NCBI GenBank assembly: GCA_009991955.1
Contig: JAACWS010000024.1
Span: 1 to 64,000 of the forward strand
Reading direction: 5' to 3'
Source: Spirochaetales bacterium
GTDB lineage: Bacteria > Spirochaetota > Spirochaetia > DSM-27196 > Salinispiraceae
Length of the DNA: 64,000 nucleotides
Of this stretch, positions 1-64,000 are shown in pieces. The notes below the pieces were generated by a model that had not been told where the DNA came from, searched no databases, and saw only the letters and a list, made by a program, of their open reading frames with translations. A program made the translations under genes and the position numbers. The stretch's first letter is position 1. Each line of letters begins with the position of its first letter.

Positions 1-85
1 GCCGGTATACCCCGAAGTACATTCGAGATTAACAAAGATAGACGACATATTTGTCGCCACAGGGTTTGAGGCACAATATAAATGT

Positions 86-114
86 TTGTAGATGAGTAGC
101 ATTTGATTTATAAT
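86..114 (+). promoter_or_regulatory. Promoter of the chemotaxis operon, leaderless type
   Basis: TTGTAG at 86-91, a 17-base spacer, then a perfect TATAAT at 109-114. The start codon at 123 follows after 8 bases, so transcription should begin within one or two bases of the ATG. Confidence 0.7.
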
Positions 115-122
115 TTTAAGGA

Positions 123-1922
123 ATGAAGCTACAGAACCTGCACCTTCGCGACACCCTCTCATCTTCCCTACAGGACCTCATATCGCAGACAGAAGATATT
201 TTTATGTCCTTTGCCCGGGAGTACCCTAATCTACTGAAGGAAATGGAAAAGGGCATTGTTGACACCCACACAGCAATCGTGTGTTTTTCCAGTACCGAGG
301 CTGCGGGATGTGTAGATGACGATGTGAACACGAGCCTATCGGAAGTTATAGTTTCGAGCCAAAAAATCATCCGCGAAACTATGGAATTTTTGGGACGAAT
401 GGAAGAAGGAGACTCAGAACTCTTTCAACGCCTGGAAAGAGAAATAGAGCGGCTGCAGGGACTAAACGATCGAATTGCCCAAATAAAAGACGACTCGGTA
501 GAAATGGAACTCATATCGCTGAATGCAATGACAGTTGCTCTAAAGGCAGGGGCATCGGGGAGGGCATTTTCGTATATTACCGAGGAGCTTAAGCGACTTT
601 CGATGAAAATTATCGAACTCACCGATGGGGTCTCGGAAAACGGAAAGGTAATAACCGAGCGGTTTGTGAACCTGAAAGACTCAATGACCCGACTTCAGGG
701 GTATCAGAAAGAAGTCTTTGATCTGGTCAATTCGTCCATGTTGGTGACCTTCGATGGATTTACCGAAGGAATTCGAAAAGTTGCTGGTAGGATGGGAGAT
801 CTGGTCCAAGAGGCGGAAAGTGTAAAGGTGCCTCTGGCGAAGGTTATGGAGCAGACCCAGACCCAAGACATCATGCGCCAGTCATTGGAACACGTTATCA
901 TATCGGTGAATGAAATGTACCAAATCGACCGCATATCGACCCCCGAAGAAATGCTCGATGAAATGACCTTTTTTACCCTTATGCCCCAGCTCTGTAGCGC
1001 CGTGCTCGACGAGGTCACGGGGTATATTCGCCAAAGTAAAAAGGAAATAAGTCAGAACCTTCAAAAAGCCGAAGACATAATCGGCGGGCTCGACAAAAAT
1101 CGCGATGCTTTGGTGCGGAGGTTTTTGGACCAAGAAAACTTGGAGGATAGCCTTGCCGGGCATCATCGGAAATCAACCGAAGCCCTAGGGCAAATGACAA
1201 AAGAACTTCAGGAAATCATTTCCAAAAAGCATAGTCTGGGCAACGCTACCCAAGGATTGCTCAAAGACATTCAAAACCTGAATAGCAACTTTACCAACTT
1301 TTCTAGTTTGATTACCCGATTTAAAACCATCGATGTGGCGTCTCGAATAGAAATTGCAAAAAATACAGTGTTGTCTAGAATGATATCGACGGTCGACGAA
1401 ATGACCAACCTGACCCAACGAATTACCCACGACGTGGAGAATTCCTACAATCTAACCACCGACTTCTTACGCTCGTCCAAAGACACCATTTTTCGGGTGA
1501 GGGTTCAGTTCGATGAAGAAGAAGCGAAGGTTCGGGCTCAAGAACATCGATTGAACGAAAAACTGAAGGCCTTACAGCTGGGAACAGAAAAACTCGAGTC
1601 GAATATACGAAACTTCTCGGTTTTTAGTACGGTGTTTCAAGACCTTTTTCTAAGATCGAGCCAGAACTTTGGTCGCCTGGATCGGCTCATTTCGATTATC
1701 AACGATGTTCGGGGTCAGTTACAGTCGATTCAAGACGAGGCCCAGAATGCTCGCGATACTCTTTTGGCTGAACAGGGCTTGAATGAATGGAAGCTCCAAA
1801 ATCATAAGCTCCAGGATATTATCCAGCGATTCACCATATTTTCCCACAAAAAAGCAGCGGGAGACTTGGCAGGGTTTGAGGTCGAAGAGGGTGTAGAAGC
1901 AGGGGAGATAACCCTCTTCTAA
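123..1922 (+). CDS. Soluble MCP-like chemotaxis signalling protein
   Basis: A 599-residue, largely helical protein with no signal peptide or membrane segment. Residues about 124-165 (core ISLNAMTVALKAGASGRAF) resemble the hairpin tip of methyl-accepting chemotaxis proteins, where the usual form is ISLNAAIEAARAGEAGRGF. A second, weaker similar stretch (VASRIEIAKN) lies near residue 400. It leads an operon with cheR and cheD, the adaptation enzymes, separated by 9 and 18 bases. A cytoplasmic chemoreceptor or receptor-like adaptor is the likely role. The hairpin is divergent, so binding to CheA/CheW is inferred. The start codon lies 8 bases after a TATAAT box. Confidence 0.7.
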   Translation: MKLQNLHLRDTLSSSLQDLISQTEDIFMSFAREYPNLLKEMEKGIVDTHTAIVCFSSTEAAGCVDDDVNTSLSEVIVSSQKIIRETMEFLGRMEEGDSELFQRLEREIERLQGLNDRIAQIKDDSVEMELISLNAMTVALKAGASGRAFSYITEELKRLSMKIIELTDGVSENGKVITERFVNLKDSMTRLQGYQKEVFDLVNSSMLVTFDGFTEGIRKVAGRMGDLVQEAESVKVPLAKVMEQTQTQDIMRQSLEHVIISVNEMYQIDRISTPEEMLDEMTFFTLMPQLCSAVLDEVTGYIRQSKKEISQNLQKAEDIIGGLDKNRDALVRRFLDQENLEDSLAGHHRKSTEALGQMTKELQEIISKKHSLGNATQGLLKDIQNLNSNFTNFSSLITRFKTIDVASRIEIAKNTVLSRMISTVDEMTNLTQRITHDVENSYNLTTDFLRSSKDTIFRVRVQFDEEEAKVRAQEHRLNEKLKALQLGTEKLESNIRNFSVFSTVFQDLFLRSSQNFGRLDRLISIINDVRGQLQSIQDEAQNARDTLLAEQGLNEWKLQNHKLQDIIQRFTIFSHKKAAGDLAGFEVEEGVEAGEITLF

Positions 1923-1931
1923 AGGACAACT

Positions 1932-2804
1932 ATGGAATCCAAAGTGGTGAAGACCGAAGGCAACGGTGGGTACGAGCGTAATTTCGTTTCCCTAGAGATA
2001 ACTGACAAAGAGTTTTCTTCCTTTGCGGACCTCATTTATCGGTTAACTGGAATCTATATCACCGATAAAAAGCGCCAATTAGTAATTAGTCGCCTGACGA
2101 AGCGACTCAAGTTTTTCGGTTTTGGAACCTTTTCTGAATATTACGATTTTCTTCATGATCCTGCGGGTGTTATCGAGGTTCGGGAGTTTATAAATCAAAT
2201 TACGACAAATAAGACCGATTTCTTTCGAGAAGCCCACCACTTCGATTTCATAAGTGACACTATGCTCCCGGGTTTGCACAATCAGAACGAGCGGAGTGTA
2301 CGTTTTTGGAGTGCGGGGTGCTCTACCGGTGAAGAGCCCTACACCCTGGCAATTATATTGTTAGAAACCATCGAATCTTTTAAGTCTCGAGGGTCATGGG
2401 ATGTAAAAATCCTTGCTACAGACTTAGATACAAACGTCATGAAACGGACGGTTGCCGGGGTGTACGAGGAAGCCAAGTTAAAGCCCATATCGTCCGCCCT
2501 TCGGACTAAGTACTTTTCACCTGCCGGGCCAGGTCTTTTTGAGGCAAAGCCTATCCTCAAGAATCTCATAACCGTAAAGAGGCTCAACCTCATGGATCCT
2601 TATCCCTTTAAAAAGGGATTTAATGGTATCTTTTGCCGCAATGTGCTTATATATTTTACCCAAGAGGATAGAAAACGAGTCGTGAACAAGATGCACGCTC
2701 ATATTCGTCCTGGCGGTTTTCTGTTCTTAGGGCATTCGGAGTCCTTGCTTGCGGATTCAATGGGATTTCGAAACCTGGGGCATACTATTTATCAAAAGTT
2801 GTAG
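1932..2804 (+). CDS. cheR: Chemotaxis protein methyltransferase CheR
   Basis: 290 residues. CheR transfers methyl groups from S-adenosylmethionine to glutamates of chemoreceptors in the cytoplasm. The N-terminal all-helical domain is followed by the SAM-binding motif FWSAGCSTGEEPYTLAI and the catalytic-domain motifs FCRNVLIYF and LGHSESL. Length matches the family. The gene follows the MCP-like gene after 9 bases and precedes cheD, forming an adaptation module. The start is preceded by AAAGGA a few bases upstream. No oddities seen. Confidence 0.95.
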   Translation: MESKVVKTEGNGGYERNFVSLEITDKEFSSFADLIYRLTGIYITDKKRQLVISRLTKRLKFFGFGTFSEYYDFLHDPAGVIEVREFINQITTNKTDFFREAHHFDFISDTMLPGLHNQNERSVRFWSAGCSTGEEPYTLAIILLETIESFKSRGSWDVKILATDLDTNVMKRTVAGVYEEAKLKPISSALRTKYFSPAGPGLFEAKPILKNLITVKRLNLMDPYPFKKGFNGIFCRNVLIYFTQEDRKRVVNKMHAHIRPGGFLFLGHSESLLADSMGFRNLGHTIYQKL

Positions 2805-2822
2805 AAGGTCCCTAAGAATCTC

Positions 2823-3488
2823 ATGCATCAAAGTTTTAGTACAAAGTTCAACATGCCCTGGGTTATTCTTCATCCCGGAGATTACTACGCCAGCCGAGAG
2901 CAAGAAGTTCTCTCGACTATCCTTGGTAGTTGTATTGCGGTTATTCTCCACGACCCCCTTATCCATATCAGCGGAATGAATCATTTCATGTTGCCCTCTT
3001 TACGAGATACCACTCGTTTTTTTGAAGAAGAGTCCGGGCGGTACGGCTCGTATGCTATGGATTTATTGATCAACTCGATGATGAAAAAAGGGGCTAACCG
3101 AGAACGTCTGACTGCAAAGGTGTTCGGGGGGGGGCATGTTTTGAGTAAGGCTACGGGTAAAACGAGTGCCCAGTTTACGAAGAAAGGAATTGGCACCCCG
3201 GGATTTAGTTTCGCCGAGAGTAGCAAGACCGTACCGGAAAGCAATATTCAGTTCGCCCTCGAGTATCTCAAGACCGAGGGTATTCCAATTCATGGCCACG
3301 ATGTTGGTGGCTATCATGGGCGTAAGATCTATTTATTTGCCCAAACCGGTAAGGTACTTTTGGCTCGACTCACCGGGAGCTCGACCATCAATACCGTGGC
3401 CGCCGAGGAAAAGGAATACCTCAAGAAGGTTGCCCAAGAAATCCGCAAGAAAGACGACGACGGAATTACCCTATGGGAACCTCTATAA
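2823..3488 (+). CDS. cheD: Chemoreceptor glutamine deamidase CheD
   Basis: 221 residues. CheD deamidates glutamines of chemoreceptors. The family active site is visible as Thr32 and Cys37 in the STILGSCIAV segment and His54 in SGMNHFMLP. The protein is longer than the usual ~160 residues, mainly at the C-terminus. The last three codons and the stop lie inside the left arm of a 233-base inverted-repeat structure (3475-3707), so its present C-terminus may have been set by that element. Third gene of the chemotaxis operon. Confidence 0.93.
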   Translation: MHQSFSTKFNMPWVILHPGDYYASREQEVLSTILGSCIAVILHDPLIHISGMNHFMLPSLRDTTRFFEEESGRYGSYAMDLLINSMMKKGANRERLTAKVFGGGHVLSKATGKTSAQFTKKGIGTPGFSFAESSKTVPESNIQFALEYLKTEGIPIHGHDVGGYHGRKIYLFAQTGKVLLARLTGSSTINTVAAEEKEYLKKVAQEIRKKDDDGITLWEPL

Positions 3489-3707
3489 CCCTCTATTCTT
3501 AATCAGTTCTGGCTCTTAAGTCATTGCTTTTAAGGAAATTTCAGAATTATTTGAAATTTCCTTGCGCAATAAGGGAGTATTTTTAACTTGTTTCTAAACA
3601 AGTTAAAAATGCTTGTTCTGCGCGAGCAATTATCAAAAAAAGAATTTTTGATAATTGCTCTGGTGCAATGACCTATTTGGCCAAAGAATGAGATTATAGA
3701 GGTTCCC
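3475..3707. repeat. 233-base cloverleaf-like inverted-repeat element between convergent genes
   Basis: Outer arms GGGAACCTCTATAA (3475-3488) and TTATAGAGGTTCCC (3694-3707) are perfectly complementary. Further nested pairings are 3495-3500 with 3684-3689, 3510-3513 with 3680-3683, and GTCATTGC (3520-3527) with GCAATGAC (3665-3672). Inside are three perfect AT-rich hairpins: 3532-3543/3552-3563 (12 bp), 3579-3593/3596-3610 (15 bp, near-zero loop) and 3624-3639/3645-3660 (16 bp). It fills the gap between the convergent stops of cheD and the FecR gene. It could be a MITE-like insertion, a bidirectional terminator or a cruciform protein-binding site. Confidence 0.9.
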
Positions 3708-3713
3708 CCTATT

Positions 3714-4787
3714 TTAGAACATATCCAATGGGCTTCGACCTTCATTTCTTAGGGCATAGAGCTTATTGATGTAGCGTACTTCTTGCATTCTGGCGTCGAG
3801 GGTCGTTCTTTCGGCCCCTATTTGGGAGAAAAAGGAGCGAAAGGTCATTCCCTGACGAATTACTCCATCTCCCGGGTTTGTCTCATTGAAATATTCTTCG
3901 AGCTCCAGTACTCGATAGTAGATTCGTTCCCACTGAAAGAGAACCCGTCTTACATCGAGTAGGTCTCCAACAATTTGTCGTTTTTCTCGTAGTTGTTCCA
4001 TTCGGGTTCCTAGACGGTTCTCCCGATCTTCCTGAATCCATTTCTGGATGATAGCTCTATTGTCCATGAGCCCTGCGTAGGCGCTGACAAACTGGTCCCG
4101 GAGTTCTATGTATCGGGTAGCGTACTGCTGCATCGCCCGGGGAAAGTTGGCCCTTAGGGCCTGGATCCGTTCGGTATTCCAGGTTCGCTGAAAGGTTTCT
4201 AGGTCGCTTACTGCGATTGGTATTTGGGACCATCGGCCATCGACCTGTTGTACAACCCGCCCGGGTTCGGTGAAAAAGGTATCGCCACTTTCGGTTTCTA
4301 CCGATACCCGACCTTCGCTGGTAGTGACAAGGATTTCCCCGCCCGGTGCGGCATAGACTTCAAAAACCGTTCCCCGGACCCCCATGGTCGCGGTACCGGT
4401 ACGAACATTGAGCCTGCTATTTCGGTTCATTCGGTCTACTCGAACAGCGACAGAACCCCGTAGAAGGTTTAGGTTTCCTTGTTGGGAGGACTGTAGGCTG
4501 GTCAAATCGAAATACATCGTAGTACCACCCCGAAGGCTTATTCGGGAAGAATACCCGGTCGCTGAACGGAGGGATATTTCTACTAACCCATTGGAACCGA
4601 CTTGAATCATGTCGTAGTTCTGGATCTGGAAGCCTATATCAATAGGACCCCGAACCTGGGAGGTATTTCGTCGAATTGTCGCCGAACCTTGAATATAGGC
4701 GATTTCGCCGATGACATCTTCGACCCCAAATGCCAGGGTTCCCAGGAATAACAGACTTAGTAAAAAGAGAGGAGTTCGGTAGTTCAT
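3714..4787 (-). CDS. Exported FecR-domain protein
   Basis: 357 residues from the start at 4787, chosen because it gives a clean signal peptide (MNYRTPLFLLSLLFLGTLAFG) and sits 7 bases after a TATAGT box. Residues about 25-190 form a FecR domain: DMIQVGSNGLVEISLRS, LLRGSVAVRV and GTATMGVRGTVFEVY. The C-terminal half is charged and helical. In gram-negative bacteria FecR proteins act as periplasmic sensors, but stand-alone secreted FecR-domain proteins of spirochaetes have no established role. No sigma factor or TonB partner gene is nearby, so iron-transport control is not supported here. Confidence 0.8.
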   Translation of the reverse strand: MNYRTPLFLLSLLFLGTLAFGVEDVIGEIAYIQGSATIRRNTSQVRGPIDIGFQIQNYDMIQVGSNGLVEISLRSATGYSSRISLRGGTTMYFDLTSLQSSQQGNLNLLRGSVAVRVDRMNRNSRLNVRTGTATMGVRGTVFEVYAAPGGEILVTTSEGRVSVETESGDTFFTEPGRVVQQVDGRWSQIPIAVSDLETFQRTWNTERIQALRANFPRAMQQYATRYIELRDQFVSAYAGLMDNRAIIQKWIQEDRENRLGTRMEQLREKRQIVGDLLDVRRVLFQWERIYYRVLELEEYFNETNPGDGVIRQGMTFRSFFSQIGAERTTLDARMQEVRYINKLYALRNEGRSPLDMF

Positions 4788-4794
4788 ACTCCAA

Positions 4795-4823
4795 ACTATA
4801 GCTCCTTGTTCTGCTTGACACAA
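4795..4823 (-). promoter_or_regulatory. Promoter of the FecR gene, leaderless type
   Basis: On the minus strand TTGTGT (4818-4823), 17 bases, TATAGT (4795-4800), then 7 bases to the ATG at 4787. Its -35 hexamer overlaps that of the divergent hom promoter by three bases. Confidence 0.7.
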
Positions 4824-4843
4824 TATCGGGGGGCAAATAGGAT
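4815..4843 (+). promoter_or_regulatory. Promoter of hom, leaderless type
   Basis: A perfect TTGACA (4815-4820), 17 bases, TAGGAT (4838-4843), then 7 bases to the ATG at 4851. The expected start of transcription coincides with the start codon. Confidence 0.75.
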
Positions 4844-4850
4844 CGGGTCT

Positions 4851-6227
4851 ATGAAAATGACAGTTGGAATCGCCCTGGTAGGGTGCGGTACGGTGGGTGG
4901 AGCGACGGCTTTGTTGCTGCAAGAGCAGCGGGACAGTATTCGCTTCCGAACAGGGGTCGACCTGGACCTCCGATATATTGTGGACAAAAACCTAACCTAC
5001 GCCCGTAAATTGGGCCTTTCGGAGTCAATTCTTACCGAGTCCCTTGAGAAAGCCCTCTCCGATTCGAAAGTGTCGGTAGTCATTGAGCTGGTAGGGGGTA
5101 CGGGTTTTGCAAAAACCCTTATTCTTCAAGCTTTTGCCGCGGGAAAACACGTAGTAACCGCGAATAAGGCACTTCTGGCCTATCATGGACCGGAACTCTT
5201 TGCGGCAGCAAAAAAGGCCGAAGTAGCCTTGGCCTTTGAGGCGAGTTGTGGGGGTGGAATTCCCATTGTTCGAGCATTCTACGACGGACTAACTGCGAAT
5301 ACTATCGATGCGGTCTACGGGATTGTAAATGGTACCTGTAACCACATTCTCTCGGAAATGATTCAGAAAGACTCTACCTACGATGAGGCCCTTAAGGGGG
5401 CTCAGGCCGCAGGTTTTGCAGAAGCGGACCCTAGCCTGGATGTTAACGGAGGAGACTCGGCCCACAAGATCGCAATTATGGGAGCTATGGCCTTTGGATC
5501 CCCAATCCCTTTAGATACGATACCAGTAAAGGGTATTGCGAACCTCGAAGCCGAGGATGTGCTCTTCGGGGGAGAAATGGGCTACGTCGTTAAACTCATC
5601 GCCAGCGCAGTTCGGGGCAAGAAAGGTGTGTTCGTTCGAGTTGAACCGGCTTTTATACCGATGGATCATCCCCTCGCATGGGTAAGTGGAAGTTTTAACG
5701 CTATCTCGGTCTACGGAAGTGCAGTAGGCCATACAATGTACTACGGCCGGGGCGCAGGTGGTACTCCAACAGCCAGTGCGGTGGTTTCGGATATAATTTC
5801 CTTGGGATTAGGAACTTACCCGGTTCAGTTTAAGTCGATGGATTTTTGGAATCCCGATAAGAAGCCCCTCAAACTTCAAGAGCCCGGGGATATTCATCGG
5901 CGGTACTACCTAAAATTGCGGGTTTTAGATCGGCCTGGGAATCTTGGACGAATTACAACGGTCCTCGGCGAAAACGCCATTAGCGTTTCCTCGATTCTCC
6001 AACACGAAATCCCCGAGGCAACCGATGGGGAGGTGTTAGAAAATACCCCTCCAGAAGCTGGTGTCATAGAGCCCACTGTTCCAATTGTCATAACTACCCA
6101 TCGGGTGAAAGAGTCGCAACTTCTTTCGGCGATTGAAGATATCGAAGCCCTCGAGGATGTGTATCCTGGAACTACCGTCTTGCCGATCCTCGAAGAGCAC
6201 CCGGAATTTCGTTACTTAAATACCTGA
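4851..6227 (+). CDS. hom: Homoserine dehydrogenase
   Basis: 458 residues. It reduces aspartate semialdehyde to homoserine for threonine and methionine synthesis in the cytoplasm. The N-terminal Rossmann motif is GIALVGCGTVGG. The central domain includes VVTANKALLA, GGGIPI and GTCNHIL with the family substrate and catalytic region. A C-terminal ACT domain begins around residue 345 (LRVLDRPGNLGRI), the usual site of feedback inhibition by threonine. The start at 4851 is chosen from the promoter position 7 bases upstream. Its 3' end overlaps the convergent DUF554 gene by 16 bases. Confidence 0.95.
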   Translation: MKMTVGIALVGCGTVGGATALLLQEQRDSIRFRTGVDLDLRYIVDKNLTYARKLGLSESILTESLEKALSDSKVSVVIELVGGTGFAKTLILQAFAAGKHVVTANKALLAYHGPELFAAAKKAEVALAFEASCGGGIPIVRAFYDGLTANTIDAVYGIVNGTCNHILSEMIQKDSTYDEALKGAQAAGFAEADPSLDVNGGDSAHKIAIMGAMAFGSPIPLDTIPVKGIANLEAEDVLFGGEMGYVVKLIASAVRGKKGVFVRVEPAFIPMDHPLAWVSGSFNAISVYGSAVGHTMYYGRGAGGTPTASAVVSDIISLGLGTYPVQFKSMDFWNPDKKPLKLQEPGDIHRRYYLKLRVLDRPGNLGRITTVLGENAISVSSILQHEIPEATDGEVLENTPPEAGVIEPTVPIVITTHRVKESQLLSAIEDIEALEDVYPGTTVLPILEEHPEFRYLNT

Positions 6228-6955
6228 GGCAGGGCGGGGTCGACCAGGGCAAAAATGACCACAATTACCAGGGCTGGTAAGAAGTTGGCCGTTGGAATCT
6301 TTTTAAGCCCGAGGATATTGAGAGAAATCATGAGGATCATGGCTCCGCCGATTCCGCTTATCTCGCTTAGCACCAGTTCTGGGACCGAGGCCCCAAAAAG
6401 CCCTGCGGCGAGGGTAATTGCCCCCTGGTACACAATAATCGAAACAGCACTGTAGAGAACACCAACTCCGAGGCCCGCGGCCAAGAGTAGGGCCATGAAT
6501 CCATCCATTACCGACTTGGTCAGCAAGATTGAATACTGCCCCTGAAGGCCCGCCTGGATACTTCCCAGAATCGCCATAGACCCGACGCAGAAGAGTACCG
6601 TCGCCTCCAGAAATCCGGCTACAAAACTGGCCCCTTTGGCGGCATTATCGGGATCCAGAGGCTTTTTTTGGTTGAACGATAGTGAGAGGCGGTGGAGAGA
6701 TGTCCCAATTTTGCCGATACCCCGCTCGATCCCGAGAAACTCACCGATGACCCCTCCACTCACCAACGCGAGGGCGAGATACAAGATTCGTTCGGTCCGT
6801 AGGGCCATCATCGTGCCAATGACCAAGGTCGTGACCCCAATCCCAATAAAAACCATCGACTGAATCCCTTCATTCTTGCGAATAAAAGCACCGGCCAGAA
6901 GACCAATAAGGCCCCCGATAAGAATTGCTGCGGCATTTATAAATGTGGCGATCAT
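6212..6955 (-). CDS. DUF554 family integral membrane protein
   Basis: 247 residues, almost entirely hydrophobic, with about seven membrane helices. The N-terminus (INAAAILIGGLIGLLAGAF) and the conserved GGVIGEFLGIE and FVAGFLEATVLFCVGSMAI stretches match the DUF554/YdfK family of bacterial membrane proteins. The biochemical function of the family is not established; a transport role is often supposed. Monocistronic, convergent with hom and overlapping its end by 16 bases. A TAGTAT box lies 6 bases before the start codon. Confidence 0.85.
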   Translation of the reverse strand: MIATFINAAAILIGGLIGLLAGAFIRKNEGIQSMVFIGIGVTTLVIGTMMALRTERILYLALALVSGGVIGEFLGIERGIGKIGTSLHRLSLSFNQKKPLDPDNAAKGASFVAGFLEATVLFCVGSMAILGSIQAGLQGQYSILLTKSVMDGFMALLLAAGLGVGVLYSAVSIIVYQGAITLAAGLFGASVPELVLSEISGIGGAMILMISLNILGLKKIPTANFLPALVIVVIFALVDPALPQVFK

Positions 6956-6961
6956 GAACAG

Positions 6962-6967
6962 ATACTA
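6962..6967 (-). promoter_or_regulatory. -10 box of the DUF554 gene
   Basis: TAGTAT on the minus strand, 6 bases before the ATG at 6955. The -35 region (TTCCAG at 17-base spacing) is poor, so this is judged mainly by position and the absence of a ribosome-binding site. Confidence 0.5.
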
Positions 6968-7035
6968 TCTCATTCCTCGGGGTGCTGGAATCCCCCGCCG
7001 GCCTGTGATACCATGGAACCGAAAGGGTGGAAACA

Positions 7036-7428
7036 ATGGTTGGTCAACAAAGGTATGGATTATGGCGATTACTTGGATTTGGAGTCTTGGCCGTGTTCAT
7101 GTTTATGGGATGTGCGACGGTGCCTACCGAGGTTCCCCAAGATCTTACCTCCCCCGAACTTTTTCAAAGAGCCCAAGAATATTCTGATTCTGGAAACCAA
7201 GAAGCGGCCCTTGTGTACATCGATGCAATTATGGAGCGCTTCGTCCAAGAGCCCCTGACCTACATAACCGCCCAGTACCACCGGGCCCTGTATTTACAAA
7301 AGGCGAAGGAAACGAATATGGCGATCGGGGCCTACCAAACACTACTTTCCCGTTACGACGCAGAAACCGGTTTGCCCGAGTGGATTCGTACCCTCGCTAC
7401 CCAAAAACTTGCCGAACTTTCGGAATAG
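7036..7428 (+). CDS. Small TPR-like lipoprotein
   Basis: 130 residues from ATG 7036; GTG 7027 is a possible alternative, but AAGGGTGG upstream suits the ATG. A signal peptide ends in a lipobox at FMGC, giving a lipid-anchored envelope protein. The mature part contains one or two tetratricopeptide-like helical hairpins (LFQRAQEYSDSGNQEAALVY and a following AIGAYQTLL). Such proteins usually hold other envelope proteins together. No partner is evident and no specific family is recognised. It is followed by a palindromic element before the convergent gene. Confidence 0.7.
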   Translation: MVGQQRYGLWRLLGFGVLAVFMFMGCATVPTEVPQDLTSPELFQRAQEYSDSGNQEAALVYIDAIMERFVQEPLTYITAQYHRALYLQKAKETNMAIGAYQTLLSRYDAETGLPEWIRTLATQKLAELSE

Positions 7429-7440
7429 GGGCCTTAGATA

Positions 7441-7583
7441 GTGCTCCAAAGCTTGTGGTAGGTGACATATTTTCTAGGCAAGGCGACAAAAACCCCAGAT
7501 TTATTGGCCCCGATGAACCAAATACTGGGGATTTTGATACCCAGAATCCTTAGAACACCAGGTTCCCACAAGCTTTTGAGCAC
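7441..7583. repeat. 143-base inverted-repeat structure between convergent genes
   Basis: Arms GTGCTCCAAAGCTTGTG (7441-7457) and CACAAGCTTTTGAGCAC (7567-7583) are complementary at 16 of 17 positions. Between them lies an imperfect hairpin built on CCCCAG and CTGGGG with flanking A and T runs. It fills the space between the stop at 7428 and the convergent stop at 7594. The sequence differs from the element at 3475-3707, but the plan (long outer arms, inner hairpin, convergent gap) is the same. Confidence 0.75.
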
Positions 7584-7593
7584 ACAATTCTCA

Positions 7594-8175
7594 TCAAGGA
7601 AGGGTCCCGACCACCGCGGGAAACTGGGGGGTATCTTGGTCGGGAATCGCCCGGAGAAAGAATCGGTATAAGGTAAGAAATGCATCGACAAAACCGCACA
7701 CCGGTAGGTCTTGATCAGGAAACTGAAAAATCACCCATCGCCCCTCGGGAGTTATCTGGTACATTAGCAGTATAGTGTCGTTTGAAATTGCACCCCGAAC
7801 TTCCCTTGGGGGGCACACCTCCCATTGGTCGGAAGAAGCTTGAAGAAAAACCGTATTTTCGTCTCTTGGCCCGGTGATATACACTCGAACCTCCAAATCG
7901 GTTGTCCCTAGGTACCAACGGTAGGTCCCTTGAAAATATCGGATTGAGTTCCTGGGCAGGGCTGGAAGGCCGGTACGGGCCTGGGTGACCACTTCGAGAG
8001 TCGCTTGAACCGCCGAAAGGGTCGGTGGTGTACCGGGAGCGGTCGACTCTGCTTGGCCCTGGGCGCCGATAAAGTGGGGTGCCCAAAGGAATCCTAAGAT
8101 CAGTCCAACCGCTAAAATGAAGCTCAGTCCAAGGGTGGATCTGACAAAGGAAAAAATTTCCAACTTTTTCAACAT
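7594..8175 (-). CDS. Putative exported protein, family unknown
   Basis: 193 residues. A single hydrophobic segment (STLGLSFILAVGLILGFLW) near the N-terminus is followed by a small-residue stretch, consistent with an uncleaved signal anchor or signal peptide. The mature region contains a Cys pair (residues ~137 and ~176) and otherwise recognises no family. It is transcribed alone, divergently from the LTD-type lipoprotein. A TAAAAT box stands 6 bases before its start codon with no ribosome-binding site. Function unknown. Confidence 0.65.
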   Translation of the reverse strand: MLKKLEIFSFVRSTLGLSFILAVGLILGFLWAPHFIGAQGQAESTAPGTPPTLSAVQATLEVVTQARTGLPALPRNSIRYFQGTYRWYLGTTDLEVRVYITGPRDENTVFLQASSDQWEVCPPREVRGAISNDTILLMYQITPEGRWVIFQFPDQDLPVCGFVDAFLTLYRFFLRAIPDQDTPQFPAVVGTLP

Positions 8176-8181
8176 ATTTTC

Positions 8182-8187
8182 ATTTTA
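8182..8187 (-). promoter_or_regulatory. -10 box of the 8175 gene
   Basis: TAAAAT on the minus strand, exactly 6 bases before the ATG at 8175. No convincing -35 hexamer. The divergent gene has TAATAC at 8215-8220, 5 bases before its ATG. Confidence 0.5.
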
Positions 8188-8225
8188 CCTGAATCAGAAA
8201 GCCTTTGCACCCAGTAATACTAGGT

Positions 8226-9272
8226 ATGAAAACAAAGATTTTTTCCGGCTTCATTGGATTACTGTTGGCTGGGCTCGGGGGGTGTATTCCTTTTTCTCCT
8301 CTGGTGGTAGAAAACCCTCCTCCGTTTCCTCCCCTGTTACTGAACTGGAAGATGGAGAGCGAGAGCCGAGGAGTCTTAGAATTCTCGGTACCGGTCAACC
8401 CCGGAGATCCGGAACTGTGGGGTACCGACGAATCCCATGCCATCGAAGTATCTCTCCCGTCCGAGGGTTACGATACCCATATTCGGATAGATTTTGTTGG
8501 CGAGTTACCACTGCCCGGTGATTCTATTACCCTCGTCGGTAGGGTAGAAGATAGGGGAGGAAGTGGTTTGAGTTTTACTGCCCCTTTGTACGGAATGAAT
8601 GCCCACCTACCGGTCTTGCATATTAACGAAGTTCGAGCGGTGAATACCACGACGAAGGCCGAGGCGGTAGAATTGCGGGCCGAAGAGCCAGGGGATCTGG
8701 GGGGGATTACGTTGATTTTTGGGAATCCCGTAGAGCCCGGTTCGATTCTTCGCCTGCCCAGGGTCGAGGTAAGTGAAGGTGATATGATCGTAGTCCATTT
8801 TCGGGCCGATCCTGCCCAATTGCAGGGGGATTATGGCAACTGGGGCCTGGCTGTTCCTACGGGCTCGGCGGAGATCCCTGGGGTTATGAATCTCTATTTG
8901 CCTGGGGGATTGAGTGCTACTGCGGAGTTGATTCTCTTGGCCCGGGATCCTCGGGGGGTAGAATTTCTTGACGGTATTTTTTACTCAAACAAGTCCAACA
9001 ATCCCGAGGACCGATACCGAGGATTTGGAACCCTGGCAACTTTAAAAAAAGCAGAATTTTTTGGGACCACAAATCTATGGTACCCCGAGACCCCCGAGGC
9101 GGTAAATCCCGAAGACTTTCCTACTAGCCTCGGGCTAACCAGTACCCGGACTCTCAATCGGCGACCCTACGACCCAAATCTGGAGTATCCGGGAAAGGCA
9201 GACTGGTTTATTGGAGCGACGAGTACCGGGAGTATAGGTGCAGAGAATACTACGGTTGTGTATGAGCCCTAG
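8226..9272 (+). CDS. Lipoprotein with a lamin-tail-like (LTD) domain
   Basis: 348 residues from ATG 8226. The signal peptide ends with a lipobox at LGGC, so the protein is probably lipid-anchored. Around residues 130-215 the sequence LHINEVRAV followed by EAVELRAEEPGDLGG resembles the start of lamin-tail domains (typically INEV...EWIEL), a beta-sandwich found in many secreted bacterial proteins. The rest is beta-rich and unrecognised. The 3' end overlaps the convergent trxA by 4 bases. Assignment of the LTD fold rests on a short motif and is moderate. Confidence 0.65.
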   Translation: MKTKIFSGFIGLLLAGLGGCIPFSPLVVENPPPFPPLLLNWKMESESRGVLEFSVPVNPGDPELWGTDESHAIEVSLPSEGYDTHIRIDFVGELPLPGDSITLVGRVEDRGGSGLSFTAPLYGMNAHLPVLHINEVRAVNTTTKAEAVELRAEEPGDLGGITLIFGNPVEPGSILRLPRVEVSEGDMIVVHFRADPAQLQGDYGNWGLAVPTGSAEIPGVMNLYLPGGLSATAELILLARDPRGVEFLDGIFYSNKSNNPEDRYRGFGTLATLKKAEFFGTTNLWYPETPEAVNPEDFPTSLGLTSTRTLNRRPYDPNLEYPGKADWFIGATSTGSIGAENTTVVYEP

Positions 9273-9589
9273 AGTCCCTGAATAATGCCTTCGAGGGTCT
9301 TACGGGGAGCGGCGCCGACGTGCTGTTTTACGAGTTTTCCATCTTTGAAGAAAAGAATGGTTGGAATACTCACGATACCGTACTGCTGGGCCAGGTCGCC
9401 CTCGTGGTCGACGTTTACTTTACCAACAACCAAGGAGTCGGGGTTGGCTTGGGCTAAATCGGCGAGGATCGGGGCAATCATCTTACAGGGCATGCACCAT
9501 TCGGCCCAGAAATCCACAACTACAAGTTTGTTGGATTCTAGGACCTCGGTAGAAAAGTTATCTTTGGTTAGGGTTACTTCGTTGGACAT
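9269..9589 (-). CDS. trxA: Thioredoxin
   Basis: 106 residues, standard length. Thioredoxin reduces protein disulfides in the cytoplasm. The active site reads WCMPC in FWAEWCMPCKMIAPIL, whereas WCGPC is usual; the cis-proline segment VSIPTILFF is intact. The Met in place of Gly may shift redox potential or partner choice. It has its own promoter inside the 3' end of trpA, and no thioredoxin reductase gene is nearby. Confidence 0.93.
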   Translation of the reverse strand: MSNEVTLTKDNFSTEVLESNKLVVVDFWAEWCMPCKMIAPILADLAQANPDSLVVGKVNVDHEGDLAQQYGIVSIPTILFFKDGKLVKQHVGAAPRKTLEGIIQGL

Positions 9590-9595
9590 AGGAGT

Positions 9596-9624
9596 ATAGT
9601 AGCTATTCGGTTAGTCAGTGGCAA
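9596..9624 (-). promoter_or_regulatory. Promoter of trxA, leaderless type
   Basis: On the minus strand TTGCCA (9619-9624), 17 bases, TACTAT (9596-9601), 6 bases, ATG at 9589. The -35 hexamer lies within the last codons of trpA. Confidence 0.7.
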
Positions 9625-10390
9625 GTCGAGTAACGAAGTTTGCAACCCTTTCTTCCAGTTCTTTTTCCGAAGTGGCTGGCGGATTCCCGATCGCTCGGAC
9701 CAGGGCGGAGCCTACAATGACGCTGTCTACCAAGGGCTGAAGGGCTCGTACCTGGGCTCGTTCCTGAATTCCGAATCCGACGGCCAGTTGGCCGCCGTAG
9801 GGGCGAAGGCGAGAGAGAATTCGCTGGATGAAGGCCTCGTTTTCGGGGCCCAGCTCGGTTTTTGTCCCGGTAATTCCGGTTCTTAGGGCCCCGTAGACCA
9901 TAGATGGAGAAGTGCTAGTTATGAGGTCGAGCCGGCTATCGGTGGTGGTCGGTACAACTACTGGAACGACGTGCAGACCCTGGGCCTGGGCAGCTTCCCG
10001 CAGTCCTTCGTCGTTGTCGGTCGGAAGGTCAGGAATTATGAGTCCCCAGGCCCCGGCCTCGGCGGCATCGGCGCAGAATTTCTGAACCCCCCGGGCATAG
10101 ACCAGGCTGGCATAGGTCATAATATGAACTCGGGTTCGAGATCCGGGCAGATTTGCAACCTCTCGCACAAAGTCAAATCCCTTAGAAACCCGAAAACCCT
10201 GGGCAAGGGCCCGATTGCACGCAGCCTCGATGGTGGGACCGTCGGCCGAGGGGTCGGAGAAAGGAAACTGAATTTCGATATGGTCGGCCCCGGCTCGAAC
10301 TATCCCCCGGGCTACAGCCTGGGAGGAGGGTAGGTCGGGAAAGAACGGGATCATGTGGACCATGAGGGAAGCAAAGGTTGATTGGTTCAT
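9611..10390 (-). CDS. trpA: Tryptophan synthase alpha subunit
   Basis: 259 residues. It cleaves indole-3-glycerol phosphate to indole, which is channelled to TrpB. A TIM-barrel protein with the catalytic Glu in HIEIQFPFSDPSADGP, and the later YGALRTGITG and VGFGIQERAQV phosphate-binding region. Last gene of the trp operon; its start codon overlaps the trpB stop as ATGA. Confidence 0.97.
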   Translation of the reverse strand: MNQSTFASLMVHMIPFFPDLPSSQAVARGIVRAGADHIEIQFPFSDPSADGPTIEAACNRALAQGFRVSKGFDFVREVANLPGSRTRVHIMTYASLVYARGVQKFCADAAEAGAWGLIIPDLPTDNDEGLREAAQAQGLHVVPVVVPTTTDSRLDLITSTSPSMVYGALRTGITGTKTELGPENEAFIQRILSRLRPYGGQLAVGFGIQERAQVRALQPLVDSVIVGSALVRAIGNPPATSEKELEERVANFVTRLATD

Positions 10391-11631
10391 TGGATACCCT
10401 CCATATCGGCAATTTCGTGGGAAAGAAAGCCCTTCCAGGCTTGTGGGGCAATCGCCTTTGCGGTAATAAAAATATCCTTATCTCCTCTTCCAGACATATT
10501 AATAATCAAGTTCTTTCCTGGGCCCATTTCCTGGGCAATTTTTACGGCCTGGGCTCCGGCGTGGGCACTTTCGAGGGCAAAAATAACCCCTTCGGTGCGG
10601 GCGAAAAATTTGAGCGCCTCGAGGGCCTCGGTATCGGTCGACCGCAAGAATTGTACCCGCCCCGTGGTTCCCAGGTGGGCCAATTGGGGGCCAATTCCTG
10701 GATAATCGAGGCCCGCAGAAATGGAGTGGGTGTCCTGAACCTGGCCATCCTCGTTTAAGAGAAACAGGCTCTTATACCCCTGGACGATTCCGACCGAGCC
10801 GGTTCCGTCCATCCGGGCAGCGTGGTCGCCCAAAGAAGTTCCCCGCCCCCCGGCCTCCACTCCGATGAGGCTCACCCGAGAATCTCCAAGGAAGGGAGCA
10901 AAAAATCCTATGGCATTTGAGCCCCCACCTACACAGGCGACCATACAATCGGGATGAAATCCCCTATCTTTCGACTGGGTCTTTACTTCACCCCCAATGA
11001 TCGACTGAAATTCCCGCACCATATCGGGAAAGGGACTAGGCCCAAGGGCACTTCCCAGCAGGTAATGGGTTTCGGCAAAAGATGAGGCCCAGTCTCGCAG
11101 GGCTTCGTTTACCGCATCTTTGAGGGTTTTTGCCCCCGAGGTGACGCTCGTGACTTCGGCCCCGTAGAGTTCCATGGAAAAGACGTTGGGTCTTTGCCGA
11201 CGTACGTCCACCTCGCCCATATAGACCCGGCAGGGTAAGCCCAATTTTGCACAGACTGCGGCGGTGGCTACCCCGTGTTGACCGGCCCCGGTCTCGGCGA
11301 TAATGCGAGTCTTCCCAATCCGTTTCGCCAAAAGGCCCTGACCCAGAGCGTTATTAATTTTATGAGCTCCCGTGGCCGCCAGCCCCTCGAGTTTTATATA
11401 GATATTCGCCCCGCCGATTTCTCGGGTGGCGTTTTCGGCAAAGACCATAGGGGTGGGCCGACCTACAAAATCGCGAAGCAGGTCTGAGTATTCTTCCTTG
11501 AATATTGGATCGTGAATCGCATCGACAAATGCCTCCTCGAGCTCATCGAGGGCTGTGCGAAGGACCTCGGCTACGTACCGGCCACCAAATTGACCAAAAA
11601 AACCTTGGACCGGCTTATCGGTTTCGAACAC
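10387..11631 (-). CDS. trpB: Tryptophan synthase beta subunit
   Basis: 414 residues using GTG 11631, which has AAGGAG seven bases upstream and gives the normal N-terminus ([19 protein letters not shown]). A longer reading would run through trpCF in another frame and is rejected. TrpB condenses indole with serine using pyridoxal phosphate; the cofactor lysine lies in GAHKINNALGQ, and the phosphate-binding loop is VGGGSNAIG. It overlaps trpCF by 17 bases and trpA by 4, favouring coupled translation. Confidence 0.96.
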   Translation of the reverse strand: MFETDKPVQGFFGQFGGRYVAEVLRTALDELEEAFVDAIHDPIFKEEYSDLLRDFVGRPTPMVFAENATREIGGANIYIKLEGLAATGAHKINNALGQGLLAKRIGKTRIIAETGAGQHGVATAAVCAKLGLPCRVYMGEVDVRRQRPNVFSMELYGAEVTSVTSGAKTLKDAVNEALRDWASSFAETHYLLGSALGPSPFPDMVREFQSIIGGEVKTQSKDRGFHPDCMVACVGGGSNAIGFFAPFLGDSRVSLIGVEAGGRGTSLGDHAARMDGTGSVGIVQGYKSLFLLNEDGQVQDTHSISAGLDYPGIGPQLAHLGTTGRVQFLRSTDTEALEALKFFARTEGVIFALESAHAGAQAVKIAQEMGPGKNLIINMSGRGDKDIFITAKAIAPQAWKGFLSHEIADMEGIQ

Positions 11632-13105
11632 GGTGCATCTCCTTGAAAAAGGCCTGAATTTTTTGTGGGTCTTTTTTACCCGGGCTTTGTTCCAACCCAC
11701 TTGACACATCGACCAGTTCGGGAAAATAGGCGGATAGAATTTCGGATAGGTTTTCGGGATTAATACCCCCGGCCAGCCATAGACCGCCGGTTTGCCGGAA
11801 TTCTTGGGCAATTTCCCCATTCACCCTTTTCCCCGTTCCTCCGGCCAAAACTGGGTCGAAGGCGTCGACCAGGATCCGGGGAGAACGAAATTCTAAAGCG
11901 TTGGCAGCTTCGCCCGGGCCCTTGGGTCGAAGGGCCTTGTACCAGGGGTAGTGGAAGGTTTGGCAGAACTCCGGGGTTTCGGTGCCGTGGAGCTGGACAG
12001 CATCGATGAGCCCCTCTTTGAAGGCCTCTTGAATTTCGTCCCATTCTTCGCTCGCCTCGGGCATCTTGTCCCAAACGACAACAGCGACTTTGAGGATTGG
12101 TAGTTCCTTTACCTGGCGAAGTACTGCCAAGCTCGCCCGTCGGGGGCTCTTGGCAAAGACAAAACCCAGGACATCGGCCCCCGCAGAGGTAACGATTTGT
12201 GCGTCTTCGAGATTCGTAATACCGCAGACCTTAACCAGAGGCCCTCGATATTCACTCGGATCACCTCCGGCCAAGTTCAGATAGAACAGGCGACGGGTCA
12301 TCATCGACCAGAAATTTGTAGGTTCCAGGGGCTTTGGTTTCTGGACGACCTGCACTAACTCAACGGCGAGTCCGGGGGTACGAACAACCGACTCCCCCAC
12401 CAAAATCCCCCGAAAACCCAGGGAAAAAATCCAGCGGGCCTGAAAGGCCGTAAAAATGCCCGATTCATAGACAACCTTCGTCGGCCAATCGATTCCGTGG
12501 AAAAGGACTGGTGGCAAGAGCGGATCAAGGGTAAAGGTTGCCAGATTTCGACAGTTGATGCCGACCAGGGGGGGAGCCAGAGGTCGGACCCGGAGGACTT
12601 CCTCGTAGGTGTGAACCTCTACCAGGACCTGCATACCCAAATCCGTCGCCCTTTGAAACATTGCGGTTAGTGTTTGGTCATCAAGGACCGAAGCGATAAG
12701 CAAAATTGCGTCCGCCCCCGCTCGATAGGAGACGTCTACATCCTCGAGGTCGATGAGAAAGTCTTTTCGTAACACCGCCATGGAAGGCAGGGTCGATTTG
12801 ACCTCAATGAGGTCGGATAAACTCCCGGAGAAATGGTCTTCTTCGGTCAGGATCGAGCAGTGACGAACCCCCGCATTCCAGTACCCTTGTGCCTGGGTTA
12901 CCGGGTCCAGCTCCGGATCGATACTACCCCGGCTGGGGCTTCGACGTTTAATTTCGCAAATGACCCGGGAATCGGTTTTGAACGGTACCAAGGGTACGAC
13001 CCGGGCTTCGGGAACTGGTACCCCGAGGCTCGATCCTTCGACGGCCATTCTTCGCCGCCGGTACTCTACAATATCTTGTCGAAGGTTTATGCCGGACTGG
13101 TTCAC
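11615..13105 (-). CDS. trpCF: Fused indole-3-glycerol phosphate synthase / phosphoribosylanthranilate isomerase
   Basis: 496 residues with two TIM barrels. The N-terminal TrpC part (to about residue 260) shows [19 protein letters not shown] and LVEVHTYEE; the C-terminal TrpF part starts at [13 protein letters not shown] and shows VQLHGTE, ILVDAF and AGGINPENL. It catalyses two consecutive steps of tryptophan synthesis. The TrpC-TrpF order is that of enteric bacteria, but the linker sequence (around [15 protein letters not shown]) is distinct. Stop and start overlaps with neighbours are 17 and 4 bases. Confidence 0.95.
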
Positions 13106-14715
13106 AGGGCAGCTTCTTTTATTCGTTTGCTAAGGAAGATTGTATCTTCGATTTTCTGGGCCACCTTGCCACTTTCCATGGCTTTTCGGGCCAATTCGTA
13201 GCCTTCTTTTATGGTCGAAACAAGGCCGGCAACCTTCATGGCTGCCCCGGCGTTAACACAGACTGCGTCCCGGAGGGCAGGGTTACCCGAGCCCCCAACT
13301 ACCTGCCGGGCGAGTTCGGCGTTGTGGTTTCCGTCCCCACCGACCAAGTCCTCGATCGTATAGGATGGTAGGTCGAGATCTGCTGGGCCGTCGTAGGTGT
13401 AGGTAGAGATTTCTCCTCCCTCGGCAAATTCTGCCACATGGGTTGGGCCGGTGATGGAAATTTCGTCCAGCCCGTCGGCTCCGTGGACGACCATCCCCCG
13501 CTTGATACCGAGCATCTTGGCCGCTGCCGCCATGGTCTCCACCAGGTCCTTGGTATATACCCCAATGAGCTGGTAGTCGGCCCCCGCAGGATTGACCAAA
13601 GGGCCGAGGAGATTCATGAGAGTTTTTACCTTTAGCTCTTTTCGCGCCGGTGCAGCAAATCGCATGGCACTATGGTAGACCGGGGCAAAGAGAAAGGCAA
13701 AGTCGTTTTTTACCAAAAGTTCCTGGGATTGTTTGGGACTGAGGTCGATCGAAAATCCCAGAGATTGATAGAATTCTGCACTGCCACTCCGGCTGCTGAC
13801 CGCCCTATTTCCGTGTTTTGCCGTAGGAATCCCGCAGGCCCCGGCTACCAGGGCAGTGAGGCTCGAAATATTGAAGGTTCCAAGTCCATCTCCTCCGGTG
13901 CCACAGGTATCGAGGCAGGGTTTCGAGGGGGTAATGCGGGCACGCTTTTGTTGGAGTACCCGAGCACAGCCGGCAATTTCTTGGGGACGGATTCCCTTCG
14001 TATTCCAGGCAGTCAGAAAGCCAGCAATTTGAATATCGCTCAAATTACCTTCGGTGAGCTCTTCCATGAAAGATTCGGCTTCTTCAAAACTCAGGTCTTC
14101 GTGGCTCATTATTTTTGTAAGAAGGGTAGACCCAACGAAGGGGGTCCGACGGTAGTTCAGGAAATTTTTCAGGAGGAGTTTTCCCGTCTCGCTGGCGATT
14201 GATTCGGGATGAAACTGAACCCCCTCCAGATTCCATTCCTTGTGGCGTATTCCCATTATTTCGCCGTCTTCCGATCGGGCAGTAATTTCGAACTCCGGAT
14301 TCAATGTGCTTTCTTCGATTGCCAGACTATGGTAGCGAGTAAAAACCGCCGGGCTGGGGATCGATCGAAAGAGCCCCTTTCCGTCGACGGTAATTGCCTC
14401 GGCCTTGCCGTGAACTATCTGTTGGGCGCTGACAATTCGGGCTCCAAAGGCCTGGCCAATTGCCTGATGTCCGAGACAGACGCCCAAAATTGGTATTTTT
14501 CCCGCAAATTCCTTGATTGCCGCCAGACTAATTCCCGCATCTTCCGGCCGGCCAGGACCCGGGCTTATGACGATATGACTCGGGTTCATTTGCCTTATTT
14601 CTTCGAGGGAAATTTTATCGTGGCGTACGACCTTTACGGGTATTTGGGAAATTTCGCAGAAGTACTGGTAAAGGTTGTGGGTAAAGCTATCGTAGTTGTC
14701 GATGAGTAGAATCAT
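13102..14715 (-). CDS. trpGD: Fused anthranilate synthase glutaminase / anthranilate phosphoribosyltransferase
   Basis: 537 residues. The N-terminal TrpG part (1 to ~195) has the glutaminase nucleophile in [11 protein letters not shown] and the catalytic His-Glu in GVQFHPESI. The C-terminal TrpD part shows DTCGTGGDG and [10 protein letters not shown], which bind phosphoribosyl pyrophosphate. It supplies ammonia to TrpE and then adds the phosphoribosyl group to anthranilate. The fusion resembles enteric TrpGD. Its start overlaps the trpE stop by 4 bases. Confidence 0.96.
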
Positions 14716-16187
14716 TGGGTTACCTCCTGGCTCGCCTCAGCACCGATGCTCCGCAGAAGGGCACCCAGTTTTTCGTTGGTTTCTTCCAGTTCCCTCTCGG
14801 GGGTCGAGTCGAATACTATGCCTCCTCCGGCCTGAAGGGTTAACACCCCATCTTTTTTTAGGGCGCTTCGGATAGTAATACAGGTGTCCAGGTTCCCACC
14901 GGGTTCGATGTACCCAACTACCCCGGCGTAAAACCGTCTTTGCACCCTCTCGAGACGGTCTATAGTTTTTATTGCTTGGATTTTCGGGGCCCCCGATACG
15001 GTTCCCGCGGGGAAGGTTGCCCTCAAAACGTCCAGCCCGTTTTTCTCTGGAGCCAGTGTTCCTTCGACCTGGCTCACGATATGCATGACATGACTGTATC
15101 GTTCAATGACCATGTATTCGCTCACCGCAACCGATCCTGGACTGCAGACTCGACCCAAATCATTTCGCCCAAGATCCACGAGCATGAGATGCTCTGCTCG
15201 CTCTTTGGGATCGCTTAAGAGCTCGTGTTCAAGAGCTAGGTCCTTCGCCTTATCGGGACTCCGACGACGAGTGCCGGCGATTGGCCTCACCAGTGCCCGG
15301 TCTTCTTTTACCTTACAATGGACCTCAGGACTGGCGCCAAAGAGCTCAAAATCCCCAAAGTTTAGGTAAAACAGATAGGGGGAGGGGTTGGTTCGGCGTA
15401 ATCGTCGATAGGCTTCGATGCCAGGAAGATCGGTTTTATACTGGAGTCTGCGGCTGGGTACTCCTTGGAGCAGGTTTCCCAGGACAACTTCTTTGCGCAT
15501 GGCTTCGACGAACTCCTTGTATTCCTCGTCGATCTCGGGACCAGAAATTTTTACCGCTGGATAGAGTGTCTCGTCATCCTTGAGGTAGCTAAAGTTGAGA
15601 TCGTTTATGGTATCTTCGACCTCGGCCAGGGCCCGAACGAGGTCTATCGATTTTTCTCGATAGTTGAGCCCGATGAGGTAGAGAAGGTCGGTATAGTGGT
15701 CAAAAACGATAAAGACATGACCAAAAAGAAACAGTCCATCGGGTAGACCCAGGGGATCGGGTTTTGTCCTCAGAGGAATGGTGTCGCAGAACCTACTGAA
15801 CTCGAAGGATAAAAACCCTATGCCCCCCGCGGGGTACGGAAAGTCTTGGTGGGGTTGTTTATGCTGATTCGCAAAATACAGTAGCAGGTCGAGTATGTCC
15901 CGAGCTTTACTCTGAATGCGGTACTCTTTACCCGCCTCGATCCGTTCTATTCCCAGTGGGGACTTGGCCGAATCCCCGCCGGCAGGGGTAAAATCTTCGG
16001 AGGAAGTAAAAAAGATTCCCCGCGAATCCTGACTCACCCTAAACGCTTCTCTAACCATGAGAAGGCTGTACCGTTCTCTACCCTTTTGGTACGAGGAACT
16101 TTCCAAGATACACCGGGCGTCGAGTTTTTTTGCCAGCCCGTAGGGGGTAAACCGTTCTCCGGGAATGATTTTAATGAGCTCCTCCAT
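14712..16187 (-). CDS. trpE: Anthranilate synthase component I
   Basis: 491 residues. It converts chorismate and ammonia to anthranilate with the TrpG domain of the next gene. The tryptophan feedback-site motif is present (CILESSSYQ), and the chorismate-binding region includes [30 protein letters not shown] and IQAGGGIV-like [11 protein letters not shown]. The start has AGGAG eight bases upstream on a leader of about 35 bases. First gene of the trp operon. Confidence 0.96.
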
Positions 16188-16229
16188 GCAATCTCCTGTT
16201 TCTGTACATAGTAACTAAAGGGTAGGGGG

Positions 16230-16258
16230 AGAATACATCGGGCGAACTATTTGGTCAA
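16230..16258 (-). promoter_or_regulatory. trp operon promoter
   Basis: On the minus strand TTGACC (16253-16258), 17 bases, TATTCT (16230-16235). Transcription would start near 16223, giving a ~35-base leader with a Shine-Dalgarno sequence. The leader has no Trp-rich peptide and no terminator, so classical attenuation is not supported. Confidence 0.65.
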
Positions 16259-16265
16259 GGAGAGT

Positions 16266-16289
16266 GGTGCGAAAATCGAGTTTCACACC
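16266..16289. other. Inverted repeat upstream of the trp promoter
   Basis: GGTGCGAAA and TTTCACACC form a 9-base stem (one G-T pair) around a 6-base loop, between the coiled-coil gene stop and the trp -35 box. No T-run follows in the minus direction, so it is either a weak terminator for the 16298-18745 gene or a protein-binding site. Confidence 0.4.
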
Positions 16290-16297
16290 CTATTTTA

Positions 16298-18745
16298 CTA
16301 GGGAAGGGTCCGTTGGAGGGTCTGTATGAACTCGGTCATACCCTCGTTATCCTGGTATCGACCAAGAAGATCGACAAAATATCGATCTCGCACCCCGACG
16401 TCTTGAATTCGCAGGGCTCCGTCGACAATATCGCTGGCGTTAAAGAGCACCTCGGTAGTTCCAAGCTCTCCGGCGGCGGTAATGTAGCGATCGATTCGAT
16501 CTTGCATTCCGGGCATTATGTCGGCCACTTCGGGGGTACTAAAGAAGGTATTCATGGTATTTCGGCCCTGAACCAAGGTTTGGCTGGTGGTTTCGGCCAA
16601 TATTCGGTCCTCCAACAGGGCATACTGTTGGTAGTTTGTCAGGACTTGCTCGTAGCGGGCGGCAACAACCGCTAACTCTTCGGCCTGGGCTTGGAGGTTG
16701 ACAAACTCTTCTTCACTAATGCCCGATTCTTGGTCACTGGCCGAGGCCCCGTCGGGTGTAGTTTGGGCCGCAGCGGTGGCTGTAGCGTCGGCGGCAATTT
16801 GAGCGGCAGTAAGCTGTAGTCTTAGTTCTTCAATTTGTTCTAAGGCTGATAGACGCCCCTCCTCGGCCCGTTGGAACTGGGACTGAAGGTTAGAAATTGT
16901 TTGCTGGGAGCTGGTCAGTTGTCTCTGGGTTGCGGACAGCTCTTGTTGGAGTTGGGCGATTTGTTGCCGTTGTTCCGAAATTTGTACTGCATTTTCTTCC
17001 AGAATCCCTTGAGTGCTCTCTTGTTCGGCCCGGGTCTGAGATTGGAAACTGGAGTACTGATTATTGAGCCTTCGGGCCGCTTCGTTGATATTGCCAACGA
17101 ATTGGGAGGCCTGATTCGCTAAAGGGTAGGTCGAAAGCAGGTTTGTGTAGGCGCTTATTGCGGCGGTGTACTGTTGCTGATTGAGTAAGAGGTTCGCCGA
17201 AGTTAGCCCCGGGTTGGCGTCCTCGGTTTGCCGGGTCTGTTGGGTTTGTTGGGTCTGATTTTCGGTGCCCTCTTTGAGTTGTCGAAGGGTCGTTGCAATT
17301 TGAGGGTCTGTAAGGGGCAAAGAGGAAAGTAACTGTTCAAAAGACCGATCGAGGGCTACCCAATCGCCAGCCGAGTAGGCTTGACCCAAGGAACTAAGAG
17401 CCGCGGTAGTAGTATTCTGTAATTCCGCAGCGCTACGATCCTGGGTGTACTGTTGAGCCTCAAGAATTTCGGGGAGGGTCTGAATGACCTGACGATACAG
17501 GGTCGTGGCCCGGGTTCGGTCCCCCGCTGAGGCAGCCGCCCGAGCTTGGGAGGCTGATTCCCGAATAGAACTCAGAATTGCTAAACTCTCGGACAGACGT
17601 GCGGTATCGGAGCTGGTCCGGGCTCGTTCGGCCGCAAGGGTTCGATCGATGAGGTCGATGGCAAACAGGTCTATGTCCCTTCTTCGAGCCAAAGATTGCA
17701 CGCTAATAACCGAGGGATCGTTTAGGTAGGTGCGAAGGGAATCGAGTCCCCGAGTAGCGTCCTCGATTCGACCCTCCCGGATGGCTGCTCGAATCGAGGT
17801 ATACAGGCCTATTAGCTGGTCCTCGGCGGCCTGGGCCCGGGCGGCAGTCTGGTTGAGGGCTGTCAGTTCCGCTTGGGCACTCTGTAGACTTGCGGCGGCT
17901 TCGGCCCGGGCGGCCTCGAGTTCTTCATTTTGCGCATCCATTTGGGCTCGGAGTTCTTGTTCTCGACGTCGGGATTCTTCTTGAATAGTCTGGCGTTCGG
18001 CGGTAGCGGCGGCCAAATTTGAGTTAAATTCCCTTTGGGCAGCATCGAGGCTGTTTTGGAGGCGAATTCGCTCCTCTTCAACCTCGGCGCTATAACGGGC
18101 CAGTTCGGCCTGGAAGGCCGCATTCTTTTCTTCTTCGAAAGCTCTCAGTCGTTCCTGAATGACCTCTTCGCTCAAACCCTCGGCGATGAGCCGTTGCCGT
18201 TCCTGTTGGAGTTCGACATCCAACTGGGCTCGTAGTTCTGCCTCGCGAGCCTGGATTTGTTGCTCGACGTTTGCGGCTAACTGAGAACGCTCTCGCTCAA
18301 TTACTTCAAGGCGAACCTGAATCTCGTTGATCTCTTTGTCTTTTTCTTGAATCGCACCTTCGGCCTCGCGACGAATTTCTGCGACCAATCTTCCTTCGGC
18401 GCTTGATAATTGAACTGTTTCGTTGAGCGCTTGGTTTTCCGAGGCTGCAAAGAGGGTGCTTAGGGTAAAAATCCCCAAGGCAAGAACCCCAGCCGCCCCA
18501 ACATTTACTAAGAGAGGAAGGACAAAACCGTGTTTTTTGGGGATCACTTTCCACGCTAATTCGTCGGCTTTCATTCTATTCGACTGGGCAATTTGATCTA
18601 TTTGCAGTCGAATATCTTCCTGGTCGGCTTCGGAAATACCTGGGGTGAGTGGATCGCCCTCGTGAGCCCTAGCATTTCGCTTGGCGACACTATTTGAGTA
18701 ATTCTTAAAATGAATCGCCTTGCGTAGAAGGCCTCGATCCTGCAT
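16298..18745 (-). CDS. Large coiled-coil membrane protein with periplasmic or cytoplasmic helical domain
   Basis: 815 residues. An N-terminal polar region (1-73) is followed by one hydrophobic segment (about 74-96, VLPLLVNVGAAGVLALGIFTL). A long Glu/Arg/Ala/Gln-rich coiled coil runs to about residue 310, then an Ala-rich helical-repeat region with TPR-like stretches, then a second coiled coil near 560-640. No catalytic motif is seen. A scaffold or cell-envelope organising role is plausible but unproven. Strong promoter with the ATG 7 bases after the -10 box. Confidence 0.75.
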   Translation of the reverse strand: MQDRGLLRKAIHFKNYSNSVAKRNARAHEGDPLTPGISEADQEDIRLQIDQIAQSNRMKADELAWKVIPKKHGFVLPLLVNVGAAGVLALGIFTLSTLFAASENQALNETVQLSSAEGRLVAEIRREAEGAIQEKDKEINEIQVRLEVIERERSQLAANVEQQIQAREAELRAQLDVELQQERQRLIAEGLSEEVIQERLRAFEEEKNAAFQAELARYSAEVEEERIRLQNSLDAAQREFNSNLAAATAERQTIQEESRRREQELRAQMDAQNEELEAARAEAAASLQSAQAELTALNQTAARAQAAEDQLIGLYTSIRAAIREGRIEDATRGLDSLRTYLNDPSVISVQSLARRRDIDLFAIDLIDRTLAAERARTSSDTARLSESLAILSSIRESASQARAAASAGDRTRATTLYRQVIQTLPEILEAQQYTQDRSAAELQNTTTAALSSLGQAYSAGDWVALDRSFEQLLSSLPLTDPQIATTLRQLKEGTENQTQQTQQTRQTEDANPGLTSANLLLNQQQYTAAISAYTNLLSTYPLANQASQFVGNINEAARRLNNQYSSFQSQTRAEQESTQGILEENAVQISEQRQQIAQLQQELSATQRQLTSSQQTISNLQSQFQRAEEGRLSALEQIEELRLQLTAAQIAADATATAAAQTTPDGASASDQESGISEEEFVNLQAQAEELAVVAARYEQVLTNYQQYALLEDRILAETTSQTLVQGRNTMNTFFSTPEVADIMPGMQDRIDRYITAAGELGTTEVLFNASDIVDGALRIQDVGVRDRYFVDLLGRYQDNEGMTEFIQTLQRTLP

Positions 18746-18752
18746 TACCCCT

Positions 18753-18781
18753 ATTATGGTACGGACTTACGGAGAAATCAA
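18753..18781 (-). promoter_or_regulatory. Promoter of the coiled-coil gene, leaderless type
   Basis: On the minus strand TTGATT (18776-18781), 17 bases, CATAAT (18753-18758), 7 bases, ATG at 18745. Confidence 0.6.
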
Positions 18782-18800
18782 TATACCAATCAACAAGCTC

Positions 18801-20459
18801 CTAGAGCCAAGTAAGTTCAGAAAAAGCCCGGGCTATTGGTATTCGCCGCCCGGTTCCAAAGGCCCGGGTCGAGACCTTGAGTACCGGCGGAGCTTGTCGC
18901 CTTTTATATTCAGACCTCGCTACCAAACTCAGAATTTTGCCAACCAATTCGGCATCGTAGCCATCGGCAATGAGTTCGGGCTTAGTTTTGTGGTCCAAGA
19001 TGTACTTGGCAAGTATTTCATCTAAAAGTTCGTAGGGGGGTAGACTGTCCTGGTCTTTTTGATCCGGTCGTAATTCTGCCGAGGGAGCTTTATCGATAAT
19101 TGCCCGGGGAATAATTTCCCGTTCCTTATTCAGATGACGGGCAAGTTCGTAGACTTCGGTTTTGAACAAGTCGCCAATGACAGCCAGGCTTCCGGCCATA
19201 TCGCCGTAGAGGGTACAGTAGCCCACTGCCAGCTCGCTCTTGTTGCCCGTGGTAAGTACGAGGGATCCGAATTTATTCGAATAAGCCATTAGAAGGGTTC
19301 CCCGAATTCGGGCTTGGATATTCTCTTCCGCCAAATCGGTAGGGCGGTTCTCGAAGTGGGGTGCGAGAGCTTTTTCGAAACCTTGGTATAAGGGTTCTAT
19401 GGGTAGAGTTTTAAGGGTGATTCCTAGCCTCTGACCCAGAAGTTCGCTGTCGGTCACGCTCCCAGTGGAGCTATATTTACTGGGGAGAAGAAAGGCAGTT
19501 ACCTTGTCTGGTCCCAGGGCTTGGGTGGCGAGGGTTACGACCACCGCCGAATCAATTCCCCCAGACAATCCAAGATGGACCTTCGAAAAACCCGATTTCT
19601 TGAGGTAGTCCGAAATTCCTAAACGTAAGGCCTGGGCGATGTCTTCATAATCTTGGTCCTTCCCTCCAACGAGGGTAGTTTCGGGCGTCGAAGCAAAGGG
19701 ATCAACCAAGTCGAGGGAAGGGGCAAAACGAGCTGACTGGTGCACCAGTTTACCCGACCGATCGGTAACGAGGCTGTGGCCGTCAAAAATGAGGTTATCG
19801 TTGGCACCGACGGTGTTAACGTAGAGTACCGGGACACCAGAGCTCCGTCCAATATGCTCCATGAGCCGCAAGCGTATTCCCGACTTCCCCGCATAGAAGG
19901 GGCTGGCCGAGGGTACCAATAACAACATCGCCCCCCCATCGAGCAAATTGCGAACCGGGTCGACTTCGTAACGCACCGAAGCATCCCGCTCGGTTTCCCA
20001 CCACATGTCTTCGCAGATTGCCACACCTATTTGGATATCCTTAAACCGAAAGGTCGACCAGGTACGGGCGGGGGCAAAGTACCGGGCTTCGTCAAACACA
20101 TCGTAGGTAGGTAAAAGGGTTTTGGGTTGCCGGTGGAGAACCTTACCCTGGTAAAGGAAGTAGGCGGAATTCTGGAGGGCCTTGCCCCCGGGTTCGGTAG
20201 ACTTGTCGACCAGGCCTACCAGGACACCCAGATCTGGGGGGAGTTCTTTCTGCAAGATTCGCAGGGAGCGAAGGTTTTCCTGGAGAAAGCTGGGCTGATC
20301 GAGAAGATCCATGGGAGGGTACCCACAAATTGCCAGTTCCGGGGTAACCAGTATTTCTGCTCCGGCCTCCCGAGCCTGCCGGGCGAGGTCGAGAATGGTG
20401 TTCCTATTGGCCCCGAAATCTGCAATGCGGGGGTTCATTTGCCCCAGGGCGATTTTCAT
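18801..20459 (-). CDS. nadE: Glutamine-dependent NAD synthetase
   Basis: 552 residues in two domains. The N-terminal nitrilase-like glutaminase has the Glu-Lys-Cys triad: TPELAICGYPP, PKTLLPTYDVFDE and GVAICEDMWW. The C-terminal ATP-pyrophosphatase domain shows the P-loop LGLSGGIDSAVV and TGNKSELAVGYCTLYGD. It makes NAD from deamido-NAD using glutamine-derived ammonia. AGGAG lies 10 bases before the ATG. Divergent from the 20537 gene. Confidence 0.96.
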   Translation of the reverse strand: MKIALGQMNPRIADFGANRNTILDLARQAREAGAEILVTPELAICGYPPMDLLDQPSFLQENLRSLRILQKELPPDLGVLVGLVDKSTEPGGKALQNSAYFLYQGKVLHRQPKTLLPTYDVFDEARYFAPARTWSTFRFKDIQIGVAICEDMWWETERDASVRYEVDPVRNLLDGGAMLLLVPSASPFYAGKSGIRLRLMEHIGRSSGVPVLYVNTVGANDNLIFDGHSLVTDRSGKLVHQSARFAPSLDLVDPFASTPETTLVGGKDQDYEDIAQALRLGISDYLKKSGFSKVHLGLSGGIDSAVVVTLATQALGPDKVTAFLLPSKYSSTGSVTDSELLGQRLGITLKTLPIEPLYQGFEKALAPHFENRPTDLAEENIQARIRGTLLMAYSNKFGSLVLTTGNKSELAVGYCTLYGDMAGSLAVIGDLFKTEVYELARHLNKEREIIPRAIIDKAPSAELRPDQKDQDSLPPYELLDEILAKYILDHKTKPELIADGYDAELVGKILSLVARSEYKRRQAPPVLKVSTRAFGTGRRIPIARAFSELTWL

Positions 20460-20496
20460 AGTGCTGTGCTCCTGTAACCGTTCCTGGACCTAGGGA

Positions 20497-20526
20497 TTGA
20501 CCGTACTTCTAGTGGTCCGGTAGACT
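20497..20526 (+). promoter_or_regulatory. Promoter of the 20537 gene
   Basis: TTGACC (20497-20502), 18 bases, TAGACT (20521-20526), then 10 bases to ATG 20537, leaving a leader of at most a few bases. Confidence 0.5.
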
Positions 20527-20536
20527 GCACCATACC

Positions 20537-21196
20537 ATGAACCAGAGTTATCTGATAACCGGCACCCCTTCTTCCCTCATGACCTCCTTGGTGACCAAGT
20601 TATTGGATCAGGGCAATAGGGTGACTATTTTGCTCGACGAGGGAGCTGAAGGATTTCATGCCCCCGAAGGGCTCGATACGGGATTAACCCTCATTCAGAA
20701 TAACCCCCGGTCGCCTCTTCCTGCAAAGACCTACTTTTTATCTCTCGAATCCGAGGAACAAAAGCTCGATCATGCTATCCATTTTTACTATCCTGGTACG
20801 AAAGGTAGGACCCTTACGGAGCTCGACAGTGGGACTATCGATCGTTTCATCGATAGTGGCATTAAGGGGTTTCTTTTTCCCTTGCGAGAAACGTTAACCG
20901 TTCTCCAAGGGCAAAAAAGTGGATCTTTGACCCTCGTTTGTGTTGGTGGAGTAGATCAAGTCTTGCCTCCCCTTGAAGCCGGAGTTTTTGGGGCAGTGCA
21001 AGAAATTGGCCGCTCCCTCTTTACCCTCTACCAGAACGAACGAATTTCCCTCCGGGGAATCCATGGGGCCAGCGATCTAGGAGATGCGCAGATTGAAGAG
21101 TACATCCTCCAGGCGATAACCGAAGATTCACCAAAAACCCGTTACCGTTGGAATCGTTATACCGGGAAAACCGGAATTTTTGGCCTTCGAAAGTAG
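20537..21196 (+). CDS. Rossmann-like (degenerate SDR) protein
   Basis: 219 residues. The N-terminus YLITGTPSSLMTSLVTKLL followed by NRVTILL resembles the first beta-alpha-beta unit of short-chain dehydrogenases, where TGxxGxxG binds NAD(P). Here the glycines are replaced (TGTPSSLM), and no catalytic Tyr-x3-Lys is seen, so it may no longer bind a nucleotide. It lies 22 bases before a transporter gene, probably in one operon. Function unknown. Confidence 0.6.
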   Translation: MNQSYLITGTPSSLMTSLVTKLLDQGNRVTILLDEGAEGFHAPEGLDTGLTLIQNNPRSPLPAKTYFLSLESEEQKLDHAIHFYYPGTKGRTLTELDSGTIDRFIDSGIKGFLFPLRETLTVLQGQKSGSLTLVCVGGVDQVLPPLEAGVFGAVQEIGRSLFTLYQNERISLRGIHGASDLGDAQIEEYILQAITEDSPKTRYRWNRYTGKTGIFGLRK

Positions 21197-21218
21197 TACA
21201 AATGAAGGATGTAGACCG

Positions 21219-22439
21219 ATGAAACTATCGCTTCGACTCACTATCGCGACCGGGATCGGCCTAGTTCTCGGAATACTTTTGCCCCTAGGAGGGGGTGATA
21301 CCCTCGCCCTCTTCGATGTTCTTGAACGAATTATCGTTTCGATTGGACGTTACGTTGTCTTTCCCCTCGTCTTCTTTTCCGTAGCTATTGGGGTTTACGA
21401 GCTGTGGTACGAGAACAAGCTTCATACCCTTGGCCTCTCTATCTTGGCTCTTATTCCTGGGGCTGCCTTGCTGGGTTCCTTCGTTGGGACCCTTGGCTTC
21501 GCAATTTTTCGACCCGAGCGAATACCCATTATTATAAAAGAGGGTGAAGTACTTCAATTGCCCGATGCCCTTGACCTTATCGAGCGTATTTTTCCATCGA
21601 ACGTTTTCGAAATTTTCGTTCGTGATTCTGGATATCTACTGCCAGTTTTGGTTGCGGGTATTCTTCTAGGATTGGCTTTTCATTTTCCCAAAGGACATGC
21701 AGGGCCAAGCCTTGAACTTTTCGACAGCCTGAGTCGAATATTGTTTCGGGTAGCCCACTATATAATTGAGTTTATGGCCCTCGGATTTATCGTCCTTGGA
21801 GCCTACCGAATGCTTCAGTTGCGAGAAACAACCGATCTTGATCTTTTCCAGTCCCTCTTTTTCCTCATTTTTGGGCTTGTGGGGTTCATGACCTTCGTTC
21901 TCTATCCTCTCATCCTTTTTAGTCTGGGAGGAAAGAAAAATCCCTTTTCCTGGCTCCGTGGAACTTTCCTTCCCCTCTTGGCCAGTGTTCTCTCCGGGGA
22001 CACCTACTTCGTACTGCCCTTCCTTAGTCGCCTAGGAAAAGAACACCATAAAATTCCTCGAAAAGTTGGTGTAATGGCCTATCCCCTATCGATTCTTTTT
22101 GGCCGGTCCGGCTCGGCTATGGTTATTGGGGTTTCGTTTCTGGCGATTCTACAGTCCTATAGCAGCCTCGAGCTCACCCTTGGGCAGTATCTTTGGGTCT
22201 TTGCTGGTTCCTTCGGGGTCTCTTTCCTGCTGGTCGGTGTTCCCAGTTCGGGTGCGCTCATCGGCCTCGCGTTACTGTCTGGTTGGTACGGCCAAGGTCT
22301 CGAGGAGGGGTATCTGATTCTTCTCCCCGCCGCCCCATTTCTTATTGGTGCTGGGGTATTTCTTGACGTATTGACCGCCAGTGTCGTGGGAATTCTTGCC
22401 GCCCGGTGGAATAAGCTCGAAATGAAACACATATCCTAG
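21219..22439 (+). CDS. Dicarboxylate/amino acid:cation symporter family protein
   Basis: 406 residues from ATG 21219, preceded by GAAGGA. About eight to nine hydrophobic segments. The opening MKLSLRLTIATGIGLVLGI, the VVFPLVFFSVAIGVYEL stretch and the later GDTYFVLPFLSRLGKE region correspond to the DAACS/GltP fold with its re-entrant loops. Such carriers import glutamate, aspartate or C4-dicarboxylates with sodium or protons. The family substrate signature is divergent, so substrate is open. Location before glnA is compatible with glutamate uptake. Confidence 0.75.
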   Translation: MKLSLRLTIATGIGLVLGILLPLGGGDTLALFDVLERIIVSIGRYVVFPLVFFSVAIGVYELWYENKLHTLGLSILALIPGAALLGSFVGTLGFAIFRPERIPIIIKEGEVLQLPDALDLIERIFPSNVFEIFVRDSGYLLPVLVAGILLGLAFHFPKGHAGPSLELFDSLSRILFRVAHYIIEFMALGFIVLGAYRMLQLRETTDLDLFQSLFFLIFGLVGFMTFVLYPLILFSLGGKKNPFSWLRGTFLPLLASVLSGDTYFVLPFLSRLGKEHHKIPRKVGVMAYPLSILFGRSGSAMVIGVSFLAILQSYSSLELTLGQYLWVFAGSFGVSFLLVGVPSSGALIGLALLSGWYGQGLEEGYLILLPAAPFLIGAGVFLDVLTASVVGILAARWNKLEMKHIS

Positions 22440-22521
22440 CACCCTTCCCTTAGATTGCCCCAAAATCCCACTAAATCCGCACAAAAAATAAAAAAATCTC
22501 TCGATACCTTGGGGTATTCTC

Positions 22522-22550
22522 TTTACATTCGTGAATCAACTTACTATATT
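22522..22550 (+). promoter_or_regulatory. glnA: glnA promoter
   Basis: TTTACA (22522-22527), 17 bases, TATATT (22545-22550). The start near 22557 gives a ~46-base leader ending in AGGAAAGGAG before ATG 22603. No sigma-54 type promoter is seen. Confidence 0.65.
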
Positions 22551-22602
22551 TCCTACGTCAACGTATGAAAATAACGTTTATGCTACAGGAAAGGAGTATT
22601 AC

Positions 22603-24006
22603 ATGTCAGCAACTGCAATTTTGGACATGATGAAGAAAGAAGGTATCGAGTACGTCGATCTCCAGTTTGGGGATATGTTCGGCATGCTCCAGCACACTAC
22701 TTTCGTGGCCTCGGAACTCGACGAAGATCAGCTAGAGAACGGAATTCCCTTCGACGGCTCTTCGATCCGAGCATGGAAAAGTATCGATAAGTCGGACATG
22801 GTATTTAAACCAGACTTGAGTTCGGCTTTCGTAGACCCTTTCCGAGAACAAAAGACCTTGGTCATGTACGGCGATATCTATGAGCCTCGGACCGGCGAAC
22901 GCTACGAAAGAAGTCCTCGAAACATCGCCTTTAAGGCCCTGGAGTATATGAAAAGTCTCGGAATTGGTGACGAACTCTTTTTTGGCCCCGAGCCTGAGTT
23001 CTTCATTTTTGACGGTGTTCGATACTTCATTGAACCTAGGGGTAGCTTTTTCGAAATCGATACCGAAGAAGGACCTTGGAACACCGGTGCCGATGGGGTA
23101 AATCTTGGTCACAAGATTCGACATAAAATGGGATACTTCCCTACCACTCCCCAAGATACCCTCATGGATATCCGGAGCGAAATTGTCACCAACATGAAAA
23201 AGATGGGAATGACGGTTTACCTCCACCACCACGAGGTAGCAACCGCCCAGGGCGAAATTGGAATTAAGTTTGGCGATATTATTACCGCCGGTGACCTGGT
23301 TCATAAATACAAGTACGCCGTAAAGAACACAGCCTACAAACACGGAAAGACTGCAACTTTCATGCCCAAGCCTATGTTTGGCGATAACGGGTCGGGAATG
23401 CACGCCCATACCTCTATTTGGAAGGGTGGAAAGAACACCTTCGCCGGTGACGGATACGCAAACCTGAGCCAAACCGCCCTCTATGCCATTGGAGGACTCC
23501 TAAAGCACGGTCGATCGATTCAGGCCTTCACAAATCCTACCGCCAACTCCTATCGTCGACTAGTTCCTGGCTATGAAGCACCGGTAAAGTTAGCCTACTC
23601 GGCAACAAACCGTTCTGCAGCCATCCGTATTCCCTATGTAACCAACGATAAAGCTCGACGGTTCGAGTTCCGCTGTGGGGACGCCTCAGGATCGCCTTAT
23701 TTAAACTTTGCCGCTATGACAATGGCTATGATTGATGGAATTCGGAATAAGCTCGACCCAGGTCCTGCCCTCGATAAGAACATTTACGACCTTCCACCAG
23801 AAGAAGCGAAGCTTATTCCTTCGACCTGCCCAACCCAGGAAGACGCGATCAAAGAAATGCTCGCCGATAGGGATTGGCTCATGGCTGGAGACGTCTTTAC
23901 CTCAGAGTTTATCGACGCCTATGCAGATCACCGGCTTAAGTCCGAGGTTGAGCCTATGAAGCTGCAACCCACTCCGCTGGAGTACGATCTATACTACGAC
24001 GTGTAA
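22603..24006 (+). CDS. glnA: Glutamine synthetase type I
   Basis: 467 residues from ATG 22603, with AAAGGAG seven bases upstream; a longer GTG start at 22531 lies in the promoter and is rejected. It makes glutamine from glutamate, ammonia and ATP. Motifs seen: FDGSSIRAW, the metal/ATP motif GPEPEFFIFD, GDNGSGMHAH, and NRSAAIRIP. Tyr395 in KNIYDLPPEE matches the adenylylation tyrosine (Tyr397 in E. coli), so the enzyme is of the GlnE-regulated I-beta kind. glnE lies 2.3 kb downstream. Confidence 0.97.
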   Translation: MSATAILDMMKKEGIEYVDLQFGDMFGMLQHTTFVASELDEDQLENGIPFDGSSIRAWKSIDKSDMVFKPDLSSAFVDPFREQKTLVMYGDIYEPRTGERYERSPRNIAFKALEYMKSLGIGDELFFGPEPEFFIFDGVRYFIEPRGSFFEIDTEEGPWNTGADGVNLGHKIRHKMGYFPTTPQDTLMDIRSEIVTNMKKMGMTVYLHHHEVATAQGEIGIKFGDIITAGDLVHKYKYAVKNTAYKHGKTATFMPKPMFGDNGSGMHAHTSIWKGGKNTFAGDGYANLSQTALYAIGGLLKHGRSIQAFTNPTANSYRRLVPGYEAPVKLAYSATNRSAAIRIPYVTNDKARRFEFRCGDASGSPYLNFAAMTMAMIDGIRNKLDPGPALDKNIYDLPPEEAKLIPSTCPTQEDAIKEMLADRDWLMAGDVFTSEFIDAYADHRLKSEVEPMKLQPTPLEYDLYYDV

Positions 24007-24026
24007 AAGAATCAAAGAATCGAATG

Positions 24027-24060
24027 AGGAGCAGTCTTTTGGGGCTGCTCCTTTTTGTTT
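24027..24060 (+). terminator. glnA terminator
   Basis: AGGAGCAG (24027-24034) and CTGCTCCT (24045-24052) form a GC-rich stem, followed by TTTTTGTTT. It overlaps the start of the gap to the convergent pepT. Confidence 0.9.
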
Positions 24061-24068
24061 GCCTCGCG

Positions 24069-25331
24069 TTATTTTCTCTCGTCTTCGGTCCAAATTCGAG
24101 CAATGTTAATGACCGTTTGGGTAGCCCTTACCATTGCTGGAAGGGCTATCCACTCGTAGCGACTATGGAAATTGTGACCCCCAGTGAAGATGTTTGGGGT
24201 CGGTAGACCACGTTCGCTTAAGCGAGCCCCATCGGTACCTCCTCGGATTACCTCTCCTACCGCAGGTGCCCCAGTTTCCTCTATTCCTTTTACGAGAGCG
24301 CCCATAATCTTGGGGTGGGATGCGAGAAAGTCGTGCAAATTTAGGTACTGTTTGGTAGCCTCTAACTCTACCTTCCCTCCGGGAAATGAACCTTCGATGG
24401 TTCGGGCCAACTGATCGAGAAAGGTAAGGCGCCTATGGATCTCATCGATGGAGAAGTCTCGAATAAACAGTCGGAAAAAAGCGTGGTCCATTCGGCCTTC
24501 GATTTCCTGTGGGGCGTAGAAGCCGTATCTTCCGTCGGTAGTCTCGGGTGCCTCGCTCCTAGGTAGCCCGGCGATAAAGGCCCCTGCCATAGCAACCGCA
24601 TTCACCATTACCCCCCGGGCGTAGCCGGGGTGAATCATGCGCCCCGTGAAGGTAACCCCAACAGTGTAAGCGTTGAAGCAGTGTTCGTTGTAAGTCCCTT
24701 CGGTACTACCGTCGAGGGTATAAGCGGCTTTGGACTTGAGGGTCTCGAGGTTTAACTTGTCGACCCCCCGGCCAATCTCCTCGTCCGGGGTAAAGATAAT
24801 TTCTATCGGTCCGTGGACAGCCTCGGGGTGAGCCATCCAAAAGGCAACGGCGGTCATAATTTCTGCAACCCCGGCCTTGTCGTCGGCTCCCAGAAGGGTC
24901 GAGCCGTCGGAGGTAATAAGAGTTTGCCCCTTGTACCCGAGCATATGTTTGTTGTCATCGTTCTCGTTTGGATCGAGAAAAACACCATCACCCAGTTCCA
25001 ACGCCGAACCATCGTAGTTCTTCCAAATTTTCGGCTTAACCCCTTCACCCGAGAAGTCAGGCGATGTATCCATATGGGCAAGAAAACCAATAGGGGTGCA
25101 ATGATGGTACCCTGGGCTTGGGGGAATTTTTCCAACAACGTATCCAAACTCGGTCATTTCAACCTCTGGAACACCTAGGTCCTCGAGTTCCTTTTTGAGA
25201 AGGCGTGCAAGGTCCCATTGGAAGGGTGTTGAAGGGCAGGTTGGACTATGGGGATCCGAGGTTGTATGAATTCTTACGTAGCGCAAGAAATTTTCGACGA
25301 CGGTAGATTCGATCCATGGTTGAGTATTCAT
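24069..25331 (-). CDS. pepT: Peptidase T (tripeptidase)
   Basis: 420 residues from ATG 25331. A two-zinc M20 aminopeptidase cleaving the N-terminal residue of tripeptides in the cytoplasm. Ligand motifs: LAHMDTSPDF (His, Asp), GADDKAGVAE (bridging Asp), TPDEEIGRGV (catalytic Glu pair), YTLDGSTEG (Asp) and GGHNFHSRYE (His). Length is typical. The start is fixed by a promoter whose -10 box ends 6 bases before the ATG; the upstream in-frame extension is not needed. Confidence 0.95.
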   Translation of the reverse strand: MNTQPWIESTVVENFLRYVRIHTTSDPHSPTCPSTPFQWDLARLLKKELEDLGVPEVEMTEFGYVVGKIPPSPGYHHCTPIGFLAHMDTSPDFSGEGVKPKIWKNYDGSALELGDGVFLDPNENDDNKHMLGYKGQTLITSDGSTLLGADDKAGVAEIMTAVAFWMAHPEAVHGPIEIIFTPDEEIGRGVDKLNLETLKSKAAYTLDGSTEGTYNEHCFNAYTVGVTFTGRMIHPGYARGVMVNAVAMAGAFIAGLPRSEAPETTDGRYGFYAPQEIEGRMDHAFFRLFIRDFSIDEIHRRLTFLDQLARTIEGSFPGGKVELEATKQYLNLHDFLASHPKIMGALVKGIEETGAPAVGEVIRGGTDGARLSERGLPTPNIFTGGHNFHSRYEWIALPAMVRATQTVINIARIWTEDERK

Positions 25332-25337
25332 AGGTCC

Positions 25338-25366
25338 AGTATAGACCCTGGTCGGTTGGGTATCAA
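25338..25366 (-). promoter_or_regulatory. pepT promoter, leaderless type
   Basis: On the minus strand TTGATA (25361-25366), 17 bases, TATACT (25338-25343), 6 bases, ATG at 25331. Confidence 0.75.
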
Positions 25367-25371
25367 TTATG

Positions 25372-25377
25372 TATATT
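25372..25377 (+). promoter_or_regulatory. -10 box of the DUF2156 gene
   Basis: TATATT followed by 6 bases and ATG 25384. The -35 region overlaps the divergent pepT promoter and is weak. Confidence 0.5.
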
Positions 25378-25383
25378 ACACCC

Positions 25384-26328
25384 ATGCAACTCACCCACTA
25401 TCCGCACTTTGCCCCTATTACTTTGGGACTCCGGGATGAACTCCTGCCTTACTTTTCCCGGATTACTTCGGGGATTTCGGAATTTTGTTTTGCAGGAATC
25501 TACCTCTTTCGAAAGACCTACGATTATCAGGTAGCCTTGCTAGAAAAAGACAAAATCATCCTTAAGGGAACCAAAGAAGGGCGGACCTTTTGTGCTTTAC
25601 CTCTTGGGCTTCCCGAAGACAAGGGTGTATTACGGACAATTCTTGAAGAAGTTGATTACCTGAAAGGCCTCAGCGAGGAACAGGCCGATTACCATCGGGT
25701 ATGGTTGGAACAACATCATCTCGAAATTTGCGAAGACCGAGATAATTTTGACTACCTCTATTCCCGGGAAGAACTAGCATCCCTATCGGGAAAACGCTTT
25801 CATAAAAAACGAAACCAGGTAAATTCCTTTCTCCATAACTACCCGAACCATAGGGGTGAGTTTCTTACCGACGAGAACCGTCATCATGCCTACGAGGTGT
25901 TAGAGGGGTGGAAAGAGGGGAGAGATGAAATCGAAGACTACCCTGCGAGCAAGGAAGCTCTAGACAAACAAAACGTGCTCGGCCTTACGGGGTATATCGT
26001 CTACGTAGACGAGGTGCCTGTAGCCTTTACTATGGGCGAAGGGATTATGAATGATTCAATGTACGTTATTCACATCGAGAAAGGTATACCTACCTACAAG
26101 GGAGTTTACCAATACATTAATCAGGCCTACGCCGAAGTCTTGCCAGAACGCTACGCCCTTATTAACCGGGAACAAGATTTAGGCGATCAGGGACTCAGGC
26201 AGGCAAAAATGACCTATCGGCCCATTGGGTTTTCGAAAAAATTCCGTGTTTACCAAGAAGCTTTAGTCAAGCAACCTTTTTATACCCGCTCCTGCGATGC
26301 CCAACCAGAGCCTATACTAGATGCATGA
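25384..26328 (+). CDS. DUF2156 / phosphatidylglycerol lysyltransferase C-terminal-like protein
   Basis: 314 residues from ATG 25384 (25369 is a possible alternative). The pattern LTHYPHFAPI, KRFHKKRNQVNSFL, then YIVYVDEVPVAFTMGE, IHIEKGIPTYKGVYQYIN and INREQDLGDQGLRQAKMTYRP is that of DUF2156, a GNAT-like acyl/aminoacyl-transferase fold. No membrane domain precedes it. The acceptor substrate is unknown. Its stop overlaps the start of glnE (ATGA), so the two are probably co-expressed. Confidence 0.75.
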   Translation: MQLTHYPHFAPITLGLRDELLPYFSRITSGISEFCFAGIYLFRKTYDYQVALLEKDKIILKGTKEGRTFCALPLGLPEDKGVLRTILEEVDYLKGLSEEQADYHRVWLEQHHLEICEDRDNFDYLYSREELASLSGKRFHKKRNQVNSFLHNYPNHRGEFLTDENRHHAYEVLEGWKEGRDEIEDYPASKEALDKQNVLGLTGYIVYVDEVPVAFTMGEGIMNDSMYVIHIEKGIPTYKGVYQYINQAYAEVLPERYALINREQDLGDQGLRQAKMTYRPIGFSKKFRVYQEALVKQPFYTRSCDAQPEPILDA

Positions 26329-29300
26329 CAATTCAAGATTACCTTGACCCAGCCCAAGGGGTACTAAAAGCAAGTTTGGGACAAAATGTAGTCCAGGAAC
26401 TGGTAAAGAGTATTCCCGAGGAACACCTTCTGTCCCTTTCGGTTCAACAGGTAATAAGAATTCTCCCCGCCCTCGCCCATCTCTCCGATGACGATCCCTA
26501 TGCACTCCTCGTGGTTCCCCATAATTCGTCCGATTCCTCCCAAGGAATCGAGCTGACCGTACTAACCTTTGATCAACCAGGATTGTTCGCTACTCTTTCG
26601 GGGATTTTGAGTGCTCTGGGATTTGCTACCTACGAAGGTACTATGATTACTACCCAGGTACTTTCTAATTCCAAGCGACGGGCAGCAGTGGATATTTTCT
26701 GGGGTAAACTGCCGACCGATGGGGACTTGGAACTGTGGGAAGGGGAACTTCGCCAACGGCTCCAACGGGTATTTGCCCTCTATCCCCAGGGGCCGGAAAA
26801 GGTAAAACAGTTTGTTATTGAAGAAGTAGCCCGGGCGTTGCGAACCGCAAACCTCTCGGCGGGCGAAATACTCGCTCCTATGACGATTTCGTACACCCTT
26901 ACCCCAACCGGAAGGGCTCGGTTTGAAATTGCGAGTACCAACACGCCCTTCTTCCTCTACAGTCTCAGTTCGGCTCTTTCTTTGCATCACGTATCAATCG
27001 AGGCTCTCGAAATTCGCACCCGTGGCGACCAAATTCTCGATGTCGTTGAACTTGCCCGGGAAGGAGGGAGCCCACTTGACGATGAGCACCTTCTAAACCG
27101 AATTAAACTGTCGATTCTTATGTCCAAGCAGTTCACCTATTTCGTAGACCGAGCGCCGGATCCCCTTCGGGCCCTGGTTCGATTTGATGCCCTGGTCCAG
27201 GATATTGGAGAAGTGCGAAGTTCGGCCGATATTCAGCAGCTCCTGGCCAGTGCAGACCTTCAGAAAGAGTTGGCCCTCATTCTGGGAACCTCAGATTTCT
27301 TGTGGGAAGATTTTATTCGAGTACAGCACGAAAACATATTGCCGATGATTCGAAGTCTAGGTGAACAAGAACTGTTGTCAACGAATCCCCAGGAGCTAGA
27401 GATATCCTTGCACAAAGCCCTTGAAACTGCCCGTAACCAAGCCCTATCGGTGGCCACCCGCGTGTCCTTCCAAGATCCCGTTGAGCAACTCCAGGGGGTT
27501 TTGGCGGCCCAGGTAAAGGCATTGAACGATTTCAAGAACCGGGAATCGTTCCTCATAGACCTGGACCATATTTTGGTCAAGGAACTGGACTTTTTCTTTT
27601 TGAGTCGGAGGCTCACCGCCCTGGCCGAGGCCGTCGTCAAGAAAGCTGTGGAGCTTGCCTGGGCGGAGTTGACCCCCAGGCATGGGATACCCCGGACCGC
27701 CGCAGGTATCCAAGCCGAATGGGCGATCTTTGGCCTTGGTAAACTCGGCGGCCGGGCCCTAGGCTACGCCTCGGATATCGAACTCCTCTTTGTCTATTCC
27801 GACTCGGGTACAACCGACGGGCAGAACCGTCTGGCTAATCGGGACTTTTTCGAACGGCTCTTCAAGAATGGGGCGGGGAAAATTACCGCCCGACGGGAAG
27901 GAATCTTCAAGGTAGATCTACGGCTCCGGCCTCACGGGGACGACGGTCCAGTTGCGGTCCGGCTCCAGAGTTTTATCGACTACTTCGGCCGGGACGGTCA
28001 GGCCCACAGTGCCGAACGCCTGGCTCTGGTTCGTCTTCGGTGGATTGGAGGATCAAAGGATCTGGGCGATCAAGTGAGCCGGATTCGCGATCGGGTTATT
28101 TACGAAGAAGATTCAATTGATATTTCCGAGCTCCGGACCCTCCGGCGTCGGCAGTTCGAAGAAAAAACTGGTACAAAGAAGGGTACAAAACCCCGGACCA
28201 ATGCAAAGTTCTCCCCCGGGACCTTGGTCGACCTGGAATATAATGTCCAAATTCTGCAGGTGATTCACGGACGGCATAATCCCCAGCTAAGGGTGCCAGG
28301 GATTCACCAGGCCCTCGAAGAACTCTCAGCCCTGGGAACAATCGACCCAGACGAGGCCGAGGCGATGGTTCGGGCGTATCAATTCTTTCGAATCCTCATA
28401 AATGGCCTTCGTATGCTTCGGGGAAACGCCGAAGACCTCTTCCTTCCCGATCGCAAGGATATCGAGTTTCGCCACTTGGCTCGACGCATCGGCTACGAGC
28501 CAACCCAGAATCAGCAGGAAGAAGACCAGTTGAGCATCGACTTTGAGACCTTCTCGGCCAAAATTCGCCAATTTGTCGAACGCCACCTGGGGAGAGACGC
28601 CCTGCCTACTCCCGCGGCCGGATCGGTAGTCGACCTCATTCTGAACCAGGCGGTCTCCGATGAGCTTCTGGCCCGGGTTATGGACCAGGGAGGTTTTTTG
28701 AATCACCGGCGGGCCCTGGTCAACATTAAAAGTTTGGCGGGTTCGGCAGAGCAACAACAGGAGTTTAGCCGGCTCATTGTTCTTTCCTGGGATACCCTCG
28801 TGACAAGCCCCGACCCCGACATGGCCCTGAACAACTGGGAACAGTTCGTTCGCCGACTCCCCGATCCCTTGGAGCACTTTCGTCAGCTTCTTTCCCAGCC
28901 AAAACGCATATCGCTGCTTTTGAGCCTCTTTGGGGTAAGTCAGTTTTTGTCCGATACCCTCATTCAGAACCCTGACTTTTTTGCCTGGATTACCGACCCT
29001 TCAATCGTTGGAAAGGCTCGGGACCAAATTACTATGGAACAAGACCTTCGGGTCCAGGCCCAAGAGTCCCATTCTCGGCTGGACTGGGTGAATCGACTTC
29101 GCCTGTTTCGAAAAAGGGAAATTTTACGCATAGGCCTAAGGGATTTGGGGCTGGGGGTCAAACTCGAGGAGATTATGGGCGAGATTTCTTTCCTCGCCCG
29201 AGCTTGCTGCGAGGTGGCCCTGGATCAATGTTGGAAAAGGGTGGCCCCCTCTGGTACAGACCCAAGTCTAGTCGGTCCCGACCCGGACCATCTAGTGGTG

Positions 29301-30182
29301 TGTGGATTTGGAAAGCTCGGGGGCTGGGAGCTTAACTACAGCTCGGATATCGACCTTGTGGCAATCTACCAACCTCGTGGGGAGAGTCGAACCGAAGAGG
29401 AAGAACTAACCTACACTAAGGTTGTAAAGTCCCTGGTCCAAGACCTCACGGACTTTACCCAAGAAGGACAAGCCTATCGGGTCGACCTTCGACTTCGACC
29501 CTACGGGGTAAGTGGTCCCTTGGTTTCAACCCTTACTTCAATTCTCGACTATTACGAAAACCACGCTGACCTTTGGGAGTTCCAGGCCCTTATTAAGCTC
29601 AAACCTGTGGCGGGTAACCTGAGCCTGGGCGAAATTTTCCTCGATCGCGTACGTGATCCGTTTATTCAAAAATGGGATCCCCCCCGGGTTCGATCGAGCA
29701 TCGCCCGTATGCGCGACCTTGCTCTAAAAGAGCACACCTCCAGGCTGGGGGACCGGATCGACGTAAAAAACAGCAAGGGTGGTATTCGTGATATCGAGTT
29801 TCGAGTGCAAGGACTTCAGCTCATTCACAGCGCCGAATATCCCCAACTTTTGAAGGGAAACACCCTACGGTCTCTTGCGCTTTTGAGGGAGCAGGGTATT
29901 ATTTCCGAGTCTGATCTACATCAGGTCTCGGGCGATTATCGGTTCTTGCGTCGAATCGAGCACTATCTTCAGATTTCCGAAGACCGGCAGCTTCATACCC
30001 TGCCCGACAGCCTTCAACAAAGAGAGAAACTCGCCTGGTTCTTGTCCGATGCCCTCGCCGAAGTAGGAAAAAAGCCCCAGGGAACAGCAAGGTTTAGGGC
30101 CGAGGAATTTTTTGCTACCCTCCAACAGGTTATGATACGGGTTCGGACCGCCTACGAGGAGTTTCTGAATCCGCGATCCTAG
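26325..30182 (+). CDS. glnE: Glutamine synthetase adenylyltransferase/deadenylylase with N-terminal ACT-like extension
   Basis: 1285 residues, against about 945 for E. coli GlnE. Two nucleotidyltransferase domains are clear: FGLGKLGGRALGYASDIELL near residue 465 and CGFGKLGGWELNYSSDIDLV near 990, each with an associated helical domain. They remove and add AMP on glutamine synthetase. The first ~250 residues are extra and contain two ACT-like units: LTVLTFDQPGLFATLSGIL (~77-95) and RFEIASTNTPFFLYSLSSAL (~200-220), as at the C-terminus of GlnD. This suggests direct glutamine sensing. A TATACT box lies 6 bases before the ATG and may be an extra promoter. Confidence 0.93.
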   Translation: MTIQDYLDPAQGVLKASLGQNVVQELVKSIPEEHLLSLSVQQVIRILPALAHLSDDDPYALLVVPHNSSDSSQGIELTVLTFDQPGLFATLSGILSALGFATYEGTMITTQVLSNSKRRAAVDIFWGKLPTDGDLELWEGELRQRLQRVFALYPQGPEKVKQFVIEEVARALRTANLSAGEILAPMTISYTLTPTGRARFEIASTNTPFFLYSLSSALSLHHVSIEALEIRTRGDQILDVVELAREGGSPLDDEHLLNRIKLSILMSKQFTYFVDRAPDPLRALVRFDALVQDIGEVRSSADIQQLLASADLQKELALILGTSDFLWEDFIRVQHENILPMIRSLGEQELLSTNPQELEISLHKALETARNQALSVATRVSFQDPVEQLQGVLAAQVKALNDFKNRESFLIDLDHILVKELDFFFLSRRLTALAEAVVKKAVELAWAELTPRHGIPRTAAGIQAEWAIFGLGKLGGRALGYASDIELLFVYSDSGTTDGQNRLANRDFFERLFKNGAGKITARREGIFKVDLRLRPHGDDGPVAVRLQSFIDYFGRDGQAHSAERLALVRLRWIGGSKDLGDQVSRIRDRVIYEEDSIDISELRTLRRRQFEEKTGTKKGTKPRTNAKFSPGTLVDLEYNVQILQVIHGRHNPQLRVPGIHQALEELSALGTIDPDEAEAMVRAYQFFRILINGLRMLRGNAEDLFLPDRKDIEFRHLARRIGYEPTQNQQEEDQLSIDFETFSAKIRQFVERHLGRDALPTPAAGSVVDLILNQAVSDELLARVMDQGGFLNHRRALVNIKSLAGSAEQQQEFSRLIVLSWDTLVTSPDPDMALNNWEQFVRRLPDPLEHFRQLLSQPKRISLLLSLFGVSQFLSDTLIQNPDFFAWITDPSIVGKARDQITMEQDLRVQAQESHSRLDWVNRLRLFRKREILRIGLRDLGLGVKLEEIMGEISFLARACCEVALDQCWKRVAPSGTDPSLVGPDPDHLVVCGFGKLGGWELNYSSDIDLVAIYQPRGESRTEEEELTYTKVVKSLVQDLTDFTQEGQAYRVDLRLRPYGVSGPLVSTLTSILDYYENHADLWEFQALIKLKPVAGNLSLGEIFLDRVRDPFIQKWDPPRVRSSIARMRDLALKEHTSRLGDRIDVKNSKGGIRDIEFRVQGLQLIHSAEYPQLLKGNTLRSLALLREQGIISESDLHQVSGDYRFLRRIEHYLQISEDRQLHTLPDSLQQREKLAWFLSDALAEVGKKPQGTARFRAEEFFATLQQVMIRVRTAYEEFLNPRS

Positions 30183-30204
30183 GTTAGTTGATGTCTGCAA
30201 TCGA

Positions 30205-30296
30205 GTTTTCACGTATACATTTGTATACAAAAGACTTGGGGTAGACCGAAGACAACAGCAAACCTCCGAGTATAGGAGATGAAAACCCAATTTTTT
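30205..30296 (+). terminator. Branched terminator-like structure after glnE
   Basis: GTTTTCA (30205-30211) pairs with TGAAAAC (30280-30286), followed by CCCAATTTTTT. Inside are a hairpin of two GTATAC copies (30213-30218/30223-30228) and one of CTCC/GGAG (30264-30267/30275-30278). It probably ends glnE transcription. Confidence 0.55.
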
Positions 30297-30321
30297 GTAC
30301 GAAAGAACAAGACCACTGGTG

Positions 30322-30327
30322 TATATT
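30322..30327 (+). promoter_or_regulatory. -10 box of the 30335 lipoprotein gene
   Basis: TATATT, 7 bases before ATG 30335, preceded by TGGTG (possible extended -10). No -35 at the normal distance and no ribosome-binding site. Confidence 0.5.
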
Positions 30328-30334
30328 TGTCATA

Positions 30335-32335
30335 ATGGTAAAGTCTTCTTTTCGACTTATTCTTATTGTCTTTCTCGCTTTCTTCGCCCTCGGGTGTTCG
30401 GACGTAACAGGACTCTTGCCCCAAGTCTCAGAGGATGCCCGGGCGAGTGTAGATCTCGTGCCTCCTGGGACGAATGTGCGAAGTGGTGCTACTCTTGTGC
30501 CAATTCTTCAGCTAACCGGAGACTATGCACTAAATCCTCCGGATACAGCTGAGATTTTTGTTTTAGATCGAGAAAAGAACGAAATCCTCGCCTTCGAACC
30601 CCTGACCGGAGATCTTACCGATCCCGAGACTTTTTCCGCAATTACTAGTTCTGATTTGCCCATTCTGACTGGGCTGTACTACTTTCGGGTAGAACTCTAT
30701 CGGCAGGGCCAGCTTCTTTCTACCGAGGAAACGCCCTTCTTTATAGCCCCCGAACAGTCCCAAATAGTTTCCGTTTCGACCTATCCCTCGGCCCTCGTGG
30801 CGAAGGGGTACGGCCTACTCCAAGCGAAGATTATTCCTCCTACCAGTTCCGCCCTGTCGGATCCTTATCTGCGGTGGACCCAAGACGGTGTGGTTTTGGC
30901 CCAGGGACTCCTTTCCGAAGGTTACGACACTATTCCTGTCAAGGCACCGGATACCCCAGGGGTGTTTAAGGGCAACCTTGAAATCTACCCCTTCGGCCCT
31001 CGGCCGGGAGAGCTATTTACTTTTCCTGCTCCCTTATCTCGAAGCATAGAAGCTGTGGTTGCTAACGTTCCTCCTAACAACCGAACCGATCTCGGTCCAG
31101 AAAAGGACTTCTTTACTCTTTTGCATTTTAATGGCTCCCTTGATTCGGTTGGCTCGGGCCCGTCTAGTACCTTCGAGCCTACTGAACTCCTTCTTCCAGG
31201 CCTCCGGGGAAGAACCTTTGGGTACGAGTTCCTTGCGGACCGAAGCCTACAGACGAACTCTTTCCTGCTTCCCCAAGACGATCAAGGGTATCTCAGGGAA
31301 AGTACTGCCCTGTTCTCATTTGTTCTGGACTTTCTGCCTATTGAAGGCCGAATCACCCTCCTGTCTACCGGCGTGACCGGTTGGTCGGTTGAGTATTTCG
31401 TCGACTCGTCGGGAGCACTGGGAATAGAAGTGCTCCGGGGGAGTCAGTCCTGGAAGGTTACATCCCGTCCCGGAATTATTCCCGAACCTGGACGAGAACC
31501 GGTGACACTCAATCTGGCATTTTCACTTTATCCCTCGGGAGAAAAGGATTTAGGTGTTTTAGTACTGGTTGATGGAATCGTAAGGGCCGGAGGTCTGCTT
31601 CCCGATGGCCTACTTCCCTTAACATCCTCCGGGGCGAGAGGTCAAGTTGGTGGGAATTTCTCGGGAGTTCTCGATGAGTTTGGGGTTTATTCCCGAACCG
31701 ATTCCTCGGGGAGTTACTTGGCCTCGGGGCTCTTTGCCCAGGCTATGGAGCGACGCTACGGAGACCGAGTTGAGTACGCCTATTCCTTCGAAAGTGGAGT
31801 AGCCGAGGTTGCTCATCAGGGCCTTTCTTTTTCGTCTGATCCCGTTTACCGTCCAGGAGTCGTACTATTGCCTCCTGGGGAATCCATTACTTTCCCTGGG
31901 GTTGTACTTGAGAGCGCAGAAATAGAGTTTTATCTAGGTGTCGATCCGAACTCCGAGTGGGTGTCTACAACCCTCGAGTTGGACTTGACCGGAGGGTCTG
32001 GAGACAAAGTACTCAAGGTTGATATGGATGGGCGGGTGCAAATACTTGAAGGATCGAATGTACTCATTTCTCGGTTGATTCCCGTGAATGACCCGGGTAA
32101 TTTGCGCCTCATTTTGGGCGTCACCGATCAAGGTCTTGCTTTGTCGGTAGATAGAAATCTCGTTCAGCTCCCCAGGGTAGACCTATCGAGTGAAGTGGTC
32201 GCTTATATCCGCCAAGAAAAGCTTGCTTATGGAGCTTCGGGAGTGCAGCATTTTGCCGCTGTCCAGGCCCGGGCCGACTTCCTAGGAATTTTTCGTGATG
32301 CATCCACTCCTTTCCCCAATGAACGTAATAACTAG
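30335..32335 (+). CDS. Large lipoprotein with LamG/concanavalin-like domains
   Basis: 666 residues. The signal peptide ends in a lipobox at ALGC. Residues about 65-230 look like beta-sandwich domains. From about residue 255 (FFTLLHFNGSLDS) to 480 (GVLDEFGVYSR) the sequence has the pattern of a LamG-like jelly roll, in which the closing DEFxVYxR is characteristic; a second, smaller jelly-roll-like unit follows. Such domains bind sugars or proteins at the cell surface. Ligand unknown. Transcribed alone from a leaderless-type promoter. Confidence 0.7.
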   Translation: MVKSSFRLILIVFLAFFALGCSDVTGLLPQVSEDARASVDLVPPGTNVRSGATLVPILQLTGDYALNPPDTAEIFVLDREKNEILAFEPLTGDLTDPETFSAITSSDLPILTGLYYFRVELYRQGQLLSTEETPFFIAPEQSQIVSVSTYPSALVAKGYGLLQAKIIPPTSSALSDPYLRWTQDGVVLAQGLLSEGYDTIPVKAPDTPGVFKGNLEIYPFGPRPGELFTFPAPLSRSIEAVVANVPPNNRTDLGPEKDFFTLLHFNGSLDSVGSGPSSTFEPTELLLPGLRGRTFGYEFLADRSLQTNSFLLPQDDQGYLRESTALFSFVLDFLPIEGRITLLSTGVTGWSVEYFVDSSGALGIEVLRGSQSWKVTSRPGIIPEPGREPVTLNLAFSLYPSGEKDLGVLVLVDGIVRAGGLLPDGLLPLTSSGARGQVGGNFSGVLDEFGVYSRTDSSGSYLASGLFAQAMERRYGDRVEYAYSFESGVAEVAHQGLSFSSDPVYRPGVVLLPPGESITFPGVVLESAEIEFYLGVDPNSEWVSTTLELDLTGGSGDKVLKVDMDGRVQILEGSNVLISRLIPVNDPGNLRLILGVTDQGLALSVDRNLVQLPRVDLSSEVVAYIRQEKLAYGASGVQHFAAVQARADFLGIFRDASTPFPNERNN

Positions 32336-32454
32336 AAAACTGCCAAGTATTTTGCATCTCCGGAATGAATTACCTTTGGAGTTGTGGTAGTTTTACTTTG
32401 GGTGCATCTTGAAACCGATTCCCGAGCGCCCGGGTTGTTAAAAAAGGAGAGTAT

Positions 32455-33870
32455 ATGTACCGGTTCATAAGGAAATTAGCCCTATTCTTGATTCTTGGTC
32501 TGACCTTTGGGTTGTCCGGCTTTTCTCAGGAGTTTTCCGAGAAAAAAGATATTGCAATTTTTGCCCTGAACTACTTCGGTGCTCCGGTCTCAAACTCGAA
32601 CGAACGAGCCCTTGAGTTAACGGCAAACGTCAAGACCGGACAGGTTTCCTTGAGTCTTAGGGGTTCGGGCGACGATCAGGTAGACCGACTTTTCCAGCAA
32701 GCCCTGGGTTCTATCGATACGGATATTCGGAGGGTCTTCGTAGACCTGGGTCGATTTAACGTTATCGGGTTACCCCAAAGGTTATCGGATAACGATGTAG
32801 GTGCATTCATCGACTCGGTAAAAGCCTACAACGAGAGTACTACCGAAATACCCGAAGGAGTTCGGCTGGGTCAGGTGGCTTTTACGGAGGCGGACTTCAA
32901 TCGCCTGGTCGGTGCGTTTTACGTAGTCATTCCTTCGGTCACTTCGTACTCCCAAATAATTGACGAGAATGCAATCTATGAAACCTCCATATCCACCTCC
33001 TTTACCATCGTCGACGTTTCCAATTACCAAACTCTCGCAGCCTTTACCATCGAAACTTCGGGTACCAGCGAAGTAGCTGCGGAATCGATGCGGGGTGCAG
33101 TAAGTAGTGTTCCTGGTCAACTCGATTTTCGAATTCGGTCAATAGAAGAGTTTCAAATTCGTACGGGAATCATCGATATCGTCGGGCGTGACATCTACTT
33201 GGAATTTGGTCGGAACATGGGGATACAACTGGGCGAAGAGTTTCGAGTTGTTCGGTTTGCCGAAAGGGCTGGGTATCAGTCTGAGGTTCCCATCGGTCTC
33301 TTGGTGGTCAGGGCCGTAGACGAACAATATTCGGTAGCTACCCTTCGATTTTCCTCTGACCGACTGGTAGTTGGTGACCAGTTGACTGAAATTCCCCGCA
33401 TGGGTCTGACCCTTGAACCGAATACGAGTTTCCTCATTAGTGAGATTAGTGGTTCTTCGAATGCTGGACTTATGACCCTTGGCGCCCGGGCGACTGTTTC
33501 CCGGGGGGTCTATTCGATTCGACCTACCCTCGGCATCGATTTGCTCTTGGGTGGGGACCTGGCTGACGCAACGGTCGAAGATTTGGTGTATTTTAATGCC
33601 TACGTAGGTGCAGAGTTCAATGCATTTTTAGGGCGATTGCGACCAAACGTCGTTCTGGGGGTTGGGCCAACTATGAGTACAACCTTCGATGAAAACGCCG
33701 ACCCCACGGTGCCTTTTGTTCATGTTCATGCCAAGGGTCGTTTAGCGGTCCTCCTGGGCGAGAGCTTCGAGCTCATTCCAGAGGTAGGCTTTTCGTACTA
33801 TATGAACGTGTCTGGAGGCCTATCATCCTTCGGGGGCATTACCGCCGGACTCAGTGTTGGATTCCGTTAG
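32455..33870 (+). CDS. FlgT/CsgG-like exported protein with C-terminal beta-barrel-like region
   Basis: 471 residues with a cleavable signal peptide (LALFLILGLTFGLSGFSQ). The first ~170 residues resemble the CsgG/FlgT type fold (KDIAIFALNYFG, VFVDLGRFNVIGLPQRL). Residues about 235-315 (VGRDIYLEFGRNMGIQLGEEFRVVR split by the usual turn) resemble the FlgT C-terminal domain. The last ~130 residues alternate like outer-membrane beta strands and end in GLSVGFR with a terminal aromatic-Arg. AAGGAG precedes the ATG. It heads a run of lipoprotein genes. Confidence 0.65.
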   Translation: MYRFIRKLALFLILGLTFGLSGFSQEFSEKKDIAIFALNYFGAPVSNSNERALELTANVKTGQVSLSLRGSGDDQVDRLFQQALGSIDTDIRRVFVDLGRFNVIGLPQRLSDNDVGAFIDSVKAYNESTTEIPEGVRLGQVAFTEADFNRLVGAFYVVIPSVTSYSQIIDENAIYETSISTSFTIVDVSNYQTLAAFTIETSGTSEVAAESMRGAVSSVPGQLDFRIRSIEEFQIRTGIIDIVGRDIYLEFGRNMGIQLGEEFRVVRFAERAGYQSEVPIGLLVVRAVDEQYSVATLRFSSDRLVVGDQLTEIPRMGLTLEPNTSFLISEISGSSNAGLMTLGARATVSRGVYSIRPTLGIDLLLGGDLADATVEDLVYFNAYVGAEFNAFLGRLRPNVVLGVGPTMSTTFDENADPTVPFVHVHAKGRLAVLLGESFELIPEVGFSYYMNVSGGLSSFGGITAGLSVGFR

Positions 33871-33892
33871 TCGTAAAAAAGAGGAGAACTGA

Positions 33893-35242
33893 ATGAAACT
33901 GTTTCGTCTAAGTGTACTCACGATAGTGGTAGGGGCGTTTTTTGTGTCTTGCGCTACGAGCCCTCCACCACCCCCAAATAGGGGACCCGCATCGGGTCCG
34001 AGCGATACTGGCTCCGCACCAGTTGAGCAATTACAAGAAGTGTTTCCTGGAAATGGCCGGGGAAATAGCCTGGGGACAGCAATTAACTCGGCAAAAATAG
34101 ACGCGGTTCGAAATAGCGTGGTCTACCTAATTGGCCAAGGACCCGAGGCAGCGAATCAGAGTCTCCTTGAAGACATCTTGTATCGCACCCCAAACCCAAA
34201 CCAGTACGTCTACGCAGACACGATGGAAACCCTTAGGCGAGATAACCTTGGAACCCAAGCTGCAATGGACATGGTGTATGAAATAACAATTCGTGTACGT
34301 ATGGATCTTGTTCGCCAAATTTTGGAGTCAAATGGTCTTATGGGAAGTGGTCAGGCAGCCCAGGCCGATACCAGTGGAAGCCTTGCCGGAAATGCGGCCA
34401 ACACCGTTCCTGAAGCCGCTGAGCCAGTCGCTACGGAACCAGTCTGGGAGGGCGCGACCCCTGAGCAGCGACAGTTTCTCAATCGTTACCTGTCTACTAT
34501 GACGTATTTGGTGTATTTCGATGACGAATCTATCGAGGATACTCGTCTTCTTGAATTGGCTGTCAGCCAAGCGAATTCGTTTCTCCTAGGCCAGGGCTAT
34601 ACGGTTATTTTCCCCGACCAAATTGAGCAACTGCGTTCAGATGCCCAAATAGTTTTTGAAGATTCAACCGGGCAGGAACAGTCCATTTTGCAGTTTGTGG
34701 CCCAGAGACTAAATGCGGATGTGTATGTCGAGTTCTCGGCTACAACGTCGGGAGAAACGAGTGGTTCCAATCATTACGGCCAGGCAATAATTGGAATGAA
34801 CATTTTTGAGACCTCTACTGGTCAGTTATTAGGAACTATTCCTTATACCAGCCCCAGGACCCTTAGTCGGGTGAGTCAGTTTGATGCCCAGAGCAATGCT
34901 ATTCAGTCGTCGGTATTTCAGGCTATGCCTCGGCTCGTGGACCAGACCCGATCGTCCTTGGAACGGCAGTACGAAATGGGAATCCGCTACGACCTGGTCC
35001 TCCAAAATACCTCCGATGCTCGGCTCATGTCCCAGTTCAGACAGGCAATACGCCGGCAGGTGAGCGAGATAATAACCGTATCCCAGACCCCCGAGGAAAC
35101 CCGGTATACCCTCTTCTTTTTTGGAAGAACCGACGACCTTATCGACATAATGTTCGGTATTGCCGATCGCGTACCGGGCCTACAAAATATGGATCTTGTT
35201 ATAACCCGAGGGAAGAGTTTGACCTTCGATACCGGATTGTAA
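33893..35242 (+). CDS. Proline-rich lipoprotein with CsgG/DUF6175-like domain
   Basis: 449 residues. Lipobox at VSCA, followed by a polyproline stretch (TSPPPPPN). Residues ~60-145 (AINSAKIDAVRNSVVYLIG) resemble LPP20/FlgP-like domains. Residues ~200-360 (LVYFDDESIEDTRLLELAVS, ADVYVEFSAT, IGMNIFETSTGQLLG) resemble CsgG-type folds. It follows the FlgT-like gene by 22 bases with GAGGAG before the ATG, so they are likely one operon. Envelope role inferred. Confidence 0.65.
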   Translation: MKLFRLSVLTIVVGAFFVSCATSPPPPPNRGPASGPSDTGSAPVEQLQEVFPGNGRGNSLGTAINSAKIDAVRNSVVYLIGQGPEAANQSLLEDILYRTPNPNQYVYADTMETLRRDNLGTQAAMDMVYEITIRVRMDLVRQILESNGLMGSGQAAQADTSGSLAGNAANTVPEAAEPVATEPVWEGATPEQRQFLNRYLSTMTYLVYFDDESIEDTRLLELAVSQANSFLLGQGYTVIFPDQIEQLRSDAQIVFEDSTGQEQSILQFVAQRLNADVYVEFSATTSGETSGSNHYGQAIIGMNIFETSTGQLLGTIPYTSPRTLSRVSQFDAQSNAIQSSVFQAMPRLVDQTRSSLERQYEMGIRYDLVLQNTSDARLMSQFRQAIRRQVSEIITVSQTPEETRYTLFFFGRTDDLIDIMFGIADRVPGLQNMDLVITRGKSLTFDTGL

Positions 35243-35305
35243 GAGGTCTATGAGTTATAGTAGGTAGTAACAGTTTGGGTATCCAAGCTAGAAAAGTGAA
35301 ACATT

Positions 35306-35320
35306 TGCGACAGAGTCGCA
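35306..35320 (+). other. Hairpin before the 35337 start
   Basis: TGCGAC and GTCGCA form a perfect 6-base stem around AGA, directly upstream of GAGGAGG. It could modulate translation or stabilise the transcript end. Confidence 0.35.
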
Positions 35321-35336
35321 GTTTGAGGAGGATTGA

Positions 35337-35987
35337 ATGACAAATGCGGTAGGAAAATTACTCGCAGCCTTAGTTGTTTTTGCAGTCATCGCTGGGTGTG
35401 CATCACCCCCGCCCCCCCCACCACCAGCCCCCGCTCCTGCTGAGGCAGCTGCGCCGGCTCCGGTAGTGCCCGAGTGGCAGACGGTTGAGCACCGAAACAC
35501 CGCTTTAGGTGGGAATGTTCCTAACTGGGCTACTATGTCGACTACTGAACTCGAAGAGTTCGAGTATCCAAACGACTACGTGTTCCGAATGGAACAAAAC
35601 GGTGCAAATTTGGAAGGGACTCGAGTGCTTCTGCAGAACATGAATATACCTGTTGAAGTTGCTCGAATTGTAGAGACTCGAGTTGAGCAAACCTTTGCCG
35701 GAGCGCAGGTTGGTGACCAAGACTTCTTGGAAACCTACTTTGAGAACGTCGTAAAGGTAGTTGCAGAAACGAATTTCAGTGGCCTTCGACGTCGGGATGA
35801 CTTCTGGATTCGCCAACAGAACCGGGAATCTGGTGCAGAACGTTATGTGTATTACGCCCTCTATACTATTCCCCGGGAAAACCTAGATGCCCAAATTCAG
35901 GCAGCTATTACCGGTGTACCTGCGGTAACTGAAGAAGAAGAAACCGCTCGGGATCGTGTACGAGAAATTTTTGAAAGTGGTCTCTAA
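35337..35987 (+). CDS. Proline-rich lipoprotein, LPP20-like
   Basis: 216 residues. Lipobox at IAGC, then a Pro/Ala-rich linker (ASPPPPPPPAPAP) that could span from membrane to periplasm. The body (~50-200) contains VARIVETRVEQTFAGAQVGD and ERYVYYALYTIPRENLD, similar to the LPP20/FlgP lipoprotein pattern in which VWVLYRI-like strands follow a helical region. GAGGAGG precedes the ATG. A strong terminator follows. Function unknown. Confidence 0.65.
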   Translation: MTNAVGKLLAALVVFAVIAGCASPPPPPPPAPAPAEAAAPAPVVPEWQTVEHRNTALGGNVPNWATMSTTELEEFEYPNDYVFRMEQNGANLEGTRVLLQNMNIPVEVARIVETRVEQTFAGAQVGDQDFLETYFENVVKVVAETNFSGLRRRDDFWIRQQNRESGAERYVYYALYTIPRENLDAQIQAAITGVPAVTEEEETARDRVREIFESGL

Positions 35988-36005
35988 GTAGAGATTGCGA
36001 CCTAT

Positions 36006-36037
36006 CGGCGGGATGAAAGTCCCGCCGTTCTTGTTTT
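36006..36037 (+). terminator. Terminator after the 35337 lipoprotein gene
   Basis: CGGCGGGA (36006-36013) and TCCCGCCG (36020-36027) form an 8-base GC stem with a 6-base loop, followed by TTCTTGTTTT. Confidence 0.85.
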
Positions 36038-36107
36038 ATGTGTCCCCTGTTCGTAACCGGCTTATTCGCCAGGCCCCTGGCATAGATTGATTTTTTTGGA
36101 GCTTCCA

Positions 36108-37607
36108 ATGAACCGAAACCTGTCAAATTCCCTTCGGGGACTTTTTGTTCTTCTGTACCTTTCCCTAGTGCTCTTTGGATGTGCCAGTCCTCCACCCGCT
36201 CAGTCTATTAGCGAACCGAGTTCCCAGGTCCCCGCTTGGGTAACTCAACGACCATCGGCTACGAGTACTACCGAGTACTTTGTTGCTAGTGGAACCGACG
36301 AGTCGGCCAATGTTCCAAAAGCCGAAGAAGCTGCCGCAGCTGCCCTTATGACCGAGATTAATCAATACTTGGGGGTAGATATCTCGTTGGTTTCAACCAC
36401 CGAACAGCGGGCGAGTTTCGACGAGTTTGAGACCGAGATGCGGAACACCATTACCCTCCAGGCGGATGGAAGAATTGCCGGATTTCGAATCCAAGACCGA
36501 TACGAGGTGAGCACGGGAGCGGGAGTTACGGTGTATATTCTGGCCTCCTATGAAAAGGCCGCCTTGGAGCAGGAGAGGCAGAAACGAGAAGCCCTTATCC
36601 AAGAGCAAGAGGACGCTGTTTCAATTCCCGAGAATCAGGGGCGAGCAGCATTGAGTGCCCGGGATGGCCTCGGGGCGGTTACAGGCTTTTCTCAAGCCGC
36701 CGAAGCGGCCATGGACGCGAGTATTAGAAACGCCGATGTTCGTTTCGAGCGGAATATGCGGAGTCTGGCCGAGACTATTCAGGCCTTTGAATTGCAGATC
36801 TTACAAGTGCCGAGCCAGTTGGTTGTAAGTGCCCCTCCAACCGAGGACTTCGTTGTGGCCTTGAGTTTTCAGGGCGCCCCGGCCCCAGGACTCGACCTGC
36901 GAGCCACCTTCTCTGAGGCCCAGTCGGGAGGAAGGAGCAGGGTACAAAACATTACCCAGAAAACTGACGCCGATGGTACTGTACGATTCCGACTTCCACC
37001 CCCTACCTTGGTTGGAAGTCAAACTTTGACGGTGAGTTTAGACTTGAGTGCGTATCTTGGGCCCCTGGAAGACGTCCCCCGAGCCCAGCAGGCCCTATCG
37101 AACGCCTTGTTCGACAATGCATCGGCAAAAATGGTTCGTTTACCCTACTCGGTCATAAGTTTGGCTCGAGAAGTTCCTATGGGGATTTTTGTCCTGGATA
37201 CCGATATTGCGGGTAACCCAACCGGGCGCACCGAGACTTCCCAGGGTATAGTTCAGGAATTGAGTTCTGCAGGTTTTCGCATTACTCCTCTCAACCTTCA
37301 ACCCGCCCAGGTTGGAGCGTCGGTCAATCCCTCGACGGTTATCCAGCTTCTCGACCAGCAAGGGGTAGTGGGGGCCGATCGACTAATCCTCGGGAGAGTT
37401 TCGATCGTTAGTGTAGAAGAGCGGGATGGATTCTTGGTGAGAGTGGGTGGATCGGTCGAGGTTTACGATCGAAATACCGGCGTCCTTTTGTTTTCCCAGG
37501 AAGGCTTTAAGCTGAGCCAAGGGGCGAGCAGTGCCCGGGCTATTTCGTCGGCCTTTAGTAGTTTAGGTAGAGATTTAGGAACCGCGATTGCCCGAGGGTT
37601 GCGATAA
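36108..37607 (+). CDS. LPP20-family lipoprotein with CsgG-like C-terminal domain
   Basis: 499 residues from ATG 36108, preceded by TTTGGAG. Lipobox at LFGC, then ASPPPAQ. Residues ~40-165 match the LPP20 pattern (VPAWVTQRP, YFVASGTDES, a run of helical AAAAAL, VYILASYEKAALEQER). Residues ~355-495 (GIFVLDTDIAGNP, ADRLILGRVSIVSV, VEVYDRNTGVLLFSQEG) have the CsgG-like pattern of a secreted adaptor. A middle beta-sandwich carries GTVRFRLPPP. Third proline-rich lipoprotein in the row. Ends one base before a convergent gene. Confidence 0.7.
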   Translation: MNRNLSNSLRGLFVLLYLSLVLFGCASPPPAQSISEPSSQVPAWVTQRPSATSTTEYFVASGTDESANVPKAEEAAAAALMTEINQYLGVDISLVSTTEQRASFDEFETEMRNTITLQADGRIAGFRIQDRYEVSTGAGVTVYILASYEKAALEQERQKREALIQEQEDAVSIPENQGRAALSARDGLGAVTGFSQAAEAAMDASIRNADVRFERNMRSLAETIQAFELQILQVPSQLVVSAPPTEDFVVALSFQGAPAPGLDLRATFSEAQSGGRSRVQNITQKTDADGTVRFRLPPPTLVGSQTLTVSLDLSAYLGPLEDVPRAQQALSNALFDNASAKMVRLPYSVISLAREVPMGIFVLDTDIAGNPTGRTETSQGIVQELSSAGFRITPLNLQPAQVGASVNPSTVIQLLDQQGVVGADRLILGRVSIVSVEERDGFLVRVGGSVEVYDRNTGVLLFSQEGFKLSQGASSARAISSAFSSLGRDLGTAIARGLR

Positions 37608-37608
37608 G

Positions 37609-38433
37609 CTACCTTTGGACCAAAGCCTCTTTTAGCAACATTGGATCGTCCCCTATAAGGGCCCACGCACCTTGGTTCGCCAGGTCTTGGGCCTCTTTTT
37701 TTGTGTTTACGGTCCAACTCATAACCAGGGGGCGATGTCTGTTTTTTGTTTTATGCCCTAGGTATTCTAAGGCCAGAGGTATGTGAGGCTTAAGAATTGG
37801 GGTGCCGGCGATGTAGCGACCCAGGCCCCGACGGAGGATTGGTGGCACATCCTCGTGGGCCGAGTAGATTGTAGCCCGGGGAAGGGAGGGGCTTACCAGA
37901 CTAAACTGGCGCAGAACAAAAGGATTGAAGCTCGAAACAAGAACATGGTCCTGGAGACCGCGGTCTGCAATGAGGGTGGCGAGGGCCCGACAGAGTTGGT
38001 GGTTGAAGTATTTCTGTTCTTTGATTTCGATGTCGTAGTAGAGGGTCTTACCCCCGAGGTCAAAAAGGTCTTTGAGCCGTGGCAGGGTCTGGTTGGCAAA
38101 TTCTTTCCCGAACCATTGACCTACTGGAGCCGACGAGATTTCTGACCACATTGATTCAGATATTTTCTGGGGCCAGCCCGCGGTCCGCTGGAGAGTCCAG
38201 TCGTGGTGGATGACCAGTTCGCCGTCATGGGTCATTTGAACATCGAGCTCAACCCCGGGGGTGTCGGTAGCCAAGAGGGCTTCAAAGGCTGCTAGGGTAT
38301 TTTCTGGGGCTTGGGCCGAATATCCCCGGTGGCCAAACCGGAGGGGAATACTGAGGTCGACAGCTGAATCGTGGTTTTGTGGCGTCTGGGACGGGTGAAA
38401 AAACTGGCGAAAGGGCGGAAGAAGGGGTCTCAT
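37609..38433 (-). CDS. Glycerophosphodiester phosphodiesterase
   Basis: 274 residues, no signal peptide. It hydrolyses glycerophosphodiesters to glycerol 3-phosphate and an alcohol. The GDPD motifs are FGHRGYSAQAPENTLAAF (catalytic His, Arg, Glu), VELDVQMTHDGELVIHHD (metal Glu-Asp and second His) and, at the end, VMSWTVNTKKEAQDL with AWALIGDDP. Overlaps the upstream 38430 gene as ATGA. UgpQ-like. Confidence 0.93.
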   Translation of the reverse strand: MRPLLPPFRQFFHPSQTPQNHDSAVDLSIPLRFGHRGYSAQAPENTLAAFEALLATDTPGVELDVQMTHDGELVIHHDWTLQRTAGWPQKISESMWSEISSAPVGQWFGKEFANQTLPRLKDLFDLGGKTLYYDIEIKEQKYFNHQLCRALATLIADRGLQDHVLVSSFNPFVLRQFSLVSPSLPRATIYSAHEDVPPILRRGLGRYIAGTPILKPHIPLALEYLGHKTKNRHRPLVMSWTVNTKKEAQDLANQGAWALIGDDPMLLKEALVQR

Positions 38434-38894
38434 TCTCTTGGACTCTTTGGGTATTGAAGTTGGTCTTTTAGTTCTTGAAGGAGGGATTCGGCCTCCTGAT
38501 CTTTCACCAGGGTGTCGAGGATCTGGTCGGTGGAGGTTTTTCCCGTCATGGTCTGGAGGGATTGGAGTAGGGTCTCGGGGTCTACGCCACTAGTGCGTCC
38601 CTGGGCTTTTATATCCGCCCGGCGAACCGCCTCTTTGAGGGCCCTAAGTTCCGGTTCGAAAACAGTGAATTCGGCGTTTAACTGACTCAGTCGCAGCCTA
38701 TGGTTTGTCAGTTCCGATTCGGCCGCCTGAATTAAGTCGGCACGACCGGCCTCGGAAGCGTTTTTTAGTCGGTCCTTCCAGGTTTCGTAGCCCTGGATAC
38801 TTTCGGTAATCGACTTTTTGAGTTGCTTTTCGGTGAGTATGTATAACGATAGTTGTTGGTAAAGTTCTTCTCGGGTTAGTCCGTCGAGTTCCAT
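38430..38894 (-). CDS. Small coiled-coil protein
   Basis: 154 residues from ATG 38894 (6 bases after a TATCAT box; the longer reading from 38960 would overlap mnmE). Entirely helical and charged, with heptad-like spacing between about residues 15 and 100 and a Gln/Leu-rich tail (LLQSLQTMTGKTSTDQI). No membrane segment or known motif. A PspA-like or structural role is possible only by shape. In operon with the GDPD gene. Confidence 0.65.
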   Translation of the reverse strand: MELDGLTREELYQQLSLYILTEKQLKKSITESIQGYETWKDRLKNASEAGRADLIQAAESELTNHRLRLSQLNAEFTVFEPELRALKEAVRRADIKAQGRTSGVDPETLLQSLQTMTGKTSTDQILDTLVKDQEAESLLQELKDQLQYPKSPRE

Positions 38895-38900
38895 AGACCT

Positions 38901-38929
38901 ATGATAAACGGGGAAGGTGTCCTCGTCCA
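38901..38929 (-). promoter_or_regulatory. Promoter of the coiled-coil/GDPD operon, leaderless type
   Basis: On the minus strand TGGACG (38924-38929), 17 bases, TATCAT (38901-38906), 6 bases, ATG at 38894. Confidence 0.6.
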
Positions 38930-38945
38930 GGGCGGGAATTTGCGG

Positions 38946-38951
38946 TATCTT
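38946..38951 (+). promoter_or_regulatory. -10 box of mnmE
   Basis: TATCTT, 7 bases before ATG 38959, preceded by TTTGCGG. -35 region indistinct. Confidence 0.45.
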
Positions 38952-38958
38952 TGGGGCC

Positions 38959-40329
38959 ATGGAAACACGATTTGTTTATCCCGATGATTGTATCGCCGCC
39001 CTCGCTACCCCCTTTGGCGAGAGCGCTTTGGCGGTTATTCGAACGAGCGGCGCGGGCAGTATAGAAAGCCTAGCAAAACTCACCGAGAACCCCGAATCCC
39101 TTGAGAAGGCCGGGGGAAATACCATGGTTTTCGGATACCTAAAAGACCCTGACACCAGCGAGCAGATAGACCAGGTTATGTTCGGAATCTTTCGGGCGCC
39201 AAAAAGTTACACCGGCGAGGATAGTGTGGAAATGTACTGCCACGGTAGCATTCCTGGAATAGACAGGATACTCCAGACCTTGTTTTCCCATGGGTTTCGT
39301 CAGGCCCAGGGGGGTGAATTTACCCTGCGAGCCTTCTTGAACGGAAAAATGGACCTGACCCAGGCTGAGGCGGTACACGAATTGGTTACTGCCCGAACTC
39401 GAACCGCCCAACACCTGGCCCTAGGAAGGTTAAAAGGGAGCATTTACCATCAAATAGACGGGTATAAGAAGCTTCTAATTCGGGTCCAGGCGGGTGTTTC
39501 AATTCAACTGGATTATCCCGACGATGAGGTGGAGGAGATTCCCTGGGATTTTGAGGTTCTGGATCGGATCCAGAAGGGGCTTGAAACCTTGTTGGCCAGC
39601 TATTCGACCGGGCGACTTTTCCAGGAGGGGGTAGTGGTGGCCCTGGCGGGACGGACCAACGCAGGAAAGTCGTCGTTATTTAATCTGTTCCTCAAAGAAG
39701 ATCGATCGATTGTGTCAGCCATTCCCGGGACCACCCGGGACTACATCGAGGCTCCTCTGTCCCTGAAGGGGGTGCCGGTGAAACTCTACGACACCGCGGG
39801 ACTGAGGGTGATTGAAGAGTCCATCGAGCAGGAAGGTATTCGTAGGACGACCCAGGTCATGGGTCGTTCGGATTGCATTTTGTATTTGGTCGATGGAACC
39901 CAAGGTTTGACCCCCGAGGATGAGGAGCAACTGGCCACCTGGGAACAGAGGCCCCTTATTCGAGTTTGGAACAAGATCGATGCCGAAGGGGTATTGCGGA
40001 CCCCCGCCGGCTTTTTACCCTTGAGCGCGACTACCGGCGAAGGGTTTTCGAGCTTGGAAGATAGGCTTTATACCGAGGCAGTGAAGTCTCGGGGAGCGGG
40101 GCTGGAGGGGACCGACGCAGTCATCGATTCGGCCCGGCAGAAGCGTTGTCTCGAAGACACCCTTGGGGCCTTGGCAGATCTGCAACAGGGAATAGCCCAA
40201 CGCATGCCCCTGGATGCCCTAGCCCTGGACCTGCAGAGGGCCCTGGGGGCCCTGGGAGAAATTACCGGGGAGGTGACTCGAGAGGACATACTGGATGCCA
40301 TGTTCAGTGGGTTCTGCGTTGGAAAGTAG
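38959..40329 (+). CDS. mnmE: tRNA modification GTPase MnmE
   Basis: 456 residues from ATG 38959. With MnmG it adds the carboxymethylaminomethyl group to U34 of tRNAs. N-terminal folate-binding domain (CIAALATPFGESALAVIRTS), helical middle, and an inserted G domain with ALAGRTNAGKSSLFN (G1), PGTTRDY (G2), YDTAGLR (G3) and WNKID (G4). The C-terminus FCVGK provides the invariant Cys of the family. Followed by a GC-rich spacer and then mnmG. Confidence 0.97.
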   Translation: METRFVYPDDCIAALATPFGESALAVIRTSGAGSIESLAKLTENPESLEKAGGNTMVFGYLKDPDTSEQIDQVMFGIFRAPKSYTGEDSVEMYCHGSIPGIDRILQTLFSHGFRQAQGGEFTLRAFLNGKMDLTQAEAVHELVTARTRTAQHLALGRLKGSIYHQIDGYKKLLIRVQAGVSIQLDYPDDEVEEIPWDFEVLDRIQKGLETLLASYSTGRLFQEGVVVALAGRTNAGKSSLFNLFLKEDRSIVSAIPGTTRDYIEAPLSLKGVPVKLYDTAGLRVIEESIEQEGIRRTTQVMGRSDCILYLVDGTQGLTPEDEEQLATWEQRPLIRVWNKIDAEGVLRTPAGFLPLSATTGEGFSSLEDRLYTEAVKSRGAGLEGTDAVIDSARQKRCLEDTLGALADLQQGIAQRMPLDALALDLQRALGALGEITGEVTREDILDAMFSGFCVGK

Positions 40330-40471
40330 GCAGGGGTACGAAGGCGACAGGGACCGAAGGGGAAAGCCCCGAGCCAGGGGTGAGGGCTTGGACCAAAGGG
40401 CCCGGCGGCCCCCGGGTGACCGAGCGGGCGGAGCCAAGAACCAGAAGTGGGGGCCGGGCGCCCAAAAGAGC
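40330..40471 (+). other. GC-rich structured spacer between mnmE and mnmG
   Basis: Much more G+C-rich than the surroundings. It contains GGGGAAAGCCCC (40359-40370) as a tight hairpin and a long pairing of 40398-40413 with 40449-40463 (about 14 pairs with bulges), followed by the terminator at 40472-40505. No ribosome-binding site or credible small gene. A leader RNA, attenuator or small RNA is possible; no known RNA family recognised. Confidence 0.5.
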
Positions 40472-40505
40472 AAAAGCCTAAACCCTTGTCTAGTAAGGGC
40501 TTTTT
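40472..40505 (+). terminator. Terminator or attenuator before mnmG
   Basis: AAAAGCC (40472-40478) pairs with GGCTTTT (40498-40504), with an inner CTT/AAG extension. An alternative pairing CCCTT/AAGGG (40483-40487/40495-40499) excludes part of it. The T-run reads straight into TATATT. Confidence 0.6.
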
Positions 40506-40521
40506 ATATTACAAGAACAGT

Positions 40522-42456
40522 ATGGAATTTGATGCAATAGTTGTGGGTGGTGGGCACGCAGGAATTGAGGCGGGTTTGGCCCTGGCCCGTTTACAGTTTG
40601 AGACCCTCCTCATTACCCAAAATTTGGATACCATTGGTAAGCTGTCGTGTAATCCGGCGGTGGGTGGACTGGCCAAGGGCAATATGGTCCGGGAGATTGA
40701 TGCCCTGGGGGGCGAGATGGGCCGGCTGATCGATTCGACCATGATTCAGTACCGGGTCTTGAATCGGAGTAAGGGGCCGGCGGTCCAGAGTCCCCGGGCC
40801 CAGGCGGACAAGCAGCGTTATCAGATTGAGTCGAAAAAAACCCTGGAGATGACTCCCCACCTGCATTTATTCATGGATACGGTGACAGATTTTCTGCTGG
40901 ATACCCCCGGGCGGGAGATTCAGGGGGTTGTGACCGAGCGGGGGAAACGATTTACCGCCAAGAAGGTGGTGTTGACCACGGGTACCTTTTTGAACGGAAA
41001 GATTTTTATCGGCGAACATACCGCTTCTAGTGGCCGGCTGGGGGAGCCTGCGGCCCTGGGTCTGGATAAGGCCCTGAAGGGGGCGGGTTTTGTCATGGGT
41101 CGCATGAAGACCGGTACCCCTGCCCGGGTGCACAAGGATACCCTGGACCTGAGTAAACTCGAGGTTCAATACGGGGATGACGAGATTATTCCCTTCAGTT
41201 TTTCTCACACTTCCGTGGCCCGTCCGAATATTCCCTGTTACATCACCTACACCAATGATATGACTCACACAATTATCCGGGAAAATATGCATCGTTCGCC
41301 TTTGTATTCGGGGTTGATTGAGGGTATTGGTCCCCGGTACTGCCCGAGTATAGAGGACAAGGTGGTGAAGTTTCCCAACCGAGACAGACACCAAATTTTT
41401 ATCGAGCCCGAGGGTCAGGAAACCGACGAAATGTACCTGAATGGGATTTCTTCCTCCCTGCCCGAGGAGGTCCAGGAGCAGTTCATCCATACCCTGCCGG
41501 GGTTGGAGAAGGCCTGGATCATGCGCCCGGGGTACGCGGTAGAGTACGATTACGTGGACCCCAGCCAGCTGTATCCGACCCTCGAAACGAAACGGATCAA
41601 GGGTCTGTACATCGCCGGCCAGACCAACGGGACCAGTGGCTACGAGGAGGCCGCCGCCCAGGGTCTGATAGCTGGAGTCAACGCAGCCATGGCCCTACAG
41701 GGTAAGCCGGACTTTATCTTGACCCGGGCCGAGGCCTATATTGGGGTGATGATCGACGACCTGGTGACCCTGGGGACCGAAGAGCCCTACCGAATGTTCA
41801 CCAGCCGGGCGGAGCATCGAATTAGTCTGCGCCACGACAGCTCGGACATGCGATTGTACGATCGAGCCCGGGAAGTCGGTTTGCACACCCCCGAGCGTTA
41901 TCAGGCCTTTTTAGAGAAACAGCGGGGTATCGAGGAGATTCGCGAACTGCTGAACCAGCGGCGTTTGAGCGAGGCCGAGGGCGAACAGGCCCGGGGAGTT
42001 TTGACGGGCATTTCTGGTCCCTGGGACCGAACCTGGGGTCGCAGCTTCATGCATCTGTTAAAAAATCCCGAAGTAACCATGGAACAGTTGGTGATCTTAG
42101 AACCTTCTTTGGCCGACGCGCGGCCGGTGGAGTGGCTGCGGCAGGTAGAACTCGACATCAAGTACGAGGGCTACGTAGCTCGCCAAGAGCACGAGATACT
42201 GCGATTTAACAAGATGGAACACCTCCGCATTCCTGCGGATTTTGATTACGACGGTGTCCATGGTTTGTCCAACGAGGCGAGAGAGAAGTTTAAGAAGGTT
42301 TGTCCCTTGTCGGTAGGTCAAGCAAGCCGGATTTCCGGGGTGCGTAACGCCGATGTGGCCATTTTGATGGTGGCGGTGGCTCGGCGACCCGGTCAGTCCA
42401 CCACCGACCGGCAGCTAAGCGACGAGTTGCTGGCGGGTTCTAAGCTGCCCAAGTGA
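40522..42456 (+). CDS. mnmG: tRNA modification FAD protein MnmG
   Basis: 644 residues from ATG 40522, 11 bases after TATATT. FAD-binding Rossmann motif [17 protein letters not shown]; family motifs [23 protein letters not shown] and [14 protein letters not shown]; conserved C-terminal helical domain that binds MnmE. Works with MnmE on wobble uridine 34. Length is typical. Stop overlaps the rsmG start (GTGA). Confidence 0.97.
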
Positions 42457-43253
42457 GTGACACCCGGTCCCCGGGGGAACGAGAAAAAGCGCCCCACAAA
42501 GAGCGCCAAAAAAAGCCGGACTTGGCAGGACTATCCCCCGAAGCGCCTAAGCTGAAGGAAGATTTGGACCGGTACGTCCGAGAGCTCAAATTGTGGAACC
42601 CTCGGTTGGGCCTCATTGAGGCTCGGGACGAGGAGATTTTTCCCAAGCATATTTGGGACTGTCTGGCAGCCCTGCCGGTGTTTCGACAGGTTACCGCTGC
42701 AGCGGGGCCGGTTGATCCTGCCGGGCCAGGTGGTCCTGGGGACCCCCTGCGTATCGCCGACCTGGGCAGTGGAGCGGGGCTCCCGGGTTTGGTGTTGTCC
42801 CTGGCTTTGCCCACTAGTCCCGGAGGAAGGCCAATTCGCTGGGTGCTGGTAGAAAAAAGTGGCCGACGGGTGAACTTTCTTCGAAACTGCGCAGCCTTGT
42901 TTCCCCAGGCGCCGGTCGATATTTTGCCCAGCTCCTTCGAAGCCTTACCCACTGAAAGTTTCGATATTCTTACCAACCGGGCGTTTCAGCCCCTGACACC
43001 TCAAACCTTTTCGGATCAGGTACGGTTAGTGAAACCTGGGGGGTGGATTCTTTGGTACAAGGCAAAATATGAGTCCTTGGTTCAGGAGGCTCAGGCTCTG
43101 GGTCGAAATATTCGAGTTATTGGCAGTTATACCGAAGCCCAGGAGTTAGATTTTTCTGTTGATTTAGGAGCCTGGCCCCTACAAGTTCCGGGCCTCCAGG
43201 CCGAGCGGCATTTGGTTCTATGGAAGAAGAGTTCCGGGGATGCCAGGGGCTAA
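42453..43253 (+). CDS. rsmG: 16S rRNA (guanine527-N7)-methyltransferase RsmG
   Basis: 266 residues with a GTG start overlapping the mnmG stop. The SAM-binding core is [19 protein letters not shown], with upstream [15 protein letters not shown] and [10 protein letters not shown], and later [12 protein letters not shown] and ILTNRAF. Slightly longer than usual owing to a charged N-terminal tail and a Pro/Gly-rich insertion ([10 protein letters not shown]). Overlaps the convergent TPR gene by 4 bases. Confidence 0.95.
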
Positions 43254-44611
43254 ATTGACCGTAGTTTGTCCATGAGGGCGGGCTTATCGATGAGGTCGAT
43301 AAAGCGGGCCTCGACGAAGGCTACCGCGCTTTCGCTGAATTCCCCCGCACACATACACAGGCCTCGACCGGCTTTGACGTCCTTGATTCGGGCGTGCAGA
43401 TCGCGTAAGACAAACTCGCCGACCTGACCGGTTGTCCGAACGAAGCGAAAGAGTACGATATCGGCCCAGGCGGGGGTTTCTACCTCGGCCAAGATATCGG
43501 CGTATTCACCCTTGCGAACCTGAATATCCGAAATTTTCGTGTGGGAGTGGGGGAAATAGTTCTCGGCGATTCTTCTACACAGGGCAGCAAAATCGGCATC
43601 GGGGGCGATGAGGAAGGTCTGTAAGTTTTGGTTTTTCGACAGCTCGGCGTTTTTCTTTAGTTGGGCGTCCACATCTTTGTAACCCGGGTTTATTGAGTAG
43701 ATCTTTTTGAGCAGAGACAGGGCTGTATTGAGGTCTTGCATCTTCATATGGGCATTGGATAGGCGATATTGCAATTCGAGCATGACTTCTTCCCGAATAT
43801 TCTCGTGGCGAAGTCCAATTTCGAAGTCCAGGATAGCCGCCTCGTAGTCCTTATTTTTGATTCGTAACGATCCAGCCATGAGGGCTGCTTGGGGTCCGTA
43901 GACCGGGTCGGGTCGCAGGTGGGTGAAGAGCTGAATTGCCATGTCTAATTGACCCGCCTCGTAGTAGGATTGGGCCTGGAAAAAGATTGACTCTTTGTCG
44001 TCGGGTCTTTGCTCGATGACCTTCTTTAGCTGGGTAATTGCATCCTTGTGTTTTTTTGTCTTGTTAAAGGCGATGCCCAAATATTTCTGGGTTGGTAGAT
44101 GGTTCGGTTGGAGGCGGAAAGCGGTTTGCAGATTCGCTACGGCTCGTTCGTAATTTTTTCGGCGGTACTCGATGTACCCGAGGTTGTAGGCGATTTCGAA
44201 TACTTCCGAATTGAAGGTCCGGGCGATCATGAGACCCTTGTACGCCTCTTCGTGCTTTTTTAGGTTCAGGGCGGAAAGAGCCTGGCGCAGGGTTACTAAA
44301 AACTCATCAATCGAGGGGTTGCTGGCGCACATTTCAATGAGCATTCCGTAGGTTCGGTAAGACTTTTCCCAGTCCTGGTCTTGAAAATACACGTCCGAAA
44401 GTTCGAGAAGGGCATTTACGTCTTTAGGATTCTGGGCAAGCCGTTTATTCGCTTCGCGAATTATACCTTCCCGGTCACGGTTTTTACCTTTCTTTCGGTT
44501 TTTTCCACCGGTTTTGTCCCTTTGCCGGGTTATACTGGTTGATATTACAATGAGTAGTAACCCGAGCATTGTAACAACACCGGCTATCAGCAGAAAAAGG
44601 GTAATATCCAT
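43250..44611 (-). CDS. Membrane-anchored TPR protein with C-terminal Mrr-like domain
   Basis: 453 residues. One N-terminal membrane helix (LFLLIAGVVTMLGLLLIVI) is followed by a basic linker (RKKGKNRDR), then about seven tetratricopeptide repeats (~60-330). The last ~110 residues (DILAEVETPAWADIVLFRFV, AGRGLCMCAGEFSESAV, LIDKPALMDKL) follow the pattern of the Mrr/PD-(D/E)xK nuclease fold. The usual QCK-type catalytic lysine is not evident, so it may be non-catalytic. Function unknown. Confidence 0.75.
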   Translation of the reverse strand: MDITLFLLIAGVVTMLGLLLIVISTSITRQRDKTGGKNRKKGKNRDREGIIREANKRLAQNPKDVNALLELSDVYFQDQDWEKSYRTYGMLIEMCASNPSIDEFLVTLRQALSALNLKKHEEAYKGLMIARTFNSEVFEIAYNLGYIEYRRKNYERAVANLQTAFRLQPNHLPTQKYLGIAFNKTKKHKDAITQLKKVIEQRPDDKESIFFQAQSYYEAGQLDMAIQLFTHLRPDPVYGPQAALMAGSLRIKNKDYEAAILDFEIGLRHENIREEVMLELQYRLSNAHMKMQDLNTALSLLKKIYSINPGYKDVDAQLKKNAELSKNQNLQTFLIAPDADFAALCRRIAENYFPHSHTKISDIQVRKGEYADILAEVETPAWADIVLFRFVRTTGQVGEFVLRDLHARIKDVKAGRGLCMCAGEFSESAVAFVEARFIDLIDKPALMDKLRSI

Positions 44612-44616
44612 ACCCT

Positions 44617-44646
44617 ATTATTCGATAGGGGGATTCTCCTTGTCAA
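44617..44646 (-). promoter_or_regulatory. Promoter of the TPR-Mrr gene, leaderless type
   Basis: On the minus strand a perfect TTGACA (44641-44646), 18 bases, AATAAT (44617-44622), 5 bases, ATG at 44611. Confidence 0.65.
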
Positions 44647-44656
44647 GGAAGGGTCT

Positions 44657-44675
44657 CTCCCCATAAAATGGGGAG
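44657..44675. other. Palindrome in the divergent promoter region
   Basis: CTCCCCAT and ATGGGGAG around AAA, just upstream of the minus-strand -35 box. Suited to be an operator for one or both divergent genes, or a small hairpin. Confidence 0.4.
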
Positions 44676-44752
44676 GATCTTGATAAACCCCAACTTAGCC
44701 AGAAAACGGGATGATAGAGGTCCCCAGGACCGAGGAACGAAGGAGGTAGGGG

Positions 44753-45517
44753 ATGAATGCGTTACGACTCGCCGATGGGACTATGTATCCTCTTTTTCCC
44801 GCTGATGGGGACGATATTACTCGCTTAACCTTGTATCCCGCATCCCCCGGGGCCCATCCGGTTCAAATCAATCTCTATCAGGGACCGAGCCTCGAAGAGC
44901 TGAGTCCTCTCGGAGTACTACGAATGGAGGGTTCGGGTGCGGACTTATCTTTGGTACTCACCCGAGACCAAGATGACGGTCTTGAGGTTGTCGTAACCGA
45001 TCTAGGGAATGGGACGATTGCTACGAATTCCTTTCGTGTTGGTCAGGACGGGCCAAATTCCGAAGATGAGTCCTTTGGGGAAAACGGTGGATGGGAAGAA
45101 CAATTGGCTCTGGTTGATAACTTCGAATCCCCGGAAACGGACCCGAGTCTTCCCATTCCCGATGATTTGGACTCCTTCGATATGGATACCGATCTTTTCC
45201 CTGACGAGACCGAAGAAGAGTCAACTTTGGGAGCCGAATTTTTTGGCTATGAGGAAGCCGGAACCGACGAAAAAGCCGATCTAGATGATGAAGACATTTT
45301 TACCGACGATGAAGACGACGATGAAGACGACGAAGAGCTGGGCGATGGCGATGAGACAAACGAGGGCTTTCAGGCCCTTACCCGTACACTTCCCCATCCT
45401 CTTGTTGTCGCAGGGGTTTCGTTTTTGGCCCTTGGAGTGTGTTTTGCCGCCGCCTACGGGGTCTTTTTTCTTCTAAAAGGCGAAAGTTACCCGTTACTGG
45501 AGCAGTTATTACCCTAA
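44753..45517 (+). CDS. Acidic membrane-anchored protein with Hsp70 substrate-domain-like head
   Basis: 254 residues with AAGGAGG six bases before the ATG. Residues 1-90 (RLADGTMYPLFPADGDD, VQINLYQG, LGVLRMEGSG, LVLTRDQDDGLEVVVTDLG) follow the order of the beta-sandwich substrate-binding domain of DnaK, without the ATPase. An Asp/Glu-rich region (~100-205) follows, then one membrane helix (~218-240) near the C-terminus, so the head is probably cytoplasmic. Fifth base groups suggest an operon with uppP 41 bases downstream. Chaperone-like binding is inferred from resemblance only. Confidence 0.6.
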   Translation: MNALRLADGTMYPLFPADGDDITRLTLYPASPGAHPVQINLYQGPSLEELSPLGVLRMEGSGADLSLVLTRDQDDGLEVVVTDLGNGTIATNSFRVGQDGPNSEDESFGENGGWEEQLALVDNFESPETDPSLPIPDDLDSFDMDTDLFPDETEEESTLGAEFFGYEEAGTDEKADLDDEDIFTDDEDDDEDDEELGDGDETNEGFQALTRTLPHPLVVAGVSFLALGVCFAAAYGVFFLLKGESYPLLEQLLP

Positions 45518-45558
45518 AATCCGCCCCACAAGGCTAGTTTGATAAAAAAAGGAAATCT

Positions 45559-46374
45559 ATGAACTATTTTGAATCAATTTCTCTCGGAGTTCTCCAAGGG
45601 TTTACCGAGTTCTTGCCCGTTTCAAGTTCCGGGCACCTGAGGGTACTGAAGGAGCTTCTCGGTCTTGGAGACGTGGACATCCTCTTTGATGTCCTTCTGC
45701 ACGTTGCTACCCTCTTGGCGACGTTTATCGTGTTTCGAAGACTTATTGGCAAGATACTGCTGGCTTTAGGGCGGGGTCTGGTTTACGGGCCACGTCGCAG
45801 TGCCGAGCTTTCCGACGACGACCGCGCCTACTGGCGATTAGCGGGAGTTATTGTTTTGACAACGTTCATTACCGGTGCTTTGGGCTTACTTATGAAAGAC
45901 TGGGTAGAAGGGTTTTCGATTTCTTTGGTCTCTGGGCTCTTTATTGCTACGGGATTCATCCTTTTGGTTACTCGTTTTATACCCCTGGGGACAAAGTCCC
46001 TTGGGGACCTAGGCTGGAAAGAGGGCATTTTTCTTGGGTTTGTTCAAGGTTTAGGGGTGCTTCCGGGCATTTCCCGATCGGGAATTACCATTTCGGGGAG
46101 CCTTGGGGTTGGAATGAATCGAGACACCGCGGGGGAGTTTAGCTTTCTTATATCCCTGCCAGCGATTCTCGGCGCCTTGGTTCTAAGTCTTCGGGACTTG
46201 AATGAACTTTCCGGCTCGGTTTCCCTCGGGGTTCTTGGGGCGGGATTTGTCGCTTCGTTTCTTGTAGGATTAGGCAGTTTGGCCATGCTTCTTCGATTCG
46301 TGAGGGCTGGAAAGCTTTATTGGTTCAGTGGGTATCTTCTACCCCTTGGTATAGCGGGTCTTATATTTTTCTAA
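45559..46374 (+). CDS. uppP: Undecaprenyl-diphosphatase UppP (BacA)
   Basis: 271 residues, about eight membrane helices. It recycles the lipid carrier of cell-wall synthesis and gives bacitracin resistance. Both signature motifs are present: QGFTEFLPVSSSGHL and PGISRSGITISGSL. Length is typical. AAAGGAA precedes the ATG. The stop codon falls within a hairpin that also covers the ftsK ribosome-binding site. Confidence 0.96.
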   Translation: MNYFESISLGVLQGFTEFLPVSSSGHLRVLKELLGLGDVDILFDVLLHVATLLATFIVFRRLIGKILLALGRGLVYGPRRSAELSDDDRAYWRLAGVIVLTTFITGALGLLMKDWVEGFSISLVSGLFIATGFILLVTRFIPLGTKSLGDLGWKEGIFLGFVQGLGVLPGISRSGITISGSLGVGMNRDTAGEFSFLISLPAILGALVLSLRDLNELSGSVSLGVLGAGFVASFLVGLGSLAMLLRFVRAGKLYWFSGYLLPLGIAGLIFF

Positions 46375-46406
46375 AATCCGCCGACAATGGAAGTCGGAGG
46401 ATTTTT
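46373..46406 (+). terminator. uppP terminator overlapping the ftsK ribosome-binding site
   Basis: AAAATCC-G-CCGAC (46373-46385) pairs with GTCGG-A-GGATTTT (46393-46405) around a 7-base loop and ends in a T-run. GGAGGA in the 3' arm is the Shine-Dalgarno sequence of ftsK (GTG 46407). Confidence 0.7.
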
Positions 46407-48755
46407 GTGGATACTCGTTCGCATACTTCATTCTTAAGTACGGTTCTCTTCTGGGTAGCAGCCTTGGTAGGACTTACCCTCTTTGCCGCCGCACTTGAGA
46501 CCTTTTGGGTACCTGGGGATGCCCCGATCCTTATTCGACTTCTAGCCTTGCCTGGGGGCTTTGCCTTCGATGCTTTCCACATCGTATCCTTCTATATTCC
46601 CGGCTTCTTAGTCTACCAGGGATTCTTAGCCCGAAGGGATCGAGTTTCGTGGAATGAGGGGCTGTCATCTTTGGTGAGTATTTTTCCTGCCCTGTCCTTT
46701 GCGTTGGTTGCACGAATCTTTTTTACTGCAAACTACGAACTAAGTCCTCTCATTCGCTGGTCGATCCAAACCTTTACTATCGAAGGGACCTTGATGATAT
46801 GGTCTTTGTTCGGGGTGTTCACCGGCCTCATTAGTTTTCGATTAGGCCGGTCAGTAGAGCGGGTACCAGAAACCAAAGTGGAAATCGATACCCCCCATCA
46901 AACCACCGGTGATCTTCGTAAAGATCCATGGTTCTTCCCCGAAAATTCGACTACCGACGAGGTTGTCGAAACGAAAGAACCGGAGACAGAAACGATTCTG
47001 GAAGTGGCCGGCGATGCCGAGCCGGAGTCTTTCGTGTCGGTAGAATCAGAAATAATTGGCGAACCAGAAATGATGCCCGAGGTCGCACCCGTGCCCGAGG
47101 TCGCAGACGACGAAGTCGAGGTCTTTTTTAGCCGCGGCCGTTTAACAACTGTTGAGCCGGAGGTAGCGATAGAACTGGAAGCTGAAGAGTTTGAGGAACC
47201 AGAAATCGAGTTCGATCTTGCACTCGAACCCGAGGTAATCGAGGAGACTCTTTTAGACGAGCCCATTATCGACGAACCGGTGAACGATGACCCGGTGGAC
47301 GAGACAATTCTGCCTCCCCCCGAGCCACCGAGGTATCAAGGAACCTACGACGTGCCAATTCGGGGAATTCTCGATATCTTCGAGAACGAACACCACTGGC
47401 AAATAGACCAAACAGCCACCGATGCCGCAGAGGTCCTGCGAACTACCCTGCAGGAATTTGGAATTCAGGCCGAGGTAACGGGGATTCGCAAGGGCCCGGT
47501 TATTACCATGTTCGAAATTCTTCCCGCTCCGGGGGTCAAGCTGACCCGAATTGTAAACTTAGCGGACAATATTGCCCTGCGGTTAGCGGCTGAAAGCGTG
47601 CGAATAGTAGCCCCTATTCCCGGGAAACACGCGGTTGGTATCGAAATTCCTAATAAAAATCGGCATCTGGTCGGATTTGCCGAGCTCCTTCAGGATCCCC
47701 TCTTCCACGATCCAAAGCACGAAATCCCCGTAGCCCTGGGGAAAGATATAACCGGCGACGCCCAGATTGTAGACCTCGCCCGGACACCCCACCTACTTAT
47801 TGCGGGAGCCACAGGAAGTGGAAAGTCGGTCTGCGTTAATAGCCTGATATGTTCGGTGCTCTATAGACGAAGCCCGGAGGAGGTCAAAATGATTTTGATC
47901 GACCCCAAGATCGTTGAGCTCAAGTTCTATAACGATATTCCCCATCTCTTGACCCCGGTAATTACCGACCCCAAGAAGGCCTTTCAGGCCCTCCAGTGGT
48001 GTATTTACGAAATGGAGCGGCGGTACAGTCTTCTCGATGCGATGGCGGTACGAGACATTCGCAGTTACAACAAGAAAATCAAGGTTAAACAAATTGCAAC
48101 CACCTCTCTCCCCTACATTGTTGTGGTAATCGACGAATTTGCAGACCTCATGGCGACCACGGGGAAAGAACTCGAAAGTACCCTGGCCCGATTGGCGGCC
48201 ATGAGCCGGGCGGTCGGAATCCACTTAGTCCTGGCAACCCAGCGACCGAGTACCGACGTAATTACCGGATTAATCAAGGCAAACATACCAAGTCGCATCG
48301 CCTTCATGGTAGCGAGCAAAATTGATAGCCGCATTATCCTCGATGCTATGGGAGCGGAGAAACTTCTGGGTAAGGGGGACATGCTCTTTACTAGCGCCTG
48401 GAACCCCTTCCCAACCCGTATGCAAGGGGCTTTTTTGTCCGAAGAAGAGGTAGAGCGGATTGTTGCCCACGTCCGACAGATGGGCAAGCCAGACTACATA
48501 GATGACGAAATTTTTATCGAAGATGATGATGAGGGATTTTACCAAGAAGACTTGGAAGACCCCCTCATGGATAAGGCTATCGAAATTGTTGTGAGTGCCG
48601 GCAAAGCCTCGGCGAGTTACCTTCAGCGACGGCTGAAGATTGGCTATAACCGGGCGGCCCGAATGGTCGAAATGCTCGAGGGCATGGGTATAGTTGGCCC
48701 CCAGAACGGTTCGAAGGCCCGGGAGGTTCTGCGAAACCCCGAGGCGGTCCGTTAG
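46407..48755 (+). CDS. ftsK: DNA translocase FtsK/SpoIIIE
   Basis: 782 residues with a GTG start at 46407, chosen for GGAGGA six bases before. Four membrane helices (~10-165) anchor it at the septum. A Glu/Val/Pro-rich linker (~190-320) follows, then the alpha-beta motor (Walker A GATGSGKSVCVNSLI, Walker B VVVIDEFADLM, ATQRPSTDVITGLIKANIP) and the C-terminal gamma winged helix (ASYLQRRLKIGYNRAARMVE) that reads oriented chromosome sites. It pumps DNA during division. Overlaps the convergent PHP gene by 4 bases. Confidence 0.96.
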   Translation: MDTRSHTSFLSTVLFWVAALVGLTLFAAALETFWVPGDAPILIRLLALPGGFAFDAFHIVSFYIPGFLVYQGFLARRDRVSWNEGLSSLVSIFPALSFALVARIFFTANYELSPLIRWSIQTFTIEGTLMIWSLFGVFTGLISFRLGRSVERVPETKVEIDTPHQTTGDLRKDPWFFPENSTTDEVVETKEPETETILEVAGDAEPESFVSVESEIIGEPEMMPEVAPVPEVADDEVEVFFSRGRLTTVEPEVAIELEAEEFEEPEIEFDLALEPEVIEETLLDEPIIDEPVNDDPVDETILPPPEPPRYQGTYDVPIRGILDIFENEHHWQIDQTATDAAEVLRTTLQEFGIQAEVTGIRKGPVITMFEILPAPGVKLTRIVNLADNIALRLAAESVRIVAPIPGKHAVGIEIPNKNRHLVGFAELLQDPLFHDPKHEIPVALGKDITGDAQIVDLARTPHLLIAGATGSGKSVCVNSLICSVLYRRSPEEVKMILIDPKIVELKFYNDIPHLLTPVITDPKKAFQALQWCIYEMERRYSLLDAMAVRDIRSYNKKIKVKQIATTSLPYIVVVIDEFADLMATTGKELESTLARLAAMSRAVGIHLVLATQRPSTDVITGLIKANIPSRIAFMVASKIDSRIILDAMGAEKLLGKGDMLFTSAWNPFPTRMQGAFLSEEEVERIVAHVRQMGKPDYIDDEIFIEDDDEGFYQEDLEDPLMDKAIEIVVSAGKASASYLQRRLKIGYNRAARMVEMLEGMGIVGPQNGSKAREVLRNPEAVR

Positions 48756-49537
48756 GTTTTTCTGCTGGGAAATCCCCATACCCCCGCAACCCAGTTCGTG
48801 GGAGGTTGGGGCAACTGATCGTTTCCCCGGGCCCTGGCTATAGCCAGGGCCTTTTTTAATTCCCCAAAGCTGCAGTGTTCGGCCTCAAATTCGGTGTACC
48901 GTTGGGCGAGATCTTCCAAGATATGGCAGTCCGAGTTGGCGACGAAGGGAAGCTTACCCCGGCGAATTCTTTTGGTGCTTTCGTCTGGAGGCAGGGTAAT
49001 TTCGACTGCGTCGAAGGGGTCTGTGGGGAGGAAACCCAGTTGGCTAAAAAGGGAGTCCCTGGGCTTGTCGATGTGGGCGGGGACAAAAATTCCCCCCCGT
49101 TGGTGTACCTCCGAGAGAGCAGTCGAAATGTCGAGGGCCGAGGCGGGGGTTAGTAAGAAATAAACTTGGTCTAGAATTTCTTCTTGGGAATTTACGAGAA
49201 GCTGGGGATAGTAGAAGTTTTCGTCAACCGGAAAACGAGAAAGGCCGGAATACACCAGATTTTGAAAATCCAGGGCCCCGTCGAGGTCTTCGAATAAACA
49301 CAGGCAGTGTACCTCTTCGAGGGTAGTGAGCTCCATACCGAAAACGGGAACGATTCTTTCTTGACGGCAGCAATCTTGGTGGGCGGGGCCGTTGGCACAG
49401 GAGTTATGGTCGGTGAGGGCGAGCATGTCAAGACCGAGACTAGCGGCCCTACGGGCGAGAGTTCGGGGGCTTACATCGATGTCGGCACAGGGCGAGAGGC
49501 AGCTGTGGACGTGGAGATCAGCTCGGTACCGAGGCAT
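48752..49537 (-). CDS. PHP-domain metal-dependent phosphoesterase
   Basis: 261 residues from ATG 49537. The PHP metal-binding motifs are clear: DLHVHSCLSPCAD, ALTDHNSC, and later PAHIDKP and ANSDCHI. The family includes histidinol phosphatase and small-nucleotide phosphoesterases. It is the last gene of the rex regulatory operon, overlapping the DRTGG gene by 20 bases. A role in removing a regulatory phosphate or nucleotide linked to hydrogenase control is inferred from context only. Confidence 0.85.
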   Translation of the reverse strand: MPRYRADLHVHSCLSPCADIDVSPRTLARRAASLGLDMLALTDHNSCANGPAHQDCCRQERIVPVFGMELTTLEEVHCLCLFEDLDGALDFQNLVYSGLSRFPVDENFYYPQLLVNSQEEILDQVYFLLTPASALDISTALSEVHQRGGIFVPAHIDKPRDSLFSQLGFLPTDPFDAVEITLPPDESTKRIRRGKLPFVANSDCHILEDLAQRYTEFEAEHCSFGELKKALAIARARGNDQLPQPPTNWVAGVWGFPSRKT

Positions 49538-49898
49538 TCGGGGTGTACAAGAGCTGGTAGAGTTTGCCCGAGAGGATGAATTGATTTTCTGTCGACCGAT
49601 AGAGCCCAATCCCCTCGTCTTTACACGACTGAATCATATCTTCAGGAACCGTACGACTGCTACAGACAAAAATTGCGCTTGCACCGGTTAAGGTTGCCAC
49701 GGCAACGGTGTTCTTGTGGGCCTGGATCGTCAAAAACGCGCATCCCTCTTGGGCGTTGGCCATTGCATCGGACAAGAGATCACTGGTGAATCCGCTGGAA
49801 ATAAGGGTTCCTTGGGGTGCGGCCACGATAATTTCGAGACCAAGATCCTGGGCAACTGTTTCCGATCTTACGGCCTGGGGTTCAAGGAGATTATTCAC
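49518..49898 (-). CDS. DRTGG-domain protein (second copy)
   Basis: 126 residues using GTG 49898, which has GGAGG six bases upstream. The sequence around EIIVAAPQGTLISSGFTSDLLSDAMANAQEG (read in two parts: DLGLEIIVAAPQG, GFTSDLLSDAMANA) and AIFVCSSRTVPEDM matches the small DRTGG domain, which often accompanies CBS domains and binds an unknown ligand. It follows the CBS-ATPase gene after 38 bases. A paralogue is at 50860-51213. Confidence 0.75.
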   Translation of the reverse strand: MNNLLEPQAVRSETVAQDLGLEIIVAAPQGTLISSGFTSDLLSDAMANAQEGCAFLTIQAHKNTVAVATLTGASAIFVCSSRTVPEDMIQSCKDEGIGLYRSTENQFILSGKLYQLLYTPNASVPS

Positions 49899-49936
49899 AC
49901 TACCCTCCAAAGGTAATTATTGTGTATTCCGCCTGT

Positions 49937-50863
49937 TTACACCGACGGTTCAGCACGGAGGCGAAAACTCGTAACGACTCGGGTGCCACTCGGGCCACCA
50001 GAAATTGAGAACTCGTCACTCACCCTTTTCGTATTTGGCAGGCCCATACCCGCCCCAAAGCCTAGAGACCGAACCCACTCATTCGCCGTCGACCAGCCCT
50101 CGATGAGGGCAGACTCGAGGTCTTCTATTCCCGGCCCTAGATCTTGAGCCACTATTTCTGCGGTTTCTTCGGTCAGCTTGAAACTGAGGGTTCCACCAAG
50201 GGAGTGACAGACTTGGTTCATCTCCAGCTCGTAACTGGCAACAGCAACCTTACGGGCGATTTTTGATCCTATTCCCCGGTCTACAAGAATTTTCTTTATC
50301 TCGGTTGAGGCTTTTCCGGCGTTTTCGAAGTCAAATTTCCGGGTTGTGTATTCCCGAATGAGCACTCCGCCGGCTTCGGAAGTAGGCTGGGGATTAAGGC
50401 TACTTTCGAGTAAAGCCATTTCTTTATTCATTGCAATAAGGAGGTGAACCAGAATGTCCCGGCTGGTAAGTATCCCTACCAGTTCGCCGTGTTTATTCAG
50501 GACCGGGAAACGACCAAATCTATGTTTTTCCATTGTGCTAATGGCAAAACTCAGGGGCATGTCGTCTTCAAGCGAGATAACGTTCTTGGTCATTCGGTCT
50601 GCGGCTGAGTCTCCCATAGCCCCTTGCTGAAGGCACCGAATAATATCGTCCATGCTAATAATGCCATAGAGTCGACCCCCTTCGGCGATTGGAATGCCCG
50701 AAATATTATTGTCCCGCATGATTCCCTGAAGTTCGGCGAGAGTGCTCGTTCGGCTACCAACCCGAAGTTCGCGGGTCATGACATCCCACACTTTCATCCG
50801 GTACATGAGCTCGATCATGTGGCTGGGAGCGTTATCGGTACCGAGGATGAAGCTATTACTCAA
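49937..50863 (-). CDS. CBS-pair protein fused to an RsbT-like kinase ATPase domain
   Basis: 308 residues from a TTG start (50863) overlapping the previous stop as TTGA; GGAAGGA stands 8 bases upstream. Two CBS repeats (~25-150: VWDVMTRELRVGSRTST, GIPIAEGGRLYGIISMDDI; MTKNVISLEDDMPLSFAIS, FPVLNKHGELVGILTSRDI) could bind an adenine nucleotide. The C-terminal half is an anti-sigma/RsbT-type ATPase with VASYELEMNQVCHSLGG (N box), AQDLGPGIEDLE (G1) and GFGAGMGLPN (G2). It lacks a histidine-phosphorylation domain. Probable nucleotide-controlled switch kinase for a partner not in the window. Confidence 0.8.
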   Translation of the reverse strand: MSNSFILGTDNAPSHMIELMYRMKVWDVMTRELRVGSRTSTLAELQGIMRDNNISGIPIAEGGRLYGIISMDDIIRCLQQGAMGDSAADRMTKNVISLEDDMPLSFAISTMEKHRFGRFPVLNKHGELVGILTSRDILVHLLIAMNKEMALLESSLNPQPTSEAGGVLIREYTTRKFDFENAGKASTEIKKILVDRGIGSKIARKVAVASYELEMNQVCHSLGGTLSFKLTEETAEIVAQDLGPGIEDLESALIEGWSTANEWVRSLGFGAGMGLPNTKRVSDEFSISGGPSGTRVVTSFRLRAEPSV

Positions 50864-51213
50864 TCTAAATGTCCTTCCTCCCGGAGGATGCATCCCAAAA
50901 TTGCGCAGGTACGGAACATTCTCTCGGGGGTTGCCAGAAGTGTTTTGTTGAGTTCGGTAGCGAGGGCGAGCATGCCCGGTTGGGGCTTTTTGTTATTTAC
51001 AAGCAACACACCCCGGGCGCCAACAATGTCGGCGGTTCGAATGGATTGTTCGGTGCTCAGGGAAGTTATTAGAAGAAACTCCTCGTCGTCCAGGACCAGG
51101 ACGTCACTCATGAGGTCGCTAGCGACAAAGTTTGTTACTTCTGCTTCTTCAAAGGTATGACATGAATAATGGACAGTGGCCGTTAAGGCTTGGACAATTC
51201 GATCATACCTCAT
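50860..51213 (-). CDS. DRTGG-domain protein (first copy)
   Basis: 117 residues from ATG 51213 (51231 is an alternative; both have weak ribosome-binding sites). The N-terminus MRYDRIVQALTA is typical of DRTGG proteins, followed by VTNFVASDLMSDVLVLDDEE and RTADIVGARGVLLVNNK. About 30% or fewer residues visibly shared with the copy at 49518. Overlaps rex by 11 bases. It probably acts as a small ligand-binding partner in the regulatory operon. Confidence 0.75.
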   Translation of the reverse strand: MRYDRIVQALTATVHYSCHTFEEAEVTNFVASDLMSDVLVLDDEEFLLITSLSTEQSIRTADIVGARGVLLVNNKKPQPGMLALATELNKTLLATPERMFRTCAILGCILREEGHLD

Positions 51214-51895
51214 GGGCTGTTCCGAGCTCATTTTCTTCCGATACCCTCAGCTGTTCCATGTTGATGAGGTAGAAGAGATTCTCTAACTCGAGCCCGATAT
51301 TTACGTTATGTACCGTACAGTTATGGGGACAGGTTTGACGGTCGCATTTTCCCTGACACTTTAGTTCTACACTGGTAAAGTTCAGAAAGCCCCTAATTCC
51401 CGAGTGAATCATATCGTCAAAAACTCGGTTTGCCGAGGATTCGGGAACCGAAATGATAGCTACTTCTACATCATTTGCCTTTACAAAATAATTAAGGTCT
51501 TCCATTGGCAGGATTGGAACTTGTGCTTCTCTATCAATTTTTGCTGGGTCATTGTCGAAAGCGGCGAGAACCCGAATACCTTCTTTATCGAATTCTTTGT
51601 AGTTCATAAGGGCAGTTCCGATTCGTCCACAACCGACAATTACAACATCCTGCCGTTCTTGTTTTCCGAGAATCTCGCGAAGCTCGGTCATGAGGGTATC
51701 GATATTATACCCCCCTCTTTTATTCCCCTGAATATTTATGAGGGAGAAGTCTTTTCGGACAACCGCAGGGGTTACACCGACCGCATCGCCCAGATTATTA
51801 GAAAATACATTGACGATTCCTAGACTCTTCAGCTTCTTAAGAACCCTCAAATAGCGGACTAGCCTGAGGACCAGACTTTTGTTCATTTGGCTCAT
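51203..51895 (-). CDS. rex: Redox-sensing transcriptional repressor Rex, with extra cysteine cluster
   Basis: 230 residues. Winged-helix DNA-binding domain (RLVRYLRVLKKL, VTPAVVRKDFSLI) and NAD(H)-binding Rossmann domain (VVIVGCGRIGTAL, AAFDNDPAKI). Rex represses fermentative and hydrogenase genes when NADH is low. Unusually, the segment after FLNFTS carries Cys180, Cys184, Cys189 and Cys193 (C-x3-C-x4-C-x3-C) where other Rex proteins have a short hydrophobic stretch before VxNVDLxxELxxL. Divergent from the hydrogenase operon. Confidence 0.92.
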   Translation of the reverse strand: MSQMNKSLVLRLVRYLRVLKKLKSLGIVNVFSNNLGDAVGVTPAVVRKDFSLINIQGNKRGGYNIDTLMTELREILGKQERQDVVIVGCGRIGTALMNYKEFDKEGIRVLAAFDNDPAKIDREAQVPILPMEDLNYFVKANDVEVAIISVPESSANRVFDDMIHSGIRGFLNFTSVELKCQGKCDRQTCPHNCTVHNVNIGLELENLFYLINMEQLRVSEENELGTAHEV

Positions 51896-51914
51896 TTAAT
51901 ATTACCTTTATCAC

Positions 51915-51920
51915 ATTATA
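51915..51920 (-). promoter_or_regulatory. -10 box of the rex operon
   Basis: A perfect TATAAT on the minus strand; -35 (TAGGTA at 51938-51943) weak. Start near 51908, leader about 13 bases with AAAGG. Confidence 0.55.
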
Positions 51921-52004
51921 ATCGACTCATTAGCTCTTACCTATTCTACTGTAGATTTTAAATGAACACAACAATATTAAAAAGTAATAGGTAATTTTAT
52001 ATCA

Positions 52005-52032
52005 AATGACTTGCCACTTATTACGAGTCATT
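52005..52032. promoter_or_regulatory. Inverted repeat over the hydrogenase operon -35 box
   Basis: AATGACT (52005-52011) and AGTCATT (52026-52032) are complementary, 14 bases apart, and flank the -35 hexamer. It is a possible operator. It does not match the classical Rex operator (TTGTGA...TCACAA). Confidence 0.4.
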
Positions 52033-52039
52033 ATAGAAT
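52011..52039 (+). promoter_or_regulatory. Promoter of the hydrogenase operon
   Basis: TTGCCA (52011-52016), 17 bases, TAGAAT (52034-52039). A ~70-base leader follows before GTG 52116. Confidence 0.6.
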
Positions 52040-52115
52040 GAGAAGTACCAAAAATCACGACCGAAGGCAAGGAATTTCGTACCAGGAAAGGCTTTGCTCC
52101 ACCGAGGAGGAACTC

Positions 52116-52601
52116 GTGCCCGTATCAACGACGGAAGAGTTAAAAATCACCGATGGTCTGATGGAGTTCGTTCAGGAATGGAAAAATAAGCCTGGAAACC
52201 TCATCATGATCCTCCACCGTACCCAACAAGAGTACGGTTTTGTCCCCCGCAAGATTGCAATGGATCTGGCAAAGGTGCTCGATGTGCCCCTGGCAAAGAT
52301 CTACGGCGTCATCACCTTTTATCATTTCTTTAAACTCGAAAAACCGGGGAAAAATCAAATTTCTGTGTGTATGGGAACTGCCTGTTACCTTAAAGGAGCA
52401 GGGGACCTCATTCAGGAAATTGAAAACGTCATAGGGATTGGGGTTAACCAAACTACCGACGACCAGGAGTTTTCCCTCGAATCTGTCCGCTGTGTTGGAT
52501 GTTGTGGTTTGGCCCCGGTTCTAACGGTGAACGGCGAAGTATACGGCAAGTTGAAAAAAGACCAAATTGCCGAAATTGTCGCAAAGCACCGGGGAGCCTA
52601 G
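52116..52601 (+). CDS. hndA: NADH-dependent [FeFe]-hydrogenase, NuoE-like [2Fe-2S] subunit
   Basis: 161 residues from GTG 52116, with AGGAGG five bases before. The thioredoxin-like [2Fe-2S] domain is shown by VCMGTACYLKGA and VRCVGCCGLAPVL, preceded by the helical NuoE region (LIMILHRTQQEYGFVP, LAKIYGVITFYHFF). It passes electrons within the NAD(P)H-linked hydrogenase. First gene of the operon; a longer upstream reading lacks any similarity and overlaps the promoter. Confidence 0.93.
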   Translation: MPVSTTEELKITDGLMEFVQEWKNKPGNLIMILHRTQQEYGFVPRKIAMDLAKVLDVPLAKIYGVITFYHFFKLEKPGKNQISVCMGTACYLKGAGDLIQEIENVIGIGVNQTTDDQEFSLESVRCVGCCGLAPVLTVNGEVYGKLKKDQIAEIVAKHRGA

Positions 52602-52611
52602 GTCTCATTCT

Positions 52612-53187
52612 ATGCACGCTGAGCTGGGCGATTTCCTGAGCGAAATCGTGCAGAACGCTATCGAAAGTGGTGGCGACGTAATTCGGGTCGAGATACTTCA
52701 AGATCCGGAGCACTTCGAGTTCATTGTAAGCGATAACGGCAGAGGAATAGATAGGTCGGGAATAGAACGGGCCATGAACCCCTTTTATTCCGACGGTACC
52801 AAACATCCTGGAAGAAGGGTAGGTCTTGGCCTTCCTTTTCTTGTTCAGGCTGTGCAAGCGGTAGAGGGTGTGTTCGAATTCGAAAGCGAACCAGGAAAGG
52901 GTACCCGGGTTAGGGGGAGTTTTCCCCTGGCTCACCTAGATACCCCACCCTTGGGAGATATCGTTTTTTCGATGGTAAGTTGCCTGGCTTTTCCAGGAAC
53001 CTTCGAGATGTACCTCCGCCGTACGAAGATCTATCCCAATAATCCCAAAGCTTCGTTGGACTACACCATCGAAAGGAACGAATTGTTAGATGCCCTTGGG
53101 GGGCTAGAAACCCCGGGAGCTATGGCTTTAATCCGAGAGTATATCGAGTCCCAGGAGGAAGAATATGGCCAAATTGACCTTAGATGA
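52612..53187 (+). CDS. Histidine-kinase-like ATPase in the hydrogenase operon
   Basis: 191 residues from ATG 52612. The GHKL ATPase motifs are present: FLSEIVQNAIESGGD (N box), VSDNGRGID (G1) and RRVGLGLPFL (G2). No phospho-accepting histidine domain or sensor domain. The C-terminal ~60 residues are a family-specific extension. Small ATPases of this kind accompany [FeFe]-hydrogenase operons in anaerobes; their role is unproven. Stop overlaps hndB by 23 bases, so it is translated with the enzyme. Confidence 0.8.
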   Translation: MHAELGDFLSEIVQNAIESGGDVIRVEILQDPEHFEFIVSDNGRGIDRSGIERAMNPFYSDGTKHPGRRVGLGLPFLVQAVQAVEGVFEFESEPGKGTRVRGSFPLAHLDTPPLGDIVFSMVSCLAFPGTFEMYLRRTKIYPNNPKASLDYTIERNELLDALGGLETPGAMALIREYIESQEEEYGQIDLR

Positions 53188-53557
53188 TTTACGGAAACTA
53201 CGGGAGGAAAAACGGCAGGCTCTCGAAATTCGAGAAACCGACAACAAAACTATTCAGGTGATTGTAGGAATGGGAACCAGCGGAATAGCCGCCGGAGCAA
53301 AACGGACCCTCAATCAGTTCATGACTTGCATCGAGCAGTATAACCTCACCAGCGTTAGCCTTCGCCAAACCGGCAGTATCGGTTTGGACCACGCAGAACC
53401 GGTAGTAGAAGTAAAGATGCCTGGCATGCCCGACATCATCTACGGCCGAGTAGACCCCGAGGTCGCAAAGCTCATCGTAGAACGACACATTCTGGGTAAA
53501 GAACTGGTGAACGACCACGTGTTCGACCGTCCGGCACCGGACATTGTAGAAGGGTAA
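53165..53557 (+). CDS. hndB: Hydrogenase small subunit HndB-like, thioredoxin fold without cluster cysteines
   Basis: 130 residues. The fold of the (2Fe-2S) ferredoxin-like domain is visible (TIQVIVGMGTSGIAAGA, VSLRQTGSIGLDHAEP, MPDIIYGRVDPEVAKLIVE), but the four cluster-binding cysteines expected in this domain are replaced (GMGTSG, TGSIGL). One Cys remains (MTCIEQ). GAGGAAG precedes the ATG. It is a structural subunit in NADP-reducing hydrogenase complexes of the Hnd type. Confidence 0.85.
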   Translation: MAKLTLDDLRKLREEKRQALEIRETDNKTIQVIVGMGTSGIAAGAKRTLNQFMTCIEQYNLTSVSLRQTGSIGLDHAEPVVEVKMPGMPDIIYGRVDPEVAKLIVERHILGKELVNDHVFDRPAPDIVEG

Positions 53558-53567
53558 GGGGGAAGGG

Positions 53568-55373
53568 ATGGCATTTAATCATTATTTACTGGTATGCGGT
53601 GGAACAGGATGTGAATCATCCAACGCCGACAAAATTTATACGAACCTAAAGTCTCAAGCTGAGGCCCAGGGAGTCGCCGAAAGCTGCCAAATAGTAAAAA
53701 CCGGGTGTTTTGGTTTCTGTGAAAAGGGGCCTATCGTAAAGGTCCTTCCCGAACAGAATTTCTACGTTGGGGTTAAGCCCGAAGATGTAGAAGAAATAAT
53801 CGCCGAACAGATAGTAAAAGGTCGTCGGATTGAACGACTCCAGTACAAAGAAATAGGTAAGGCTGGCGCGGAAAAGTCTGCAAAAGGGGGAATCGAGAAT
53901 ATCGGATTCTACCAGAAGCAGGTGCGGGTAGTACTACGAAACTGCGGATTTATTAATCCCGAAGATATTACCGAGTACATTGCCCGGGACGGGTATGCCG
54001 CCCTCGAAAAAGTCCTTTTCGAAATGAAACCCTCAGATGTAATCGACGAGCTGAAAAAATCGGGCCTTCGGGGTCGGGGTGGTGCAGGGTTTCCGACTTG
54101 GCGAAAATGGTCCTTTAGTGCGGATGTCAAAGATGTGGACCAAAAATTTATAGTATGCAACGCCGACGAAGGGGACCCTGGCGCTTACATGGACCGGTCG
54201 GTACTTGAAGGTGACCCCCACTCGGTTCTGGAAGCTATGGCAATAGCCGGATACACGGTCGGAGCAGACAAGGGGTTCATTTATATCCGAGCCGAGTACC
54301 CCCTGGCGATCAATCGACTAAAAATAGCCATCGGACAAGCCAAAGAAGTTGGTCTTCTAGGAAACAAGATATTAGGAACCGAATTCTCCTTCGACATTGA
54401 AATCCGCTTTGGGGCTGGAGCCTTCGTATGTGGTGAAGAAACCGCCCTCTTGGCATCGATCGAAGGCGAACGGGGAATGCCTCGACCTCGACCACCCTTT
54501 CCTGCGACCAATGGACTGTGGGGAAAACCTACGGTTATCAACAATGTAGAAACTTGGGCGAATATTCCAGTTATTATAACGAAGGGTGGCGACTGGTTCG
54601 CAAATATTGGAACCGCCACCAGTAAAGGCACAAAGGTCTTTGCCCTCACCGGAAAGATTAATAACAGCGGACTGGTCGAAGTTCCAATGGGAACCCCTCT
54701 TCGAGATATTATCTACAATATCGGCGGAGGCATTCCTAACGGACGAAAGTTCAAGGCCGTTCAAACCGGTGGACCCTCGGGAGGAGTCATTACCGCCGAT
54801 AACATCGACGTACCAATCGACTTCGAGCACCTCCAGGAACTGGGCTCGATCATGGGATCGGGTGGAATGATAGTTATGGATGAGGACGATTGTATCGTTG
54901 ATGTAGCAAAATTCTACCTGGAATTTACCGTCGAAGAAAGTTGCGGAAAATGTGCTCCCTGCCGGATCGGTGGTCGCAAGCTCTACAATCTCTTAGATAA
55001 GATTTCTAAGGGCAGTGGAACGATGGAAGACCTAGAAAAGATAAAAAGTATTGGAAACGCCATGAAGAAGGCCAGCCTCTGTGGTCTTGGACAAACGGCC
55101 CCCAACCCAGCGCTTTCTTCGATGCACTACTTCTACGACGAATACCTTTCCCACATCAAAGACAAGACGTGTCCCGCGGGGGTCTGTAAAGACCTGGTAA
55201 CCTACACGATAAAAGAAGACAAATGTATCGGTTGTACCCTCTGTGCTCGAAGGTGCCCGGTGAGCTGTATTAGCGGAGAACGCAAGAACCCCCACTTTAT
55301 CGATCAGGATAAGTGTATCAAGTGCGGTGAGTGTTTTACGGTATGTAAGTTTGATGCGGTCCTAAGAGCCTAG
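53568..55373 (+). CDS. hndC: NADH-dependent [FeFe]-hydrogenase, NuoF-like FMN/NADH subunit
   Basis: 601 residues. N-terminal thioredoxin-like [2Fe-2S] domain ([26 protein letters not shown]). Central NADH/FMN domain: [30 protein letters not shown], and the [4Fe-4S] motif [14 protein letters not shown]-terminal tandem ferredoxin motifs [12 protein letters not shown] and [12 protein letters not shown]. It accepts electrons from NADH, and possibly ferredoxin in bifurcating systems. GGGGGAAGGG precedes ATG. Confidence 0.95.
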
Positions 55374-55390
55374 GGCGAGGGGAGGAAATA

Positions 55391-57145
55391 ATGGCAAAAA
55401 TGATCGATGCACAAATTAATGGCAGAAAAATAACCGTCGAGGAAGGCACAAGTATCCTCAAAGCGGCACAGATGGTTGGAATGAAGATTCCAGCCCTCTG
55501 CTATCATCCTGACCTTCCGGCCTGGGCTGCCTGTGGTATTTGTGTCACAAAGATTGAGGGTAGTCCTAAACTGGTCCGGGCCTGTGCGACTCCAATTGGT
55601 GCGGGGCAGAACATACTGACCCACGATCCAGACATCGTAAATGTCCGCCGGGAGGTAGTTGAGCTCATACTAGCAAACCATCCCGATGACTGTTTGTACT
55701 GTCCTCGGAATGGGAACTGCGAACTTCAACGTTTAGCAGCCGAGTTCGGAATACGGGAACAACCTTTCGAAAAGAATGTTCGAAGTCTCCCCCTAGATGA
55801 TTCTACTCCGTCGATTATCCTGGACCCGGAAAAGTGTATCCTCTGTGGCCGATGTGTTAAGGTTTGCCAAGGTATGCAGAATGTGTGGGCTTTGGAGTTT
55901 ATCGGTCGGGGCGATGGTACTCGAATTGCCGGCGCCGGAGATGTACTGTTGAACGAAACACCGTGCATTAAGTGTGGTCAGTGTTCTGCCCACTGTCCTG
56001 TGGGTGCAATATACGAAAAAGACGATACCGCAAAGGTGTGGCGTGCTCTCCAGGATGGGAAAAAGCACGTTGTGGCCCAGATTGCCCCGGCGGTGCGAGT
56101 TGCTCTTGGCGAAGCCTTTGGTCTGGAGCCGGGGACAATTGTAACCGGAAAAATCTACGCTGCCCTCCGGCGACTAGGGATTCACGCGATCTTCGATACA
56201 AACTTTGCAGCCGACCTGACTATTATGGAAGAGGCTACCGAGTTCGTCCATCGCTTTACCACCGAAGGATCTACCCTTCCTCTCATTAGTAGTTGTTGCC
56301 CCTCGTGGGTAGATTACCTAGAAAAGTACTTTGGCGACATGATTCCCCATTTTTCAACTGCAAAGTCGCCCCAGATGATGATGGCGAGTATGGTAAAGAC
56401 CTACTATGCCCAAAAGCAAGGCATTGAACCCGAGGATATCTTTAGCTTCTCGATCATGCCTTGTACATCGAAAAAGTACGAAATTACCCGGGATGAGCAT
56501 ATGTACTCCACTGGTCAACAGGACTTGGACGTGGTTATTACTACCCGAGAGTTTGCCCGGATGATCAAACAAGCGGGAATCGACTTCCTCAACCTTCCGG
56601 ACGAAGAGCCGGACAACCCCCTGGGTATGTACTCGGGAGCCGGAACCATCTTCGGTGTTACCGGCGGCGTTATGGAAGCGGCTCTTCGAACTGCTTACCA
56701 CATGGTGACCGGTGAAGAGTTAGGAAAGGTAGAGTTCGAAATGGTGCGGGGGCTGGAAGGAATTAAATCCGCCGAAATCGATATTAAGGGAACCAAGGTA
56801 CGAGTCGCGGTTGCCCACCAAATGGGAAATGTCGAAGAGATAATGAAACAAATTCGAGAGGCCAAGGCCACGGGAAAAGAGATACCTTACCATTTTGTCG
56901 AGGTTATGGCCTGCCGAGGGGGTTGTATAGGCGGTGGTGGACAGCCTTACGGCGCAACCGATGAGCGACGAAAGAAACGGATCGCCGGTATTTACAAGGA
57001 CGATTCCCAACAGACCGTCCGGTGTAGCCACAATAACCCCTATATTCAGACCTTGTACGCCGACTTCCTGGAGAAACCCGGGAGTCACAAGGCTCACGAG
57101 CTCTTGCATACCAAATACGTCGACCGACCCCTGTACCAGAAATAA
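55391..57145 (+). CDS. hndD: [FeFe]-hydrogenase catalytic subunit
   Basis: 584 residues. N-terminal [2Fe-2S] domain (ACGICVTKI), His-ligated cluster ([17 protein letters not shown]), two [4Fe-4S] motifs ([24 protein letters not shown]), then the H-cluster domain with P1 [11 protein letters not shown]2 [12 protein letters not shown] and P3 [15 protein letters not shown]. It reduces protons to H2 in the cytoplasm. GGAGGAAATA precedes ATG. Maturation genes hydE, hydF and hydG are not in the window. Confidence 0.97.
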
Positions 57146-57172
57146 GAAACTCGTTTCTCGAATCAATTGTAT

Positions 57173-57207
57173 CCCCCGGGTAGTCAAAAGCTACCTGGGG
57201 GATTTCT
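57173..57207 (+). terminator. Terminator of the hydrogenase operon
   Basis: CCCCCGGGTAG (57173-57183) pairs with CTACCTGGGGG (57191-57201, one G-T pair) around TCAAAAG, followed by ATTTCT. Short T-run. Confidence 0.75.
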
Positions 57208-57236
57208 AAAATCTATTTTTCCGGCTAAGTTGGTCA

Positions 57237-57265
57237 TTGCACCCTGGTTGCTAACAAGCGATAAT
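57237..57265 (+). promoter_or_regulatory. Promoter of the GGDEF/EAL operon, near-leaderless
   Basis: TTGCAC (57237-57242), 17 bases, GATAAT (57260-57265), 9 bases, ATG 57275. Confidence 0.6.
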
Positions 57266-57274
57266 CGATGATAC

Positions 57275-58417
57275 ATGCGGGTTTATCGAAGTTCTCTCTT
57301 AGTTTTTTCTTTTGTTAGTGTGTTCGGGATTCTCCTCAGTCTCGAACCCTTGGTTTCCACCCTTCGGGAAGAAATATTGTTAGTCTTATTCCTCATAACT
57401 CCGATATTGATAATTCTTACCGGGGTAATGAGTCTCCGATATCGCAGGACGGGAATTAGCTTTTTCTTAATTCTTCTGGGCGCTGTCTACGCCGGTTACC
57501 TAATGCCTGGGAGGCTGTGGGACCTTGAGCTCATCGTTCGACTTCAGCACGGTATCGTGCTGCTTTTGCCGGTCTTTTTTGTGTTTTTCTCCTTGAGCCC
57601 CGATCGAGGATTTACTTCGGTATCGGGTATTGGGGAACTAGTACTCTTGGTTCTTGGGGGGATTGGGATTATCTACCTCGGTTTCGGAAGAACAGGTGAC
57701 GAACTGGTGGGTCTTTTTGAGAGTATCGGAAGCTCGATCGTCCCGGGGCCCCAGGGGTACTTTTTCCCGTCTTGGAATTTAACTTTTTTACAATTTCTTC
57801 TCGTTTTTTTGGGATTCTTAATCTTACTCCTGGCGGCCCTCCTTCGCCGACGAAACAGTGGATGGCTAGCACCTTGGCCGGTTATTCTCTTGAGTTTTGT
57901 TGCGGGTATGAGTCGAATGATCCAGGTTCCAATTTTGCTCTACTGGGTCTTGTCGGGAGTGGGTTTTGTCCAGGTTATATTGCTTCACGAGGCTTGGAGA
58001 GAGGCATTTTTTGACCCCCTAACAGGTATAGGAAATGCTCGAGCCCTTCAGTTCCGGTTGAAAAGAAGTCCGGGGGTTTATACGTCCGGGGAAGCATGGA
58101 TCGAAAATTTCGATGATTTTTGTGCGTCCTATGGAGATGCTACGGGCCAACAATGCATTCGGATGGTGGGTAGTTATCTATCTCGGTATCGCTCCGCTTT
58201 TCGCCTCTATCGATTAGATGGCCCACGTTTTGTCCTTCTTCGTAAAACCGATGATTCTCAGGATGTAAAAAAATTAAATGAAGAAGTCCAAAAAATTACC
58301 CAAGGTTTTGCTAATAGAGGTTTTAGACTACGAAAAACTCGTAAAACGGTAGAGGTAAACCTGGGTTTAGCCTGGGGTGGCGAGTTATACTTAGGGCAGG
58401 AATATAAAAACCTATGA
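57275..58417 (+). CDS. Membrane protein with degenerate GGDEF domain
   Basis: 380 residues. Six or seven hydrophobic segments (~1-240) form a membrane sensor-like part. The C-terminal ~140 residues keep the GGDEF opening (FDPLTGIGNARALQF), but the active-site loop reads RLDGPRFVLL instead of RxGGDEFxxL, so diguanylate cyclase activity is unlikely. It may bind GTP or another partner, or act as a pseudo-enzyme sensor. Overlaps the EAL gene as ATGA. Confidence 0.75.
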   Translation: MRVYRSSLLVFSFVSVFGILLSLEPLVSTLREEILLVLFLITPILIILTGVMSLRYRRTGISFFLILLGAVYAGYLMPGRLWDLELIVRLQHGIVLLLPVFFVFFSLSPDRGFTSVSGIGELVLLVLGGIGIIYLGFGRTGDELVGLFESIGSSIVPGPQGYFFPSWNLTFLQFLLVFLGFLILLLAALLRRRNSGWLAPWPVILLSFVAGMSRMIQVPILLYWVLSGVGFVQVILLHEAWREAFFDPLTGIGNARALQFRLKRSPGVYTSGEAWIENFDDFCASYGDATGQQCIRMVGSYLSRYRSAFRLYRLDGPRFVLLRKTDDSQDVKKLNEEVQKITQGFANRGFRLRKTRKTVEVNLGLAWGGELYLGQEYKNL

Positions 58418-59847
58418 GCGATACTCAGCCTCGAGTTAGAGAACTCGAAGCACATCTTAAAGAAACAGAACGGAAACTCAAGGAAGCAGAAAAACTCAAT
58501 CGGCTTCATCCAGATACGGGTCTGCCTATTTATCGGTTCCTCCTCCAAGATCTAGAAACCCTCATACAAGATGACAAGTCCACGGGGAAAATGAGCGAGG
58601 GGTCCGGTTGTGGGAAAAAATTCTTGCAAGAAGGAAACCCTAAAGCCTTTTCCGTTATCGTTATCCGGCTCGACTCGGCATACAGTCGTATCAAGAATAC
58701 CCGAGACCGACAAAAAGCGCTGCTTTTTAAAAGTAGCTTTCGAATTAAGAATGCCCTGGACAAAGGGTGTCTCTATCAGGGTGACCGATTAGATGAGTTT
58801 TTTGTCCTCTATCCTGGAGAACACTCGGCACATCAATTAAACCAGCTCATGCAAAAAATCGCCAAGGACGTCGCTGGTCCCCACGATCCGCCCGTGGAGG
58901 ATATTCGATTTGGTGCCTATGTTGCGGCCACAATGTTTCCTACTCAAGCAAAGACCCTCGATGAGCTACTCACGAACCTAGAAATTGCCGCCGAAGAAGC
59001 TGAACAAATCGCTGGGGGTGTGAGTTTTTATTCCGAGGATTTGGGTCGAAGGCAACGCCATCGAGCGGTGGTCGAAAGTGAATTAAACAAGGCGATTCAA
59101 CGGGGGTTCGACCAGTTTCGTCTGGTCTTTCAACCGATATGCGGGGTCGATGGAAAAATTCGGGGGGCAGAAGTTCTGGTTCGATGGGACCATCCCAGCT
59201 TAGGGATTATTTCACCTGGGCTCTTCGTTCCCCTGGCCGAGGCCAACGGGTCTATTCGCCTACTAGGTCGCTGGATTATCTTCCAGGCCTGTCGAATTTT
59301 AGCCGAGTGGCAAAAAACTGAAACCGAGTCTATCTATTTTTCCGTGAATCTTTCTCCCGTTCAATTTCTCCAGAAAGATCTGGTTGAATCGATTGTTAAC
59401 GTAATCAGAGTAAACAAACTTAAACCGGGGACCTTGAAAATCGAAATAACCGAAGGTGCCATTATGGAAGATGCCCAAGGGGCGGTTAAAAAAATGGAGC
59501 AACTCAAAAAAGAAGGAATTCGATTATCGATTGACGATTTTGGTACCGGGTATTCATCCTTAGCCTACTTAAAAGAGCTTCCCTTGGATTCGTTGAAGAT
59601 TGATAAATCTTTCATCGAAGACGTCACCCGAAACGACAATAACCGGGCGATAGTTCGGGCGGTTATATCCCTCTCGAAGAATCTTGGCCTTGAAACCCTG
59701 GCCGAAGGAGTGGAATTCGAGGATCAACTAGAACTTCTGGTAGCCGAGGGGGTAGATATGATTCAGGGATACTACTTTTCTCCCCCGGTCGATGGAGATA
59801 CCTTCCACGGATACCTCGAAACCGGAGGAACTCTTCCTTTGTCATGA
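58414..59847 (+). CDS. Degenerate GGDEF-EAL protein, probable cyclic di-GMP phosphodiesterase
   Basis: 477 residues. A short N-terminal coiled coil, then a GGDEF-like domain (LHPDTGLPIYRFLLQ) whose active loop is GDRLDEFFVL rather than GGDEF. The EAL domain starts near residue 235 with the signature EVLVRWDHP, followed by FSVNLSP, IEITEGAIMED, IDDFGTGYSSLAYL, LKIDKSFI, and EGVEFEDQ, so catalytic metal and substrate residues appear kept. Probably a cyclic di-GMP hydrolase regulated by its partner gene. Confidence 0.85.
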   Translation: MSDTQPRVRELEAHLKETERKLKEAEKLNRLHPDTGLPIYRFLLQDLETLIQDDKSTGKMSEGSGCGKKFLQEGNPKAFSVIVIRLDSAYSRIKNTRDRQKALLFKSSFRIKNALDKGCLYQGDRLDEFFVLYPGEHSAHQLNQLMQKIAKDVAGPHDPPVEDIRFGAYVAATMFPTQAKTLDELLTNLEIAAEEAEQIAGGVSFYSEDLGRRQRHRAVVESELNKAIQRGFDQFRLVFQPICGVDGKIRGAEVLVRWDHPSLGIISPGLFVPLAEANGSIRLLGRWIIFQACRILAEWQKTETESIYFSVNLSPVQFLQKDLVESIVNVIRVNKLKPGTLKIEITEGAIMEDAQGAVKKMEQLKKEGIRLSIDDFGTGYSSLAYLKELPLDSLKIDKSFIEDVTRNDNNRAIVRAVISLSKNLGLETLAEGVEFEDQLELLVAEGVDMIQGYYFSPPVDGDTFHGYLETGGTLPLS

Positions 59848-60311
59848 AATATTCACCCCTTTTCTTTTTTGCAAGTCTATTTTTCCTCTGGGGTATTTCC
59901 TTCGGCTTTGCCCAGACAACCTATCTCGATGGGCCCGAGACCGGGGCTTTGGGAATGACTCCTTACGAGGCCTTTGGTACCTTCGGAGCTCCCGAGACAA
60001 TCTATCCTCAGCCAGGACCCGCCGAGTGGCAACAGGACGTAGTTTTTTACTATTCCGACCATAGCTATCTTTATTGGTTCGAAAATCGGGTGTGGCAAGT
60101 GAGGTTCGATCGAAGACATAAAGATCCGGTTCTCGGGGTCTACATGGGCAGTAGCCAGAATTTGGTTCGGTCTGTTCTCGGTCCACCTCTGGCAGACGAG
60201 CCCGGAGAGCTCGTGTACCCGATGGTTGAAAGGGGATTTCCTATGCGACTGCGTCTACTCTTCGAAGAAGACCGGTTGATCGAGGCTTTCTTGTACAGGA
60301 GTGATTTTTAG
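59844..60311 (+). CDS. Small exported protein
   Basis: 155 residues with a signal peptide (FFFASLFFLWGISFGFAQ). The mature part has repeated short motifs: GMTPYEAFGTFGAPETI, and VYMGSSQNLVRSVLGPP, each resembling the SmpA/BamE-like pattern in which a G-(x)-S/T followed by V..lG.P. A BamE-like or similar outer-membrane accessory fold is possible. Start overlaps the EAL stop (ATGA). Confidence 0.6.
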   Translation: MKYSPLFFFASLFFLWGISFGFAQTTYLDGPETGALGMTPYEAFGTFGAPETIYPQPGPAEWQQDVVFYYSDHSYLYWFENRVWQVRFDRRHKDPVLGVYMGSSQNLVRSVLGPPLADEPGELVYPMVERGFPMRLRLLFEEDRLIEAFLYRSDF

Positions 60312-61856
60312 GTGGCTCAAAAACTCTGTGTATGCCTGACGGGTTCAACTATCCAGGCCCAGCTATCTACTGCTCGGGAGTACCAAACGCTTGCCCACCT
60401 TTACGAGACTCGGCTCGATTTTCTCTTTTCGACCGAAGCTTCGTCCTTCTTGTTGGTTTCGGATCTCGTCCTATTTGTAAACCAGTTATTGCAATTGGGG
60501 CGACCGGTCATCCTTACTGCTCGACATCGGAAAGACGGTGGGGTGTGGCCCGGGGATAAAGAAGCTTGGCGGATGAGTATCCTGGTTTCCTTGGCAAAGG
60601 AGTTTTCGACCAACGGAAAGGTGTATATCGACCTCGATTGGGGGGTGCCCGAGCTCGATGCTCTTGCGAAAGAATTGGTGAATGCCTCTCTCGGGGTGCT
60701 GCGGAGTATTCATAGTTTCGATAGTTCGTGGACCCCAAAAGATTTGGAAGAACGGGGCAATGGTCTCTTTGAAGCGGTAGAGGGCGAAGCCCGACGGTTT
60801 ATTCCAAAAATCGCCCTCGCGTGCGAGGGCATAGCTCAGACCCGGGCGATTTTTCGGTTCGGTCAGGAGAAAAGAGCCCGAGGATTTCGTTCGTTTCTAG
60901 TCTTGGGCATGGGAGAGTACGGACTTGCAACCCGGGTTCTCACCCAGTGGATTGGTTCCGAGTGGACCTATTCTACCCCCCTTCAAGGGGGCCCTGCGGC
61001 GGCTCCAGGGCAATTGGATCCCCGAACCCTCGAGGAGGTCTACGGGTACTCGAATCTCAAGGGCACCGAAACCCTCTTTGGCATTCTGGGCAATCCTTTG
61101 TCCCACAGTAAAAGCCCCCAGTTTCATAATGACCGCTTTCGTTCGGTGGGGTTCCCAGGGGTGTATCTCCCCTTTCGAACCGATGATTTGGCCGCGGGTC
61201 GACAGCTGATGGACGACCTAGGGGTTAAGGGTTTGTCAGTGACGATTCCTCACAAAGAAGGGGTCATCTCCTGGCTCGTGGACCGAGACGATGGAGTCGC
61301 GGCAGTTGGTGCGTGTAATACCTTGGTCCGGACTGACCGGGGTTGGAAGGGATACAACTCGGATATACCTGGGTTTTTGGCACCTTTGGCCCATCAAAAG
61401 GGTCTGCTTCGGGCCTTGGTTCTGGGAGCCGGCGGTGCTGCCCGGGCCATAGTCTTTGGATTAGGAAAAATGGGCATAGAGGTGACCGTAACAAACAGGA
61501 CACCCCAAAGAGCCCAGGAGCTGAATGAGGAGTTGCAACCCTATCTTCCTACCACCCTTTTGAACCTGGATTGGACCCAAGCTCCTTCGACCACCGGATG
61601 GGACCTCATTGTTCAAACTACCTCTGTCGGAATGGACGGGAAGAGCGATCCCTTTGACCTCTACGAGTGGACTGGAAAGGAGGTGGCCTACGACCTCATC
61701 TACACCCCCGAACAGACCCCTTTCCTGTTAAGGGCTCAAAGGGCTGGCTGTATCACCATCAACGGTTGGCCGATGTTCGAGGGCCAGGGCCAGGTTCAAA
61801 GCCGTCTATTTAGAAGGTTGACCCCAGGGTTTTTGCCCGATATAACCTGCGTATGA
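60312..61856 (+). CDS. aroDE: Fused 3-dehydroquinate dehydratase / shikimate dehydrogenase
   Basis: 514 residues, GTG start directly after the previous stop. The N-terminal ~215 residues correspond to type I dehydroquinate dehydratase: [14 protein letters not shown], the catalytic His in SIHSFDS and the Schiff-base Lys in IPKIALA. From about residue 255 the shikimate dehydrogenase domain follows: [33 protein letters not shown], and nucleotide motif [14 protein letters not shown]. Plants have the same fusion. It performs steps 3 and 4 of the shikimate pathway, feeding chorismate to trpE. Confidence 0.9.
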
Positions 61857-62740
61857 CTAAGAAACAACACGATCGGAACAAGCATGAAACCGACAAGCTC
61901 ATAAAACGTCTCCGTCGACATACCGGGCAAGCAATAGCCGACTACTCGATGGTCGAGGATGGCGACCACGTCATGGTTTGTATGTCCGGGGGTAAGGATA
62001 GTTATGCTCTATTGGATCTCTTACTTATGCTACGAGATTCGGCTCCGGTGGATTTTCGGGTGACCGCAGTGAACTTGGACCAGAAACAGCCGGGGTTTCC
62101 CGAGGAAGTACTCCCGAATTACCTAAAGAAAAAGAAGGTCGATTTTCGAATCGTTCAGCGGGACACCTATACGATCGTCAAGCGCCTCATTCCCGAGGGC
62201 AATACAACGTGTAGTCTTTGTAGTCGCCTGCGCCGGGGAATTCTTTATAAGACTGCATCAGAAATAGGGGCCACAAAAATCGCCCTTGGTCACCATCGAA
62301 GCGATATTATTGAAACCTTCTTTTTGAACCTTTTCTACGGGGGTACCCTCAAGGCGATGCCACCAAAGTTAGTGAGTGACGATGGAAATCATGTAGTCAT
62401 TCGGCCTTTGGCCTACTGTCGGGAGCAAGACCTTCAGGCCTACGCCCGAGTACAGGAATTTCCAATTATTCCTTGCGATCTCTGTGGAAGTCAGCCAAAC
62501 CTACAGCGACAGGTAATTAAAGAAACGCTCTTGGGCTGGGAAAAAACCCAACCCGGTAGGGTAGAGACTATCTTCCGGGCTCTCTCCCACGTTACCCCTT
62601 CCCACCTGCTAGACCCGAATCTCTACGAGTTTCGGAATCTCCAGGTTACCGGGGTTCCTAGTCCCTTCGGGGATGTGGGATTCGACCCCCAGAATACCCA
62701 AGGGGTTGGGTTTTCTTCACTTGAAGAGGCCGCTCTTTAG
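61853..62740 (+). CDS. ttcA: tRNA 2-thiocytidine synthase TtcA
   Basis: 295 residues. It thiolates C32 of some tRNAs with a [4Fe-4S] cluster. The PP-loop is [13 protein letters not shown], the cluster-type Cys motif is [12 protein letters not shown], and further [18 protein letters not shown] and [15 protein letters not shown] are family hallmarks. Start overlaps the aroDE stop (ATGA). Convergent overlap of 24 bases with the next gene. Confidence 0.93.
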
Positions 62741-64000
62741 TCGTCGAAGGTACTGGATTCGGCTGATTTGAATCGTCATTTCCGAACCCTGGGGCTCGAT
62801 ACGGCCCCGCAGAATTTGCTCTCCCCCCTGACGGAGAATAGACAAGGGTAGGAGTAGTATCTCCGCCGGGTCGTTGGCTCCCCCCTGGGGTGCAATTTGA
62901 ACCTCCAGCAGGTCCTGGGAATGGATTGCGGTTTCAATGAGGCGAAGTTTGCCCGTGTGGTCTAGGCTGCCTGCCTGGGTCATTTCTGGTCTTGCAATTC
63001 CCGATCTAATTTGAGACTCGGATAAGAGAATGCCCTTTTCCACACGATATTCGAGTTCTCGCCGAAAATCGTCATCAATTTTTAGCCCCCTGAGCTTTTC
63101 TTGTAGTGATTGGCGAATGATCTGGGCTTGAGTTGATCGATGGTCCTCGGTTTCGTGGTTTGGTGGAAGGGTATGGATTACGCGGGATATTCTTTCGAGC
63201 CCCCGAGGGGGTAGAGGAAGTGGTCGTAGATCGGGAAAGCCTGGGTCTACGTTTATGAGGCTAGGCAGGAGGGTTTCTAAGGGGATTCCCAGGGCCCCAA
63301 GGTCCTCAAAGAGCCGAAATTCGTTGGAGGGTTGGGCGGGAAGAAAACAGATACCCTGGCCTAGACTTATAACTCCCAGGCCCAGGGTCCGGGGATCGTG
63401 GAGGAGAAGCGCCTCTTTTTCTGGGCTGAGTCGTAGAAGAATCCCCCGGGAAGCCTGGGCTGAAAAAAAGTCCCGGTCCCATTCGGTAAGGGTTGCCCGG
63501 ACAACCTGAGGGAGGGGGCCTTGGGTTAGAGACTCCAGGCTGGAAACCAGCGAGTTTGCTTTGTGGCCCCGGGAAAAGAGGAAATTTGCACCCGTTCGAG
63601 AGAGTTGGAGGTAGAGGACGTATTCTACTTTCTCCAAAGAGAAAAGGGGAAGAAGGGGTCCGGAAATTTCTGCGGGGACCCAGGCTTGAAGGGTCACCCG
63701 ACCATCGGACTCGACCCTCCCGGCTCCTGGGGGTAGGGTAGATGGGTCTGAAAGTTTTTCTTTCGACAAATGCACCAAATTGGGATTACGAGCGTAGGTA
63801 TTCTCGGGACCAGGGATGAGGGCTTGGAGAAAAATGAGTCCGGGAATTATGGTTGTTTCTAAAGCGGGCTCTAGGGACAGAAAGGTGCTCACTATTCGTT
63901 CAAGAACATCTCTGGGATACCAACGATTGTCTTCTAAAAGTACGAGCAAAGATCCTAAGGCTCCGGAGATTCGGTGTTGATTCTCGAAATTAAGGAAATT
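62717..64000 (-). CDS. WYL-domain-like regulator, 5' end outside the window
   Basis: The reading frame is open to the window edge (at least 427 codons; TTG 63949 is an internal possibility only). The last ~90 residues ([52 protein letters not shown]) follow the WYL domain pattern of ligand-responsive transcription regulators. Near the visible N-terminus, [20 protein letters not shown] resembles the winged-helix region of that class. Targets unknown. Assignment moderate. Confidence 0.6.

Follow-up and report, generated by a model that had tools for sequence, protein, structure and literature searches.

The window examined in this study is the whole 64,000-nucleotide stretch of a Spirochaetales contig, and at 26325-30182 on its forward strand it carries a single open reading frame that begins with ATG, shares 4 bases with the frame upstream of it, and encodes a GlnE protein of 1285 amino acids. 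Canonical E. coli GlnE has 946 amino acids, and the added length of the window protein is N-terminal. We found that the GlnE family model PF03710 matches the protein in two stretches (E 3.1e-93), corresponding to the two nucleotidyltransferase domains of a bifunctional GlnE, and that the protein does not reach the curated cut-offs set for the GlnE equivalog models. The gene for a glutamine synthetase, glnA, lies 2.3 kb upstream. The features of the locus are listed below, with AT standing for adenylyltransferase and AR for the deadenylylation domain.

22531..24006, + strand: glnA, type I glutamine synthetase, the probable substrate (TIGR00653, E 4e-182)
23785..23787, + strand: codon of the GlnA adenylylation Tyr (NIYDLPPEE)
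26325..30182, + strand: fusion gene encoding a GlnD-type C-terminal module, AT, and AR, 1285 aa
26325..26498, + strand: helical segment corresponding to the GlnD pre-ACT segment, aa 1-58 (hhalign against GlnD C-termini; helices in the model)
26499..26789, + strand: ACT1, aa 59-155, with the D83-Q-P-G-L ligand-loop motif retained
26883..27152, + strand: ACT2, aa 187-276, with loop N206-T-P-F-F (D-T-P-F/A-F in the family) and the loop Gly replaced
27153..28604, + strand: regulatory helices and AT domain, aa 277-760, corresponding to E. coli GlnE 514-946 (hhalign, tree, G480)
27738..27782, + strand: AT catalytic motif G472-x11-D484-x-E486
28830..30179, + strand: AR domain, aa 836-1285, corresponding to E. 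coli GlnE 12-412 and including the class residue N1004
29310..29354, + strand: AR catalytic motif G996-x11-D1008-x-D1010

The catalytic carboxylates of both nucleotidyltransferase sites (D484/E486 and D1008/D1010) are present in 61/61 sequences, and the AT motif reads D-x-E in all 61 aligned sequences where the canonical motif is D-x-D. Conservation over the full length in 60 relatives led us to reject the possibility that the N-terminal extension arises by chance or from a mis-set start. The original prediction, made from the letters of the window, had described this frame as a GlnE with two N-terminal ACT-like units, and the reading frame, the profile comparison, and the AlphaFold model all agree with that description.

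Since the N-terminus scores below the cut-off of the ACT model PF01842 (24.7 bits vs 27 bits), automatic annotation would miss the ACT domains in this GlnE. The first 300 amino acids match the GlnD model TIGR01693 at its residues 611-844 only (E 2.6e-8), and since the match is limited to the C-terminal part of that model, the window protein lacks the uridylyltransferase and HD domains of GlnD. When a profile of the N-termini of 58 fusion-family members was compared with one of 23 GlnD C-termini by hhalign, the two matched with a probability of 99.8% (E 2.8e-28) over approximately residues 11-263 of the window protein. Since this match takes in the segment before ACT1, it identifies the whole GlnD module rather than a generic ACT domain, with the pre-ACT segment and the two ACT domains in the same order and homologous to the GlnD C-terminus. 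The ACT fold, on which the original prediction hinged, was confidently predicted by AlphaFold for residues 1-290 (mean pLDDT 93.8, pTM 0.91), in a model with two beta-alpha-beta-beta-alpha units at about 74-155 and 198-274. The top Foldseek match was the tandem-ACT large glutamate dehydrogenase (E 3.5e-7, with a low global TM), a single ACT-like domain followed at lower rank (TM 0.74), and a sequence search of solved structures with the ACT region returned no significant match. The ACT pair is genuine, and its type is specifically that of GlnD.

A glycine in the ligand loop is near-invariant among ACT domains. In ACT2, this glycine is replaced by Phe or Ala throughout the fusion family, while in ACT1 it is retained in approximately half of the family, including the window protein. 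Other positions of the pair (D83, G93, G105, and D206-T207-P208) are conserved in 58 to 61 of 61 sequences. Residue 206 is Asn in the window protein alone (1/61) and Asp in the other 60 aligned members; the window protein also deviates at several other family-conserved positions, and its own ACT pair may be relaxing.

By comparison of sequences, the domain order is ACT-ACT-AT-AR, which reverses the canonical AR-AT and was not part of the original prediction. Simple pairwise BLAST could not place the first half (110 vs 112 bits), so the order was examined through profiles, a tree, and class residues. By hhalign against whole canonical GlnE, a profile covering residues 266-840 picked the AT half (E. 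coli 514-946; 100%, E 3.2e-65), and the part of canonical GlnE that the second half resembled most, in E. coli and elsewhere, was the N-terminal AR half. A maximum-likelihood tree built from 81 domains placed the first halves with proteobacterial AT domains (support 94/87) and the second halves with canonical AR (support 98/93). A class-specific residue has been reported for GlnE domains, N169 in AR and G697 in AT (PMC4454073), and we found G480 in the first domain and N1004 in the second, each in 61/61 sequences, which gives the window GlnE one AT-class and one AR-class domain. Together, AR-half similarity, profile, tree, and class residues are concordant in supporting the order ACT-ACT-AT-AR, and the canonical order was rejected on these grounds. 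Since the protein does not follow the canonical order of AR and then AT, we file it as a permuted variant of bifunctional GlnE.

The same ACT-ACT-AT-AR layout is common to 60 full-length relatives from Spirochaetota, Desulfobacterota-like genomes, and Verrucomicrobiota. One spirochaete (G035, locus L122) and two Verrucomicrobiota (G359 and G439; L269 and L270) encode AR-ACT-ACT-AT in one reading frame, and a Phycisphaeraceae genome (G194) encodes ACT-ACT-AT alone, as a protein of 756 aa (L250 1976-4246). No second PF03710 match or AR was found in the latter genome, where another enzyme might reverse adenylylation or the assembly might be incomplete. The ACT pair stands directly before the regulatory helices of AT in all layouts seen, and this placement is our chief ground for proposing that the pair acts on adenylylation. 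No second, canonical GlnE was found in the 50 genomes reached through fusion loci. Two apparent exceptions to the single-frame layouts were rejected. In G024, ACT-AT and AR appeared to be separate genes, but the pieces run to the ends of their contigs and match the AR-ACT-AT arrangement seen in its relative G035. In the 4.7-Mb chromosome of G197, the fusion is broken inside AT with its parts 2.1 Mb apart (L211 7626-9524; L248 1272-3599), and a single break through rearrangement or an assembly fault is more likely than a genuine split gene.

GlnA of the window retains the adenylylation tyrosine, as had been predicted for Tyr395, which is residue 419 of the annotated frame and 395 when counted from an internal Met. 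This tyrosine is found in 31/31 aligned GlnA rows with letters at that column. Among the 74 loci examined, 32 were found to have glnA, in many cases immediately upstream of the fusion and on the same strand; at other loci, amtB-glnK lies directly upstream, and PII genes adjoin the fusion in several. The target of the fusion protein, as far as these sequences indicate, is probably the GlnA tyrosine, which it would both adenylylate and deadenylylate.

Tyr51 is the uridylylation site of PII (PMC4285133). The window itself holds neither glnB nor glnD, exactly as originally noted, and we extended this check to whole genomes with family searches, identifying PII by HMM search. No GlnD was found in the window's genome (assembly 93% complete), but PII is encoded beside amtB on another contig. 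This PII has Phe at the position of E. coli GlnB Tyr51. Among Spirochaetota, where 22 of 149 genomes have GlnE, GlnD was present in 0/7 genomes with the long ACT-AT-AR form and in 7/7 with canonical GlnE (941-1003 aa), a count that omits eight genomes (five of family f34 and three with AR-ACT-AT or fragments). Among Verrucomicrobiota, where 27 of 289 have GlnE, GlnD accompanied canonical-length GlnE in 14/14 genomes and long or fused GlnE in 1/13, with the layout assigned by domain search in six of 13 or so and by frame length in the rest. For the two phyla together, canonical GlnE co-occurs with GlnD in 21/21 genomes, and 19/20 fusion genomes are without GlnD; the nominal Fisher p of 1.7e-10, calculated on a count that still lacked one fragmented fusion genome, overstates independence since the genomes are related. 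The co-occurrence sample consists mostly of incomplete MAGs, and counts from related genomes are non-independent.

GlnD was found in 19 of the 50 genomes reached through fusion loci, namely 18 Desulfobacterota-like genomes and one spirochaete. All 18 Desulfobacterota-like genomes carry the fusion alongside both GlnD and Tyr51-PII, and the idea that the fusion strictly excludes GlnD was rejected, since these and two other genomes carry the fusion and GlnD together. Where PII was detectable, Tyr51-PII was present in 18/19 fusion genomes with GlnD, and Tyr51 was missing in 24/25 fusion genomes without it, residue 51 being F, T, I, L, S, E, V, or M in the GlnD-less set. At a threshold of E 1e-15, PII was not found in 13/50 fusion genomes, most of them incomplete. 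The two exceptions to the pairing are a spirochaete fusion genome with Tyr51-PII and no GlnD (G071; PII at L138) and a genome with GlnD and no Tyr51-PII (G179; L193, L224). Separately, the f34 spirochaetes (G059, G052, G084, G109, and G114; L116-L120) encode a GlnE of about 930 aa, in frames of 921-937 aa or truncated, that of L120 being cut at the contig end. Their AR half is normal and their AT half very divergent (branch of 4.4 changes per column), they have no GlnD, and PII residue 51 varies between copies, being either Lys or Tyr; such a system may be dominated by AR, or its adenylylation may be decaying.

In the canonical cascade, PII stimulates adenylylation and PII-UMP stimulates deadenylylation (PMC12409994); GlnD has one single glutamine site (PMC4285133), and its ACT domains are regarded as the glutamine sensor (PMC3173338). 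Where GlnD and Tyr51 are both gone, PII cannot carry the glutamine signal by the uridylylation route, which leaves the transplanted module as the obvious candidate to do so. We consider it likely, with a probability of roughly 0.6, that glutamine bound by the ACT pair directly controls AT and AR and that PII has ceased to convey the glutamine signal. We infer that glutamine binding favors AT and disfavors AR. At high glutamine, the ACT pair would bind it, the GlnA tyrosine would be adenylylated, and GlnA would be switched off; at low glutamine, AT would be unstimulated and AR would prevail, so that GlnA-AMP would be deadenylylated. In Spirochaetota and Verrucomicrobiota, the fusion would thereby take over the signal that otherwise passes from glutamine through GlnD and PII-UMP to GlnE, while a Tyr51-less PII, where present, would report only 2-oxoglutarate and nucleotides. 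The absence of GlnD, the loss of PII Tyr51, and the synteny with glnA or amtB-glnK are what direct sensing would predict.

Since PII is present in the window's genome, only the uridylylation branch seems to be bypassed. The original proposal, that the fusion could let GlnE sense glutamine directly and bypass part of the cascade, is partly supported. Since the fusion and GlnD occur together in Desulfobacterota-like genomes, the module would be an alternative or added input and not always a replacement, and there the fusion may add to the cascade rather than replace it.

The strongest counterpoint to glutamine control is the ligand loop, with its glycine replaced family-wide in ACT2 and kept in only about half of ACT1. 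The ligand could be altered, or binding could occur via another surface. ACT domains bind many amino acids, and the pair might bind a different amino acid or nitrogen metabolite and provide GlnE with a new input, with PII still the main nitrogen signal; loop residues unlike those of GlnD would fit this, as would the large glutamate dehydrogenase being the closest solved tandem. We consider this unlikely since the homology spans the entire C-terminal part of GlnD rather than an arbitrary ACT domain, and since, in two phyla, a genome with the fusion hardly ever has GlnD as well.

The loss of the ACT2 glycine, along with the PII genes next to the fusion in several loci, would also be compatible with a pair that binds nothing and serves as a docking or dimerization platform, for example for unmodified PII or GlnA. 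However, the strongly kept D83, G93, G105, and D206-T207-P208 are expected of a maintained site, and PII was not among the genes found in 13/50 fusion genomes, making such a platform quite improbable. E. coli GlnE itself is reported to respond to glutamine (Jiang et al. 2007, cited in PMC8097203), so direct sensing would be less exceptional than the original prediction implied. That response, and the persistence of GlnD and Tyr51-PII in Desulfobacterota-like genomes, would also suit an ordinary GlnE in which canonical sensing by the AT/AR core together with PII suffices and the extra domain has little effect. We consider this very unlikely, given that the module is conserved in several layouts and across three phyla or more, and that GlnD and PII Tyr51 are lacking outside the Desulfobacterota-like genomes.

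Each part of the fusion resembles a known system. Like E. coli bifunctional GlnE (PF03710 / NF008292), it has two homologous nucleotidyltransferase domains, with an AR-class N and an AT-class G, and a GlnA with the target tyrosine; unlike it, the fusion has the AT-AR order, a GlnD-type ACT module in front, and D-x-E instead of D-x-D in AT. The pre-ACT helices, ACT1, and ACT2 follow the order of GlnD (TIGR01693), but the module is N-terminal and joined to GlnE, without uridylyltransferase or HD domains and with the ACT2 loop Gly replaced. GlnD-like ACT pairs also occur away from uridylyltransferase in plant ACR11/ACR12 and in stand-alone bacterial ACT-repeat proteins, which, unlike the fusion, have no catalytic domains; ACR11 and plastid glutamine synthetase are coexpressed (PMC3173338). 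Free-standing proteins of about 200-300 aa whose match to GlnD is confined to its two ACT domains were seen in G029, G080, G100, G141, G148, and other genomes, with several per genome in some Spirochaetota. The large (180 kDa) NAD-glutamate dehydrogenase (PDB 7jsr/7a1d) likewise joins an N-terminal tandem ACT-type region to a nitrogen-metabolism enzyme, although the enzyme is a different one and global superposition is low. In the open-access papers searched, we found no description of a GlnE-ACT fusion, of the permutation, or of a link to GlnD/Tyr51 loss. The part families are known, while the combination, the permutation, and that link are apparently undescribed there; databases may list the architecture uncommented.

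We give about even odds to an evolutionary account in which the GlnD sensor moved onto the adenylyltransferase, GlnD and the PII tyrosine were then lost, and the cascade became a single-protein switch, with AR relocated so as to place the sensor directly on AT, as a widespread second solution to the control of glutamine synthetase. The GlnD-PII-GlnE-GlnA cascade is a textbook model of covalent signal transduction, and our findings suggest that in a spirochaete and in many uncultured bacteria from several phyla, many of which lack GlnD, its three nitrogen-signaling proteins have been condensed into one. The reversed AT-AR order tests how two opposing active sites communicate. If direct glutamine control is true, the first sensor of the cascade would be fused to its last enzyme with the middle step absent, which would illustrate how cascades shrink, offer a one-protein system for PII-free study of ACT glutamine sensing, and give a handle on what the bicyclic design is for.
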